A DNA stretch of 43,777 nt, taken from NCBI GenBank assembly GCA_016209985.1, contig JACQVB010000123.1:1-43777 (forward strand). The letters are read 5' to 3'. Origin of the DNA: Gemmatimonadota bacterium (GTDB taxonomy: Bacteria; Gemmatimonadota; Gemmatimonadetes; Gemmatimonadales; GWC2-71-9). The position numbers and the translations under genes were made by a program. This document shows, one piece after another, positions 1 to 43,777 of the stretch. The stretch's first letter is position 1. The number at the start of each line of letters is the position of its first letter. The notes under the pieces were generated by a model. It was not told the origin of the DNA. It saw only the letters and a program-made list of their open reading frames with translations, and made no database searches.

Positions 1-1869
1 ATTCAGGCGATCCGATCCGCCGACCCGCCGACCCGCCGACCCGCCGACGGCCACAGCTTCCTGGAAATACGGCACAAAGAACTCCGCTCTCGCGCTTCCC
101 ACATCGGTCTGCATGCGCCGCATGCCTTCCACGGTCAATGCCGAGTCCGCACGGAGCAACGAGTTGATGCGAATGGCGCGCCAGGGCGCCGGCCAGTCGC
201 TGCCCAGGTAGGTGCCGTTTGACCGGGGATCGAGCGGCTGCTGGTTGGCGGAGCTTAAGTATCCGCGCGGCGGGTTCGTCGCGTGGGGGTAGCGCTCGAG
301 CGGCCAGTCGCCCCACCAATCGCTGTCACGGGTCGTCCCGTCGCGGATCTCCAGGCCGTTTCCGCTTCCCGGCCGCACCGGAAAGCGGCCGGTCGAGCGG
401 ATCGCAATGGTGCCGGCACGGTCGGCCACGACACCATTCTGCGCCGGCGCCTTGAACTCGCGGCTTCGGGCGAGCCAATCGGCGACACTGGTTGCTTTCT
501 GGCCGGCGAGCAGCGCCTCGAGCTCACCGTTGGTTTCCAACACCGACCAACGCATCGATAGTGGGCTGCCATGCGGATCCCGAACCGGACCGCGGTGGGT
601 GAAGTAGATCGTGTCGGTGGCGAGCAACTCCCCCTTCTGGCCCCGGAAGGTCTCGATCCCTTTCTCGAGCGGGACCCAGGCGCCATCGAGACGATACGCC
701 CTGGGTCGCTGCCGATCGTCCAGGGTCTCCGCGTAGTAGTCCAGCACATCGGCGTCAGTATTGGTCAGGCTCCAGGCGACGTCCCGGTTGAATCCGATCA
801 CCACCCCGGGAGCGCCGGGAATGGTGACACCGTAGACATCCAGACTGGCGGGTCGGCGGGTCGACGGGTCGGCGGGTCGTTCGGCGACAGCAGGGCGTAC
901 GACCAGGTGGGCCTCATACCAAATACTTGGCAAGGTCAGATCGAGGTGCGGGTCGCCGGCAAGTAATGCGTGGCCAGTCGCGCTGCGTGAAGGAGCCACT
1001 GCCCAGTTGTTGGATCCTAGGACGCCATCCCGTCGAGCGCCTGCGCTCGAATCGGAGGGCTCCATTGTCCGACCGCCGACCCGCCGACGCGCCGACCCGC
1101 CGACCCGGGGTGGCGGCAGCTTCTCCCAGTCGTACCGCGGATATGCGCCGGCGCCCGGCTGGATCGGCTCCTGAATCGGCGAATTGGCGGGGAACAGCGC
1201 GGCCGCAGCCTGCTCCCCGACCACCGAGGCCACGGACCGTCGTCGCAATTCTGCCTGCTGGAACGCCAGCGTGTACCCCATCCGCCGCATGAGGTAGAAC
1301 GAATACCGCGGCTCCCACCGCATCGGCTTCGCGTTGAGCAACCGATACTCCAGTGGAAGGTCGGACGGCGAAAGCCGCTCAATCCAGGCATTCACACCTT
1401 GGGCATAGGCCGCGATCGCTTTCGCGGCGGGCGAGCCGGCGGCCAGCTTCTCGAAGGCCCGGTCCGCGCTGGCGGCGAGATCGAGTCTGCGCTGCTCGCG
1501 GTCTGCATCCAGAACGATAGGCCCCAGCAGCTCCGTCAGCCGGCCGGCGGTCGCGCGAGTCTGGAGCTCGAGCTGAAACAGGCGATCGCGCGCGACCACG
1601 TAGCCCAGGGCACGATACGCATCGTCTTCGGTACCGGCGAAGATGTGCGGCACCGAGCGGTCATCAAAGACGACCTCCACCGGGCCCGCCATCCCGGGAA
1701 TGTTGGCGCTCTCGCGTCGGGGAAGCTCGGCCCGGCGGGCCACCGCCCAGACGCCGTGTGCCGGATCGAGAAACCACCCCAGCGGCGGCAACCGGCCCAC
1801 CGGCCGCGCCGAGAGGTAGATGGCGGCGGCCAGCGACAGGCAAGCGAGGACGGGCCGAAGAATTCGCAT
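1..1869 (-). CDS. Penicillin acylase family protein, 3' end beyond window
   Basis: N-terminal-nucleophile hydrolase of the penicillin amidase family, which cleaves amides such as beta-lactam side chains or acyl-homoserine lactones after autoproteolysis; the substrate cannot be told here. The frame stays open from ATG 1869 to the left edge (623 codons), so the C-terminus is missing. The N-terminus (MRILRPVLACLSLAAAIYL) looks like an export signal or membrane anchor. The alpha-chain region includes VPHIFAGTEDDAYRALGYV. The beta-chain start is clear: GSNNWAVAPSRS with the nucleophile Ser at about residue 286, followed by GHALLAGDPHLDL. Three tracts of an 8-bp tandem repeat interrupt the gene, one in the linker just before the Ser. 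There is no strong ribosome site at 1869. The gene diverges from the lipoprotein gene at 1994. The family is certain; activity is not. Confidence 0.93.
   Translation of the reverse strand, partial: MRILRPVLACLSLAAAIYLSARPVGRLPPLGWFLDPAHGVWAVARRAELPRRESANIPGMAGPVEVVFDDRSVPHIFAGTEDDAYRALGYVVARDRLFQLELQTRATAGRLTELLGPIVLDADREQRRLDLAASADRAFEKLAAGSPAAKAIAAYAQGVNAWIERLSPSDLPLEYRLLNAKPMRWEPRYSFYLMRRMGYTLAFQQAELRRRSVASVVGEQAAAALFPANSPIQEPIQPGAGAYPRYDWEKLPPPRVGGSARRRVGGRTMEPSDSSAGARRDGVLGSNNWAVAPSRSATGHALLAGDPHLDLTLPSIWYEAHLVVRPAVAERPADPSTRRPASLDVYGVTIPGAPGVVIGFNRDVAWSLTNTDADVLDYYAETLDDRQRPRAYRLDGAWVPLEKGIETFRGQKGELLATDTIYFTHRGPVRDPHGSPLSMRWSVLETNGELEALLAGQKATSVADWLARSREFKAPAQNGVVADRAGTIAIRSTGRFPVRPGSGNGLEIRDGTTRDSDWWGDWPLERYPHATNPPRGYLSSANQQPLDPRSNGTYLGSDWPAPWRAIRINSLLRADSALTVEGMRRMQTDVGSARAEFFVPYFQEAVAVGGSAGRRVGGSDRLN
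14..50. repeat. 8-bp tandem repeat tract 1 (GACCCGCC) inside the acylase gene
   Basis: GATCCGCC is followed by three exact GACCCGCC units and a partial one. It lies in the acylase reading frame and encodes a Val-Gly-Gly-Ser-Ala-Gly-Arg-Arg type segment. Because the unit is 8 bp, the peptide has an 8-residue period and the frame is kept only every three units. Confidence 0.9.
847..879. repeat. 8-bp tandem repeat tract 2, inverted orientation (GGCGGGTC)
   Basis: Four units (GGCGGGTC, GGCGGGTC, GACGGGTC, GGCGGGTC) in the orientation opposite to the tracts at 14-50 and 1071-1109. In the acylase it encodes a Pro/Arg-rich insert (RPADPSTRRPA) about 55 residues after the nucleophile Ser. Opposite orientation means it could pair with either neighbouring tract. 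Confidence 0.88.
1071..1109. repeat. 8-bp tandem repeat tract 3 (GACCCGCC) beside the acylase cleavage site
   Basis: About five degenerate GACCCGCC units. On the coding strand they give VGGSARRRVGGR, in the spacer just upstream of the autocatalytic Gly-Ser junction of the acylase. Spacer regions in this family are variable and removed or exposed in processing, so the insert may be tolerated. Confidence 0.88.
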
Positions 1870-1993
1870 TAGAGCGGAAGATAAGCTAGCGGCCAACGGC
1901 GATTTGGCCCTGCCCGGTCCTCCATCCTAACTTGTCGCTGCGCAGTAAGACCCATATCCGGCCACCGCGCGCAACGGTGCCAGGAGGACACCC

Positions 1994-2527
1994 ATGAAAC
2001 GTTTCATCGCGCTGGGCACAGGCCTGCTCACGCTGGCCTGCGGGCAGAACAAGGAAACCCCGACTCAGATGCAGGTCCGCATGCAGCAGGAGGCTGACGC
2101 GGCAAAGACCGCGATGGCAGCTGAGGCAAAAGATTACGAGCGGTGGACCGCTATGGGACAGGCTGATTCGATCGCGAACATGTTCACCGAGGACGGCCGC
2201 CAGATGCAGCCCAACGGACCCGCCCTGGTCGGACGGGACGCAATTCGTGAGTCTCACGGGAAGATGTACGCCACCTACGACGCGAAGATCTCTCTGAATA
2301 CCGAGACCGTGGTGGCGAACGGCCCGCTGGCCGTCGAGCGCGGGACTTACCAGCTGCAGTTGAATCCCAAGCAGGGAGCGCCCAAGGGGACGCCTGCCGT
2401 AATGGAAACCGGCAAGTACCTGACCCACTGGGAGCTGGTCAATGGCTCGTGGAAGATCGTCTCAGACATCTGGAACAGCGACCAGCCCCCCGCCGGGCCG
2501 GTCGCGGCTTCTGCGAAGAAAAGATGA
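1994..2527 (+). CDS. Lipoprotein with SnoaL/DUF4440-like (NTF2-fold) domain
   Basis: A 177-residue protein. The N-terminus has a short hydrophobic stretch and a lipobox-like LLTLACG, so it is probably a lipoprotein attached at Cys 16. Residues from about 45 to 165 resemble the NTF2-like DUF4440/SnoaL fold: a helix with DYERWTAMGQADSIANMFTEDGRQM, then GRDAIRESHGKM, then strands ending in WELVNGSWKIVSDIWNS. Members of this fold range from ketosteroid isomerases to non-enzymatic binding domains, and no role can be assigned. AGGAGG lies 6-7 bases before ATG 1994. A repeat hairpin follows directly. The Lys-Lys-Arg tail is close to that repeat. Confidence 0.85.
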   Translation: MKRFIALGTGLLTLACGQNKETPTQMQVRMQQEADAAKTAMAAEAKDYERWTAMGQADSIANMFTEDGRQMQPNGPALVGRDAIRESHGKMYATYDAKISLNTETVVANGPLAVERGTYQLQLNPKQGAPKGTPAVMETGKYLTHWELVNGSWKIVSDIWNSDQPPAGPVAASAKKR

Positions 2528-2534
2528 AATAGCG

Positions 2535-2610
2535 ATGAAAAAAGAGAAAGGGAAAAAGGGAGGACGACCCTTTTCCCCTTTCCCTTTTCCCTTTTCCCGC
2601 CTTTATCTTT
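2535..2610. repeat. Purine/pyrimidine hairpin with 7-bp unit (CCCTTTT)
   Basis: The left arm (about 2535-2563) is built of AAAGGGA-like units. The right arm (about 2568-2610) is built of CCCTTTT units (CCCTTTT, CCCCTTT, CCCTTTT, CCCTTTT). The arms are complementary around a very short loop. It lies between the lipoprotein stop and citrate synthase and could terminate the upstream transcript. Confidence 0.82.
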
Positions 2611-2651
2611 AGTTCTGCAGTTCAGGTAGCTCCCCACACAAAGGTCCTTCA

Positions 2652-3953
2652 GTGGCGAACGACACGCTCACCGTTACCGATAATCGCACCGGCAAAACCT
2701 ACGAGATCCCCATCAGCAACGGCGCCATCCGCGCCATGGATCTGCGTCAGATCAAGGCGAACCCTGGCGACTTCGGGCTGGTAACGTACGATCCCGGGTT
2801 CAGCAACACGGCCTGCTGCAAGAGCGCCATCACGTTCATCGATGGCGAAAAAGGGATTCTGCGCTACCGCGGCTACCCCATCGAGCAGCTGGCCGAGCGC
2901 AGTACGTTCCTGGAAACGTCCTATCTGCTGATCCACGGCGAGCTGCCGAGCAAGCGGCAGCTCGACGACTGGATGTTTCACATTACCCACCACACGTTCA
3001 TCCACGAGAACATCAAGCAACTGCTGGATGGATTCCGCTACGACGCGCATCCGATGGGCGTGTTCGTCAGCACTCTGGCAGGCCTGTCCACGTTCTACCC
3101 CGAGGCGCACAAGATCCACGACGCCGGGGTGCGGGACCGGCAGGTATACCGGCTGATCGCCAAGGCGCCCACGCTGGCGGCGTTCGCCTTCCGTCACAGT
3201 GTCGGGATGCCCTACGCTTATCCGGACAACGATCTGTCCTACGCGGGCAATTTCCTCAACATGATGTTCAGGACCACCGAGGCGAAGTTCAAGCCGAATC
3301 CGGTGCTCGAGCACGCGCTGGACGTGCTCTTCGTCCTCCACGCCGATCACGAGCAGAACTGCTCCACCAACGCCATGCGCGGGGTGGGCTCGAGCGACGT
3401 GGATCCCTACAGCGCCATGGCGGCCGCGGCGGCCGCGCTGTTCGGACCGCTGCACGGTGGCGCCAACGAAGAAGTGCTGAAGATGCTGCGGGAAATCGGC
3501 GACACCAAGAACATCCCGGCCTACATCAAGCGGGTGAAGAACAAGGAAGTGCGTTTGATGGGCTTCGGTCACCGGGTCTACAAGAACTTCGACCCCCGCT
3601 CCACCATCATCAAGAAGGTGGCCGAGCAGGTCTTCGAAGTCACCGGCAGGAGCCCGCTGATCGACATCGCACTGGAGCTGGAACGGATCGCCCTCCAGGA
3701 CGATTACTTCATCACTCACAAGCTGTATCCCAACGTGGACTTCTACTCGGGGATCATCTACGAGGCCATGCGTTTCCCGGTGGCCATGTTCCCGGTGCTG
3801 TTCGCCATCGGTCGCACGCCCGGATGGCTGGCGCAATGGGAGGAGATGCTGGGCGACCCGGACCACCGGATCGCGAGACCGCTGCAGGTGTTCATCGGGA
3901 GCGCCGCCCGCGACTATGCCCCGATCGACCAGCGGCAAAAAAGCGACAAATAA
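2652..3953 (+). CDS. gltA: Citrate synthase
   Basis: Condenses acetyl-CoA and oxaloacetate to citrate at the entry of the TCA cycle. The 433-residue length fits the bacterial type II (GltA-like) enzyme. The N-terminal beta-rich segment contains GLVTYDPGFSNTACCKSAIT and the signature RYRGYPIEQL. Catalytic positions are visible: His 233 in HADHEQN, His 268 in LHGGAN, His 307 in GFGHRVYKNFDPR and Asp 363 in YPNVDFYSG. Translation starts at GTG 2652, with AAGG 8-12 bases upstream; no nearby ATG gives a better start. The upstream repeat hairpin separates it from the lipoprotein gene, so it probably has its own promoter, though no clear one was found. It converges with the TIGR03545 gene across another short repeat hairpin. 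Confidence 0.97.
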   Translation: MANDTLTVTDNRTGKTYEIPISNGAIRAMDLRQIKANPGDFGLVTYDPGFSNTACCKSAITFIDGEKGILRYRGYPIEQLAERSTFLETSYLLIHGELPSKRQLDDWMFHITHHTFIHENIKQLLDGFRYDAHPMGVFVSTLAGLSTFYPEAHKIHDAGVRDRQVYRLIAKAPTLAAFAFRHSVGMPYAYPDNDLSYAGNFLNMMFRTTEAKFKPNPVLEHALDVLFVLHADHEQNCSTNAMRGVGSSDVDPYSAMAAAAAALFGPLHGGANEEVLKMLREIGDTKNIPAYIKRVKNKEVRLMGFGHRVYKNFDPRSTIIKKVAEQVFEVTGRSPLIDIALELERIALQDDYFITHKLYPNVDFYSGIIYEAMRFPVAMFPVLFAIGRTPGWLAQWEEMLGDPDHRIARPLQVFIGSAARDYAPIDQRQKSDK

Positions 3954-3956
3954 CGG

Positions 3957-4016
3957 TGTCAGGTGTCAGGAAATCGGTATGAAGGCCCGGGCACCGGTAA
4001 CCGGACACCCTTACCG
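3957..4016. repeat. Hairpin with 7-bp unit (GGTGTCA) between convergent genes
   Basis: Two GGTGTCA units sit just after the citrate synthase stop, and a complementary ACCGGACACCCTTACCG lies at about 3999-4015, reaching the end of the convergent gene. It probably works as a bidirectional terminator. The arms are imperfect. Confidence 0.6.
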
Positions 4017-5885
4017 AGGGAGTCTCACTCCGCCGGGTAGCTGCACGCCGCCCGGCAGCTTCGGGGTGATGTCCTTGAGCTTCGCCTCCAACTCCGCCTT
4101 GACCTGCTCCAACTGGGCCCGCTGTTCTGCGACCCGCTGTTGCACCTGGGTTTGCAGTACGGCGACGCGCTCGTCGACCTCGCGGTGCCCGTCCGCCACC
4201 AGGCTGTCTACCTTGGCGCGCACCATGCGCTCGGCATTCGCCACCTCCTGCCCTACCGCCTTCTTGAGGCTGTTCGCCACCACGGTGCCGATGTTGGAGG
4301 AGATACTGACCGAGGGCCGCTCGAGGGAGCCGGAAAATCGGGTTTCGATTTCAACGTCCTGAACTCCGGAGAGCGTGCGCCAGAGCAGGTCCTCGGCGAT
4401 CCGCTTCGCCTGATCGGCCGGCGCGGCGCCAGCGACTCGCGCTCCGGCCGTGCTGTCAAGCCGGGTCCAGAGCGCCTTCGCGGTGCGAAGCCGCCAGCGT
4501 CCCGCGAGCCGGTCTCCCACCCGTGAGAGCGCCAGCTCGGTGGTGCCTTCACCCAGCGCCAGACGCGCCCCCAACGGCGCCAGAGGCACGGTCGGCAAGG
4601 TCACGCCGGTAACGAATGCCGCGGCGGAATCGCGCAGCGGCGCCTGCGCGTGAGCCAGTTGTGCGAAGACCCTGACCGTCTGCGGTCCCACCCGCCCGCC
4701 GCTTCGCTGAGCGAGGAGCTGCATGGGCCGCCCGTACAGGGCCGGCTCCGTGGTGACGCCGACAACCTGGGCGCGATAGGCTCCGGCCGCGAGGTTCTGT
4801 CCCCCGAGCGCGAAATCGACGTCCGCCAAACGGAGCAGGAACTTGGGATAGGTCTGCGGCCGCGGAAAATCGATCGTGAGACCCGGCGCGCGAGCACGTT
4901 GGGGTCCGGCACGAAGCCGCGGGTTTAAGCCTGGAGGCATGTACTTCTCCGCCAGCTTCAGCCAGTAGAGGATCGGCTTCAGGCGTTCCAACCCCATCTG
5001 GCCGAACAGCGCGGGCGAGATGTCGGGCGCGTCGAGTGAGGGCAGGCGGATGAGGCTGCGGGCGTACGCGTAGTCGGCCTGCCGGGCCTCATCCAGACCC
5101 CCGACGTTCGTTTTCATCGTCGCTACACCGTCCGACACGGTTTGCTCGAGGCTCTTCACCCGGTTGATGGTGCCGGTGAGGTCGTTGATCGTCTTCCGGG
5201 TCTCATTGGCCAGCTCGGCAGTACCCTGCACTCCCAGGACCTTCACGTCCGCGGACCTGAGCCGCTCGAGCAGCTTCTGCGCGGAATCGATCTGGGGGCG
5301 CGGATCCAGACTGTTGAGCTGCGTTTCCCACGATCGGCGAAGCGAGTCGGCCGACGAAACGATCACCCTGGCCTGACTCACGGTGCGGAGGCTGTCGAGT
5401 GAAATCGCCGGAAGGTTGATCACTTTGCTGCCGATTCCCTCGAGACTGAACTCGGGAATGCGCACCTGGTTGGCCCACTCGTTTATCTGGCGGTAGAGCA
5501 GGCCAGCGGTGGGGCTCGGGTTCTTGAGGGCGCCCGATTCCGTCCGCGGCGTCCCGAATCGAACCCCGTGGACGATGACCGAGTCCACCACGATCTTCTT
5601 CTCGAGCAGCGGCCTGGTGTCGATGGCCACAACCATTTCGGCCGCCTCTATCAGGTTTCGCATGGGCGAGTTGGGATCGGCCACCTGCAGCCGCTTGAGC
5701 AGAACGGTCCCCTGCGCCAGATGGACCGAGGCGTCGTCGAGATCGACCCGCGCTCCCACCAGGTCCGCACCGGTCTCCTCGATGCCGTGCTCGACGATCG
5801 TATCCAGGAACAGGACGTAGACCGCCACGATCAGTACTAGAAGCAGCGCCAGCGGAATGATGCCCTTCCACCGGAAGAGTTTCAT
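4011..5885 (-). CDS. TIGR03545 family envelope protein
   Basis: A 624-residue protein with one N-terminal membrane segment (about 9-28: IPLALLLVLIVAVYVLFLD) and a large exported part. The opening GADLVGARVDLDDASVHLAQGTVLLKRLQVADP resembles the AsmA/DUF748-like start of proteins that line the cell envelope. The C-terminal 90 residues form a coiled coil (ERMVRAKVDSLVADGHREV and following) ending in a repeated LPGGVQLPGGVRLP. It matches the uncharacterised family TIGR03545, which is usually encoded next to TIGR03546; that partner starts the operon here, one base upstream. Function is unknown. AsmA-like lipid transport or envelope maintenance is only a guess. The start ATG 5885 follows the partner's TGA, so translational coupling is likely. 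Confidence 0.85.
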   Translation of the reverse strand: MKLFRWKGIIPLALLLVLIVAVYVLFLDTIVEHGIEETGADLVGARVDLDDASVHLAQGTVLLKRLQVADPNSPMRNLIEAAEMVVAIDTRPLLEKKIVVDSVIVHGVRFGTPRTESGALKNPSPTAGLLYRQINEWANQVRIPEFSLEGIGSKVINLPAISLDSLRTVSQARVIVSSADSLRRSWETQLNSLDPRPQIDSAQKLLERLRSADVKVLGVQGTAELANETRKTINDLTGTINRVKSLEQTVSDGVATMKTNVGGLDEARQADYAYARSLIRLPSLDAPDISPALFGQMGLERLKPILYWLKLAEKYMPPGLNPRLRAGPQRARAPGLTIDFPRPQTYPKFLLRLADVDFALGGQNLAAGAYRAQVVGVTTEPALYGRPMQLLAQRSGGRVGPQTVRVFAQLAHAQAPLRDSAAAFVTGVTLPTVPLAPLGARLALGEGTTELALSRVGDRLAGRWRLRTAKALWTRLDSTAGARVAGAAPADQAKRIAEDLLWRTLSGVQDVEIETRFSGSLERPSVSISSNIGTVVANSLKKAVGQEVANAERMVRAKVDSLVADGHREVDERVAVLQTQVQQRVAEQRAQLEQVKAELEAKLKDITPKLPGGVQLPGGVRLPR

Positions 5886-5886
5886 G

Positions 5887-6399
5887 TCACGGACGGAAGA
5901 GACGGTAGTAGTTGTACAGCTTGGACGCGGTCACGACCTGGAACGCCCGGGTGCGCTTGAGTCTTTCGTAAATGTGCTGGCGATAGCGGGTGACGCCGAT
6001 CCGGAACACCAGGTAAGTCGGCAGCGCGGCAACCAACCAACCCACGAAGCTCCCCAGCACCACCGTGTTGTTGAAATTGGTGAGCGCCAGCGCGCTGTTG
6101 TACGCCGCGGTCCAGAAAGGCGTCAGCGGCGGCACGCTCAACAGCAGCGCCTGGCCGATCCGATCGAAGACCGGATCGAGCGCGAAGCCGAACGGCAGAA
6201 ACAGCGCCCATCCCAGCATGAAGCCAGGGAGCGAGACGTTCACGACGATCGCCAGCGCGACAATCAGCAGATTGTGGAAATTGAGGAGCGGGGTCAGCCC
6301 CAGAGCCGCGCCCAGCATTGCACCGGCGGCGACCTGCCCCGGCGTGCCCTCGGAGTTCAGGGCACTGATCAGTTGCTGGAGCAGCTTCAGAAACAGCAT
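5887..6399 (-). CDS. TIGR03546/DUF2062 family membrane protein
   Basis: A 170-residue integral membrane protein with hydrophobic segments at about 28-50, 55-80, 95-110 and 120-145, and a basic C-terminus (YERLKRTRAFQVVTASKLYNYYR). It matches TIGR03546, a DUF2062-related family of unknown function found beside TIGR03545. I chose ATG 6399 (MLFLKLLQQL), where family similarity begins. The open frame continues upstream to 6564, but that part only translates an intergenic repeat (it reads SALRIPHSAL). It is the first gene of a two-gene leftward operon and diverges from the lipoprotein gene at 6626. Confidence 0.85.
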   Translation of the reverse strand: MLFLKLLQQLISALNSEGTPGQVAAGAMLGAALGLTPLLNFHNLLIVALAIVVNVSLPGFMLGWALFLPFGFALDPVFDRIGQALLLSVPPLTPFWTAAYNSALALTNFNNTVVLGSFVGWLVAALPTYLVFRIGVTRYRQHIYERLKRTRAFQVVTASKLYNYYRLFRP

Positions 6400-6411
6400 G
6401 GAAACAAGATA

Positions 6412-6524
6412 AAGTGCGGAGTGCGGAATGCGGAGTGCGGAGTGAAAGTAACGCGGGAATTCACTCCGCACTCCCGAATCCGAACTGCGCACTCGCGGTC
6501 GCTCCGCATTCCCCACCCCGCACT
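6412..6524. repeat. Hairpin with 7-bp unit (RTGCGGA), divergent intergenic region
   Basis: The left arm 6412-6443 is consecutive 7-mers GTGCGGA, GTGCGGA, ATGCGGA, GTGCGGA. The right arm, about 6462-6524, carries the complementary CACTCCGCACTCC-type units in a looser array. Unlike most copies here it lies between two divergently transcribed genes, so termination alone cannot explain it. Confidence 0.88.
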
Positions 6525-6625
6525 TGGCGCGGTTCTGCTTGCATCTCGAAGCCTCCGTCTCCATTTTCCCGCCGTTCCCGCGGTACCGTATGCCCGGTCG
6601 GCAGGGAAATTGTCAGGAGACGCGT

Positions 6626-7192
6626 ATGAACCGATTCGCTCTACTGCTGATCGCCACGCTGGTGGCGTGTCAGCAAACCCCTCCTAAGGAAGCAGCGAAG
6701 GCCGCTCCCGCCGGTCCCGCACCAGGGACGCCCGAGTGGAAGATTCAGACCGCGATGAGTGCCGGACCGGCGGCAATCTCCAGTAACGCGACGATCGCGG
6801 AGCTCACTCCCGACGGGAAGATGAACACCCTGCGTGAGGGCACCAACGGCTGGATGTGCATGCCCGACGAGCCTTCCACCCCGATGACCGACCCAGGCTG
6901 CTTCGACAAAGTCTGGCAGGAGATGTTCGGCGCCTACATGGCGAAGAAACCGTTCAAGACTCAGACCGCTGGTTTGAGCTATATGCTCAAAGGCGGACAG
7001 GCGGCGAGCAACACGGACCCGTTCAAGATGGCTCCTGACTCCGGCCAGCAGTGGTTGACCGGGGGCCCCCACGTCATGCTGATCGTGCCGGACCCGGCGC
7101 AACTCAAGAACGTTCCCACTGAACCCGGCGGCGCGCCCTGGGTGATGTGGAAGGGAACGCCCTACGTGCATGTGATGGTGCCGGTGCAATGA
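6626..7192 (+). CDS. Conserved hypothetical lipoprotein
   Basis: 188 residues. The start is ATG 6626, preceded by AGGAGA at 6615-6620; the frame is open further upstream only through repeat DNA. The N-terminus MNRFALLLIATLVACQQ is a lipoprotein signal with lipobox LVAC and Cys 15 as the acylated residue. A Pro/Ala-rich linker follows, then a globular domain starting GTPEWKIQTAMSAGPAAI. It contains LREGTNGWMCMPDEP, a Cys pair (WMCMP and PGCF), and GPHVMLIVPDPAQL near the end. I recognise this as a widespread family of uncharacterised exported proteins from soil bacteria. No function is known. Confidence 0.85.
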   Translation: MNRFALLLIATLVACQQTPPKEAAKAAPAGPAPGTPEWKIQTAMSAGPAAISSNATIAELTPDGKMNTLREGTNGWMCMPDEPSTPMTDPGCFDKVWQEMFGAYMAKKPFKTQTAGLSYMLKGGQAASNTDPFKMAPDSGQQWLTGGPHVMLIVPDPAQLKNVPTEPGGAPWVMWKGTPYVHVMVPVQ

Positions 7193-7274
7193 GAGTTCGG
7201 AGTGCGGAGTGCGGAATGCGGAGCGATTCGACCAGGCCGGATCACTCCGCACTCCGAGTTCCGCACTCCGCGCT
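7191..7274. repeat. Hairpin with 7-bp unit (GTGCGGA) downstream of the lipoprotein
   Basis: The left arm 7196-7224 has units GTGCGGA, GTGCGGA, ATGCGGA. The right arm 7242-7274 has CACTCCG, CACTCCG and similar, with a roughly 17-base loop. It begins right at the lipoprotein stop codon and lies before the acetyl-CoA synthetase, so it is a likely terminator. It uses the same unit as 6412-6524 and 23046-23159. Confidence 0.88.
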
Positions 7275-7302
7275 TCATGATTCGTAACTATCTTCGAAGA
7301 CC

Positions 7303-9525
7303 GTGTCCTCCCTTGATCCGATCCTTCGTCCCCGCTCCGTCGCCGTAGTCGGCGCTTCCCGCCAGCCCAATACCATCGGTTGGCAAATTCTCGACAATCT
7401 GCTGAAGCACGGGTTCACCGGGCCGGTGTATCCGGTCAACCCGAAGGCCGCCGCGATCCATTCGATCCCGGCGTTTCCCTCAGTACGCGATCTTCCCGTA
7501 CCGGTGGACCTCGCCGTGATCGTGGTCCCCAAGCAGCTGGTCCAGGGCGTGGCCAACGAATGCGTGGAGCGTGGGGTCCGGGGATTGGTGGTGATCTCGG
7601 CCGGGTTCCGGGAAGTCGGCCCCGCCGGCGAGGAACGGGAGCGCGAGCTGACGGCCCTGGTGCGCGCCAATGGCGTCCGCATGGTGGGCCCCAACTGCCT
7701 CGGCGTGATCAATACCGATCCCGCAATTCAGCTCAATGCCACCTTCGCTCCGTCGATGCCTCCTCCCGGCCCCGTCGCCTTCATCAGCCAGTCGGGTGCG
7801 ATGGGGCTATCGGTGCTGGACTACGCGGAGAGCTTGGGGATCGGCATCTCGATGTTCGTCTCTTCCGGCAACAAGGCCGATGTGAGCGGGAACGACCTGT
7901 TGCAATACTGGAAGGATGTCCCGAACACCAGGGTCATCCTCATGTACCTGGAGAGCTTCGGCAACCCATCCCGCTTCGTGGAGATCGCGCGGACCATTAC
8001 CCCCAAGAAGCCGATCTGCGTGGTCAAGTCGGGACGCACCGGAGCGGGCCAGCGCGCCGCCGCGTCGCATACCGGCGCGCTAGCGGGGAGTGAGCTCGCC
8101 ACCGATGCCATCATCGCGCAGGCCGGCGCGATCCGCGCGGAAACCGTGGAAGAACTCTTCGACTTCGCGATGGGTTTTGCCAACCAGCCGCTCCCTTCCG
8201 GAAATTGCGTCGCGATCGTGACCAATGCCGGCGGGCCCGGGATCATCGTGGCCGACGCCTGCGAGGCGAACGGGCTCGCGGTTGCGGCATTCGATGCCAC
8301 CACCGAGACGAAATTGCGATCACGCTTGCCGGATGAAGCCAGCGTTCGCAACCCCGTGGACCTGATCGCGAGCGCGACCCCTGAGAGTTATGAGGCGGCC
8401 CTGCGAACCTGCTTCGCCGACCCCAACGTCGATGCGGCCATCGCCGCGTTTGTTCCGCCCCTGGGTATTCAGACGAAGGACGTCGCCGAGGCGATCGTGC
8501 GGGTGAACGCGCAGTTTCCCGACAAGCCCCTGCTCGCGGTCCTGATGGGTCGCCAGGGCCTTCCCGCGGGGTTGGCCGAGCTGCACGACGCGCGGGTGCC
8601 GGCCTACATCTTTCCGGAATCGGCGGCTCGAGCCCTGGGCGCGATGTGGAAGCAGCGTCTCGCCTCGAAGCGCCGCGACGGCAAGGTCCCTGTTTTCCGT
8701 ACCGATGACGAGCTGGTGGAGCAGATCATCGAGGCCACGATTGCCGCGGGACGTACCAAGGTGAGCGAGTCCGACGCGCTCCGGCTGCTCACGGCATACG
8801 GGATCCAGACGGTGGGATGGGAGTTCGTCCCGACCGGCGGAACCGCGAGCCTCGCCCCCGTCGCCGGACGGGCCGCGGCGAAGCTCGGGTTCCCGGTCGC
8901 CGTGAAGATCGTGAGTGCGGCTGTCGTCCATAAGACCGACATCGGCGGCGTCGTCCTGGGACTGGGTTCGGAAGCGGAGGTGGCCCGGGCGGTACGGCTG
9001 ATGACGGCCAAGCTCAAGGACACACCCTTCGAAGGCCTGCTGGTCCAGCGGATGGCACCGGCCGGCCGGGAAACGATCATCGGGATGACCCGGCTCGGCA
9101 GGGTCGGATCGCTGATCATGTTCGGCCTGGGCGGCATATACGTGGAAGTGGTGCGCGACGTGGTCCTGCGGTTGGGTCCGCTCCGCGACACCGATGCGGC
9201 TGCGATGGTGCGCGGCGTGAAGACGTATCGCTTGCTTGAAGGCGTACGGGGCGAGCCTCCCCGGGACCTCAACGCGCTCGAAGAAAGCATCCTGCGGGTT
9301 TCACAACTCGCCGAACGGCACCCCCGGATCGCCGAGCTGGACATCAATCCGTTGCTCGCCATGGAGAAGGGAGCGGTGGCGGTGGATGCGCGGGTGACGC
9401 TGAAAAGCGAGGTTACACAAGCCATCGGCGAGAAGCCGTCAGCCATCAGCCGTCAGTCGTCGGTGGTTGCTCCCTCGATCGCGTCCTCAAGAAAACGCCC
9501 ACGGGCCGGCCGTTCTGATGGCTGA
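7303..9525 (+). CDS. Acetate-CoA ligase (ADP-forming), fused alpha and beta subunits
   Basis: Interconverts acyl-CoA + ADP + Pi with the free acid + ATP + CoA, so it can conserve energy when forming acetate or activate acids. The 740 residues are ordered as a CoA-binding Rossmann domain (about 8-105, SVAVVGASRQPNTIGW), two succinyl-CoA-ligase-like domains (about 150-460) with the probable phospho-His 256 in AASHTGALAGS, and a C-terminal ATP-grasp domain (about 490-705, with VHKTDIGGVVLGL and AELDINPLLAM). No GNAT acetyltransferase domain is attached, unlike Pat-type fusions. The start is GTG 7303. The last 30 residues (from about KPSAISRQSSVV) are encoded by a repeat hairpin, so the ancestral stop has probably been replaced. 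Substrate preference cannot be read. Confidence 0.94.
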   Translation: MSSLDPILRPRSVAVVGASRQPNTIGWQILDNLLKHGFTGPVYPVNPKAAAIHSIPAFPSVRDLPVPVDLAVIVVPKQLVQGVANECVERGVRGLVVISAGFREVGPAGEERERELTALVRANGVRMVGPNCLGVINTDPAIQLNATFAPSMPPPGPVAFISQSGAMGLSVLDYAESLGIGISMFVSSGNKADVSGNDLLQYWKDVPNTRVILMYLESFGNPSRFVEIARTITPKKPICVVKSGRTGAGQRAAASHTGALAGSELATDAIIAQAGAIRAETVEELFDFAMGFANQPLPSGNCVAIVTNAGGPGIIVADACEANGLAVAAFDATTETKLRSRLPDEASVRNPVDLIASATPESYEAALRTCFADPNVDAAIAAFVPPLGIQTKDVAEAIVRVNAQFPDKPLLAVLMGRQGLPAGLAELHDARVPAYIFPESAARALGAMWKQRLASKRRDGKVPVFRTDDELVEQIIEATIAAGRTKVSESDALRLLTAYGIQTVGWEFVPTGGTASLAPVAGRAAAKLGFPVAVKIVSAAVVHKTDIGGVVLGLGSEAEVARAVRLMTAKLKDTPFEGLLVQRMAPAGRETIIGMTRLGRVGSLIMFGLGGIYVEVVRDVVLRLGPLRDTDAAAMVRGVKTYRLLEGVRGEPPRDLNALEESILRVSQLAERHPRIAELDINPLLAMEKGAVAVDARVTLKSEVTQAIGEKPSAISRQSSVVAPSIASSRKRPRAGRSDG

Positions 9526-9545
9526 TGGCTAATGGCTGACGGCCT
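9435..9545. repeat. Hairpin with 7-bp unit (GCCRTCA) overlapping the synthetase C-terminus
   Basis: The left arm is GCCGTCA, GCCATCA, GCCGTCA, GTCGTCG (9435-9462). The right arm is TGATGGC, TGATGGC, TAATGGC, TGACGGC (9517-9544). The arms are nearly perfect complements about 55 bases apart. The left arm is translated as the tail of the acetyl-CoA synthetase. The right arm ends 16 bases before the next start codon. Confidence 0.9.
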
Positions 9546-9560
9546 GAGCAGAACTGCCGC

Positions 9561-10475
9561 ATGAAAGTGTTTCTCACCGGCGCGACGGGTTTCATCGGCA
9601 CCGCGTTGGTTCGCTCGCTCGCCGAACGAGGCGACGAGTGCGTGGTGCTCTCGCGCGGCGACCGCAATCCCTGGCCCGAGCTTCGGGTACGGGTAGTGCG
9701 CGGGAATCCGACGAGCGCCGGACCCTGGGAAAAGGAAGTGGACGGCGCGGATGTGGTCATCAACCTGACCGGCGAGCGCATCGTCGACCCTCCTCATCGC
9801 TGGACCGAGGAGCGGAAACGGCGCCTACGGACCAGCCGGATAGATTCGACCCGCAACGTGGCGGCCGCCGTCCGGCTCGCCCGCAAGCCTCCGCAGGTCC
9901 TGCTCAGCGGATCCGCGATCGGATTTTACGGCGCCCGCGGAGATATCATCGCGGACGAATCGACGCCGGCCGGCACCGACTTCCTTGCCCGGCTGGCGGT
10001 GGATTGGGAAGCCGCCGCGCTAGAGGCCGAAACGGCAACGCGCGTGGTACTGCTTCGATCAGGCGTCGTGCTGGGGAAAGGGGACGGCGGGCTATCGCCG
10101 CTGATCACGCTCTTCAAGCTGGGAATCGGCGGTCCCTGGGGCGACGGGCGCCAATGGTGGTCCTGGATCCACCTGGCCGATGAGATCAGACTGATCCGCT
10201 ACGCCATCGATCACCCCCTCAGCGGACCGATCAATCTCACCGCACCCAATCCGGTCACCGTAGACGATTTCGCAGCCGCGATGGGACGCACACTCAATCG
10301 TCCGGCCGCCCTGCACGTGCCGGAATTCGCGCTGCGGCTGGCGCTGGGCGAGGCCGCCGATGCGTTGCTCAATCTTCAACGCGTGGTCCCGAAACGCGCG
10401 CTCGAGACGGGATATCAGTTCCGGTTCGCCACTATTGACAAGGCGCTGGCGGATATCTTCTCGCCTCACTCCTGA
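9561..10475 (+). CDS. TIGR01777 family NAD(P)-binding epimerase-like protein
   Basis: A 304-residue extended-SDR protein of the TIGR01777/YfcH/SDR39U1 group. The N-terminal Rossmann motif is TGATGFIGTALVRSL at residues 7-21. INLTGERI and the family-typical WTEERKRRLRTSRIDSTR follow. SAIGFYG is the active-site strand, with Tyr in the catalytic region. The C-terminal part, from about 235 (NLTAPNPVTVDDFAAAMG), matches the DUF1731 tail ending in GYQFRFATIDKAL. The substrate is unknown for the family, and a link to cell division seen in some bacteria is not proven here. It converges with the Arg-rich gene, overlapping its 3' end by 10 bases. Confidence 0.9.
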   Translation: MKVFLTGATGFIGTALVRSLAERGDECVVLSRGDRNPWPELRVRVVRGNPTSAGPWEKEVDGADVVINLTGERIVDPPHRWTEERKRRLRTSRIDSTRNVAAAVRLARKPPQVLLSGSAIGFYGARGDIIADESTPAGTDFLARLAVDWEAAALEAETATRVVLLRSGVVLGKGDGGLSPLITLFKLGIGGPWGDGRQWWSWIHLADEIRLIRYAIDHPLSGPINLTAPNPVTVDDFAAAMGRTLNRPAALHVPEFALRLALGEAADALLNLQRVVPKRALETGYQFRFATIDKALADIFSPHS

Positions 10476-10723
10476 CCCAGAGCCATCCTCGCGGAACTGC
10501 GCCGATCTGGAATCCGACGCCGTTCCTGCATGCTGCGACGCGTTTCCCCGCTGCGACGCACCGTCACGCGGCGATCACGCCCGCCGCGACGCTCGGTTGC
10601 GACAGCGATGTGGGTACTCCGGCGCTCGCCCCGGCGCCGGTCTATACCGGCGCGACGATCCGATCCACTCCTGCGTTCGTTTCGATCCCGCCGATCGGGA
10701 GGCCTGGCGCCCGGCTCAAGCAT
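10466..10723 (-). CDS. Small Arg-rich DRR-repeat protein, unknown function
   Basis: 85 residues made mostly of spaced arginine doublets in an RRxGxDRR pattern: ERRSGSDRRAGIDRRRGERR, later GRDRRVTVRRSGETRR and ERRRIPDRR. There is no signal peptide or membrane segment. Such a protein could bind nucleic acid or polyphosphate, but no family is recognised. Support for it being real is a good ribosome site (GGAGGGG about 5 bases before ATG 10723) and its position 26 bases downstream of aroF in the same direction, with no other gene in the gap. High-GC DNA easily encodes Arg runs in several frames, and the opposite strand also has an Arg-rich frame, so the call is tentative. Confidence 0.5.
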   Translation of the reverse strand: MLEPGARPPDRRDRNERRSGSDRRAGIDRRRGERRSTHIAVATERRGGRDRRVTVRRSGETRRSMQERRRIPDRRSSARMALGQE

Positions 10724-10749
10724 TGCCCCTCCATTCTGCGTGAGGGCGC

Positions 10750-11781
10750 CTAAGCTATCAGCGCCGCACGCCGCCGCAAGATGACGGTTTCGCGTAAGGC
10801 AGTCACATCGCCCATCAGCGCGCTGAAATTGTCCAGGCTGAGACTCTGGTCGCCATCGCTGCGGGCACGGTCAGGATCGGGATGGACTTCGACCATCAGG
10901 CCATCGGCACCGGCCGCCACCGCCGCCAACGCCAGCGGCAGCACCAGATCGCGCCGGCCAGCGGCGTGCGAAGGATCGACGATCACCGGAAGGTGAGTCT
11001 CCGCCTTGAGCACCGGGATCGCGCCGATGTCCAGCGTGTTTCTGGTGGCTCGCTCGAAGGTGCGAATGCCGCGCTCGCAGAGAATGACCCGGCGGTTGCC
11101 GCAGGACAGCACGTACTCGGCGGCCAGCAGGAAATCCTCGATCGTGGCCGCCATTCCGCGCTTGAGCAGGACCGGTTTCTCCGACTCGCCCACCTCGCTC
11201 AGCAGTGAGAAGTTCTGCATGTTGCGCGCGCCGACCTGCAACACATCGGCGTAGCGGCTCACCAGCCCGACATGGCGGGTATCCATCACCTCGGTCACCA
11301 CCGGCAGCCCGGTGCGCCCGCGCGCCTCGGCCAGTAGCTCGAGCGCCTGGAGGCCCAGTCCGCGGAAGGAGTACGGCGAGGTACGAGGCTTGAAGGCGCC
11401 GCCCCGCAACGCCACCGCACCAGCCTGTTTCACCGCCAATCCGGTTTCCAGCAGCATTTCCCGGCCCTCGACCGAGCAGGGGCCCGCAATGACGGCGAAC
11501 TCCCCATTCCCCACGCTGCCCTCGCCCAGCGGGATCACCGTGGGACCGGCCGCGAACTCGCGGCAGGCAAGCTTGTAGGGCTTCTCTACCGGCATCACGG
11601 TCTCGACGCCAGCCATGGTGACCAGAGCCAAATCCCGCAGCCGATCTTCATCGCCGATGCACCCGATGATGGTGCGGGTCTCGCCCTTGGAGATGTGCGG
11701 CTTGAGACCCATTTCGGTGACCCTCTCGATGACTGTTTGGACGTCTGCTTCTGACGCATCCGAACGAAATACGATGACCAT
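10750..11781 (-). CDS. aroF: 3-deoxy-7-phosphoheptulonate synthase (DAHP synthase, type I-beta)
   Basis: First step of the shikimate pathway: PEP + erythrose 4-phosphate to DAHP, leading to Phe, Tyr and Trp. The 343 residues divide into an N-terminal ferredoxin-like regulatory domain (1 to about 70, starting [21 protein letters not shown]), known in this subclass to mediate Tyr/Phe feedback inhibition, and the TIM-barrel catalytic domain. Motifs are AGPCSVE (99-105), [33 protein letters not shown] and [10 protein letters not shown], all typical of TIGR01361. AGGAGA lies 5 bases before ATG 11781. Upstream lie a terminator hairpin, an aromatic-codon leader peptide and a promoter, so transcription is probably attenuated by charged aromatic tRNA levels in addition to allosteric control. 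Confidence 0.96.
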
Positions 11782-11791
11782 GGTCTCTCCT

Positions 11792-11824
11792 GGAAAACGA
11801 AAGGCCCCGCTGGAGGGCGGGGCC
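11792..11824 (-). terminator. Attenuator: intrinsic terminator in the aroF leader
   Basis: Read leftward, GGCCCCGC and GCGGGGCC form an 8-bp GC-only stem (11817-11824 with 11803-11810) around a 6-base loop, followed by TTTCGTTTT. The T-run ends about 10 bases before the aroF start codon, so it can stop transcription before the gene. The 5' arm GGCCCC can alternatively pair with GGGGTC at 11884-11889 inside the leader peptide gene. Confidence 0.85.
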
Positions 11825-11862
11825 GCTGATGAATCGACGCGAGTTGGGACTAGGCTACTGGC

Positions 11863-11940
11863 TCACACCCGCGCGCCACCGGCGACCCCATGGGGGTACC
11901 AGTAAAAAAATCGATACGAAGCGCGCACGGCGTGTGTCAT
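11863..11940 (-). CDS. aroF leader peptide (aromatic amino-acid attenuation)
   Basis: A 25-codon reading frame, too short for routine gene calling: ATG 11940 to TGA 11863. Codons 9-16 read Tyr-Arg-Phe-Phe-Tyr-Trp-Tyr-Pro (11893-11916), so six of eight are the three products of the pathway begun by aroF. The codons at 15-19 also form a small hairpin ACCCC-CAT-GGGGT. A ribosome waiting at the aromatic codons would open that hairpin, and the freed GGGGTC can pair with the 5' arm of the downstream terminator, allowing read-through. This follows the classical trp/phe model. The pairing was found by eye and not folded. The -10 box is only 9 bases upstream, so the peptide is probably translated from a nearly leaderless transcript. 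Confidence 0.85.
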   Translation of the reverse strand: MTHAVRASYRFFYWYPHGVAGGARV

Positions 11941-11949
11941 AGGAATTTC

Positions 11950-11978
11950 AGTATACCCACCCCACCCCGCCGCAACAA
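11950..11978 (-). promoter_or_regulatory. Promoter of the aroF leader transcript
   Basis: On the minus strand TTGTTG (-35, 11973-11978) and TATACT (-10, 11950-11955) are separated by exactly 17 bases. The start point is expected within a few bases of leader ATG 11940. The match is close to a sigma-70-type consensus in otherwise very GC-rich DNA. Confidence 0.72.
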
Positions 11979-12013
11979 GTCCGCCGTCAGTCTTTCCCTG
12001 ACACCACCCAGCC

Positions 12014-12085
12014 GATTACGGATTGCGGAGTTCGGATTGCGGAATTTGAACGACTCTAGTTTTGCAATCCGCATTCCGCACTCGG
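12014..12085. repeat. Hairpin with 7-bp unit (GATTGCG) between tRNA-Thr and aroF
   Basis: The left arm is GATTACG, GATTGCG, GAGTTCG, GATTGCG, GAATTT. The right arm (12062-12085) is the complementary TTGCAATCCGCATTCCGCAC. It lies 24 bases beyond the tRNA-Thr 3' end and could terminate that transcript. It also sits about 35 bases upstream of the aroF promoter. Confidence 0.85.
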
Positions 12086-12108
12086 AGGCGGCGGGGAAAG
12101 GGGAGAAG

Positions 12109-12180
12109 AGCCACCGGTCGGACTTGAACCGACGACCGCTCGATTACGAATCGAGAGCTCTACCACTGAGCTACGGTGGC
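12109..12180 (-). tRNA. tRNA-Thr(CGU)
   Basis: The acceptor arms GCCACCG and CGGTGGC pair, and the D arm (GCTCAGTGGTAGAGC) and the T arm (GTCGG-TTCAAGT-CCGAC) are canonical. The anticodon stem CTCGA/TCGAG encloses the loop TTCGTAA, giving anticodon CGU, which reads ACG threonine codons. The 3' CCA is not encoded. Confidence 0.96.
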
Positions 12181-12568
12181 TGAATTCCTAACCGCGCTTC
12201 CAACTTATCGAAGTACTGCTCCACGCGGTACTCTACCATCGCAGCTCGGTGCCGGCGGCATGGACTTGGGCCGGCGTGCCGAGGCCGGCCGGCTACCGTC
12301 GCCCAGGTGACCGCGGCGCATCGGAAATCTCTCGATGCGCTGTCGGAGGGTCGCTCGCCGGATCCCAAGGGGGGGCGGGCGGTGACGGGGCGGGAGTGTA
12401 CGCGGGGCATTTCGCGAGGGCGGTGCACCCACAGATCACCCAGAACCTAAGCAGAGTTGCACTGATCGTTTGCGTCCGCGAATACCCTTTCTCACAGATT
12501 CTTTCTGGCTACGTCGGGCTGTGAGTTCTCCCGTGAGCCACGACCGCCAAGGCTCAAGCCCTATGTGT
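12181..12568. other. Gene-poor stretch upstream of tRNA-Thr
   Basis: No convincing gene. Short frames on both strands lack recognisable families. One on the minus strand ends in MVEYRVEQYFDKLEARLGI at 12239 but has no good ribosome site and runs into the tRNA. Around 12430-12475 the sequence (ACAGATCACCCAGAACC) resembles the dispersed CCGCAGAT/ATCTGCGT repeat type found near 15951, in degraded form. Confidence 0.4.
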
Positions 12569-13579
12569 CTAACCTGCCCGACACCGTCCCGCTCTTCGGT
12601 AGCTCTCTCTGTACACATGTTCGGCGGCACATCCTCCCAACCAGGGCGACAACTCGTCGGCCGACCGTTGTACCGATAGCCCCTCCCGGTGTAGCGGCCC
12701 GGCGCAATAGTTCTTCCTCGTGGCGGTAGCCGCTGTACCATCCACCTTCCACCAGATGTAGCGGAACGGGAGCCGGCGATAGCGTAGCGTACCATCCACG
12801 ACTTGCGCAGCGCACGCAATCTCCGGCCACGCGGCACCACCACTGGTATACGCGACATAGACCGCGCTTGAATCAGCCAGCGACAATGTTCCCCGACTCC
12901 CGCGCTCGATTGTATCTCTCGCGATCCAGATGGTGAGCTTTTCGAAATCCTCGTCGTCGATGACGGACCAGGAGCCCGGCGAGTACCAGCGATATACCAG
13001 CACGGTTCCACTGCCCCGAGCCAACCGGTGACCACGGAACCGGAACTGTGTCCGGCCGTCGAGGTTCCACGACGTGTCAGACGGCTCGGGCCTCGAATAC
13101 AATCCGGGCTCGACTAGCCTCGCGTGCGGAACAAAGACTGCGTCGCTCGCTTGGCCCGAAGACATCGCCCCGGCCCCCATCAACGCCGCCAGGAAATGAG
13201 CCGCTCCCCACGGGATCCGGCGTTTCGACACTTCCCGCGGCCACGCGGCCGCCCGGAGCTGGAGTGCGGCGCCGCCCACGAGCACACAGCCGACGAATGC
13301 GGCCGTCCCCAAAACAGCCAGCAGCCCGTCGAGAGTGTCATCGTAACGAAACGGCCCGTGCGGGCCCAGGACGGTGCTACCCCAAACGGCACCCGCTGCA
13401 GCACCGAGGAATGCCCATGCGAGTACCGCGCTCGCCTTTCGGCTGCGAAAGTCCGCGCGCCAGGGCTTGAGTGCCAAGACCGCGAGCACCGCGCCGGCGG
13501 CACTCGCCGGCGCCACCAGCGCGAGCAGGAGCAGTAACCCACCGAATGCGACGCTCAGAATCCGAGTGACAGTACTCAC
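12569..13579 (-). CDS. Membrane protein of unknown function
   Basis: 336 residues. The first 145 hold three to four hydrophobic segments: about 7-37, 50-70, 85-108, and a weaker one near 125-140. The rest (145-336) is soluble and probably faces outward. It contains VLVYRWYSPGSWSVIDDEDFEKLTIWIARD and ends with a Cys- and Arg-rich tail (NYCAGPLHREG, GGCAAEHVYRESYRRAGRC). No family is recognised. The start is GTG 13579 with GGGAAAGG just upstream. Neighbours are a decayed LVIVD gene and tRNA-Thr, which offer no clue. Confidence 0.65.
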   Translation of the reverse strand: MSTVTRILSVAFGGLLLLLALVAPASAAGAVLAVLALKPWRADFRSRKASAVLAWAFLGAAAGAVWGSTVLGPHGPFRYDDTLDGLLAVLGTAAFVGCVLVGGAALQLRAAAWPREVSKRRIPWGAAHFLAALMGAGAMSSGQASDAVFVPHARLVEPGLYSRPEPSDTSWNLDGRTQFRFRGHRLARGSGTVLVYRWYSPGSWSVIDDEDFEKLTIWIARDTIERGSRGTLSLADSSAVYVAYTSGGAAWPEIACAAQVVDGTLRYRRLPFRYIWWKVDGTAATATRKNYCAGPLHREGLSVQRSADELSPWLGGCAAEHVYRESYRRAGRCRAG

Positions 13580-13669
13580 AGCCTTCAGCCTTTCCCGGGC
13601 AGACCCTACTTTTCGGAAGACACGCCGGAGGAGCTTGAGGGCCTAGTCCCAATTCTGCGCGCTCGAAAA

Positions 13670-14030
13670 TTCGGCACGCCAAACTTCTCCCCATTCCACC
13701 CGGAAAGCCGATCCATCCGGAACGCCCAGAACCGCGTATTCAAATCACTCAACACGATCAACCCGTCTGCATTCCGCAGGTCCACTTCCATGGCGCCGCT
13801 CATGACGCGTTGCCATGGAGCTGGCCCTCGCCGCTGAAGCCGGTCTGGTGCTCGCATTCGCAGCTGTAGTACCAGCCGAGGGTCTTGGGGCTAGCGGGAT
13901 CACGCACGTCGATCACCTGAAGCCCGTCCTCGTACGCTGCGGCGAAGATGTAGGGCCAGCGGACCTCGTGGTTGTGCGAGAGGTCGTGCCAGTCCGCCAG
14001 CGAATGAGACGAATGGGTTGCGCATGGAGA
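13670..14030 (-). pseudogene. Decayed 3' fragment of an LVIVD-repeat protein gene
   Basis: Two minus-strand frames give consecutive pieces of an LVIVD-type beta-propeller protein. The first, to 13800, reads DLSHNHEVRWPYIFAAAYED then GLQVIDVRDPASPKTLGWYY. The second, from about 13808 in another frame, reads VMSGAMEVDLRNADGLIVLS then DLNTRFWAFRMDRLSGWNG. They join at 13800-13810, where the first frame hits TGA, so a frameshift separates them. The N-terminal propeller blades are absent. LVIVD proteins are secreted and of unclear role. The remnant is non-functional as a full protein. Confidence 0.7.
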
Positions 14031-14193
14031 TAAGTTTCCCCGATTCGGCCCCGGCGCCAGAGGGCTGGTCGCTTTAGGGAGAGTTGGCCGAGCCGCTCCT
14101 GATCGAAGCGAAGGATCGCTCCACGGCTTAAGCCTCGGCCCCACCCGGACACTGTACCTCGCGATGTTCGGTGATAGCTTTGGCAAAGGGGTC

Positions 14194-14808
14194 ATGACCC
14201 ACCGCATCTTCCTCCTCTCGCCCGCCAACTGCTCCGGCCGGCGCGCGTCGTATCTATTGAGGAAAGACGGCGCCTCGGAGCTGGCGCGGCGCCTCAGGTC
14301 CGGCGAGGGTGCCACCATCGGCGAAGTCTTCACCTTCATGAGCGGGCTCTACTTCCGCGGCAAGCTGGCCTACGCCGCCGCGTTCACCAACCCGCCTCCC
14401 TCCTGCCTCGGCGTTCAGGTGATCGTGCCGGGCTCGGGATTGCGGCCGGCAGAGGAGCGCATCGAGATCGACGCCCTGCGAGAAATCGCGCGGGTGCCGG
14501 TGGATCTCGAGGAACAGCGCTACGCGCGACCCCTTCGCCGCGATGCTTCGGCGCTGGCCGGGCAGTTGGGAGAGGGCACCGAGGTAGTGCTGCTGGGAAG
14601 TGTGGCCACGCGAAAATACATCGAGCCCTTGAGCGAGGGACTCGGCGACTGGCTCCGCTTTCCCGAAGAATTCATCGGCCGAGGTGACATGAGCCGCGGG
14701 GGCCTCATGCTCAAGTGCGTCCGCGCGGGCCGTGAGTTGACCTACATCCGCATCGGCGAGCAGGAACTGCGCGGCCGGCGCGCCGTGAAAATCGCCGAGC
14801 TGCCCTAA
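14194..14808 (+). CDS. Conserved protein of unknown function
   Basis: 204 residues from ATG 14194 (MTHRIFLLSPANCSGRRASY), preceded by AAAGGGG; an in-frame ATG 30 bases upstream is also possible. It belongs to a conserved but uncharacterised bacterial family. Its landmarks are LLSPANCSGRRA at the start, GATIGEVFTFMSGLYFRGKL at about 40-60, and EVVLLGSVATRKYIEPL then FPEEFIGRGDMSRGGLMLKC near the end. No signal peptide or membrane segment is seen. It stands alone and converges with the lactonase gene. Confidence 0.82.
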   Translation: MTHRIFLLSPANCSGRRASYLLRKDGASELARRLRSGEGATIGEVFTFMSGLYFRGKLAYAAAFTNPPPSCLGVQVIVPGSGLRPAEERIEIDALREIARVPVDLEEQRYARPLRRDASALAGQLGEGTEVVLLGSVATRKYIEPLSEGLGDWLRFPEEFIGRGDMSRGGLMLKCVRAGRELTYIRIGEQELRGRRAVKIAELP

Positions 14809-14857
14809 TGGGCGTCGCTTCAGGTGACAGTTTAGCCGGCCGCGGCTTTTGCACCAA

Positions 14858-15811
14858 CTACGGCCCGGGCCGCACACCCGCAACATTGAGCCGGATCCGG
14901 TACAGACCTTTCACCGCCGTGATGTAGAGCGTCTTCCCATTCGCGTCGCCCCAGGCGCAATTGGCCGGCGTCTCCGGAACATGAATGCGGCCCCGCGCCT
15001 CGCCCGCCGGTGAGATGATCCAGATCCCGCCGGGACCGGTGCCGTAGACGTTGCCCCGCCGGTCGACCTTCATCCCGTCGGGCAGACCTTTCCCCTCGGC
15101 CTGGCTCGCGTCGAAGAACACGGTCCCCGCTCCCAGGCTCCCGTCGGGCAGGACCGGATAGCGCATCCAGATCTTGCGGGCCTCGTCGGAATTCGCCACG
15201 TAGAGAAACCGCTCCTCCGGCGAGAAGGCGATACCGTTGGGGTGTGACAGCTCCTTGGTGAGCAGGTCGAGCCGGCCGTCCTTCCACCGATACACGCCGG
15301 CGAAATCCAGCTCGCGGTGCGAGTCCGCATATCCACTGTCCAGTCCGTAGGCCGGATCGGTGAAGTACAGCGAGCCGTCGGATTTGAACACCATGTCGTT
15401 GGGACTGTTGAGCCGCTTGCCCTGATAGCTGTCCACCACGGTCTCCAGACGACCGTTGCCGCTAAGCCGCGCGATGCGGCGGTGCGAATCATCGGCAACG
15501 TAGAGCCGCCCCGAGCGGTCCAAGGTCAGCCCATCAGCCCCGGGCGATCCGCCGATACCGGCGCGATCGAGGTCGGCGCCCTGGAGAAACGTGGTGACAC
15601 TGTCTTTGGGCGACCACTTGTGCAGCACCGCGACGTTGTTGTCGGTGAAGAGGAGATAGCCGCCGGGCACCCACACCGGACCCTCAGTGAAGTTGAACCC
15701 GCCCGCCAGCTGCTCGACCCTGGCACCGGCCGGCACGATACTGTCGAGCGCCGGATCCAGTCGCTCGATCGCGCCGCCCTGCCATGCCGTCAGAATCACG
15801 ATCGCGATCAT
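14858..15811 (-). CDS. SMP-30/gluconolactonase family protein
   Basis: A 317-residue six-bladed propeller enzyme family that hydrolyses sugar lactones in a metal-dependent way. Evidence is FNFTEGPVWVPGGYLLFTDN (first blade with metal-binding Glu), GADGLTLDRSGRLYVAD, NSPNDMVFKSDGSLYFTDPA (Asn metal ligand), LSHPNGIAFSPEERFLYVAN and LPDGMKVDRRGNVYGTGPGG. All are standard landmarks. I chose ATG 15811 because AGGAAAGGAG precedes it by 4 bases. The open frame goes on to 15994, but that part translates terminator and repeat DNA. A short hydrophobic N-terminus (IAIVILTAW) may be a signal remnant. The substrate is unknown. Confidence 0.92.
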   Translation of the reverse strand: MIAIVILTAWQGGAIERLDPALDSIVPAGARVEQLAGGFNFTEGPVWVPGGYLLFTDNNVAVLHKWSPKDSVTTFLQGADLDRAGIGGSPGADGLTLDRSGRLYVADDSHRRIARLSGNGRLETVVDSYQGKRLNSPNDMVFKSDGSLYFTDPAYGLDSGYADSHRELDFAGVYRWKDGRLDLLTKELSHPNGIAFSPEERFLYVANSDEARKIWMRYPVLPDGSLGAGTVFFDASQAEGKGLPDGMKVDRRGNVYGTGPGGIWIISPAGEARGRIHVPETPANCAWGDANGKTLYITAVKGLYRIRLNVAGVRPGP

Positions 15812-15890
15812 TGGGCTCCTTTCCTCGTTAGCGCTCCCGTTACCTCCCTCACCCTCCGGCACCCCGAAATAACGCGCGGCCCGCGGCCGG

Positions 15891-15933
15891 CGAAACAAAG
15901 ATCGGGGCTGCGCGGACGCGCGCAGTCCCCGAT
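15891..15933 (-). terminator. Terminator of the tRNA-Leu transcript
   Basis: ATCGGGGCTGCGCG (15901-15914) pairs with CGCGCAG-T-CCCCGAT (15919-15933): a 14-bp stem with a single bulged base and a 4-base GACG loop. Read leftward it is followed by TTTGTTTC. It lies about 60 bases beyond the tRNA-Leu 3' end, in the right direction. Confidence 0.8.
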
Positions 15934-15950
15934 CAGTTTCCAGCCCGCAG

Positions 15951-15991
15951 CCGCAGATGGCGCTGATGAACCAGATCTGCGTGATCTGCGG
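15951..15991. repeat. Dispersed short repeat (CCGCAGAT ... ATCTGCGG)
   Basis: An inverted pair CCGCAGAT (15951-15958) and ATCTGCGG (15984-15991), with an additional ATCTGCGTG unit directly before the right arm. It abuts the tRNA-Leu 3' end. Repeats of this wording are familiar from several soil-bacterial phyla, from memory. It is another short-unit, inverted-arm element like the others in this window. Confidence 0.6.
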
Positions 15992-15993
15992 CA

Positions 15994-16075
15994 TGCCCTG
16001 GCCCGGATTCGAACCGGGATGCCTTGCGGCGCTGCCCCCTCAAGACAGTGTGTCTACCAGTTTCACCACCAGGGC
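15994..16075 (-). tRNA. tRNA-Leu(GAG)
   Basis: The acceptor stem is GCCCTGG/CCAGGGC and the T arm is CCCGG-TTCGAAT-CCGGG. A long variable arm (CGCCGCAAGGCAT) marks a class II tRNA. The anticodon stem CTGTC/GGCAG encloses the loop TTGAGGG, so the anticodon is GAG, decoding CUC/CUU leucine. The 3' CCA is not encoded. Confidence 0.95.
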
Positions 16076-16193
16076 GTGGCGAGGCAACTTACCTGCGCCT
16101 TTTCAGAGGGTCAAGCTGAAATCTAGTTGGCCGAAGTGCCTATCGGGGAATAGATTGCACCGCTGCACCGATCCGGTACCGGGGAGCTGGAAT

Positions 16194-16580
16194 ATGGCGG
16201 AAATTTTGATCGTCGACGACGATCAGGCCGTGCGTGACGCGTTCACCAGAACCTTGCGCCATGCCGGCTTCACCGTGACGCCCGCGGAAAACGGCGTCGC
16301 CGCGCTTCAGCTGCTCTCGCAGCGGGGCTTCGATGCGATCGTCTCCGACTATCGCATGCCGGAGCTCGGTGGACAGGGTTTTTACGAACAGCTGGAAGAG
16401 CGCTTCCCCGCTCTCGCCAGCCGTGTCGTGTTCGTCACCGCGTACGCGGACGACCCCAAGATCCGGACCTTCCTGGATCAGACCGGCCAGCCAGTCCTTG
16501 GCAAGCCGGTGGAAACCCGGGATCTGGTGGACGCGGTCAGGCAGTTGTCCGTCCGGCGGCGTCCCTCTCAGCCAGGGTGA
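16194..16580 (+). CDS. Single-domain response regulator (CheY-like)
   Basis: 128 residues covering only a receiver domain. The acidic pocket is VDDD (residues 7-10), the phospho-acceptor is Asp 52 in VSDYRMPE, the switch Thr is 82 in FVTAYAD and the conserved Lys is 104 in VLGKPVE. No output domain follows, so it must act through a protein partner or as a phosphate relay. The start is ATG 16194 with GGGAG about 8 bases upstream. No histidine kinase is nearby. Confidence 0.92.
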   Translation: MAEILIVDDDQAVRDAFTRTLRHAGFTVTPAENGVAALQLLSQRGFDAIVSDYRMPELGGQGFYEQLEERFPALASRVVFVTAYADDPKIRTFLDQTGQPVLGKPVETRDLVDAVRQLSVRRRPSQPG

Positions 16581-16597
16581 GCCTCAGAGACAGGCTC
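16579..16597 (+). terminator. Possible terminator after the response regulator
   Basis: GAGCCT and AGGCTC form a 6-bp stem with a 7-base loop right at the stop codon. There is no T-run, so Rho-independent activity is doubtful. The remaining 180 bases up to the CBS gene show no gene or clear signal. Confidence 0.35.
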
Positions 16598-16781
16598 TCG
16601 AGCGGCTGATCTACCCCCGCTTCCCCATCGCCGTTCGCGCATCCCCGCTCTTCCGTCCCACCATCGTGTAGCGCGCAGTCCACATACCAGTCGCCGTGCG
16701 GAACCCCTCGGCGTCGGGCGGCTATATACGATAGCAGCCTTTCCATCCAACCAACGCTCGACGTATGAAGGGAGAATCGCG

Positions 16782-17249
16782 ATGCAAGCCAAGGACCTGA
16801 TGACGCCGAACCCGGCGTGCTGCACTCCCGACGATGAAGTCGCCGAAGCGGCTCGCCTGATGAGAGAATTCGATTGTGGCAGTCTGCCGGTAGTCGAGAG
16901 CGAGGAAACCATGCGCCTGATCGGGATCGTGACCGACCGCGATCTGGCCGTGCGGGGGCTCACCGAGGGAAAAGACGGGGAGACCAAGGTGAGCGAAGTG
17001 ATGAGCACCGACCCCGGCTCATGCCGTCCCGACGACGACATCCGCGACGTCGAGAGCGTCATGATCCAGCGAAAGGTGCGCCGGGTGCCGGTGGTGGATG
17101 AACGGGGACGCTGCGTCGGGATCATCGCGCAGGCGGACCTGGCGCTGGGAAAAGACGCGGTGAGCAACCGCGAGGTGGGACGGGTAGTGGAGCAGATCTC
17201 GGTGCCCTCGGGCCCGGCCATCCGGCGCGGGAAAAGGGCGAGGGGCTAA
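16782..17249 (+). CDS. CBS-domain pair protein
   Basis: 155 residues made of two CBS domains (about 1-62 and 68-130). The first opens with MQAKDLMTPNPACCTPDDEV and holds GSLPVVE and IGIVTDRDL. The second opens with VSEVMSTDPGSCRPDDDI and holds VRRVPVVDE and VGIIAQADLA. Stand-alone CBS pairs bind adenine nucleotides and regulate partners by energy state. A basic tail (IRRGKRARG) may bind nucleic acid or a partner. AGGGAGA precedes the ATG. It converges with the NifU-like gene 8 bases away. Confidence 0.9.
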   Translation: MQAKDLMTPNPACCTPDDEVAEAARLMREFDCGSLPVVESEETMRLIGIVTDRDLAVRGLTEGKDGETKVSEVMSTDPGSCRPDDDIRDVESVMIQRKVRRVPVVDERGRCVGIIAQADLALGKDAVSNREVGRVVEQISVPSGPAIRRGKRARG

Positions 17250-17257
17250 CTCACGCT

Positions 17258-17599
17258 TCAGCCGTGGTTCGGCGCGTAGTAGGGCTTGGTTCCGGCCGAG
17301 TGGTCGGTGATGTCACGGATGCCTGCCAGACCGGGAATCATTCGCCGCAAGCTCGCTTCGATTCCCTGTCGCAGCGTCACGGTCGCCATGCCGCAACCCT
17401 GGCACCCGCCCTTCATGCGCACGACCACCATGCGATCCTGGACGTCGATCAACTCCACCTGGCCGCCATGTTTGGCCACGGCGGGGTTGATCTGCTCGCG
17501 AAACAGGTCGCTGACCAGCGCGTAGATGCCATCATCGTCACGCGGCGGCCCTTCGGGGCCGCGGGGCGCGATCGGGAGTCCAATAACGGGAGAAGACAT
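17258..17599 (-). CDS. NifU C-terminal-like (Nfu) Fe-S cluster protein
   Basis: 113 residues. A short N-terminal Pro-rich arm is followed by the Nfu domain (about 25-95): INPAVAKHGGQVELIDVQD, then the cluster-binding motif GGCQGCGMA (CxxC), then RQGIEASLRRMIPG. This domain assembles or carries 4Fe-4S clusters for transfer to target proteins. No isc or suf genes are next to it. Glutamine synthetase lies upstream in the same direction across a repeat hairpin, so co-transcription is unlikely. Confidence 0.92.
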   Translation of the reverse strand: MSSPVIGLPIAPRGPEGPPRDDDGIYALVSDLFREQINPAVAKHGGQVELIDVQDRMVVVRMKGGCQGCGMATVTLRQGIEASLRRMIPGLAGIRDITDHSAGTKPYYAPNHG

Positions 17600-17632
17600 A
17601 CATCTATACTAGTGGAGCAGAGGCGGGAGGGT

Positions 17633-17697
17633 AGTGGGGAGCGCGGAACGTGGAGCGCGGAGCAGACACTCCGCGCTCCCCACTCCGAGCTCCGGGC
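17633..17697. repeat. Hairpin with 7-bp unit (GCGCGGA) after glutamine synthetase
   Basis: The left arm (17633-17664) has units GCGCGGA, ACGTGGA, GCGCGGA. The right arm (17668-17697) has CTCCGCG, CTCCCCA, CTCCGAG, CTCCGGG. The loop is only about 4 bases. It begins 4 bases past the glutamine synthetase stop and is probably its terminator. Confidence 0.87.
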
Positions 17698-17700
17698 TGG

Positions 17701-19131
17701 TCAAAACTGTGTCCACAGATACTGGTTCGTCACCTCGTGATGGAACTGGATCTCGGCCCGCTTCACCTGCGCGCCGAGGGCCTTGGGACAGCGGTCGGCC
17801 TGCATCTGTTTCAGGTCGGCGAACTTGGCGTGCACGTCGGCCCCCAGCATTTCCTTGAGGAAGCTGCTTCCCTGGTAGAGCCGGATGGCATCGTAGATGT
17901 TGTCCGACAGGTACCTGGTGCCGGCCTGCTTGCTCACTCCCTTCTGGTGCGGGCCTTCGAGCCCGGTCTTGAAGATCGAGTAGATCGCCATGTAGGGATT
18001 GGCATCCGGCGCGATCGAGCGGACTTCCACCCGCTTGGAGCGCTCGTTGCCGAGCGGGATGCGGATCATGGAGCCCCGGTCGATGGGTGAGGCTTTGATC
18101 TGGTTCGGCGCCTCGAAGTGGGGATCCAGCCGGCGATAGGCGTTCACACTCGAATTGAGTATCAGGCAGAGCTCAGCGCCGTTGGAGAGAATCCGCTCGA
18201 TGAACTCCCATCCCGCTGCGGAAAGCTGGTCCTGCCCGGCCTTGTCCCAGAACAGGTTCTTGCCTTTGCGCGCGACCGACACGTTGGTGTGCATGCCGTT
18301 GCCGTTGATGCCCGTCATCGGCTTAGGGAGAAAACAGGCGGTCATGTCCATCCGCGCCGCCACCTGCCGCGAGAGCAGCTTGTAGAGCTGGACCTGGTCG
18401 GCGGCGATCACCGCCTCCGAGTATCCGTAATTCATCTCGAACTGCGACGGAGCGACCTCGGGGTGGTCCTTCTCGTTGGCAAACCCCATGGCCCGCTGGA
18501 CTTCGGCCGAGGTATCGATGAAGAGCCGCAGCGCGTCACCGGGCAGCGAGTGGTAGTACCCGCCGGTGGAGATGAACTCGAACTGACCCGTCTCGTAGTA
18601 GCGGCGCTCGGCGTCGCGACCCTTGAAGAGGAAGCCCTCGATTTCATTCGCCGCGTAACAGACCGTGCCGTCTTTCTTGAAGAGCTGATCCCCATAAGCT
18701 TTAAGCAGGGCACGTATGTCGGCCGAGTAGGGTGAACCGTCCCGCTCCAGTACCTCGCCGAAGACCAGGACCTTGCCGGCGCCGAAGACGTCCGCGGGCA
18801 GCCAGTAGCAGGCGCCCCAATCGACCGCGAGTCGGAGATCCGATTCCTGCTGGCGCGAGAAGCCGCGGATGGAAGAGCCGTCGAAGGTCAGGTTATCGGC
18901 CGAGGAAAGCAGGAACTTCTTGTCGTAGTCCAGCATGTGGAATCGGCCTTCGAGATCCGTGAAGCAGACGGTGACCGCCTTGATCCGCTTCTCGTCGGTC
19001 AGGTATCTCATCCGCTCTTCCTGGAGCTTGTCGGGCGACACGCGGTCGAGGCGCTGCTGTTTCGCCGCCAGGTTCATTTCCTCGAGCTTGTCGTAGGGGA
19101 TTTCCAGGAACGAACGGAGATCGGCGGTCAT
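17701..19131 (-). CDS. glnA: Glutamine synthetase, type I
   Basis: ATP-dependent synthesis of glutamine from glutamate and ammonium. 476 residues. The beta-grasp N-terminal part ends with LTFDGSSIRGFS (84-90). Catalytic motifs are EIEGFLF, NYGYSEAVIAADQV, PKPMTGINGNGMHTN, NSSVNAYRRLDPHFEAPN and RSIAPDANPYMAIYSI. Where GSI-beta enzymes carry the adenylylated Tyr in NLYDLPP, this protein reads DNIYDAIRLYQG, so control by adenylylation is uncertain. It has an unusual C-terminus (QFHHEVTNQYLWTQF) seen in some divergent GSI enzymes. It stands alone. The 110 bases upstream hold no clear NtrC-type or other promoter that I can identify. Confidence 0.94.
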   Translation of the reverse strand: MTADLRSFLEIPYDKLEEMNLAAKQQRLDRVSPDKLQEERMRYLTDEKRIKAVTVCFTDLEGRFHMLDYDKKFLLSSADNLTFDGSSIRGFSRQQESDLRLAVDWGACYWLPADVFGAGKVLVFGEVLERDGSPYSADIRALLKAYGDQLFKKDGTVCYAANEIEGFLFKGRDAERRYYETGQFEFISTGGYYHSLPGDALRLFIDTSAEVQRAMGFANEKDHPEVAPSQFEMNYGYSEAVIAADQVQLYKLLSRQVAARMDMTACFLPKPMTGINGNGMHTNVSVARKGKNLFWDKAGQDQLSAAGWEFIERILSNGAELCLILNSSVNAYRRLDPHFEAPNQIKASPIDRGSMIRIPLGNERSKRVEVRSIAPDANPYMAIYSIFKTGLEGPHQKGVSKQAGTRYLSDNIYDAIRLYQGSSFLKEMLGADVHAKFADLKQMQADRCPKALGAQVKRAEIQFHHEVTNQYLWTQF

Positions 19132-19243
19132 TTCAGTGGCTCCAAAGGGATATGGTCAGCGCCGGAATGTCCCCAACGGTAGTCGAAAGCGCCGCGATGC
19201 CAAAGGGGGGTAGTTTTTAGAGAACGTTCACAGCGAGGACCCC

Positions 19244-19882
19244 GTGCGGCTCGTTCGATTCTCCGTTGCCGTTTGGCTTCTGACGGTGCCGGCGAGGACA
19301 CCGGCGCAGGCGCAAGGCCGGCTCACACCCCCTTGGGACTCCGTCGCGAGCATTCTGAAGACCAACGGTGCCTTCTCCGGCGGCTATTACCGCTACGGCT
19401 TTCCCCGGACCGACCTCTCGGTTCGCATCGGGACCGCGGTGGTCGCTCCGGGTCTGGCGCTCGGGACGTGGGCTGGCTTTTTCGGCGACCGCGCGAATGC
19501 CACGATGATTGGCGACCTGGTCCTTACGGCCGCCGAGCTGTCGCCGGTCGAGGGCGAGCTGGCTCGCAATGGCATCGGAATCACTGCCATTCACAATCAC
19601 CTTGCCGGCGAATCGCCCCAGCTCACCTATGTGCATTATCTGGCGGAGGGCGAAGCCCTCGACCTGGCCCGCCGGCTGAGCGCCGTGCTGGAAAGAACCG
19701 CCACACCACGGCCGGTGCGTCCCGCACTTCCGCCGCCGGTCACGATCGACACTTCCGCCATCTTCCGAGGTCTGGGGGCGAGCGGTAAGGCTCAGGGAAA
19801 CCTGGTCATGGTGACGGTACTGTTGGTCCGCGACACAGTCCGTTGGCCTGGCCGGACCATGCCGCCGGGTACCAACCGCTGA
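19244..19882 (+). CDS. DUF1259 (LppY/LpqO-like) secreted protein, truncated second domain
   Basis: 212 residues. A signal peptide (to about AQAQ) is followed by one complete DUF1259 domain (about 36-150): GFPRTDLSVRIGTAVVAPGL, MIGDLVLTAAELSPVEGELA, and the hallmark GIGITAIHNHLAGESP. A second copy then begins (VTIDTSAIFRGLGASGKAQG) but stops after about 45 residues at TMPPGTNR. Two-domain relatives carry a full second unit, so the 3' part appears lost, and a repeat hairpin begins 11 bases after the stop. The start is GTG 19244 with GAGG just upstream. Function is unknown for the family. The first domain could still fold. Confidence 0.8.
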   Translation: MRLVRFSVAVWLLTVPARTPAQAQGRLTPPWDSVASILKTNGAFSGGYYRYGFPRTDLSVRIGTAVVAPGLALGTWAGFFGDRANATMIGDLVLTAAELSPVEGELARNGIGITAIHNHLAGESPQLTYVHYLAEGEALDLARRLSAVLERTATPRPVRPALPPPVTIDTSAIFRGLGASGKAQGNLVMVTVLLVRDTVRWPGRTMPPGTNR

Positions 19883-19892
19883 CTAAGCGACC

Positions 19893-19935
19893 TGCCGTTC
19901 CCCTCTCCGGTAACGGAGAGGGGACAGGGGTGAGG
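19893..19935. repeat. Hairpin CCCCTCTCCG/CGGAGAGGGG overlapping the next start codon
   Basis: A perfect 10-bp inverted repeat with a 4-base GTAA loop (about 19901-19924), followed by ACAGGGGTGAG. It sits between the truncated DUF1259 gene and the flavoprotein. Its right arm supplies the purine-rich ribosome site and its tail the GTG start of the flavoprotein gene. Confidence 0.75.
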
Positions 19936-21141
19936 CGAGTTGCCGTCATCGGGGCCGGTGCCGCCGGCTCCATGGCGGCCATCTTCGCGGCCTCCGCCGG
20001 TGCGGAGACCACCCTGCTCGAGCGCACCGCCGACGGCGGGCGAAAGATTCTCATCAGCGGCGGCGGCCGCTGCAACATCCTGCCCGCGCGGCTCGACGAG
20101 TCGCGCTTCATCACCGATTCTTCGCCTCGCACGCTGCGGAACATGCTCCGATCCTGGCCGCTCCCGGAGCAGATCGAGTTCTTCCAGCGCGAGCTGCATC
20201 TTCCCCTGGTGGAAGAGACCGAATCCGGCAAGCTCTTTCCGGAATCGAATCGCGCGCGCGAGGTGCGCGACGGACTGCTGGCACTGGCACGCGAGCGCGG
20301 CGCCCGGCTGCGTTTCAACTCGTTGGTCAGGGGAATCGGTCCCGGCGAGACCGGGTGGAAGATCGAGATTCAGGACTCACCCGCGCTCGAGGTGGACGCG
20401 GTCATCATGTCCACCGGAGGCTTGTCGGTGCCCAAGACCGGCAGCGACGGCCTCGGCACCTCAATGGTCGAGCGGCTGGGCCACACCATTCACCCGATGT
20501 ACCCGGCGCTCACTCCCCTGACCGCCGATCCGGCTCCCTTCGCCCAGCTCGCCGGAGTCTCGCTCGAGGTGACCATCAGCGCCCGCGCTGCGGAGCGCCG
20601 GGCCACGGCGACGGGTGGCTTCCTCTTCACCCATCACGGCTACAGCGGGCCGGCAGTTCTCGACGTTTCGCACGTGGCGGTGCGCTCGAGAGATCTGCCC
20701 GCGCGCATCACGGTGTGCTGGACCCCGCTGGATGAGGCCGCGTGGCACTCGGCCTTGCAGGCGGACGGCGCCCGCACCGTGCGCAGCACCTTACGCGAGC
20801 ACCTCCCGGACCGGCTGGCCCAAGCACTCGCTGCGTCAGCGGCCGTCAACCCAACGCGCCCGCTCGCCCAGCTTCGCCGCGAAGAACGCCACCGCCTGGT
20901 GCAGACGCTGGTTCGAGCTGAGCTGCCGTGGACGGGACACGAGGGCTACAAGAAAGCGGAAGTCACCGGAGGCGGGGTGAGTCTCGCCGAAGTCGATCCC
21001 CGCACCATGGAGAGCCGCAGACAGCGGGGTCTGTTTCTGTGCGGCGAGATGCTGGACGCCTTCGGGCCGATCGGCGGCTACAACTTCTACTGGGCCTGGG
21101 CCACGGGCCGCGCGGCCGGAGTGGGAGCCGCAAGAAAGTAG
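19930..21141 (+). CDS. HI0933/YhiN family FAD-dependent oxidoreductase
   Basis: 403 residues from GTG 19930 (RRVAVIGAGAAGSMAAIFAA), where similarity starts; GGAGAGGGG lies upstream. The N-terminal FAD-binding Rossmann motif is GAGAAGSMAA. The HI0933 signature GRKILISGGGRCNI follows at about residue 40, then STGGLSVPKTGSDGLGTSMV and, near the C-terminus, AEVTGGGVSLAEVDPRTMES and LFLCGEMLDAFGPIGGYNF. The family binds FAD and its physiological substrate is unknown. It is separated from DUF1259 by the hairpin that provides its start. It converges with a small membrane protein gene over a terminator. Confidence 0.93.
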   Translation: MRRVAVIGAGAAGSMAAIFAASAGAETTLLERTADGGRKILISGGGRCNILPARLDESRFITDSSPRTLRNMLRSWPLPEQIEFFQRELHLPLVEETESGKLFPESNRAREVRDGLLALARERGARLRFNSLVRGIGPGETGWKIEIQDSPALEVDAVIMSTGGLSVPKTGSDGLGTSMVERLGHTIHPMYPALTPLTADPAPFAQLAGVSLEVTISARAAERRATATGGFLFTHHGYSGPAVLDVSHVAVRSRDLPARITVCWTPLDEAAWHSALQADGARTVRSTLREHLPDRLAQALAASAAVNPTRPLAQLRREERHRLVQTLVRAELPWTGHEGYKKAEVTGGGVSLAEVDPRTMESRRQRGLFLCGEMLDAFGPIGGYNFYWAWATGRAAGVGAARK

Positions 21142-21157
21142 TCGTAGTGAGTAGCGA

Positions 21158-21174
21158 CCCCGATCAATGCGGGG
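21158..21174. terminator. Bidirectional hairpin between convergent genes
   Basis: CCCCG-ATCAATG-CGGGG lies between the flavoprotein stop (21141) and the end of the convergent small gene (stop at 21164, inside the hairpin). A 5-bp GC stem without a T-run is a weak terminator. Confidence 0.45.
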
Positions 21175-21457
21175 TAATGGGCCGGTCGGGAGCAGACGCC
21201 GAGCGGATCAGCCGCTCGGCCACCAGTCGATTCAGGAATTCCTGCCCGCTGGCGAGTTGATCGATCTGAGACGCCAGCGATTCCACCGAGCGCTCCAGTC
21301 GCTCGGTACGATCATCCACGACCGGCCCTGGTTGCAGGTCCCGCGTCTCCAGCTCGCGAACCCGGCGTCCCGACCGCCACCAGGCTATCGCCAGCGCGAC
21401 GTTGGCGGTCAGGGAAATGGCGAACACGAATAGCAGTGCCACGAACTCTTCTCTCAT
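21164..21457 (-). CDS. Small membrane-anchored coiled-coil protein, unknown
   Basis: 97 residues: one N-terminal membrane segment (about 5-28, VALLFVFAISLTANVALAIA), a basic stretch (WRSGRRVRELE), then a helical coiled coil (DRTERLERSVESLASQIDQL, continuing to about 84). No family is recognised. CGAGG lies 8 bases before ATG 21457. It lies about 90 bases downstream of the next small membrane protein, in the same direction. Confidence 0.65.
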   Translation of the reverse strand: MREEFVALLFVFAISLTANVALAIAWWRSGRRVRELETRDLQPGPVVDDRTERLERSVESLASQIDQLASGQEFLNRLVAERLIRSASAPDRPITPH

Positions 21458-21546
21458 GAGCGCCTCGTTTCACCAGCGTCCGTTATCCATCGCACGATCA
21501 GTATCGAGTACGGTAAGGCCGCGCGCGGTGTTTTGCGAGTCATGGT

Positions 21547-21888
21547 TCAGGGTTGCTGCAACCGTTCGATTGGGCGAATGAAGATCACGAAGAAGGTCAT
21601 GGTCGCCGCCAAGACCGATATCCCGACCAGCAGTACGGTTGCCACCAGTCGCACCACCTGCCCCGCGCGCGAGGTGCTTTTCCGCGACCAGAGTACCACC
21701 ACCCACGCGGTGGCGGGAATCGGCACCAACGTGAGAGCGAGGGTGAGCGGCGTGAACCGCAGCCCGTAGATGCGGTACATGCTCTCCATGCCGATCCCCG
21801 CGCCGCCGGCAATAAACAGGAGCACGACGACCGCGGAGCTCCACCACGCGATCGCAGACGACAAGGGGCGTGACCGGGAGAACGTCAC
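21547..21888 (-). CDS. Small three-segment membrane protein, unknown
   Basis: 113 residues with three hydrophobic segments: about 15-36, 46-67 and 80-104. It ends in a short polar tail (RPIERLQQP). No family is recognised. The start is GTG 21888. Its start lies 24 bases after the metallophosphoesterase stop in the same direction, which suggests co-transcription. Confidence 0.6.
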   Translation of the reverse strand: MTFSRSRPLSSAIAWWSSAVVVLLFIAGGAGIGMESMYRIYGLRFTPLTLALTLVPIPATAWVVVLWSRKSTSRAGQVVRLVATVLLVGISVLAATMTFFVIFIRPIERLQQP

Positions 21889-21912
21889 GTCGTCTTCAGC
21901 CGCGCGCCGCCA

Positions 21913-23031
21913 TCAGCCTTTCACCAGCTCGATCAGCGTTATCTCGCTCGGCACACCCAGACGCATCGGCGGACCCCAGTACCCCGTGCCCCGGCTCACG
22001 TAAAGCCACATGTCCTGCAAGCGGTGCAGGCCGTGCACGAACGGCTGGAAGAGCCGCACCACCAGATTGAACGGGAAGTACTGACCGCCGTGAGTGTGTC
22101 CGGACAGCTGGAGATCGAACCCGACGCGTTGCGCCGCGAACGCGCTGCTCGGCTGGTGCGCCAGCAGCAGCCTGACGTCTACGTCCGGCGCACCCGAAAC
22201 GGCCGCCTCCGGATCGGATCGGTGGCCCGGAGTCCCGGCGCTCGCCGTGCTATCGGTGACGCCGGCTACGAGCAGCGTGGCGGCTCCCTGCTCGATCACC
22301 CGATAGGTATTGACCAAGGCGTCAAAGCCCAGCCGCTCGACTTCCTTCACCCATCCGGGTGCATCCCAGTAATACTCGTGGTTCCCGGTGACGAAAAACT
22401 TCCCGTGCGGAGCGCCCAGACCGGCGAGCGGGGCCACTTCGTGGCGCATCGCGGCCACATGCCCATCGGCCACGTCGCCGGTCAAGGCGATCAGGTCCGG
22501 CTCCAGCCCGTTCGCGGTGCTTACTACCCGCTCGACAAAATTGCGCTTGAGCGTGGGACCGATGTGCAAATCGGAAAGCTGCACAATGCGAAATCCTTCC
22601 AGGTCCTCGTGCAGCCCCGTGATGGGCACCGCGATGCGCACCACCGACGGTCTCCGCGACCGCCAGATTCCCAGCGCCGTCACCACCACCCCCGTAATCA
22701 GGATCCCGCCGGTCACCAGCTGCGGGTCCAGCCAGCTCCGCATGCGCAGGATGCTCGCCGCCACCGCGAGCACGAACAGGATGGTGGAGAGCCCCATCGC
22801 GGTGAAACCGGCCCACTCGATGGCGTGCCGTAACGGAATCCGTTGCACCGACCGCCCGATGAACATGGTCAGGATCGGCAAGACGAGCAGCATGGCAATT
22901 CCGGTCCACCACAGGAGTCCGACCGCACCCCCGGATGCAAGCGGGGCGAGGCGGAAGCCGATGTAGAGCTGGATCAGAAACCACAGCGTAATCGCAATCG
23001 AAAAAAACACGATGAATTGACTCCTCCTCAC
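21913..23031 (-). CDS. Membrane metallophosphoesterase (YaeI-like)
   Basis: 372 residues. I chose GTG 23031 (RRSQFIVFF) because GGGGAGGAG precedes it by 5 bases; the open frame to 23091 would translate repeat DNA. The N-terminal 130 residues hold four membrane segments (about 4-24, 36-56, 75-97, 107-123). The calcineurin-like domain follows with all metal motifs: SDLHIG, TGDVADG, TGNHEY, LAHQPS and SGHTHGG. Relatives include YaeI and YkuE, which act on phospholipid or UDP-sugar phosphoesters. The substrate here is unknown. The catalytic domain's side depends on the even number of membrane segments and would be cytoplasmic if both termini are. Confidence 0.9.
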   Translation of the reverse strand: MRRSQFIVFFSIAITLWFLIQLYIGFRLAPLASGGAVGLLWWTGIAMLLVLPILTMFIGRSVQRIPLRHAIEWAGFTAMGLSTILFVLAVAASILRMRSWLDPQLVTGGILITGVVVTALGIWRSRRPSVVRIAVPITGLHEDLEGFRIVQLSDLHIGPTLKRNFVERVVSTANGLEPDLIALTGDVADGHVAAMRHEVAPLAGLGAPHGKFFVTGNHEYYWDAPGWVKEVERLGFDALVNTYRVIEQGAATLLVAGVTDSTASAGTPGHRSDPEAAVSGAPDVDVRLLLAHQPSSAFAAQRVGFDLQLSGHTHGGQYFPFNLVVRLFQPFVHGLHRLQDMWLYVSRGTGYWGPPMRLGVPSEITLIELVKG

Positions 23032-23045
23032 ACCACTCCTCCCCA

Positions 23046-23159
23046 CGCGCGGAACGCGGAGCGCGGAGTGCGGAGTTGTCCGGCTGAGCACTAGGTGAAC
23101 ATCGCGATCGCGTAGCGAGACCGATCACTCCACGCTCCGCATTCCGCGCTCCGCATTGG
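23046..23159. repeat. Hairpin with 7-bp unit (GNGCGGA) after the RND operon
   Basis: The left arm 23046-23077 reads GCGCGGA, ACGCGGA, GCGCGGA, GTGCGGA. The right arm 23126-23159 has CTCCACG, CTCCGCA, TTCCGCG, CTCCGCA. The 48-base loop includes ATCGCGATCGCG. It starts upstream of the phosphoesterase and ends 8 bases from the RND transporter stop. Confidence 0.87.
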
Positions 23160-23166
23160 AGATGGG

Positions 23167-26100
23167 CTAATCGGCCGCGGCAGGCTCTGTCACGTGCCGT
23201 TCCTCGGGAGCGCCCGTCAGCCTCTTTACCCACTTCGCGACCCAACTCCCGAAATCGTCGAGGTAGGTGTACACCACCGGGACCACGACCAGCGTCAGCA
23301 GGGTGGAGGTGATCAACCCCCCGATCACCGCGTGCGCCATGGGCGCCCGGAACTCCGAACCCGCGCCCAGTGCCAGCGCGGTCGGGAGCATGCCGAAGAT
23401 CATCGCGAGCGTGGTCATCACGATGGGACGCAGCCGCAGCTCGCCCGCGTCGATCAGTGCCTGCGAACGCTCGCTCCCCCGCCCCCGCGCCTTGTTGGCG
23501 AAGTCCACCAAGAGGATGGCGTTCTTGGTGACCAGACCCATCAGCATGATGACGCCGATCATGCTCATGATGTTGAACGTGCCCCGCGTGACCATGAGGC
23601 CCAGCATGACCCCGATCAGCGACAGCGGCAGCGAGAGCATGATCGCCAGCGGCTGGAGGAAGCTGCCGAACTGCGATGCCAGGATCAGATAGATGAACAC
23701 GATGGCGAGCGTCAGGGACTCGAGGATGTAGCCCACCGTCTCGATGAAGTCGGCCTGCTCGCCGCCGAAATTGAACCGGTAGCCCGGCGGCAGCTCGATC
23801 GTGGTGAGCCGTTTCTGCACCTCACCCGAGACCTCGGTGAGCGCGCGGCCCTGGTAGTTGCCTTCGATGGTCGCCACCCGCTCCAGATTGCGATGCTTGA
23901 TCTGCTCGGGCGCCGAGCTCTGCCGGATGGTGGCCACCTGCGCCAACGGGATCATCACCGGCACGCCCCGGCTGTCGAAGCGGCTCGCGGCCAGGGGGAT
24001 CCGCGCGATATCCGCCTGCGACGTGCGTGCTTCGGGCGCCAGCTGCACCACCACATCATGCGACAGGCCGTTCGGGTCTTCCCAGTTGCCCGCCTTCTGT
24101 CCGGCGAGGACCGGCCGAAGCCCCGCGCCGATCGAGCCGACCGAGAGACCGACATCCGATGCCAGGTTGCGATTGACGTCGATCACGAATTCCGGCTTGC
24201 TGCCCTCCAGACTCGATCTGAGCTCCACCAGTCCCGGGACGCTCCTGATGGTTTCCAGGGTGCGGTCCGAGACGGCTTGCAGCCGGGTGAGGTCCGGCCC
24301 TTCCAGATTGAGCTGAATCGGCGCCTGCCCGCCACCCATGCCCAGCTGCGTCACCCGCGCGGTCACACCCCTGAACCGCGGCGTCTCGGCGCGCAGGAAT
24401 GTCTCGAACTGCTGTTGGCTGCGTTTGCGGCTGTCTTTCGGGGTCATCTTGATGAAGATGAAGCCCTTGTTGACCGCGTTGTTCTGCTGGGCGCCGCCGA
24501 TGGTGGTATAGGTCAGCACCACTTCGGGTTGAACGCGGAGGAACCGGTCGACCTCCATTGCTTTCCCGGTGGTGTACTCGATGGAGGATCCCACCGGAGC
24601 CTCGAGGCTGAGCGCCGTTTGCTCCTGATCGGACTGGGGCATGAACTGGCCGCCGACCGCGCCGATGGCAAACAAGCTCATGGCGGCGACGAACGCGAAT
24701 GCCGCGATCCCCATGGTGGCCAGCCGGTGCGCCAGCGCCCAGCCGATCAGCCGGCGATAACGCTGGCCCAGACCCACGAACCACCGATTGAATTTCGCGA
24801 GCCCTCGGCCGATCGGCCCGCGGGGAGCGCCACCCTCCGCCTGCGGGTCGTACCAGAGCGAGGACAACATGGGATCGAGCGTGAAGGAGACCAGCAGCGA
24901 CACCAGCACGGCAAAGGCGACCGTGATGCCGAACTGGAAGAAGAAGCGGCCCACGATCCCTTTCATGAAGGCGACGGGGACGAATACCGCGATCACCGAC
25001 ATGGTAGTGGCGAACACGGCAAACCCGATTTCCGAGGTGCCGTGCCGCGCGGCGGCATAATGATCTTCTCCCCGCTCCACGTGCCGCACGATATTTTCCC
25101 GCACCACGATCGCGTCATCGATCAGAATGCCAATCGCGAGCGAGAGCGCCATGAGGGTCATGGTGTTCAGGGTGAAGCCGAACGCGTAGATCGCGAGAAA
25201 CGCCGAAATCACCGACACCGGCAGCGTCAATCCGGTGATCACCGTCGAGCGCCACGAATTCAGAAACAGGAATACGATGAAGACGGTGAGCAGCGCGCCT
25301 TCGATCAGCGTCGATTGCACGTCCTCCACCGAGTTACGGATCCAGGTGGAGTTGTCCTGGAGGATTTCCACCCGTACTCCGCCGGGAAGCGTCCGCGAGA
25401 GTTGCTCCACCGCCCGCTTGACCCCATCGGCCACGTCCACGGTGTTCGCGCCGGAGACTTTGCGCACCTCGAGCGCGACCCCGCGCTCGCCGTTGATGTA
25501 GGCCGCATCGCGCTCTTCTTCCTGAGTGTCCTCGATTCGCGCGACCTGGCCGAGGCGGACCGGAATGCCGTTCCGGACGACCACCGGTACCTGCTCGAAA
25601 TCGCGGGGATCCTTGATCCGTCCTTGCACCCGGACCAGGTTCTCGGCGCTGCCCCGCTCCACCCGCCCGGCCGGCACGTCGCTGTTGTCCCGTTCCAGCG
25701 CGCTCACCACCATGTCCGGCGAGATGCCCAGCGCCTCCATCCGGTCCGGCAGGAGCAGCGCGTGGATCTCGCGCTTGAGCCCGCCGACGACCGCGACGTT
25801 GCCGACTCCGGGAATGTTCTCGATCCGGCGGCTGATGACTTCGTCGGCCAGCTGGGTCAGCTCCCGGAGACGCCACCCTTCGCCGCGCACCGAGAGCGAC
25901 ATGATGGCCTGCTGGCTCGGGTCCGCGCGGGAGATGATCGGCGGGTCGATGTCCTTGGGCAGGTCCAGCCGGATACCGTCGATCTTCGCGCGCACGTCCG
26001 CCTGGGCGTCCATGACCTTGGTGCCCAGGTTGAACTGGACGAAGATCATGGAGAAGCCTTCGGTCGAGGTAGACTGCACCAGCTTGACACCCTGCACCGG

Positions 26101-26316
26101 ATTCACGGCTTCTTCGATTTTCTTGGTCACCTCGCGCTCGACCGCCTCGGGCGAGGCACCCGGGTAGCGGGTTTGCACGATGAGGAACGGGAACTCGACG
26201 TCCGGAAACGCGTCGATCGAGAGCCGCCGATAGGAGAACAACCCCAGCACCACCAACGCCATGATCATCATGGTGGCGAATACCGGCCGCTTGATTGAGA
26301 GATCGCTCAGGAACAT
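23167..26316 (-). CDS. RND efflux transporter permease (HAE1/AcrB family)
   Basis: 1049 residues, full length for an AcrB-type proton-driven inner-membrane pump. The N-terminus MFLSDLSIKRPVFATMMIMA is standard (TM1). The proton-relay Asp pair is visible in SLAIGILIDDAIVVRENI, and the TM10 Lys in MGLVTKNAILLVDFANKARG. Repeated porter-domain features are FPDVEFPFLIVQTRYPGASP and GVMLGLMVTRGTFNIMSM. It begins 4 bases after the adaptor stop and works with the adaptor and TolC-like protein encoded just upstream. Substrates cannot be predicted; lipophilic compounds are usual. The operon is headed by a TetR gene, so induction by a ligand of that repressor is likely. Confidence 0.96.
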   Translation of the reverse strand: MFLSDLSIKRPVFATMMIMALVVLGLFSYRRLSIDAFPDVEFPFLIVQTRYPGASPEAVEREVTKKIEEAVNPVQGVKLVQSTSTEGFSMIFVQFNLGTKVMDAQADVRAKIDGIRLDLPKDIDPPIISRADPSQQAIMSLSVRGEGWRLRELTQLADEVISRRIENIPGVGNVAVVGGLKREIHALLLPDRMEALGISPDMVVSALERDNSDVPAGRVERGSAENLVRVQGRIKDPRDFEQVPVVVRNGIPVRLGQVARIEDTQEEERDAAYINGERGVALEVRKVSGANTVDVADGVKRAVEQLSRTLPGGVRVEILQDNSTWIRNSVEDVQSTLIEGALLTVFIVFLFLNSWRSTVITGLTLPVSVISAFLAIYAFGFTLNTMTLMALSLAIGILIDDAIVVRENIVRHVERGEDHYAAARHGTSEIGFAVFATTMSVIAVFVPVAFMKGIVGRFFFQFGITVAFAVLVSLLVSFTLDPMLSSLWYDPQAEGGAPRGPIGRGLAKFNRWFVGLGQRYRRLIGWALAHRLATMGIAAFAFVAAMSLFAIGAVGGQFMPQSDQEQTALSLEAPVGSSIEYTTGKAMEVDRFLRVQPEVVLTYTTIGGAQQNNAVNKGFIFIKMTPKDSRKRSQQQFETFLRAETPRFRGVTARVTQLGMGGGQAPIQLNLEGPDLTRLQAVSDRTLETIRSVPGLVELRSSLEGSKPEFVIDVNRNLASDVGLSVGSIGAGLRPVLAGQKAGNWEDPNGLSHDVVVQLAPEARTSQADIARIPLAASRFDSRGVPVMIPLAQVATIRQSSAPEQIKHRNLERVATIEGNYQGRALTEVSGEVQKRLTTIELPPGYRFNFGGEQADFIETVGYILESLTLAIVFIYLILASQFGSFLQPLAIMLSLPLSLIGVMLGLMVTRGTFNIMSMIGVIMLMGLVTKNAILLVDFANKARGRGSERSQALIDAGELRLRPIVMTTLAMIFGMLPTALALGAGSEFRAPMAHAVIGGLITSTLLTLVVVPVVYTYLDDFGSWVAKWVKRLTGAPEERHVTEPAAAD

Positions 26317-26320
26317 GGGA

Positions 26321-27400
26321 TCAGCCCTCCCGGCCTACGACCTGTATCCGATCCCCGACCTTCATCCCCTCCGCCGGTCCCACCACCGCCGTATCGCCGG
26401 GACTTAACCCGCGCTTGATCTCGATCAGCGCGCGGATTTCGTCCGTGATACCGGTAAGAACGGTGCGCCGCGCGATTTTGCCGCCCTCGACCACCAGCAC
26501 GTAGGTGGTGTCACGGTCTATACGGACCCCGGTCCGCTGAACCGCCAGCGCGTCCCGCGCTTCCCGGAGCACCACGCGGCCCGAGGCGAAGAGGCCCCCC
26601 ACCAGGCGGTGCTGCGGGTTGGGAACGGTCACATAGACTTTCACCTGGCGGGTCGAAGGATCCACTGCGGCGTTCACCCGGGACACCTTGCCACTCACGC
26701 TCACCCCCTGCTCCACCCCCGAGACGAACAGCGCCACCGCCGAGCCGGCCCGCAGTTGTCCGGCGTATTGGGCCGGCACCGTGGCCTCGAACTCGAGCAT
26801 ATCGGTATTGACCAGCTGGAAGAGGTGGTCGCCATCCTTCACCCGATTGCCCGATTCGACCAGGCGTTGGGAGATGACGCCCGAGACCGGGGCGCGCACG
26901 CTGGCATCGGCCAGCCGTTTCTTGAACTGCGCTTCGTTCGCTTCGGTCGCCCGCAGGTTCAGCTCGGCATTCTCGACATCCTTCTGCGAGACCGCGCCTT
27001 CCGCCAGCAGATTCTTCATTCGCTCGTAATCGGCGGCGGCGATCCGGCGTTGCGCCTCGGCGCTGGCGGCCTGCGGCTCCAGGACGCTGGTTTGAAAGCG
27101 GGCCAGGACCTGCCCTTTTTTCACGGCGTCACCCTCGTTCACCAGCACCGCCTCGACCACCTCCGGGACCGGCGAAGCGATGCGAACGTCCACCGCCGGC
27201 GCGAGTGTGCCGGAGAGCGGGATGCCTTCGACCAAGTCGGCCTTCTCGACCGTGGCAACATCATTGGGGCCGAGAACTGAGGCCGGCGGCTGGCGGCCCT
27301 CGACCGTTTCGGCCTTTCCGGTTTCATCACGGCATGCCACCTGGCTGCCGAACAACGCCAGCAGCGCGAGTAGCGAGAGAGTATGCCAAGCGGTTTTCAT
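26321..27400 (-). CDS. RND efflux periplasmic adaptor (membrane fusion protein)
   Basis: 359 residues. The signal has a lipobox (SQVACRD), so it is probably a lipid-anchored adaptor. The order is a barrel-sandwich half-motif with GIPLSGTLAPAVDVRIASPV and VNEGDAVKKGQVLARFQT, an alpha-hairpin (about 105-160: AEAQRRIAAADYERMKNLLA), the second lipoyl half (ASVRAPVSGVISQRLVESGN), then beta-barrel and membrane-proximal domains ending GDTAVVGPAEGMKVGDRIQV. It bridges the RND pump to the outer-membrane channel. It overlaps the TolC gene by 4 bases (ATGA), so they are translationally coupled. Confidence 0.95.
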   Translation of the reverse strand: MKTAWHTLSLLALLALFGSQVACRDETGKAETVEGRQPPASVLGPNDVATVEKADLVEGIPLSGTLAPAVDVRIASPVPEVVEAVLVNEGDAVKKGQVLARFQTSVLEPQAASAEAQRRIAAADYERMKNLLAEGAVSQKDVENAELNLRATEANEAQFKKRLADASVRAPVSGVISQRLVESGNRVKDGDHLFQLVNTDMLEFEATVPAQYAGQLRAGSAVALFVSGVEQGVSVSGKVSRVNAAVDPSTRQVKVYVTVPNPQHRLVGGLFASGRVVLREARDALAVQRTGVRIDRDTTYVLVVEGGKIARRTVLTGITDEIRALIEIKRGLSPGDTAVVGPAEGMKVGDRIQVVGREG

Positions 27401-28863
27401 CGCTGAGATCCGAGTGGAATGTTGGTCATGCCGATCCTGGCGTCTGCTTCCGTGTTGGTCCCCGCCGCCTGTTCCAGCGGCTTCCGTTCCAGCGGCAACG
27501 GCCGGCCGAGCGCCCGCTCGAGCTGCGCCAGCGCCACGAGGTAGTCCAGCGTGCTCTGGGCCTGATTCATCCCCGCGCGCTGGGACAGGAGCCGCGCGTC
27601 GGACACTTCGAGCTGAGTCGAAAGACCGTTGGCATAGCGCACCGATGCCAGATGCATGGCCCGTTGGGCCTGCCGCACCGTCTCCCGCCGGGCGGCGAGC
27701 AACGAGCCGGTGCGCTTCAGCTCCGCCCTGGCCTGGGCCACGTCGAGAGCGACCTGTTCCTGTACGGTATTGCGCTGGGCGATCGCCTGATCCAGCGCCG
27801 CCTGGGCGCGGGCCACCTGCGCCTCGGTACGGAAACCATTGAATAGGGGAACCGAAACCTTGACCTGGGCATCCCAGTTACGCCGGAACCGGGCGTCGAA
27901 AGGCAGGACCTGCTGCGGGAACGCCTGTTCGGAGAAGGTCGACTGGACCGAGAGGCTGGGCCAGCGATCCGCCTTGGTGCCGCGGAGAATCTGCCGGCGG
28001 ACCTGTACGTTGGCCTCGGCCGCGGTCAGCGCGGGGCGCTCGATTTCCGTCGTGAGCGTCTCATCCGCCACGGCCGGAATGGTGCCGTCCGGAGCGGTGA
28101 GGGGAGTGGCGAGGGTCACGTCCTGATCTACGGGGACGTTCACCAGCCGTTTCAATTCGAGGATCGCAAGGTCGAGATTTCCCTGGGCCTGCACGACCAC
28201 CGGTTCCTGATTGGCCGCGTCTACCTGCGCCCGCAACAGATCGTACTCGGCGCGGGTGCCAGCCCGTTGAAAGAGCTGCACCTGGCGCAACTCCTTACGC
28301 GCTTCCTCGAGACCCGCCGTCGCCACCTCCAGGACCCGTTCCGCGTATTGCGCCTGGAGATAGGCCCGCTTCACCCGGAACGCCACGTCGGCCGCGGTTT
28401 CCCGCTGCTGCGCATCGGTCCCGGCACGAAACGCCTTCGCCGCCTTGAGGCCCGCACCCACCTTGCCGGCCGAGAACAGGAGTTGGCTGGCGGTGACCGA
28501 CGCGTTCCAGCTGTTGGGCGCGCCGAACGGAGAGTTCTTGAAAAGACTCGTGATCCCGGTATCCGAGCCGGTACCCGAACCAAGCGACTGGTAGATCGAG
28601 GCGAACTGCCGCGAGTAGGTCAGGCTGCCGTTCACCTGTGGCAGCGCGCCGGCCAACGCCTCGCGGACCTGGCCCTGCGCGTCCCGATACTGGGCCCGCG
28701 CCGTCTGCATTTCCTCGCCCTGGGCCAGCGCCCGGTTCACCGCCTCATCGAGTGTCAGCGTCACGGTCGTGGTACGGCCGGTTCCAGCCGGTCCCTGCGC
28801 CACGGCAGGCACCGCGAGAACCGTGACCAACCCGACCAGCAAAAACAGCCGTTTCAGTAGCAT
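27397..28863 (-). CDS. TolC family outer-membrane channel
   Basis: 488 residues from ATG 28863, which shares its A with the TetR stop (TGATG); GAGAAGGGA lies upstream. An in-frame ATG at 28884 is possible but lies inside tetR. The signal peptide runs to about AVAQG. Two OEP repeats follow: the first from LTLDEAVNRALAQGEEMQTA with NSWNASVTASQLLFSAGKVG, the second with NWDAQVKVSVPLFNGFRTEA. Long helices such as VARAQAALDQAIAQRNTVQE form the tunnel. It completes a tripartite efflux system with the downstream adaptor and pump. Confidence 0.94.
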   Translation of the reverse strand: MLLKRLFLLVGLVTVLAVPAVAQGPAGTGRTTTVTLTLDEAVNRALAQGEEMQTARAQYRDAQGQVREALAGALPQVNGSLTYSRQFASIYQSLGSGTGSDTGITSLFKNSPFGAPNSWNASVTASQLLFSAGKVGAGLKAAKAFRAGTDAQQRETAADVAFRVKRAYLQAQYAERVLEVATAGLEEARKELRQVQLFQRAGTRAEYDLLRAQVDAANQEPVVVQAQGNLDLAILELKRLVNVPVDQDVTLATPLTAPDGTIPAVADETLTTEIERPALTAAEANVQVRRQILRGTKADRWPSLSVQSTFSEQAFPQQVLPFDARFRRNWDAQVKVSVPLFNGFRTEAQVARAQAALDQAIAQRNTVQEQVALDVAQARAELKRTGSLLAARRETVRQAQRAMHLASVRYANGLSTQLEVSDARLLSQRAGMNQAQSTLDYLVALAQLERALGRPLPLERKPLEQAAGTNTEADARIGMTNIPLGSQR

Positions 28864-29483
28864 CAGTGAGTTCCCTTCTCGCATGCGGCCAATCCTGCTA
28901 CAGCGATGTCCAACCTGATGCGCAGCTCCTCTTTCAACGCGAACGGTTTCTGTTCCACCATCGCCCAGCGCATCAGGGTGTCGTGATAGACAGCGGCCAT
29001 GATCTCGTGGCCACGTTCAGGCGTGACATCGCGGCGGATTTCGCCGGTCGCCTGAAGATGGCGTATCAGCTTGACTCCCAGATCGTCCCAGCGACGGCAG
29101 AAATCGTCACGGTTGTCGTGAAACCGGCGATGGGCGTCGAGCGTGAGGTACTGCGCGAGTTTGGGGTCTTCCTCGTAGAATGACGCGAACTCGACGAACA
29201 TGTCGCGGATCTTGGCGAGCGCCGGGCCGCTGTCCTCGAGGATCGCGGCGGTTTTTTCCTCGGCCTCCTTGATCCACATCTCGGATAGGAAGCCCAGGAC
29301 CTCTTCTTTGCGCGGGAAGTAGTTGAAAAACGTGCCCTTCGCGACATCGGCCTTCTCGGCGATCTCGTCGATGGTGGTGGCCTCAAAACCTTTGTCGCGG
29401 AAGAGCTTGCACGCGCACTTAAAGATCTTCGCGCGAGTCTCTTCCTTCTTGCGTTCCCGACGCGAAAGCTCAAGATCTGTCAT
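28863..29483 (-). CDS. TetR family transcriptional regulator of the efflux operon
   Basis: 206 residues. The N-terminal helix-turn-helix (about 14-62) reads TRAKIFKCACKLFRDKGFEA, then TTIDEIAEKADVAKGTFFNY and FPRKEEVL, a standard TetR domain. The C-terminal ligand domain is helical and its ligand unknown. It is the first gene of the tetR-tolC-adaptor-RND operon, which is unusual because TetR pump regulators are often divergent. Autoregulation is likely: a perfect 12-bp palindrome, CCATAATTATGG, lies 43 bases upstream of the start. Confidence 0.93.
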   Translation of the reverse strand: MTDLELSRRERKKEETRAKIFKCACKLFRDKGFEATTIDEIAEKADVAKGTFFNYFPRKEEVLGFLSEMWIKEAEEKTAAILEDSGPALAKIRDMFVEFASFYEEDPKLAQYLTLDAHRRFHDNRDDFCRRWDDLGVKLIRHLQATGEIRRDVTPERGHEIMAAVYHDTLMRWAMVEQKPFALKEELRIRLDIAVAGLAACEKGTH

Positions 29484-29525
29484 GACTTACACCTCGCCGT
29501 CGTACTGCGTTCAGATTTGTAACAA

Positions 29526-29537
29526 CCATAATTATGG
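29526..29537. promoter_or_regulatory. Palindromic operator candidate for the TetR efflux operon
   Basis: CCATAATTATGG is a perfect 12-bp palindrome and an AT-rich island in GC-rich DNA, upstream of tetR. On the minus strand its CATAAT half could serve as a -10 element, so a bound repressor would block the promoter. No good -35 was found. Another small palindrome, TTGTTACAA, lies just downstream. Confidence 0.55.
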
Positions 29538-29600
29538 ACTAGGGTCAGTTTTGAAGTGGGGTACAGTAATGGTGTGACAGGGGGGAGTCAAGTAAGGGGC

Positions 29601-29725
29601 GATGAAAGGGTCGGTAAGGATCGGTAAGAAACGGTAAGAGTCCGTAAGTGCAGAAGATCACGACGGCGACCGCGTGGCCGCCCCTTCGTGTCTATACCCT
29701 TACCGTCTCTTACCGACCCTTCATC
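29601..29725. repeat. Hairpin with 10-bp unit (GGTCGGTAAG)
   Basis: The left arm has units GGTCGGTAAG, GATCGGTAAG, AAACGGTAAG, AGTCCGTAAG (29609-29648), preceded by GATGAAA. The right arm is CTTACCGTCTCTTACCGACC (29699-29718) plus CTTCATC, the mirror of GATGAAAGGG. The right arm covers the stop codon of the secreted RidA gene, so it is a likely terminator. Confidence 0.88.
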
Positions 29726-30725
29726 TCACAATATTCGACAGTGCGGTCGCTTCTACAGAGATGAGCAGACCGGTCCGCGAGAGGGACTGCACGCCGACGA
29801 CCGTCACCACCGGCGGGTTCCGCCCGGCGAAGTAAGGTGAGCCCGCTGTGTGAATGATGTCGATGTCTTTCGGGTCGTAATTCACCACATAGATGGTGAG
29901 CCGGAGGACGTCGGCCGGGCCGGAGCGGGCCGAACTCAGAGCGGCCGTGAGATTGGCGAAGGCCTGCCGGGCCTGGGTAGCGAGATCTCCTTCGCCGACG
30001 ATTTTTCCGGAGGAGTCGGTCGCGACCTGTCCCGTCACATAGACATCACGCCCGACGCGGATGACGGCCGATCCCAATTCCGGCTTTGGCGCGCGGGTCT
30101 CGACAGCCGTCTTCTGCTCGACTGGCCCATCGTATCCGCCACCACCGAATCCCCGGCCAGGAGCGCCGCCCTCCACACCGGCGCGTCCCCCGCGTTCGGG
30201 ATACCACCGCCTCGCGTCCTGCCGGCGGCGATCGTCGGCGGCCTGCTCTTCGTCCTTTTTCCACTTCTTGTACTCTTTGATTTCGTCGGCGGTCAGGATC
30301 CTGGACAGGCCGTCTTCGAATTTGTTCTGGCGGTCCTTGAGGGTCTTGCCGAGCCGCTGCAGACGCTCGGCGAAGTACATGGCCCCATCGCGGTCGCCGT
30401 CATCGAGCTTGGCGTTCATCTCGTCCCGCATGGTCGTCGCGCTGTCGCGTTGCGGCCTGGTGGAGACCATGAATGAATCCCGCGCCTGGGCATAGCGCGT
30501 GGCTTCTTCCGGCCTGAGACCGAAGAGCGCAGTCGCGGTCGCCGAATCGGGCGGGCCATCGAGCTCCGGGCCGGGAAGCTCGGGCGCCAGAGGTATCTGC
30601 CCCCCGTAGGGCCGCCCGCCCACGCCACCGAACCCCCCTCCGAACCCACCGCGCTGTGCGTGCGCGGTTGTCACCAGCCCGACCGCGAGCGCAAGCGTGA
30701 CCATCATACCAGCTCGTGCATTCAT
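29721..30725 (-). CDS. Secreted Spy/CpxP-like helical module fused to a RidA-type domain (copy 2)
   Basis: 334 residues. The signal peptide ends near TAHAQR. A Gly-rich stretch leads to LPGPELDGPPD, then a helical region (about 65-180: LRPEEATRYAQARDSFMVST, LQRLGKTLKDRQNKFEDGLS, ILTADEIKEYKKWKKDEEQA). This resembles Spy/CpxP LTxxQ periplasmic chaperone repeats. After a Gly-rich linker comes a complete RidA/YjgF domain (about 218-334): VIRVGRDVYVTGQVATDSSG, ARQAFANLTAALSSA, VLRLTIYVVNYD. The catalytic Arg of true RidA (in PPARS) is replaced: it reads NPPVVTVVGVQSL. Enamine deaminase activity is therefore doubtful, while ligand binding between trimer subunits remains possible. It starts 17 bases after its paralogue. 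A repeat hairpin covers its stop. Confidence 0.88.
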   Translation of the reverse strand: MNARAGMMVTLALAVGLVTTAHAQRGGFGGGFGGVGGRPYGGQIPLAPELPGPELDGPPDSATATALFGLRPEEATRYAQARDSFMVSTRPQRDSATTMRDEMNAKLDDGDRDGAMYFAERLQRLGKTLKDRQNKFEDGLSRILTADEIKEYKKWKKDEEQAADDRRRQDARRWYPERGGRAGVEGGAPGRGFGGGGYDGPVEQKTAVETRAPKPELGSAVIRVGRDVYVTGQVATDSSGKIVGEGDLATQARQAFANLTAALSSARSGPADVLRLTIYVVNYDPKDIDIIHTAGSPYFAGRNPPVVTVVGVQSLSRTGLLISVEATALSNIVR

Positions 30726-30742
30726 ACCACCTCCTGGGACCG

Positions 30743-31750
30743 TTACCGCGGCTCGGCTCGATCGCGGCCGGCGCCCACGCCGGGTGCCCCCGCCAGGGCG
30801 GTCGCCTCGATCGAGATGAGCAGACCTTCGCGGTAGAGCGATTGGACGCCCAGGACCGTCAGCGCCGGGGCGTCACTCCGCGGCAGAAAGGCGGCGCCGG
30901 CCTCCCGGATCATTGCCAGGTCCTGCGGCTTGTAGTTGACGACGTAAATGGTCAGGCGAACCACATCGCTCGGTCTCGCACGGGCGGCCTGCAGCACCGC
31001 CGCGAGATTGGCAAACGCCTTGACCGTCTGGGCGTGAAGATCGCCCTCTCCCACGATGCTTCCCTCGGCATCCAGCGCTACCTGTCCGGCCGTGTAAATC
31101 ATGCGGCCGACACGCACGGCGGGCGAGCTCCCGGCCGGGCTTCCCACCGGCGCCGCGATCTCGGTTTTTTCCTCCCGTCCCGTGGTTCCACCCATCATGG
31201 GATTCCAGCGCATCGCGTCGCGCTTCTGCTGTTCGACGTCCGCCTCCTCCGCCTCCTTCTTCCATTTCTTGTAGATCCTGGTCTGATCGGCGGAGAGGAT
31301 CTTGAACAGCACGGCTTCTTCCCATTTGCCCTGCAGGTCCTTGAGCCCGCGCGAGATCTTGGTGGCGCGTTGGGCGTAGAAGAGTGCGGCCGCCCGATCG
31401 CCGCTCGACAGCTTGTCATTCATGATCTCGAGTTGCGTGTGGATACTGTCGCGCTGCGGCTTGGTAGCCGTCACGAACGAGTCGCGTGCCTGCTCGTATC
31501 GTTTCACCTGCTCATCGGTAAGCGTCAGCAGCTTGCGCACTTCGGTGGCATCCGGCGGTCCGTCGAGCTCCGGCCCGGGAAGGACCGGGGCGGAGAATCT
31601 CGGCATCTGGGCGCCCATCTCGCCCATGCCACCCGTCTCGCGTCCACCCATGCCGCCACGTTGTCCCCAAGCAGCATTCGGCAACAGCACCAATGCAAAC
31701 GCCATTGCCCATCCACATCTCACCACCGACGTCCTCCCGGCCTCGATCAT
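30743..31750 (-). CDS. Secreted Spy/CpxP-like helical module fused to a RidA-type domain (copy 1)
   Basis: 335 residues from ATG 31750; AAAGGGAGA lies about 6 bases upstream, which favours this start over the in-frame ATGs at 31756 and 31768. It has a signal peptide (to NAAWGQ) and a Gly/Met-rich segment. LPGPELDGPPD, shared with the neighbour, precedes a helical region (LLTLTDEQVKRYEQARDSFV, LKDLQGKWEEAVLFKILSAD, IYKKWKKEAEEADVE). The RidA domain has VRVGRMIYTAGQVALDAEGS, FANLAAVLQAARA and VVRLTIYVVNYK. The active-site Arg is again missing (DAPALTVLGV). The domain order matches the downstream gene, so this is a tandem duplication that has since diverged. A role in envelope stress is inferred from the helical module only. 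Confidence 0.88.
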   Translation of the reverse strand: MIEAGRTSVVRCGWAMAFALVLLPNAAWGQRGGMGGRETGGMGEMGAQMPRFSAPVLPGPELDGPPDATEVRKLLTLTDEQVKRYEQARDSFVTATKPQRDSIHTQLEIMNDKLSSGDRAAALFYAQRATKISRGLKDLQGKWEEAVLFKILSADQTRIYKKWKKEAEEADVEQQKRDAMRWNPMMGGTTGREEKTEIAAPVGSPAGSSPAVRVGRMIYTAGQVALDAEGSIVGEGDLHAQTVKAFANLAAVLQAARARPSDVVRLTIYVVNYKPQDLAMIREAGAAFLPRSDAPALTVLGVQSLYREGLLISIEATALAGAPGVGAGRDRAEPR

Positions 31751-31880
31751 CACCATTCTCCCTTTCATGGGACACCCCCGCGCCCGGATACCCCTACCCG
31801 CTTCACCCGTACCGGGCGCAAGTTACCGGATGTTACGTCGGGAAGCCCGGTTTGACACTCAGCAGGACTGCGAGGCTCGC

Positions 31881-32585
31881 GTGCGTGTTCTGGTTGGAAC
31901 GTCGGGGTTTTCGTACAAGGAATGGAAGGGACGCTTCTATCCCGAGAAACTCCCGGCCGACCAGATGCTGCGATTCTACGCATCCCGCTTCAACGCCGTG
32001 GAGATGAACAACACCTTCTACCGAATGCCCTCGGAGAAGGTCCTTCTGGATTGGGGAAAGGAAGTCCCTGACGGCTTCACCTTTGCCATCAAGGCTCCAC
32101 GGCGCATTACCCATGAAAAGCGACTTCAGGACGCGGGGCAGGAGACCGGCTACTTCCTCAAGACGGTGACCCTGCTCGGGACCAAGCTCGGCCCCACCCT
32201 GTTTCAGCTACCTCCCAATTTCAAGAAAGACCTTCCGCGACTGGAAGCCTTCCTCGCGCTGCTGCCAAACCGCTGGCGGTCGGCCTTCGAGTTCAGGCAC
32301 CCGTCGTGGTTCGCGGAGGAGGTCTTCTCCATGCTTCGGAGTCGCGACGCCGCCCTCTGTGTGGCGGAAACCGGCGAGCCCGGCGACGGTCCCTTCGAGG
32401 CAACCGCGAGCTGGGGATACCTGAGGCTGCGGAAAGTCGCCTACCAGCCTGGCGAGCTGGAATCATGGGCTGAGCGGGTGCGGCGGCAGAACTGGAACGA
32501 CGCCTACGTGTTCTTCAAGCACGAGGACGAGGCGACGGGGCCGAGGCTGGCAGCGGAATTCATGAAGTCAGTGAGTGGTGCGTAG
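31881..32585 (+). CDS. DUF72 family protein (YecE-like)
   Basis: 234 residues from GTG 31881 (RVLVGTSGFSYKEWKGRFYP), where the family begins; the frame is open further upstream but antisense to the RidA gene. DUF72 is a TIM-barrel family of unknown biochemistry. Landmarks are GTSGFSYKEWKGRFYPEKLP, FNAVEMNNTFYRMPSE, FAIKAPRRITHEKRL, GPTLFQLPPNFKKDLPRL, FEFRHPSWFAEEVFS and the end YVFFKHEDEATGPRLAAEF. It diverges from the secreted RidA pair and converges with the EVE gene over a repeat hairpin. Confidence 0.9.
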   Translation: MRVLVGTSGFSYKEWKGRFYPEKLPADQMLRFYASRFNAVEMNNTFYRMPSEKVLLDWGKEVPDGFTFAIKAPRRITHEKRLQDAGQETGYFLKTVTLLGTKLGPTLFQLPPNFKKDLPRLEAFLALLPNRWRSAFEFRHPSWFAEEVFSMLRSRDAALCVAETGEPGDGPFEATASWGYLRLRKVAYQPGELESWAERVRRQNWNDAYVFFKHEDEATGPRLAAEFMKSVSGA

Positions 32586-32633
32586 TGCGTGGCGAGTAGA
32601 GTACGCACCACGTACCACTCACCGCTCACTCAT
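32569..32633. repeat. Hairpin with 7-bp unit (GCGTRGT) between convergent genes
   Basis: The left arm (32570-32597) is GAGTGGT, GCGTAGT, GCGTGGC, GAGTAGA and covers the end of DUF72. The right arm (32601-32633) holds GCACCAC, GTACCAC, TCACCGC, TCACTCA and covers the end of the EVE gene. It is a likely bidirectional terminator and encodes the last residues of both proteins. Confidence 0.85.
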
Positions 32634-33026
32634 TTCGACCAGCCTCTTCCACTGGTCCTCGGTCGCGGGAATGACCGAAAGCCTCGCCTGTCGCACCAGC
32701 CCCAGATCCATGAAGAGGTGATCGGTCTTGATCTGGGCAAGGGTCACCGGCTTGGGCAGCGGCCGGCCGGCCCGCAGGTTGACCACCACCAACTTGGGAT
32801 CCCCGGCCTTGGGATCGGGATAGGCGGCGGAGGTCACTTCGGCGTGACCGACCACCGAGCGCTCTTCGCCGGTGTGATAGATGAGGACCTTGTCGCCGGG
32901 CTCCATGTCGCGGAGATACTTGAGCGCCAGCGGATTCTTGACACCATCCCAGACGGCCGTGCCGTCCTGAACCATCTGGTCGAAGCTGTAGCTGCTCGGT
33001 TCGGTCTTCAGAATCCAGTAATGCAT
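32619..33026 (-). CDS. EVE domain protein
   Basis: 135 residues, entirely an EVE domain (PUA-like fold): MHYWILKTEPSSYSFDQMVQ, VWDGVKNPLALKYLRDMEPG, DKVLIYHTGEERSVVGHAEV and LVRQARLSVIPATEDQWKRL. The fold has an aromatic cage that in characterised cases binds modified cytosines in DNA or modified RNA bases. It lies 3 bases after the alpha/beta hydrolase gene, at the end of an operon headed by ligD, which supports a DNA-damage or modified-base role. The C-terminus (MSER) is touched by the adjoining repeat. Confidence 0.92.
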   Translation of the reverse strand: MHYWILKTEPSSYSFDQMVQDGTAVWDGVKNPLALKYLRDMEPGDKVLIYHTGEERSVVGHAEVTSAAYPDPKAGDPKLVVVNLRAGRPLPKPVTLAQIKTDHLFMDLGLVRQARLSVIPATEDQWKRLVEMSER

Positions 33027-33029
33027 GGG

Positions 33030-33731
33030 TTACCTCCGCACCGCCCCCGCCCCCGCCCCCGCCCCGACTAGGGCATCCGCCCAGCGCAGGATCGTGGCGG
33101 CGAGTTCGTCGAGCACATCGGTCTCCGTGCGCCCGGACCGTTTGAGCACCTTGAATGAATGATCGGCCCCTTCCACGACGTGCAGCTCGGCATTGGAGCC
33201 CAGCCGAACGCAAACCGATTTGGTCAACGCGAGATCGGCCAGCGTGTCGCGAGTGCCCTGAAGAAAAAGCAGGGGAACCGATACCTGGCCCAGATGCTCT
33301 GCACGGGTGATCGAGGGCTCCTTGGGTGGATGCAGCGGGAAGCCAAGGAACACGACACCGTGCACGCCGGCCAAGGGCTGCTTCGCGGCCGCCTGCGACG
33401 TCATGCGCCCGCCGAGCGATTTGCCGCCGGCGAGCATGGGAATGGAGGGGAGTGCGGCTGCCGCCGCCTCCACCGCCGCCCGCACGGTCGCATGGAGAAC
33501 AGGAGGCGGGTCGGGGCGCCCTCCGCCGGCCTGCAGGTACGGGAACTGGTAGCGGAAAGTGGCAACCTCTCGTTGGCACAGCCGCTCGGAGATCTGTTCC
33601 AGAAACGGGTGGCGCATGCCGGCGCCCGCTCCATGTGCCAACACGTAAAGCCAGCGCGGCCGCGCCGGCTGGAGCAGGATCGCGGAGAGCCGCGTACCCG
33701 AGGGGCCGGAAAAATCCAGGTCCTGCCTCAC
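33030..33731 (-). CDS. Alpha/beta hydrolase (KANSL3/TEX30-like)
   Basis: 233 residues. The oxyanion motif is LAHGAGAGMRHPF at about 32, the nucleophile is Ser in GGKSLGGRMTS, the Asp is in LFLQGTRDTLADL and the His in VEGADHSFKVL: a complete catalytic triad. The pattern fits the dienelactone-hydrolase-like group related to KANSL3/TEX30. The substrate is unknown. It starts at GTG 33731, overlapping the ligD stop (GTGA, 4 bases), and the EVE gene follows after 3 bases. The C-terminus GAGAGAGAVRR comes from a CCGCCC hexamer tract at 33041-33066. Confidence 0.88.
   Translation of the reverse strand: MRQDLDFSGPSGTRLSAILLQPARPRWLYVLAHGAGAGMRHPFLEQISERLCQREVATFRYQFPYLQAGGGRPDPPPVLHATVRAAVEAAAAALPSIPMLAGGKSLGGRMTSQAAAKQPLAGVHGVVFLGFPLHPPKEPSITRAEHLGQVSVPLLFLQGTRDTLADLALTKSVCVRLGSNAELHVVEGADHSFKVLKRSGRTETDVLDELAATILRWADALVGAGAGAGAVRR
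33041..33066. repeat. Hexanucleotide tract (CCGCCC) encoding the hydrolase tail
   Basis: About four tandem CCGCCC units. They encode an alternating Gly-Ala C-terminal tail of the alpha/beta hydrolase. The length can change by two residues per unit without loss of frame, so slippage would be tolerated. Confidence 0.8.
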
Positions 33732-36322
33732 ACCCGTTCACCCGCCGCCGTGGACCGCCCCAACCGTTGCGCCAGCTTGGCGAGCGCACCGGCCAGGTCC
33801 GGCTGGATCTCTAGAAGCTCAAGCAGCGGGTCCTTGCCGAGTTTCTTCATGCGCGCGGGCGCATTTTTGATGGTGAACTTCTTCGGATCGAGCTTCGGGC
33901 CCACCTCGCGCCATTGCAGCGGCATCGATACCGGCGCGCCGGGAAGCGGCCGGACGCTGAACGGTGCCACAAGCAAGCGCCCCTGCCCGTTCTGCACATG
34001 GTCGAGATAGACCTTGCCTTCGCGACGCGTGGGCGAGCGCGTGAGCGTCGCGATCCCGGAGTGTTCCGCCACCACGACCTTGGATAGAACTTGTGCCAGG
34101 GTGCGGCATTGCTCGTAGGTGAACTGCCGTCCCAGCGGGATCAGCACGTGCAGGCCGGAGGAGCCGCTGCTCTTGACGAAGCAGGGCAGGTCGATGTCGG
34201 TGCATAGCTCGTGGGTCGCCCGCGCCAGCGTGACCAAATCCTTGAACGGCGCTTCCTTGGGATCGAGATCGATGACGCACCAGTCGGGGGATTCGATCGA
34301 GCCTACCCGACTCGCCCACACATGCAGCGGGATGCTGCCCAGGTTGATGACGTAGAGCAGCGCCTCGACCGAGTCGCAGACAAAGTACGCGATGTCGCGC
34401 TGGGTGTCCTCGCTCCAGATCTTTTCGGTGCGGATCCACTCCGGCGTGAAACCGGGCGCGTCCTTCTGGAAGAAGGATTTTCCGTTGATGCCGTCGGGGA
34501 ATCGGGTCATCACCAGCGGACGGTCGCTGAGATAGGGCCCCAGCCACGGCCAGATGGCGCGGTAGTACTCGACGAGATCGCCCTTGGTGTAACCCTCCTC
34601 GGGCCAGAAGACCTTGTTCGGATTCGAGAACTTGATCTCGGGAACAGACGGTGCGTGGTGCGTGGTGCGTGGGGACTCCACGTCGGTCCGTGCTTTCTTT
34701 TTCTCTTTTTCGTTTTCTCTTTTCCCGTCTTCCCAGGCATCGATCTCCGTCCCGCGCCGCACGCACTCTTCGGGTTTCTTGTCATCCCGGAAGCGGATGA
34801 ACACCGGCTGCCGCAGGAGTCCGTCTTCGGTCATCTCCCGGTACCGGACCTCGCACACCAGCTTGGGCTCGACCCAGGTGGTGCCCTTGTCTTTGGGAAT
34901 GGGGCCCACGCAGGGAGGATCGGGCCGGCGGATGGCCTGCAGCTCCTTCAGGGCCGCGTTCAGCAGCCCTTCGGTGAAGCCGCTGCCCGCGCGTCCAGCA
35001 TAGGTCAACTCGCCGTTCACGTAGTCGGCGACGTGTAGCGCGCCAAACCCCGATCGCATCCCTTTCGGGCTGGTGAATCCAACCACCACGTACTCGTCGG
35101 TGAGCTCGGCCCGGACCTTGAGCCAGTTGGCGCTCCGGCCACCCTTGTAGGGAGCGCCGGCGTCCTTCCCGACCATTCCTTCGAGACCGAGTTTGGTCAG
35201 CTCGGCATAGAACGCTTCGCCCTTGTCCTCGATGTGATCGGCGTAGCGCAGCACACCCGTCTCGGGAAGCACCTCGCGTAGCAGCTCTTTGCGCTTGAGG
35301 AGGGGTAAGGGTCGGAGGTCGTGTCCTTCGCACGCCAACAGGTCGAAGGCGAAGAACGTGGCCGGGAGCTCCGCCGCGGCCACTCGCACTTCCGTGGGAT
35401 GGGTGAGCTTGGCGCGCTGAGCCAGCCGCCCGAAACTGGGCCGGCCGTGCTCATCCAGGACCACGACCTCGCCATCGAGGATGACACCGTCAAAGGGCAG
35501 CACCTGCACGGCGCGGGCGATGTCAGGAAAGGTCACGGTCGCGTCGTTGCCGTTGCGGGTGAGCAGCCGGGCGTCGCCGCGCTCCCGCGCCGCCAGGAGG
35601 CGATAGCCGTCGTACTTGAGCTCGAAAATCCAGCCCTTCCGTGAAAAGGGATGCTCCCGGGTCTCGGCCAGCATCAAGTCGATGTCGTCGACCGAGACGG
35701 CACGTTTGGGCGCATCGAGCCGCTCAATCCTTTCGCGGATCGCAGCACCGGGTCGCCTGCCTTCCTTCAGCTCCTCGACCGTGAGGCCGGAGAGCACCGA
35801 GTCCTGGGGGAACCGCTCGCCGTCGCCGGTGGTGGCGTAGCCGTCGCGCTCCTTGATGAGGAGCCATTCTTTCTCTTCCTTTTTCATTTTGACCAGCGTC
35901 CAGCGCCCGTGCAGCTTGTTGCCGTGCAGGGTGAAGAGGAGCTTGCCCTTTTTCATCCCCTCCACCGGGTCTTCCAGCGGCGTCCACGTGCCGCGGTCCC
36001 ACACGATCACCGCGCCGGCGCCGTAGTTCCCTTCCGGAATGATGCCCTCGAAGTCGCCGTATTCGATGGGGTGGTCTTCCACGTGCACCGCGAGACGCTT
36101 GTCTGCCGGGTTAGAGGACGGCCCCTTGGGGACGGCCCAGGAAACCAGGACGCCGCCCATTTCGAGTCTCAGGTCATAATGCAGCCTGCGGGCGGCGTGT
36201 TTATGAACCACGAAGAGATGGCCCTCGGCGGGCGCGACCGCGCCCGAGGGCTCCGGCGTCCGCTCGAAGGAGCGCTTGGCCTGGTACGTCCCGAGGTCGT
36301 GAGAACTGGCGGTCCGGCGCAT
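33728..36322 (-). CDS. ligD: ATP-dependent DNA ligase LigD (nuclease-ligase-polymerase)
   Basis: 864 residues; end processing, gap filling and ligation in bacterial non-homologous end joining. The domain order is PE-LIG-POL. The 3'-phosphoesterase domain (about 30-150) has HYDLRLEMGGVLVSWAVPKG and EGIIPEGNYGAGAVIVWD. The ligase domain has the adenylated Lys 236 in FELKYDGYR, then DGVILDGEVVVLD and EGMVGKDAG, with an OB fold to about 520. The primase-polymerase domain (from about 560) has FSNPNKVFWPEEGYTKGDLV and VIDLDP (metal Asp pair). The linker at about 530-558 is encoded by two kinds of intergenic-type repeat. ku diverges 37 bases away. The hydrolase gene overlaps the stop by 4 bases. Confidence 0.97.
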   Translation of the reverse strand: MRRTASSHDLGTYQAKRSFERTPEPSGAVAPAEGHLFVVHKHAARRLHYDLRLEMGGVLVSWAVPKGPSSNPADKRLAVHVEDHPIEYGDFEGIIPEGNYGAGAVIVWDRGTWTPLEDPVEGMKKGKLLFTLHGNKLHGRWTLVKMKKEEKEWLLIKERDGYATTGDGERFPQDSVLSGLTVEELKEGRRPGAAIRERIERLDAPKRAVSVDDIDLMLAETREHPFSRKGWIFELKYDGYRLLAARERGDARLLTRNGNDATVTFPDIARAVQVLPFDGVILDGEVVVLDEHGRPSFGRLAQRAKLTHPTEVRVAAAELPATFFAFDLLACEGHDLRPLPLLKRKELLREVLPETGVLRYADHIEDKGEAFYAELTKLGLEGMVGKDAGAPYKGGRSANWLKVRAELTDEYVVVGFTSPKGMRSGFGALHVADYVNGELTYAGRAGSGFTEGLLNAALKELQAIRRPDPPCVGPIPKDKGTTWVEPKLVCEVRYREMTEDGLLRQPVFIRFRDDKKPEECVRRGTEIDAWEDGKRENEKEKKKARTDVESPRTTHHAPSVPEIKFSNPNKVFWPEEGYTKGDLVEYYRAIWPWLGPYLSDRPLVMTRFPDGINGKSFFQKDAPGFTPEWIRTEKIWSEDTQRDIAYFVCDSVEALLYVINLGSIPLHVWASRVGSIESPDWCVIDLDPKEAPFKDLVTLARATHELCTDIDLPCFVKSSGSSGLHVLIPLGRQFTYEQCRTLAQVLSKVVVAEHSGIATLTRSPTRREGKVYLDHVQNGQGRLLVAPFSVRPLPGAPVSMPLQWREVGPKLDPKKFTIKNAPARMKKLGKDPLLELLEIQPDLAGALAKLAQRLGRSTAAGERV
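34649..34733. repeat. Two short-unit repeats forming the LigD interdomain linker
   Basis: 34650-34673 is GTGCGTG repeated three times plus GGG, the same type as the hairpin at 32569. 34692-34733 is a CTTTTTCTC/TTTTCCC pyrimidine tract of the type at 2535. Together they encode a charged, Lys/Glu-rich then polar linker (GKRENEKEKKKARTD) between the ligase and polymerase domains. Confidence 0.8.
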
Positions 36323-36359
36323 ATATTGATTCTATCACATCCCCCGAGACCGCGTTCCT
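36323..36359. promoter_or_regulatory. Shared ligD/ku divergent promoter region
   Basis: Only 37 bases separate the two start codons, so promoters must overlap each other or the 5' coding ends. It includes an AT-rich core, TATATTGATTCTATCAC. TATATT (rightward) and TAGAAT (leftward, 6 bases before the ligD ATG) could act as -10 boxes. No convincing -35 was found. Leaderless ligD mRNA is possible. Confidence 0.4.
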
Positions 36360-37199
36360 ATGGCTGCCCGTCCTATTGCATCAGCGACCGTGTCGTTCGG
36401 CCTGGTATCCGTCCCCGTCCAGCTCTACGCCGCGGGCGAGACCCAGGGTGCCATCTCCTTCAATTGGCTGCATAAGAAGGACGGCCAGCGGCTGAAGCAG
36501 CAGTACGTCTGCTCGGCCGACGGCGAAAAGGTCGAAAAAGACGACATGGTCAAGGGCTTCGAGTTCTCCAAAGGTAAGTACGTGCAGTTCACCACCGAGG
36601 AGATCAAGGCACTGGACGAAAAAGCCACCGGTGCGATCGAGATCAAGGAATTCGTTCCGGCGAGCAAAGTGGACCGGATCTATGTGGATCGGACGTACTT
36701 CCTCGGACCCAACAAAGGGGCTGAGCGCGCTTACCATTTGCTGACGCAGGCACTGCAGGAGACGGGCCGCGCGGCGCTCGGCCAGTACGCCGCCCGCGGC
36801 AAGCAATACCTGGTCCTTCTCCGTCCGCTGGACGGCGGCCTGGCCATGGAGCAGCTGCACTACGCCAATGAAGTGCGCTCGATGAAGGAGGTGCCGCTGG
36901 GCGAAGGCAACGTGAAGGAGCAGGAGCTGAAGCTTGCGGTGCAATTGATCGAGCAAACCGCCACCGACGAGTTCAAGCCGGAGATGTACCGCGACACCGT
37001 GCGGGAGCGGGTGATGGAATCCATCGAGAAGAAGGTTCAGAGCGGGGAGGAAATCACCGCCGAGCCGGAAGCGGCGCCCCAGACGCAGATCATCGATCTC
37101 ATGGAGGCGCTCAAGGCGAGCGTGGCCAAGGGGAAGGCCGCGGAGGAGGCAGCGGAAGAATCTGCCAAAAAGCCTACCCGAAGGAAGAAAGCCAGCTAG
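36360..37199 (+). CDS. ku: Non-homologous end joining protein Ku
   Basis: 279 residues. Homodimeric ring protein that binds DNA ends and recruits LigD. The core Ku fold begins ARPIASATVSFGLVSVPVQL and includes ISFNWLHKKDGQRLKQQYVC, VEKDDMVKGFEFSKGKYVQF, YFLGPNKGAERAYHLLTQAL, and ANEVRSMKEVPLGEGNVKEQ. The C-terminal tail (about 230-279) is Glu/Lys-rich and ends in KKPTRRKKAS, like the extended basic tails that bind DNA in other bacteria. It diverges from ligD, and both would respond together to any shared control. Confidence 0.96.
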   Translation: MAARPIASATVSFGLVSVPVQLYAAGETQGAISFNWLHKKDGQRLKQQYVCSADGEKVEKDDMVKGFEFSKGKYVQFTTEEIKALDEKATGAIEIKEFVPASKVDRIYVDRTYFLGPNKGAERAYHLLTQALQETGRAALGQYAARGKQYLVLLRPLDGGLAMEQLHYANEVRSMKEVPLGEGNVKEQELKLAVQLIEQTATDEFKPEMYRDTVRERVMESIEKKVQSGEEITAEPEAAPQTQIIDLMEALKASVAKGKAAEEAAEESAKKPTRRKKAS

Positions 37200-37210
37200 A
37201 GACGGAACTT

Positions 37211-37225
37211 GCGCCACTTTGGCGC
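37211..37225 (+). terminator. Possible terminator after ku
   Basis: GCGCCA-CTT-TGGCGC is a perfect 6-bp stem with a 3-base loop, 11 bases after the ku stop. No T-run follows, so it may act with Rho. The remaining bases to 37342 contain nothing recognisable. Confidence 0.45.
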
Positions 37226-37342
37226 GGTCAAGCTGCGGGGTGTGCCTCATGCACCAGCTCGGCATCCACACCTATCCACCGATGGTGGGGATCGGCCAGG
37301 AACTGAGCAATGAACCGCCGGGCCTCGGGGGCTCAGGGCCGG

Positions 37343-39700
37343 TCAAGTCGCCCGCAAGATCTCCACCGGGTCCGCCCGCATGGCGCGGCGGGCGGGGGCG
37401 AGGCAGGCGAGGAAGGCCGCGGCGCAGAGAACCAGTTCGGAGATGACGAGCGACCAGACGTCGGTGAATTCCACCTCGAACAGCAGATGGCTGATGAATT
37501 GCGCTGCGTACATCGCGGCAAAGGCACCCAGCGCGGTGCCCGCCAGGAATATCACCGTCCCGTCGTGGAGCACCAGCCGGTAGATCTGACCGTCGGTCGC
37601 CCCGAGGGCGATCCGCACGCCGAACTCGCGCATCCTGCGGCTCACCGTGTGGGCGAGCACGCCGTATAGGCCCACCGAAGCCAGAGCCAACCCGCACAGC
37701 GCGATAAGCCCGAAAATCCCGGTCGTCAGTTTTCGCGATGCGCCGACGCCCCCGGCGTATCGGTAATAGCCGACGCCGCTGACTCGCGCCACGGTCGGAA
37801 GCGAGAGTGTCACCTGGAGCTGGCGCGCGATCTGCGCCTCCACGCGAGGATTGGTTCCGTCGTGACGTATCCTGATTGCCCGGATGTGCGCCGTGTCCAC
37901 CGCCGGCACGACATATACCGCGGGAATGGGTCCAAGGTCGGGATCCCCGCGCCAGTCAGTGTGATCTTCGACTACGCCGACGACCGGGAGCCAGGGGGCT
38001 TTGGATTGCGGCGAACCCAGCTTGATCAGGCGACCGATCGGACTTCGGTTATGCCAGAGCCGCATGGCGGCGCCCGGATTCACGATCGCCACATCCCGAT
38101 CACCCGGGAGGAAATCGCGTCCCTCCCTCATGCCGAGGCCAAGCGTGCTGAAGTACTCCGGGCTGACCTCCTGGTACATGCGCAGCAGCATGCGAGGGAA
38201 ACTGTCGTTCCGCTCGTCATCCGAGATCGCGATGTGTCCCTGGCTGAGCGCGCGATAGAACACCGTTGCTGCCGAGGTAACTCCCAGCACCCTTCGCATG
38301 CGCTCCCGAATACTCTCGAACCGGGCGGATAGCTCGGCGTTCGGAAGGTTCGCTTTGCGGAGATCGATAGTGGCGCCGGTAAGCCACCTCGCGTTATAGA
38401 CGAAGCGGTTGTCGAACTCCTGATTGAGAAACCGGTACGTCGATTTTCCGAGAATCGTGGCGGTCATGGCGAGCACCAGCGCCAACCCGATCTGGCTCAT
38501 GGCCAGCCCACTGTAACGTGAGCTGCGGCGTGAGGTTGTCGCCCCGGCGTTGTCCTTGAGCGGCTGGGCGATGTCTACATCCGAGGCGCGCACCGCGGGG
38601 AGAAATCCGAACAGGAGGACCGTCACGCAGGCGCTCAGCAGGCCGAAGGCGAACATCCGCCAGGAGAGGTGCAGTGGCGCGAGCGAAAGCGCAGGGATGG
38701 GTGGCATCGTGGCCAGCGCGAGGTTCACCCCCCAGGCGGCGAAGAACACACCGAGCGCTCCTCCGGCGAGAGCCAGAATTGCTGCTTCGGTCACGAGTTG
38801 CTGGATGAGTGCCTTTCGCGAAGCACCGATCGCCAGACGAAGTGCCAGCTCGCCACGCCGGGCGATGCCGCGGGCCAGCATGAGGTTCGCCAGATTCGCA
38901 CAGGCGATGAGCAACACGAGAACGGCGCAGCCCGCCAGCGCCCAGTGGAATTGGCTCAGCTGATAGGGGTTGGGCAGGAAGCTGGCCGCGTACGGCTTGA
39001 GCACCACGCCATAACGACCGTCCGGTCTCCGAGACTCATCCATGAGTTGCGTGCCCAACCGGTTCATCTGGAGCGCCACATCCGCCGCGCTGATCTCCGG
39101 CTTTCGTCGGATGGCCGGATTTCGGGGGGCGGCCTGCGGATTCACTTGCCAGACGGCGAACGGAGTGGGGTAACTCATGTCGGCTGGCAGGACACCCACG
39201 ACTGAAACGATCCTGCCGTTGACCCTGAGCCGAGTGCTGTCCAGGGAGTCTGGACGCCCCAGCCGGTTGAGCCAGAACGAGTGACTGACAACGACAGCTT
39301 CTTCGTCGACGGAGTTGAGAACGCGACCGCGCTCGGGCTTTACGCCGATCAGCGAAAAGAAGTTCGGCGTCACTCGCGAGACCCAGAGCTCCTCGACCTC
39401 ATCTCCCATCTCGACAGTCTCTATCGATTCCGAGTACCCGCCGATCTCTTCATAGAACGAAGTGCGTTCACGTATCGCATCGTACCAGTTTTGGTACGAG
39501 CCTTGGCAGCAGACCTGACTCAAGCCGACCTTCATCAGCCGGTCAGAATCCCGATAGGCATCGAAGGGATGCATGAAGGCATCGAGTATCGCGAAGGTGC
39601 TGGTGTTGAGTCCGAGTGCAAGAGCAAGAGAGAGCACGGCCACCGCCACAAAGCCTTTGCTCCGGGAAAGCGAGCGCAGCGCGTAACGGAGATCTCTCAT
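37343..39700 (-). CDS. ADOP family ABC transporter permease (copy 3 of 3 in reading order)
   Basis: 785 residues from ATG 39700 (MRDLRYALRSLSRSKGFVAV); the open frame to 40051 is a shadow of the upstream gene. The layout is that of the acidobacterial duplicated orphan permeases: an N-terminal membrane segment, a MacB-type periplasmic domain, an FtsX domain (ANLANLMLARGIARRGELAL, LAIGASRKALIQQ), then a second set (PRVEAQIARQL ... LGLYGVLAHTVSRRMREFG-type end, RAMRADPVEILRAT). No ATPase gene is in the window. The start overlaps the previous permease stop (ATGA). Substrate unknown. Confidence 0.92.
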   Translation of the reverse strand: MRDLRYALRSLSRSKGFVAVAVLSLALALGLNTSTFAILDAFMHPFDAYRDSDRLMKVGLSQVCCQGSYQNWYDAIRERTSFYEEIGGYSESIETVEMGDEVEELWVSRVTPNFFSLIGVKPERGRVLNSVDEEAVVVSHSFWLNRLGRPDSLDSTRLRVNGRIVSVVGVLPADMSYPTPFAVWQVNPQAAPRNPAIRRKPEISAADVALQMNRLGTQLMDESRRPDGRYGVVLKPYAASFLPNPYQLSQFHWALAGCAVLVLLIACANLANLMLARGIARRGELALRLAIGASRKALIQQLVTEAAILALAGGALGVFFAAWGVNLALATMPPIPALSLAPLHLSWRMFAFGLLSACVTVLLFGFLPAVRASDVDIAQPLKDNAGATTSRRSSRYSGLAMSQIGLALVLAMTATILGKSTYRFLNQEFDNRFVYNARWLTGATIDLRKANLPNAELSARFESIRERMRRVLGVTSAATVFYRALSQGHIAISDDERNDSFPRMLLRMYQEVSPEYFSTLGLGMREGRDFLPGDRDVAIVNPGAAMRLWHNRSPIGRLIKLGSPQSKAPWLPVVGVVEDHTDWRGDPDLGPIPAVYVVPAVDTAHIRAIRIRHDGTNPRVEAQIARQLQVTLSLPTVARVSGVGYYRYAGGVGASRKLTTGIFGLIALCGLALASVGLYGVLAHTVSRRMREFGVRIALGATDGQIYRLVLHDGTVIFLAGTALGAFAAMYAAQFISHLLFEVEFTDVWSLVISELVLCAAAFLACLAPARRAMRADPVEILRAT

Positions 39701-42075
39701 GTCGCCCGAAGAATTTCCACCGGATCCGCCCGCATCGCGCGGCGGGCGGGGACCAGGCAGGCGAGGAAGGCAACCCCGCAAAGAATCAACTCTGAGCTCA
39801 CGAGGGACAGAACGTCGGTAAATCCCACCTTGTAGAGCATCGCGTTGACAAACTGGGCCATGAACATCGCAATGAACGCGCCGAGGGCGGTGCCCGCGAG
39901 GAACATCACCGTGCCATCGTGCATCACCAGCCGGAACACGTCCTGGTTGGTGGCGCCGAGGGCGATCCGAACCGCGAACTCTCGGGTGCGCCGGCCGACG
40001 GTGTAGGCAAGGACTCCATAGAGGCCGAGGGCCGCCAGGCCCATTCCACAAATTGCGAGAAAGACGAACAACGTGGCGATGAACCGCTTGATGGTCGCGT
40101 TGAGCCGGGCACCGGAACCGACTTCCGAAACCCGAGGCGCGGTGGCCAGCAGCGCGGCGGCCTGCACCTCCCGCGACACGTCTTGCGCCACGGTCGGGTT
40201 CGTCCCGTCTACCCGGAACCAGATCGTACCGTAGCGCGCGTCGCTCGAGACCTGCAGGCGGGAGAGCTCCGGTTCATGGGCGCGGTTGGCGCCGGCACCA
40301 TAACGAAAATCCTCGACCACGCCCACCACCCGCATCCAGGGCCCGTTCTCGATGCGAAGCGAATGCCCGATCGGTTCCTGCTGCGGCCACAACCGCTTTG
40401 CGGCGGTCTCATTCACGATCACCACATCAACGTCACCCGCATCGAAGTGGCGTCCGGCGACAATCCGTCTTCCGACCGTGCGAAAGTAGTCGGCGCTCGC
40501 CTCGTAAAAGCCCATCACCGATAAGGCAGGTGCCCCCGGCCAGTCGGCAATCGCGTTACCGCCAATTCGGGTTGCGGTTATTAAGCTCACAAAACCGCGT
40601 ATCGCCGCGCTTTGCACGCCGGGTATTCGCCGAATTCGCTCCATGACATGGCCGAGCAACGGCCGAGCGGCGCGCTCGGTTTCCGACGGCCAGGGAACCC
40701 ACGCGAAGTAAAGGTCTCGTGGGATCAAGTCGGAATCTTCCCCAGCGAACTCTGACGCCGATCGCACGAGGACCGCGCTCGACATCAGGAGCGTGAGCGC
40801 CAGCGCCACCTGCGTGATGGCAAGCAGGCTGTAGCGGCTGGAGGTGCGACCGGTCGTGGTACCCGCGTTCTCCTTGAGCGGGTCTGCCAGGCTTACGTCC
40901 GACGCACGGATGGCGGGAAGCAGGCCGACGAGGACGGTGGTCAGGCCCGACGCGAGCAGGGCGAACGCGAAGATCCGCCAGCTCAGGTGCATGGGACGCA
41001 GCGTGATGAAGGTCTGCATCGTCGGCAGGTTGCCGACGGCGAGGCTCACGCCCCACACCGCCCAGGCCAGACCCAACAGTCCGCCGATCCCGGCAAGGAC
41101 CACTGCCTCGGTGGTGAGCTGGCGGATGAGTGCCTGCCGAGATGCCCCGATCGCCAGACGCAATGCCAGCTCACCGCGCCGCGCGATTCCACGAGCGAGC
41201 ATGAGGTTCGCCAGGTTCGCGCATGCGATGAGGAGCACGATGAAGGCACACACGGCCAGCGCCCAATGGGACTGGCTTAGGTGATAGGGATCGGGCTTGA
41301 GTGACGCAAACCAGCTGTAGAACGTGATCCCGCGGTCGGAGAATCGCTTTTGCTGTAATTCCTTGACGAGCACATCCAGCTCGACCTTCGCACGATCAAG
41401 TGTTACGCCGGGCTTCAGGCGGGCGATCAGTTGTGGCGTCCGGTCGTAAGAGGCCATTGGGCTCGTCGGGTCTACCGGAATACCGTGCGCAATCACCTCA
41501 TTTCGAAGCAGCCGCCAAACCGCGGTGCCATCGGGGAGGTTCATCTCCGGGGGCATTACGCCGATTACCCTATAGGAGCGTGCGCCGATGTGGACTACCG
41601 GATCGGCCGCGAGCGTTCGCTGCTTCAGCAATCGTCGCCAAAGGCCATCGGAGAGAATGGCTGCGTCTTCCTCTTCATTTCGAAAGAGTCGTCCCTGAGT
41701 TGGGGTGACCCCCAGCAAGTCGAAGAAATTGAGAGATACGTCAGCGATGGAGGCACTTTCTGCCGAGCCATTCGACTCCACTTGCTGATGATCCAGCGTG
41801 AACACCGCGGTAGCATCGGCGAACCGCACGCGTTCCCGAAGGAACAGGTATCGATCGTTTCGGCCGAAAAACCGGTAGCCCTTTCCGTTGCCGGTGATTG
41901 CGTAACGAAGCAGACGGTCGGGCGCTCGGTAGGGAACGTCGGGATGGATGAACGCATCGAGCACGGCGTAGACCGTGGTGTTCAGGCCGATCGCTAGCGC
42001 GAGCGAGCACACCGCAACCGCGACGAATCCCTTGCTGCGCGCGAGCGAGCGCAGGGCGTAGCGGAGGTCGCTCAT
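39697..42075 (-). CDS. ADOP family ABC transporter permease (copy 2 of 3 in reading order)
   Basis: 792 residues from ATG 42075 (MSDLRYALRSLARSKGFVAV). The same two-unit MacB/FtsX design as its neighbours: first FtsX block with ANLANLMLARGIARRGELAL and LAIGASRQALIRQL, second block ending in FAVRIALGATNQDVFRLVMH and ARRAMRADPVEILRAT. The three copies share these blocks almost word for word while the periplasmic domains differ, as expected if the outer parts have specialised. It overlaps both neighbours by 4 bases (ATGA), so the three genes are translated as one coupled set. Confidence 0.92.
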   Translation of the reverse strand: MSDLRYALRSLARSKGFVAVAVCSLALAIGLNTTVYAVLDAFIHPDVPYRAPDRLLRYAITGNGKGYRFFGRNDRYLFLRERVRFADATAVFTLDHQQVESNGSAESASIADVSLNFFDLLGVTPTQGRLFRNEEEDAAILSDGLWRRLLKQRTLAADPVVHIGARSYRVIGVMPPEMNLPDGTAVWRLLRNEVIAHGIPVDPTSPMASYDRTPQLIARLKPGVTLDRAKVELDVLVKELQQKRFSDRGITFYSWFASLKPDPYHLSQSHWALAVCAFIVLLIACANLANLMLARGIARRGELALRLAIGASRQALIRQLTTEAVVLAGIGGLLGLAWAVWGVSLAVGNLPTMQTFITLRPMHLSWRIFAFALLASGLTTVLVGLLPAIRASDVSLADPLKENAGTTTGRTSSRYSLLAITQVALALTLLMSSAVLVRSASEFAGEDSDLIPRDLYFAWVPWPSETERAARPLLGHVMERIRRIPGVQSAAIRGFVSLITATRIGGNAIADWPGAPALSVMGFYEASADYFRTVGRRIVAGRHFDAGDVDVVIVNETAAKRLWPQQEPIGHSLRIENGPWMRVVGVVEDFRYGAGANRAHEPELSRLQVSSDARYGTIWFRVDGTNPTVAQDVSREVQAAALLATAPRVSEVGSGARLNATIKRFIATLFVFLAICGMGLAALGLYGVLAYTVGRRTREFAVRIALGATNQDVFRLVMHDGTVMFLAGTALGAFIAMFMAQFVNAMLYKVGFTDVLSLVSSELILCGVAFLACLVPARRAMRADPVEILRAT

Positions 42076-43777
42076 GTGGAGCGCAAGATCTCCACCGGAT
42101 CCGCCCGCATCGCGCGGCGGGCGGGGACCAGACAAGCCAGGAACGCCGCTCCGCAGAGCACCGCTTCCGAGACAATGAGCGAGACCACGTCGGGCAGCGG
42201 CACGTCGTACAACATGGAATCGAGGACCTTGAGGATCCCCAGCGCAGCCAGCGCGCCGAAGGCGGTGCCGGCCAGGTACATCACCGTGCCATCGTGCAGC
42301 ACCATGCGGAAAACGTGCTCTCGCGTGGCCCCCAGCGCCATCCGCACGCCGTATTCCCGGACGCGCCTGGTCACGGCGTAGGCCAGCACGCCGTACAGCC
42401 CCACGGTCGCCAGCCCGAGCGCACAGATCCCCAGAAAGACAAAGATCCGGGTGGCGTACATCGCGACGCCGGCGCGGTATTCGTGCCATTCCAGCCACCG
42501 GCCCACTCGTGGCGTCCGCGTGCCTCCGATCGCCGCTCGCAGCTCACGCGCCACCAGCACCGGAGTCGCGCTGTCGGCGAGGGCCGCGCGGAACAGAACC
42601 CACTTGGTACGGATGGAATCCACCGAAGGCACCACCCAGACCTGCGCCGGCTGGGGCAGATAGCGTTCCCGCTCCTCCTCGAAGCGGGAATTCGCGACCA
42701 CTCCCACCACCCTGATCCACGGTGCTGTGGACTGCAGACTCCCCAGCTTAATCATGCGGCCGACCGGATGCTGGCCCCGCCACAGTCGCCGAGCCGCACT
42801 CTCATTCACGAGGACCGCACCACCGGTCTCGCGATCTCCGGGCGCGAAGTCCCGTCCCGCGATCACTGGCAAGCCTAGCATGCTCAAGAACGAAGGACTT
42901 ACGACCGGATAACTCAGCAGGGTGATGATCGGCAAGGAATCGCCCTCGAAGTCCGAGGTGACAACGCCACCCGCCGAGCGGCCATGACCAACCGTGGCCA
43001 CGGACTTGACACCCGGCAGCCTTGCAACCATCGCAAGCGCGTGGTCGTAGGCCGCCTGGATCCCTTTCGCGTCCGTGTACTGGGGGCGGGGCAAACCGAT
43101 GATCGCCTGGTAAAGGCCCTTTGGATCGAACCCGAATGCCGCGTTCGCCAGTTGATAGGCTGACTTGGCGGACACGGCCGCGGACATCACCAGCACCAGC
43201 GCGAGCGCGACTTGTACGATTGCCAGAAGGCTGTAGCGCCGCACGTGCCCGGTGTGTGCGCCGGCGCCTTCCTTGAGCGGCTCGGCCAGATCGACATCCG
43301 ATGCGCGGATGGCGGGCAATAATCCGAAGAGCAGCACGGTGCACCCGCTCGCGGCGATGCCAAAAACGAAAAATCTCCAGCTTACGAGCGGGGGGCGCAT
43401 CGCGAAGTATTCGACCTGCGGCATCGCGGCCTTCACCAGATTCACACCCCAGAGCGCGGCGACCACGCCGAGGGCACCGCCGATGACCGCCAGCAGTCCG
43501 GCTTCGACCAGGAGCTGGCGGACCAGAGCGCCCCGGCGGGCGCCGATGGCGAGCCGGAGCGCCAGCTCGCGCCGGCGCGTCACCCCTCTCGCATTCATCA
43601 GGTTGGCGAGATTGGCGCACGCGATCAGCAGGACCACGATCGCGCTCGCGGCCATCGCGACATGGAAATTGGAGAGCTGGTAAGGATCGGGCTGCAAGGC
43701 CTGCACCGGGAACCGGAAAGGCAGCCGGACAATCCCGTACTACGCTTCGAGAGTCTTGGCGAGGCGGGCGAGGTCGG
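42072..43777 (-). pseudogene. ADOP permease interrupted by an in-frame amber codon; 5' end beyond window
   Basis: The frame ending at 42072 is open back to GTG 43706 and shows the ADOP pattern (ANLANLMNARGVTRRRELAL, VRVVGVVANSRFEEERERYL, GVRMALGATREHVFRMVLHD, RAMRADPVEILRST). Similarity continues upstream without a break: PFRFPV, then YGIVRLPF, then a TAG at 43740-43742, then DLARLAKTLEA up to the window edge. The TAG sits where a residue is expected, so one base change (for example CAG to TAG) would restore the gene. It could be a real nonsense mutation or a sequencing/assembly error. A shorter product from an internal start would lack the first periplasmic domain. Confidence 0.7.

Follow-up and report, generated by a model that had tools for sequence, protein, structure and literature searches.

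The region in front of aroF in a Gemmatimonadota genome raises the question of whether the first step of aromatic amino acid synthesis could be regulated there through a translated leader peptide. The window, i.e., the whole stretch of DNA analyzed, comprises 43,777 nucleotides of a Gemmatimonadota bacterium (contig JACQVB010000123.1 of assembly GCA_016209985.1) and has a GC percentage of 64.6%. A preliminary description of the window had proposed that aroF is attenuated here, in a bacterium that is not a proteobacterium, through one peptide sensing Phe, Tyr and Trp together, and this mechanism is strongly supported by the comparative evidence. Judging from the sequence comparisons, we consider it highly probable that a ribosome-mediated transcription attenuator controls aroF according to the supply of aromatic aminoacyl-tRNAs.

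The aroF leader region

The presumed regulated gene, aroF, is located on the minus strand (10750–11781), as are all the other features of the locus. Its product of 343 amino acids matches the NCBIfam profiles PRK08673/TIGR01361 with a score above the cut-off, and we take it to be a 3-deoxy-7-phosphoheptulonate (DAHP) synthase of type Ib. The gene is preceded by a Shine-Dalgarno sequence (AGGAGAG, 11785–11791), and the 1 kb that follows it holds no tyrA, pheA or trpE gene in the same orientation. Upstream of the leader there is a tRNA-Thr gene on the same strand. In the stretch that separates this gene from the promoter (12018–12085), words like GCAATCCGCATTCCGCA occur in both orientations; a repeat search of 11990–12110 returned no inverted pairs.

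Between the tRNA-Thr gene and aroF, a -35-like box TTGTTG (11973–11978) is separated by 17 bases from the -10 box TATACT (11950–11955), the end of which lies 9 bases from the leader ATG. The -35-like box is poor, matching the consensus at three of six positions, and the promoter was absent from the output of a simple consensus sigma-70 scan. The leader peptide gene (11863–11940) encodes MTHAVRASYRFFYWYPHGVAGGARV in 25 codons, from the ATG at 11940–11938 to the TGA at 11865–11863. Six of its codons are aromatic (positions 9, 11, 12, 13, 14 and 15), and the control codons 9–15 (11896–11916) read Tyr Arg Phe Phe Tyr Trp Tyr. Segment 1, ACCCC (11893–11897), can pair with the GGGGT of segment 2, TGGGGTC (11884–11890), in a protector hairpin, while segment 2 has the left arm of the terminator as its other possible partner. 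The intrinsic terminator hairpin, GGCCCCGC-CCTCCA-GCGGGGCC (segments 3 and 4, 11824–11803), has a perfect, GC-rich stem of 8 pairs and is followed by the T-rich tail TTTCGTTTTC (11793–11802), the T-run of which stops about a dozen bases 5' of the aroF ATG (11781–11779). These elements had been pointed out in the preliminary description: TTGTTG-17-TATACT is present exactly as given there, the ORF listing confirmed the 25-codon peptide with its six aromatic codons, terminator prediction recovered the GC stem and T-run before aroF, and both ACCCC-CAT-GGGGT and GGGGTC/GGCCCC are found in the sequence.

Some of these features stand out in the window itself. When the 300 bases upstream were shuffled 3000 times with dinucleotide composition preserved, no shuffle contained six aromatic codons in a stretch of eight codons, and eight shuffles contained five. 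In addition, the leader RNA is more stably folded than its shuffles (z -2.6). The 7-bp pairing between the peptide gene and the terminator is not significant in the window sequence by itself (p 0.6 against base shuffles), and a permutation test over relatives was therefore used instead; only across relatives is the pairing significant.

Leader and terminator are conserved and co-vary in Gemmatimonadota

Of the 102 genomes of the family, 101 gave DAHP synthase-like matches, as did all 395 sampled genomes of the phylum. Comparison of aroF upstream regions in Gemmatimonadota, which the preliminary description had recommended, was carried out with 116 homologues taken mainly from the top of the identity ranking and thus not representing a random sample. 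Leader ORFs with at least four, five or six aromatic codons in eight were present in 79, 50 and 24 of these regions, respectively, when 2.0, 0.2 and 0.0 were expected from dinucleotide shuffles. The leader MPHSAAFTSYYFTPLLTESGGR precedes aroF in a genome of the same order as that of the window (G352). A clear leader is missing from roughly one in four of the 116 homologues, and in a genome of the same genus (G001), the aroF of which is 79% identical, there is neither leader nor terminator at aroF. No more than three aromatic codons are reached upstream of 19 DAHP synthases of the family that are more distantly related, mostly the paralogue; the second copy of the window genome is one of these 19. 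One supported clade of a 66-row protein tree takes in most of the attenuated genes together with unattenuated members such as the G001 gene, while aroF genes followed by trpE form a separate lineage of three members. No leader was seen at the four genes from deep-branching members of the phylum (f11) or at the f9 loci that were examined.

Two aroF relatives from other phyla were also observed. One from Acidobacteriota (Bryobacterales; L073, 2341–2500) has the leader MACFYASSFSYRFWHFA, TATAAT nine bases 5' of the ATG, and a terminator, and is possibly an attenuator outside the phylum. The other, from Oscillospiraceae (L075, 930–1117), has the leader MNTPAVNAVYFYFTFICTSR and a long hairpin ahead of the gene.

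Among 82 leader-terminator pairs from the relatives, the left arm of the terminator finds its complement in the segment that follows the aromatic codons. The mean score of true pairs was 22.0, compared with 16.9 (sd 0.43) for mispaired ones, and none of 5000 permuted re-pairings was as good, a figure which is no strict probability as related sequences are not independent. The pairing is realized in three co-varying versions, GGGGCC/GGCCCC, GGGAGCC/GGCUCCC and CACGGGCC/GGCCCGUG. The antiterminator duplex mostly starts 7–12 bases past the last aromatic codon, which is where the front edge of a stalled ribosome is expected.

The promoters are conserved as well. In 32 of 89 relatives a TANNNT box is found 4–13 bases, mostly 6 or 7, 5' of the start codon together with a good -35 box (TTGACA or a five-of-six match, 16–18 bases before the -10 box), and six control windows further upstream contained three such patterns in all; since start codons were picked partly with the -10 box in view, this spacing result is somewhat favored. 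Shine-Dalgarno-like motifs precede 5 of the 89 leaders, and none was found ahead of the leader ATG in the window. The conserved promoters would put the transcription start at or adjoining the leader ATG, so that the leader mRNA is probably leaderless; in the window, transcription probably starts at the ATG or within about 3 bases of it. The aroR transcript of Corynebacterium glutamicum is reportedly leaderless. In Sinorhizobium meliloti, the first codon of the trpL (rnTrpL) mRNA is the ATG of the peptide gene (PMC7298713).

Leader codons match the operon content

Leader composition was compared with operon content in 80 genomes, where a same-strand gene for prephenate dehydratase (pheA) or prephenate dehydrogenase (tyrA), or trpE, was counted as a partner if it lay no more than 1 kb downstream of aroF. 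When aroF has no partner (n = 46), the aromatic codons of the leader are 30% Phe, 52% Tyr and 17% Trp. Ahead of aroF-tyrA (n = 26), 81% are Tyr and 1% Trp; ahead of aroF-trpE (n = 3, one lineage), 80% are Trp; and ahead of aroF-pheA, a small group (n = 5), 67% are Phe. When partner labels were shuffled within taxonomic families only, p was 0.0013 for the presence of Trp, and the Tyr share was equaled in none of 20,000 shuffles. By both composition and label shuffling, the control codons match the pathway product of the operon.

The absence of a pathway branch is reflected similarly. Leaders of partnerless aroF genes contain Phe codons in one of the eight genomes without a detected prephenate dehydratase (PF00800) and in 32 of the 38 others (Fisher 0.0002, within-family p 0.0004). 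No PF00800 match was obtained in the window genome (G000) or in G056, G063, G076 and G097, the completeness of which is 90–99%; these bacteria may be Phe auxotrophs or rely on an unrelated enzyme, or the gene may fall into a gap of the draft. The window genome is the sole exception, having Phe codons in its leader with prephenate dehydratase undetected, and this draft of 95% completeness may simply miss the gene.

Phe-rich leaders with terminators also precede solo pheA genes in several relatives. In G001, which has no attenuator at aroF, pheA has a Phe-only leader, MTRAFTFAFFFFGFPNGGREGQRAQ, with a GTG start and a terminator (L239, about 2275–2145, minus strand), and similar Phe-rich leaders lie ahead of pheA in G029, G211, G173, G210 and G162. 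The pheA gene of G153 has a terminator and no clear Phe leader, and in 11 genomes no separate Trp leader was seen at trpE. As to codon choice, TTT and TAT make up 53% and 47% in the leaders compared with 18% and 9% in aroF genes, a preference that may make stalling sharper or simply mirror intergenic base composition.

Probable attenuation, its alternatives and known systems

With the well-studied trp and pheA attenuators as a model, we infer the transcription start, the transcription and translation of the leader, ribosome stalling and the change in read-through as follows. RNA polymerase would begin transcription with the leader ATG or one to two bases 5' of it, and a ribosome initiating on the nearly 5'-terminal ATG would trail it. 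When any of the charged aromatic tRNAs is short, the ribosome would wait at codons 9–14 and mask segment 1 (ACCCC), whereupon segment 2 (UGGGGUC...) could pair with the left arm of the terminator (GGCCCCG) and allow read-through into aroF. When all three charged tRNAs are plentiful, the ribosome would move past segment 2, the 1:2 hairpin would re-form behind it, and the terminator would form, leaving aroF off. More likely than not, Phe, Tyr and Trp would all count in the window leader.

Folding of the leader under a stalled ribosome, another proposal of the preliminary description, indicated that the terminator arm flips near the last aromatic codon. The transcript was folded as it would be before the right arm is made, with the ribosome placed codon by codon; equilibrium folds stand in here for a kinetic process, and the results depend on the assumed ribosome footprint. 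With a 9-base front, the predicted sequestration of the terminator arm in the window is 0.60–0.67 when the A site is at codons 9–14 and falls from codon 15, compared with about 0.04 without a ribosome. A weak antiterminator is predicted already at codon 15, the last aromatic one, except with a short footprint. For a ribosome on the stop codon of the window leader, sequestration is 0.10–0.13 or about 0.5, according to whether RNA that the ribosome has passed is allowed to pair. In the average over 82 attenuators, sequestration stays at about 0.8 as long as the ribosome has not reached the last aromatic codon, where it is 0.74; four codons further on it is 0.27. Co-variation and folding thus both support mutually exclusive antiterminator and protector pairings, the support being weak for the window alone.

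Several other explanations of these features can be considered. A short ORF could have arisen by chance in GC-rich intergenic DNA, and the terminator could merely end transcription of the tRNA-Thr gene, which is upstream on the same strand and the transcripts of which need an end. This is very improbable given that leader conservation is far above that of shuffles, that leader composition tracks operon content, and that leader and terminator co-vary. The least probable explanation is a T-box, riboswitch or protein-mediated (TRAP-like) attenuator with an incidental ORF: a terminator between promoter and gene would suit it, but conservation is seen in the ORF and in its potential to pair with the terminator, and not in a fixed RNA fold. 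Searches against Rfam returned only tRNA for the whole window at the gathering score (no leader, riboswitch or T-box), nothing credible for the leader region up to E 5, and no amino acid leader, riboswitch or T-box match at 14 related loci.

The leader peptide might also act by nascent-chain arrest, sensing free aromatic amino acids rather than stalling codon by codon on uncharged tRNA. Stalling of leader peptides in response to a free aromatic amino acid is known, TnaC sensing free Trp (PMC8429421). Among the relatives, however, residues differ in order and spacing and nothing but the kind of aromatic codon is retained, a pattern that fits codon sensing and not a specific arrest sequence; furthermore, arrest at high amino acid levels with the same pairing scheme would presumably have the wrong sign for a biosynthetic gene, and we regard this explanation as quite improbable. 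A small chance is left that, besides attenuation, the peptide or the short RNA ending at the terminator acts in trans, in the manner reported for S. meliloti peTrpL and rnTrpL. The leader RNA there likewise begins with the ATG of the small ORF (PMC7298713), but outside the aromatic cluster the window peptide is largely accounted for by RNA pairing.

Ribosome-mediated attenuation as proposed for the window would extend a classical mechanism to a phylum for which no report was found. The open-access literature searched contained no paper on Gemmatimonadota, leader peptides and attenuation, which is weak evidence as subscription papers were mostly outside its scope; the searches also found neither Tyr-codon attenuators nor a publication that connects leader composition with the operon partner. 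As far as these searches reach, the class-wide Gemmatimonadota system, the three-way leaders, the Tyr-only leaders and the partner-matched composition are new. We lean towards a class-wide regulon of leaderless attenuators, in which the leader of the first step would integrate Phe, Tyr and Trp and evolution would rewrite the codons along with the operon partner, Tyr-only aroF-tyrA attenuators included. The leader codons differ with operon arrangement and with the absence of a pathway branch, which suggests that the regulatory code of the pathway is readable from DNA, the codons naming the amino acid to which each operon answers. If so, regulation in mostly uncultured bacteria would become predictable, and Tyr-only leaders would widen the known amino acid specificities of attenuators.

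The novelty claimed in the preliminary description stands in part. Attenuation of aroF outside proteobacteria has already been reported from C. glutamicum and predicted in Acholeplasma; neither system is from Gemmatimonadota or has been described with a three-way leader. In C. glutamicum, a ribosome-mediated attenuator reportedly controls aroR-aroF (Neshat et al., 2014, as cited in PMC11802643 and PMC4046766). Its leader contains Phe-Tyr-Phe and reportedly answers to Phe and not to Tyr (PMC11802643). Like the window leader, aroR has clustered aromatic codons ahead of a DAHP synthase gene outside proteobacteria, but it is actinobacterial, Trp is not mentioned, and the two are likened by function only. 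The Tyr codon of the C. glutamicum leader is reportedly without effect (PMC11802643). The Gemmatimonadota leaders form a natural set of variants in which to study how an attenuator weighs several amino acids. In Acholeplasma, uORFC-13-1 is a predicted attenuator uORF before aroF, adjoining an intrinsic terminator; it has a Phe-coding U run and a ribosome binding site, and its 24 examples come only from Acholeplasma and environmental sequences (PMC8632094). The trpL (rnTrpL) of S. meliloti resembles the predicted window start in its ATG-start mRNA, but it responds to Trp only, belongs to the trpE(G) operon and functions in trans (PMC7298713). The pheL and trpL leaders of proteobacteria follow the same logic of 1:2, 2:3 and 3:4 pairing with stalling at control codons as proposed here; they respond to a single amino acid at end-branch genes, whereas the window system, unmatched by Rfam models, would act at the common first step.

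Follow-up and report, generated by a model that had tools for sequence, protein, structure and literature searches.

Two adjacent genes in the genome of a Gemmatimonadota bacterium were found to encode proteins, exported by their sequence, in which a helical module, assigned by profile comparison to the LTXXQ/Spy-CpxP-ZraP-CnrX superfamily, is joined to a RidA domain that has retained its fold and is without the residues of the imine-deaminase pocket. The two-domain architecture of the two proteins, P0002 and P0001, is near certain. Both halves belong to known superfamilies; what is new is their joining, their export and the selection that acts on a RidA domain devoid of deaminase residues, so that the pair combines two known families in a domain architecture not seen before. 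An earlier note on this DNA knew of no described system like it, and a literature search of open-licence papers likewise returned no description of an exported RidA or of a RidA-LTXXQ fusion.

The window, meaning the whole stretch of 43,777 nucleotides that was analysed, corresponds to contig C76 in a genome of 4.6 Mb. P0002, the first gene of the pair (positions 30743-31768, minus strand), encodes 341 amino acids, or 335 if translation starts at the ATG at 31750. This start, where the earlier note had also placed the end of the region, is preferred because an AGGGAG ribosome site lies 7 nt ahead of it. P0001 (29721-30725, minus strand, 334 amino acids) follows in the same direction after 17 bp, and this gap harbours its AGGAGG ribosome site (30730-30735, minus strand), 4 nt before the P0001 ATG; the two genes therefore probably form a two-gene operon. 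The proteins are 49% identical across approximately 320 residues. Both open reading frames were recovered where the earlier note had placed them. In each, the signal peptide is followed by a Gly-rich stretch, a charged helical module of about 130 residues that starts with LPGPELDGPPD, a linker and a complete RidA (PF01042) domain, in this order. The signal peptides (minus strand 31664-31750 in P0002, with cleavage between AWG and Q36, and 30657-30725 in P0001, between AHA and Q24) were called by eye, from the hydrophobic core and the cleavage motif, rather than by a predictor; A33 and Q36 were invariant in the alignment of the fusion family. The proteins are accordingly predicted to be exported to the cell envelope or periplasm. 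In P0002 the signal peptide is followed by a Gly/Met-rich stretch (31592-31663, minus strand) which appeared disordered in the model, with a pLDDT of about 50.

The helical module occupies positions 31202-31591 in P0002 and 30201-30587 in P0001, both on the minus strand. Two LTxxQ-type motifs are present in each, LTDEQ and LSADQ in P0002 and the degenerate LRPEE and LTADE in P0001. A direct search with PF07813 gave no row for either protein, the curated cut-off not being reached, and when the window's own modules were scanned directly against Pfam and NCBIfam, they gave rows at chance level only. No match was found by a PDB sequence search with the module profile, nor any significant one by Foldseek with the module model. 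Homology to LTXXQ rests on profile-profile comparison and on more distant relatives. When the 12 fused modules were aligned by hhalign to 23 LTXXQ proteins from other Gemmatimonadota loci, the score was 96.0% with an E value of 3.9e-9 over 99 columns, and both LTxxQ motifs were in register. The range was 96.0-97.3%, with E values of 4e-9 to 2e-11 that refer to a comparison between two profiles only. A reversed LTXXQ profile scored 1.1% and column-shuffled profiles at most 0.2%. The resemblance to LTxxQ chaperones that the earlier note had read from the helices was thus recovered by this approach, and its structural reading proved sound. A search of the order with the module profile led to exported proteins of more distant kinship in which both LTxxQ motifs are clean, and of the 28 aligned members of the module family nine, from among these more distant ones, matched PF07813 (best E 3.5e-9). 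The module model was all-helical and confident (pLDDT 94.6), and its best structural matches included CnrX (Z 9.3), Salmonella STV (Z 9.2), ZraP (Z 7.9, 1.5 A over 79 residues), CpxP (Z 7.3) and NccX. Z scores of 7-9 fall within the helical-bundle background and are alone no proof of homology, and they agree with the sequence evidence for LTXXQ kinship. By these profiles the module is a member of the LTXXQ superfamily (PF07813 with Spy and CpxP, together with ZraP, CnrX and NccX, PF13801), with which it has in common the export, the helical module of about 100-130 residues and the spacing of the two motifs by about 75 residues, besides the profile match over 99 columns. It differs from that superfamily in being joined to RidA, in its partly degenerate motifs, in its near-neutral charge and absence of metal ligands, in PxxRDS and GPPD motifs of its own and in a direct Pfam score that is not significant.

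Other arrangements of LTXXQ sequences were noticed in the phylum. In L107, L110 and L112, from several Gemmatimonadota, LTXXQ matches lie at the end of open frames that are very long (1229-1385 aa), resemble TonB-dependent or Oar-type proteins of the outer membrane and would be a further LTXXQ fusion, and L075 (1174-1941) and L077 (1192-1935) are lipoprotein-like with two tandem LTXXQ repeats.

The RidA-fold domain is encoded at 30788-31162 in P0002 (residues approximately 203-327) and at 29733-30113 in P0001, again on the minus strand. PF01042 scores were 75.6 bits for P0002 and 64.9 bits for P0001 against a cut-off of 27.3, and the AlphaFold2 model of the domain matched solved RidA structures with Z 18.8 and 1.5 A over 119 residues. 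The scores for TIGR00004 (42 and 57 bits) were under the curated cut-off of 106 bits. The closest solved sequence was Yersinia YyfB, 5v4f (E 1e-21), with the YVVN...GVQ.L pattern in common. The active-site residues of TdcF are Tyr17, Ser30, Asn88, Arg105 and Glu120 (PMC5979572), and imine hydrolysis depends on Arg105 (PMC4433059). The catalytic Arg is absent from both copies, as the earlier note had claimed, its position being held by Leu303 in P0002 and by Val in P0001, and the pocket change is broader than the Arg alone. Tyr17 is replaced by Ser in P0002 and Gly in P0001, Asn88 by Arg288 and His, respectively, and Glu120 by Ser in both (Ser319 in P0002). The Ser30 position has Ala in P0002 and Thr in P0001, and is Ala also in the genome's own canonical RidA. 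Gly31 and Pro103 are retained in both window proteins. The RidA domain is therefore one that retains the fold without the imine-deaminase pocket residues.

The same loss extends to the relatives: Arg105 was absent from 34 of 34 aligned fused or exported proteins (12 fused, 22 exported), with Glu120 and Tyr17 gone together with it. The Asn88 position is occupied by Arg in all nine g28-type fusions, in G001 and in P0002, and by Arg or Lys in 22 of 22 exported relatives, the His of P0001 being the exception, and this near-invariant basic residue is possibly a new ligand contact. A replacement Arg elsewhere in the pocket, which the earlier note had named as speaking against its non-deaminase reading if it were functional, is thus present in sequence at the Asn88 position of P0002, and P0001 has His there. 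Such a replacement Arg, along with a RidA domain that is strongly constrained in related copies, as described below, would suit an exported enzyme that still catalyses imine hydrolysis or another reaction with a rearranged pocket. This is distinctly unlikely in view of the joint loss of Arg105, Glu120 and Tyr17 from all the fused and exported proteins, and because the genome already has canonical cytosolic RidA genes (L001 and L002) with Tyr17, Asn88, Arg105 and Glu120.

Compared with the Rid (YjgF/YER057c/UK114) superfamily, PF01042, the window proteins are alike in the complete fold, in Gly31 and Pro103 and in a Pfam score well over the cut-off, whereas they differ in being exported, fused to helices and replaced at Tyr17, Asn88, Arg105 and Glu120. 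Rid4-Rid7 also lack Arg105, with Trp in its place in Rid4 and Rid7, yet keep Glu120 (PMC4433059). Since this Glu is Ser here, these residues place the fusion outside all eight Rid subfamilies of that study. Arg105 is likewise absent from YyfB (5v4f) by alignment, but Rid4-7 and YyfB are stand-alone proteins for which export is not reported. Rid proteins without the Arg are well known as such and their roles are largely unknown (PMC4433059). The present one is exported, constrained in related copies and tied to a module akin to chaperones and sensors, which turns the role of Arg-less Rid proteins into a testable question, namely whether the RidA fold acts as a scaffold for oligomerisation or ligand binding.

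When 395 genomes sampled across the phylum were searched with a profile built from the entire fusion, 11 were found to carry the fusion, all from one family and distributed over four genera. Homologues that span the full length and have their parts in the same order were present in the 11 genomes at E 1e-127 or better, together with one partial copy (1e-105). Outside the phylum no fusion was found in a single pattern-based scan of genome contigs, a scan of low sensitivity. In a maximum likelihood tree of RidA domains the 12 sampled fusions formed a single branch (95/87) within a well-supported clade (98/94), of which the other members are unfused RidA proteins from the same family with signal peptides or lipoprotein-like signals. 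By this tree the sampled fusions share a single origin, which lies within an older group of RidA proteins that are exported and unfused. The closest clade members (L015-L025 and L135-L155) display the same pocket loss and the same Arg or Lys at the Asn88 position, and differ from the fusion in that many are lipoprotein-like, have no helical module and carry Asp at E122. No genome was seen to hold both a fusion and an unfused member of the exported clade among the matches seen, five candidates being scored per genome. Helical modules that are exported without being fused were detected in G004, G014, G022 and G104. In G004 and G022 the exported helical module and an unfused exported RidA are separate genes on different contigs.

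RidA proteins had been described in the earlier note as normally cytosolic. By sequence the export of the fusion holds, but export is not peculiar to it, because unfused RidA proteins that are exported or lipoprotein-like occur in many genera of this family, and the fusion hints at a role for them. An exported unfused RidA-type protein with Tyr17 and Glu120 kept and Arg105 changed to Ser was observed also in another family of the order (G059, L028 1528-2019), so that Rid export extends beyond the fusion's own family. A probable double-Rid protein was noted in G359 (C65, 3329-4060), where two RidA-type matches lie in one open frame of 490 aa. In a tree of the full-length sequences, P0002 groups with the only fusion gene of G001 (99/97) and P0001 is nearer to the g28-type genes. 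The tandem would therefore stem from an old duplication, or P0001 from a related lineage.

Selection was estimated in two close homologue pairs from the g28 genus, the window's own copies having no close homologue at hand. The dN/dS values of these pairs were 0.084 and 0.102 for the RidA domain and 0.176 and 0.085 for the helical module, as compared to 0.25-0.47 for the N-terminus and 0.35-1.2 for the short linker. Both domains are thus under purifying selection in the two g28 pairs (dN/dS 0.08-0.18), and the altered RidA domain is about as constrained there as the helices. The narrow distribution, 11 of 395 phylum genomes, could speak for a chance or decaying fusion that has no function, but that reading is already contradicted and hardly credible. 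A single origin with long persistence over four genera, two full-length copies kept in tandem, and low dN/dS in both domains next to a faster linker and N-terminus all argue against it. Full-length homologues in 11 genomes and purifying selection in two pairs place the architecture beyond chance.

The role of the fusion may be depicted as follows: After removal of the signal peptide, the protein would consist of a flexible Gly-rich arm followed by the helical module, a short linker and the RidA-fold domain. The latter would serve as a trimerising scaffold, perhaps still with small-ligand binding, and the trimer would gather three helical modules able to bind unfolded or stressed envelope proteins in a Spy-like manner, the whole protein being a multivalent holdase or stress buffer in the periplasm. 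Client binding may be tuned by a small ligand that occupies the altered pocket of RidA. That the proteins are periplasmic, probably trimeric binding proteins displaying three LTXXQ modules, of the kind of a holdase-type chaperone or stress buffer, is our preferred reading, held at somewhat less than an even chance. The RidA domain would probably trimerise, and the window proteins keep the bridge residues for it. In Arabidopsis RidA a K136-E182 salt bridge helps hold the trimer (PMC4960622), and it was equated by alignment in this analysis with K73-E122. These positions are Arg and Glu in both window proteins (Arg271 and Glu321 in P0002), Arg and Asp in G001, and mostly Lys and Asp in the unfused relatives. 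In the g28, g53 and g54 fusions both sides of the bridge are lost, by changes of K73 to Ala, Thr or Ser and of E122 to Gly, Ser or Ala, which counts against a trimer everywhere, and the trimer may therefore not persist in all fusions. Tyr17 and Arg105 are also oligomer residues in UK114 (PMC5979572); they are replaced in the window, while Pro103 and Gly31 are kept.

We infer a chaperone-like action of the helical modules from their kinship. Spy, which acts as a holdase in the periplasm, is built as a dimer from helical monomers and has a concave face that is basic (PMC8144458). The window modules are about neutral in charge (25 basic and 27 acidic residues in one copy, 23 and 22 in the other), which counts against a holdase, and this charge, together with the finding that no stress regulator is linked to the fusion gene in all members, counts against a plain copy of Spy. 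The RidA fold is itself known as a holdase, since E. coli RidA, a trimer, acquires this function after N-chlorination (PMC4284807). That protein is cytosolic, has a single domain and is activated by HOCl, and differs in this from the fusion, for which a holdase role is a prediction. Were the holdase reading true, the fusion would be a modular envelope chaperone of a build unlike the Spy dimer. As a more tentative possibility, exported dead RidA trimers with three Spy-like modules may constitute a new class of envelope chaperones or sensors in which the binding of a ligand or oxidant in the RidA pocket is coupled to client binding by the helices.

CpxP and CnrX pass signals to membrane partners. 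The proteins could likewise be periplasmic ligand sensors or solute-binding proteins, in which the rebuilt RidA pocket with Arg at the Asn88 position would bind an anionic small molecule and the helices would signal to a partner. This we consider rather unlikely. It agrees with the conserved Arg or Lys at a position that is an active-site residue in TdcF (PMC5979572), with the sensor CnrX as best-scoring structural match of the helices, with purifying selection on the RidA domain in two close pairs and with the TetR gene that comes right after the fusion gene in the window and in G001. On the other hand, P0001 has His rather than Arg at the Asn88 position, the modules lack a conserved His or Cys that could bind a metal, and no conserved membrane partner or sigma/anti-sigma gene was found near the fusion loci, whose neighbours vary by genus.

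No neighbour gene was common to all loci that could be a shared operon partner. The G001 locus has the neighbours of the window, with TetR just downstream of the fusion gene on one side and DUF72, EVE, hydrolase and ligase-like genes on the other, while the g28 genomes display only broad synteny at the fusion locus (exonuclease III, DMT transporter, kinase and others). Downstream of the pair, the window harbours outer-membrane, HlyD and RND pump genes at 23167-28884, the pump being of the AcrB type. In G001 (L037, 9102-10400) just the last approximately 219 residues of the RND pump were detected directly after TetR, and the outer-membrane, HlyD and most pump genes were missing. A role in an efflux pump was rejected because the TetR-RND neighbourhood was observed in this genus only and G001 retains no more than a remnant of the pump. 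The downstream RND genes and the superfamily relation to ZraP and CnrX could also point to a metal-handling protein of the ZraP/CnrX kind. Such a role is very improbable and was set aside because the ligands are lacking: the modules contain no Cys and 0-1 His. In addition, the pump is of the AcrB type and has shrunk to a remnant in G001, where the fusion is kept, and the RND neighbourhood is absent in other genera.

Between P0001 and the TetR gene, at positions 29590-29735, the window contains a palindromic array of 10-bp units (CGGTAAGNNN, in direct and inverted copies) which folds at -67.7 kcal/mol (z -6.6). Partial matches to this array, a multicopy REP-like repeat, occur at dozens of sites in the same genome (67 hits).
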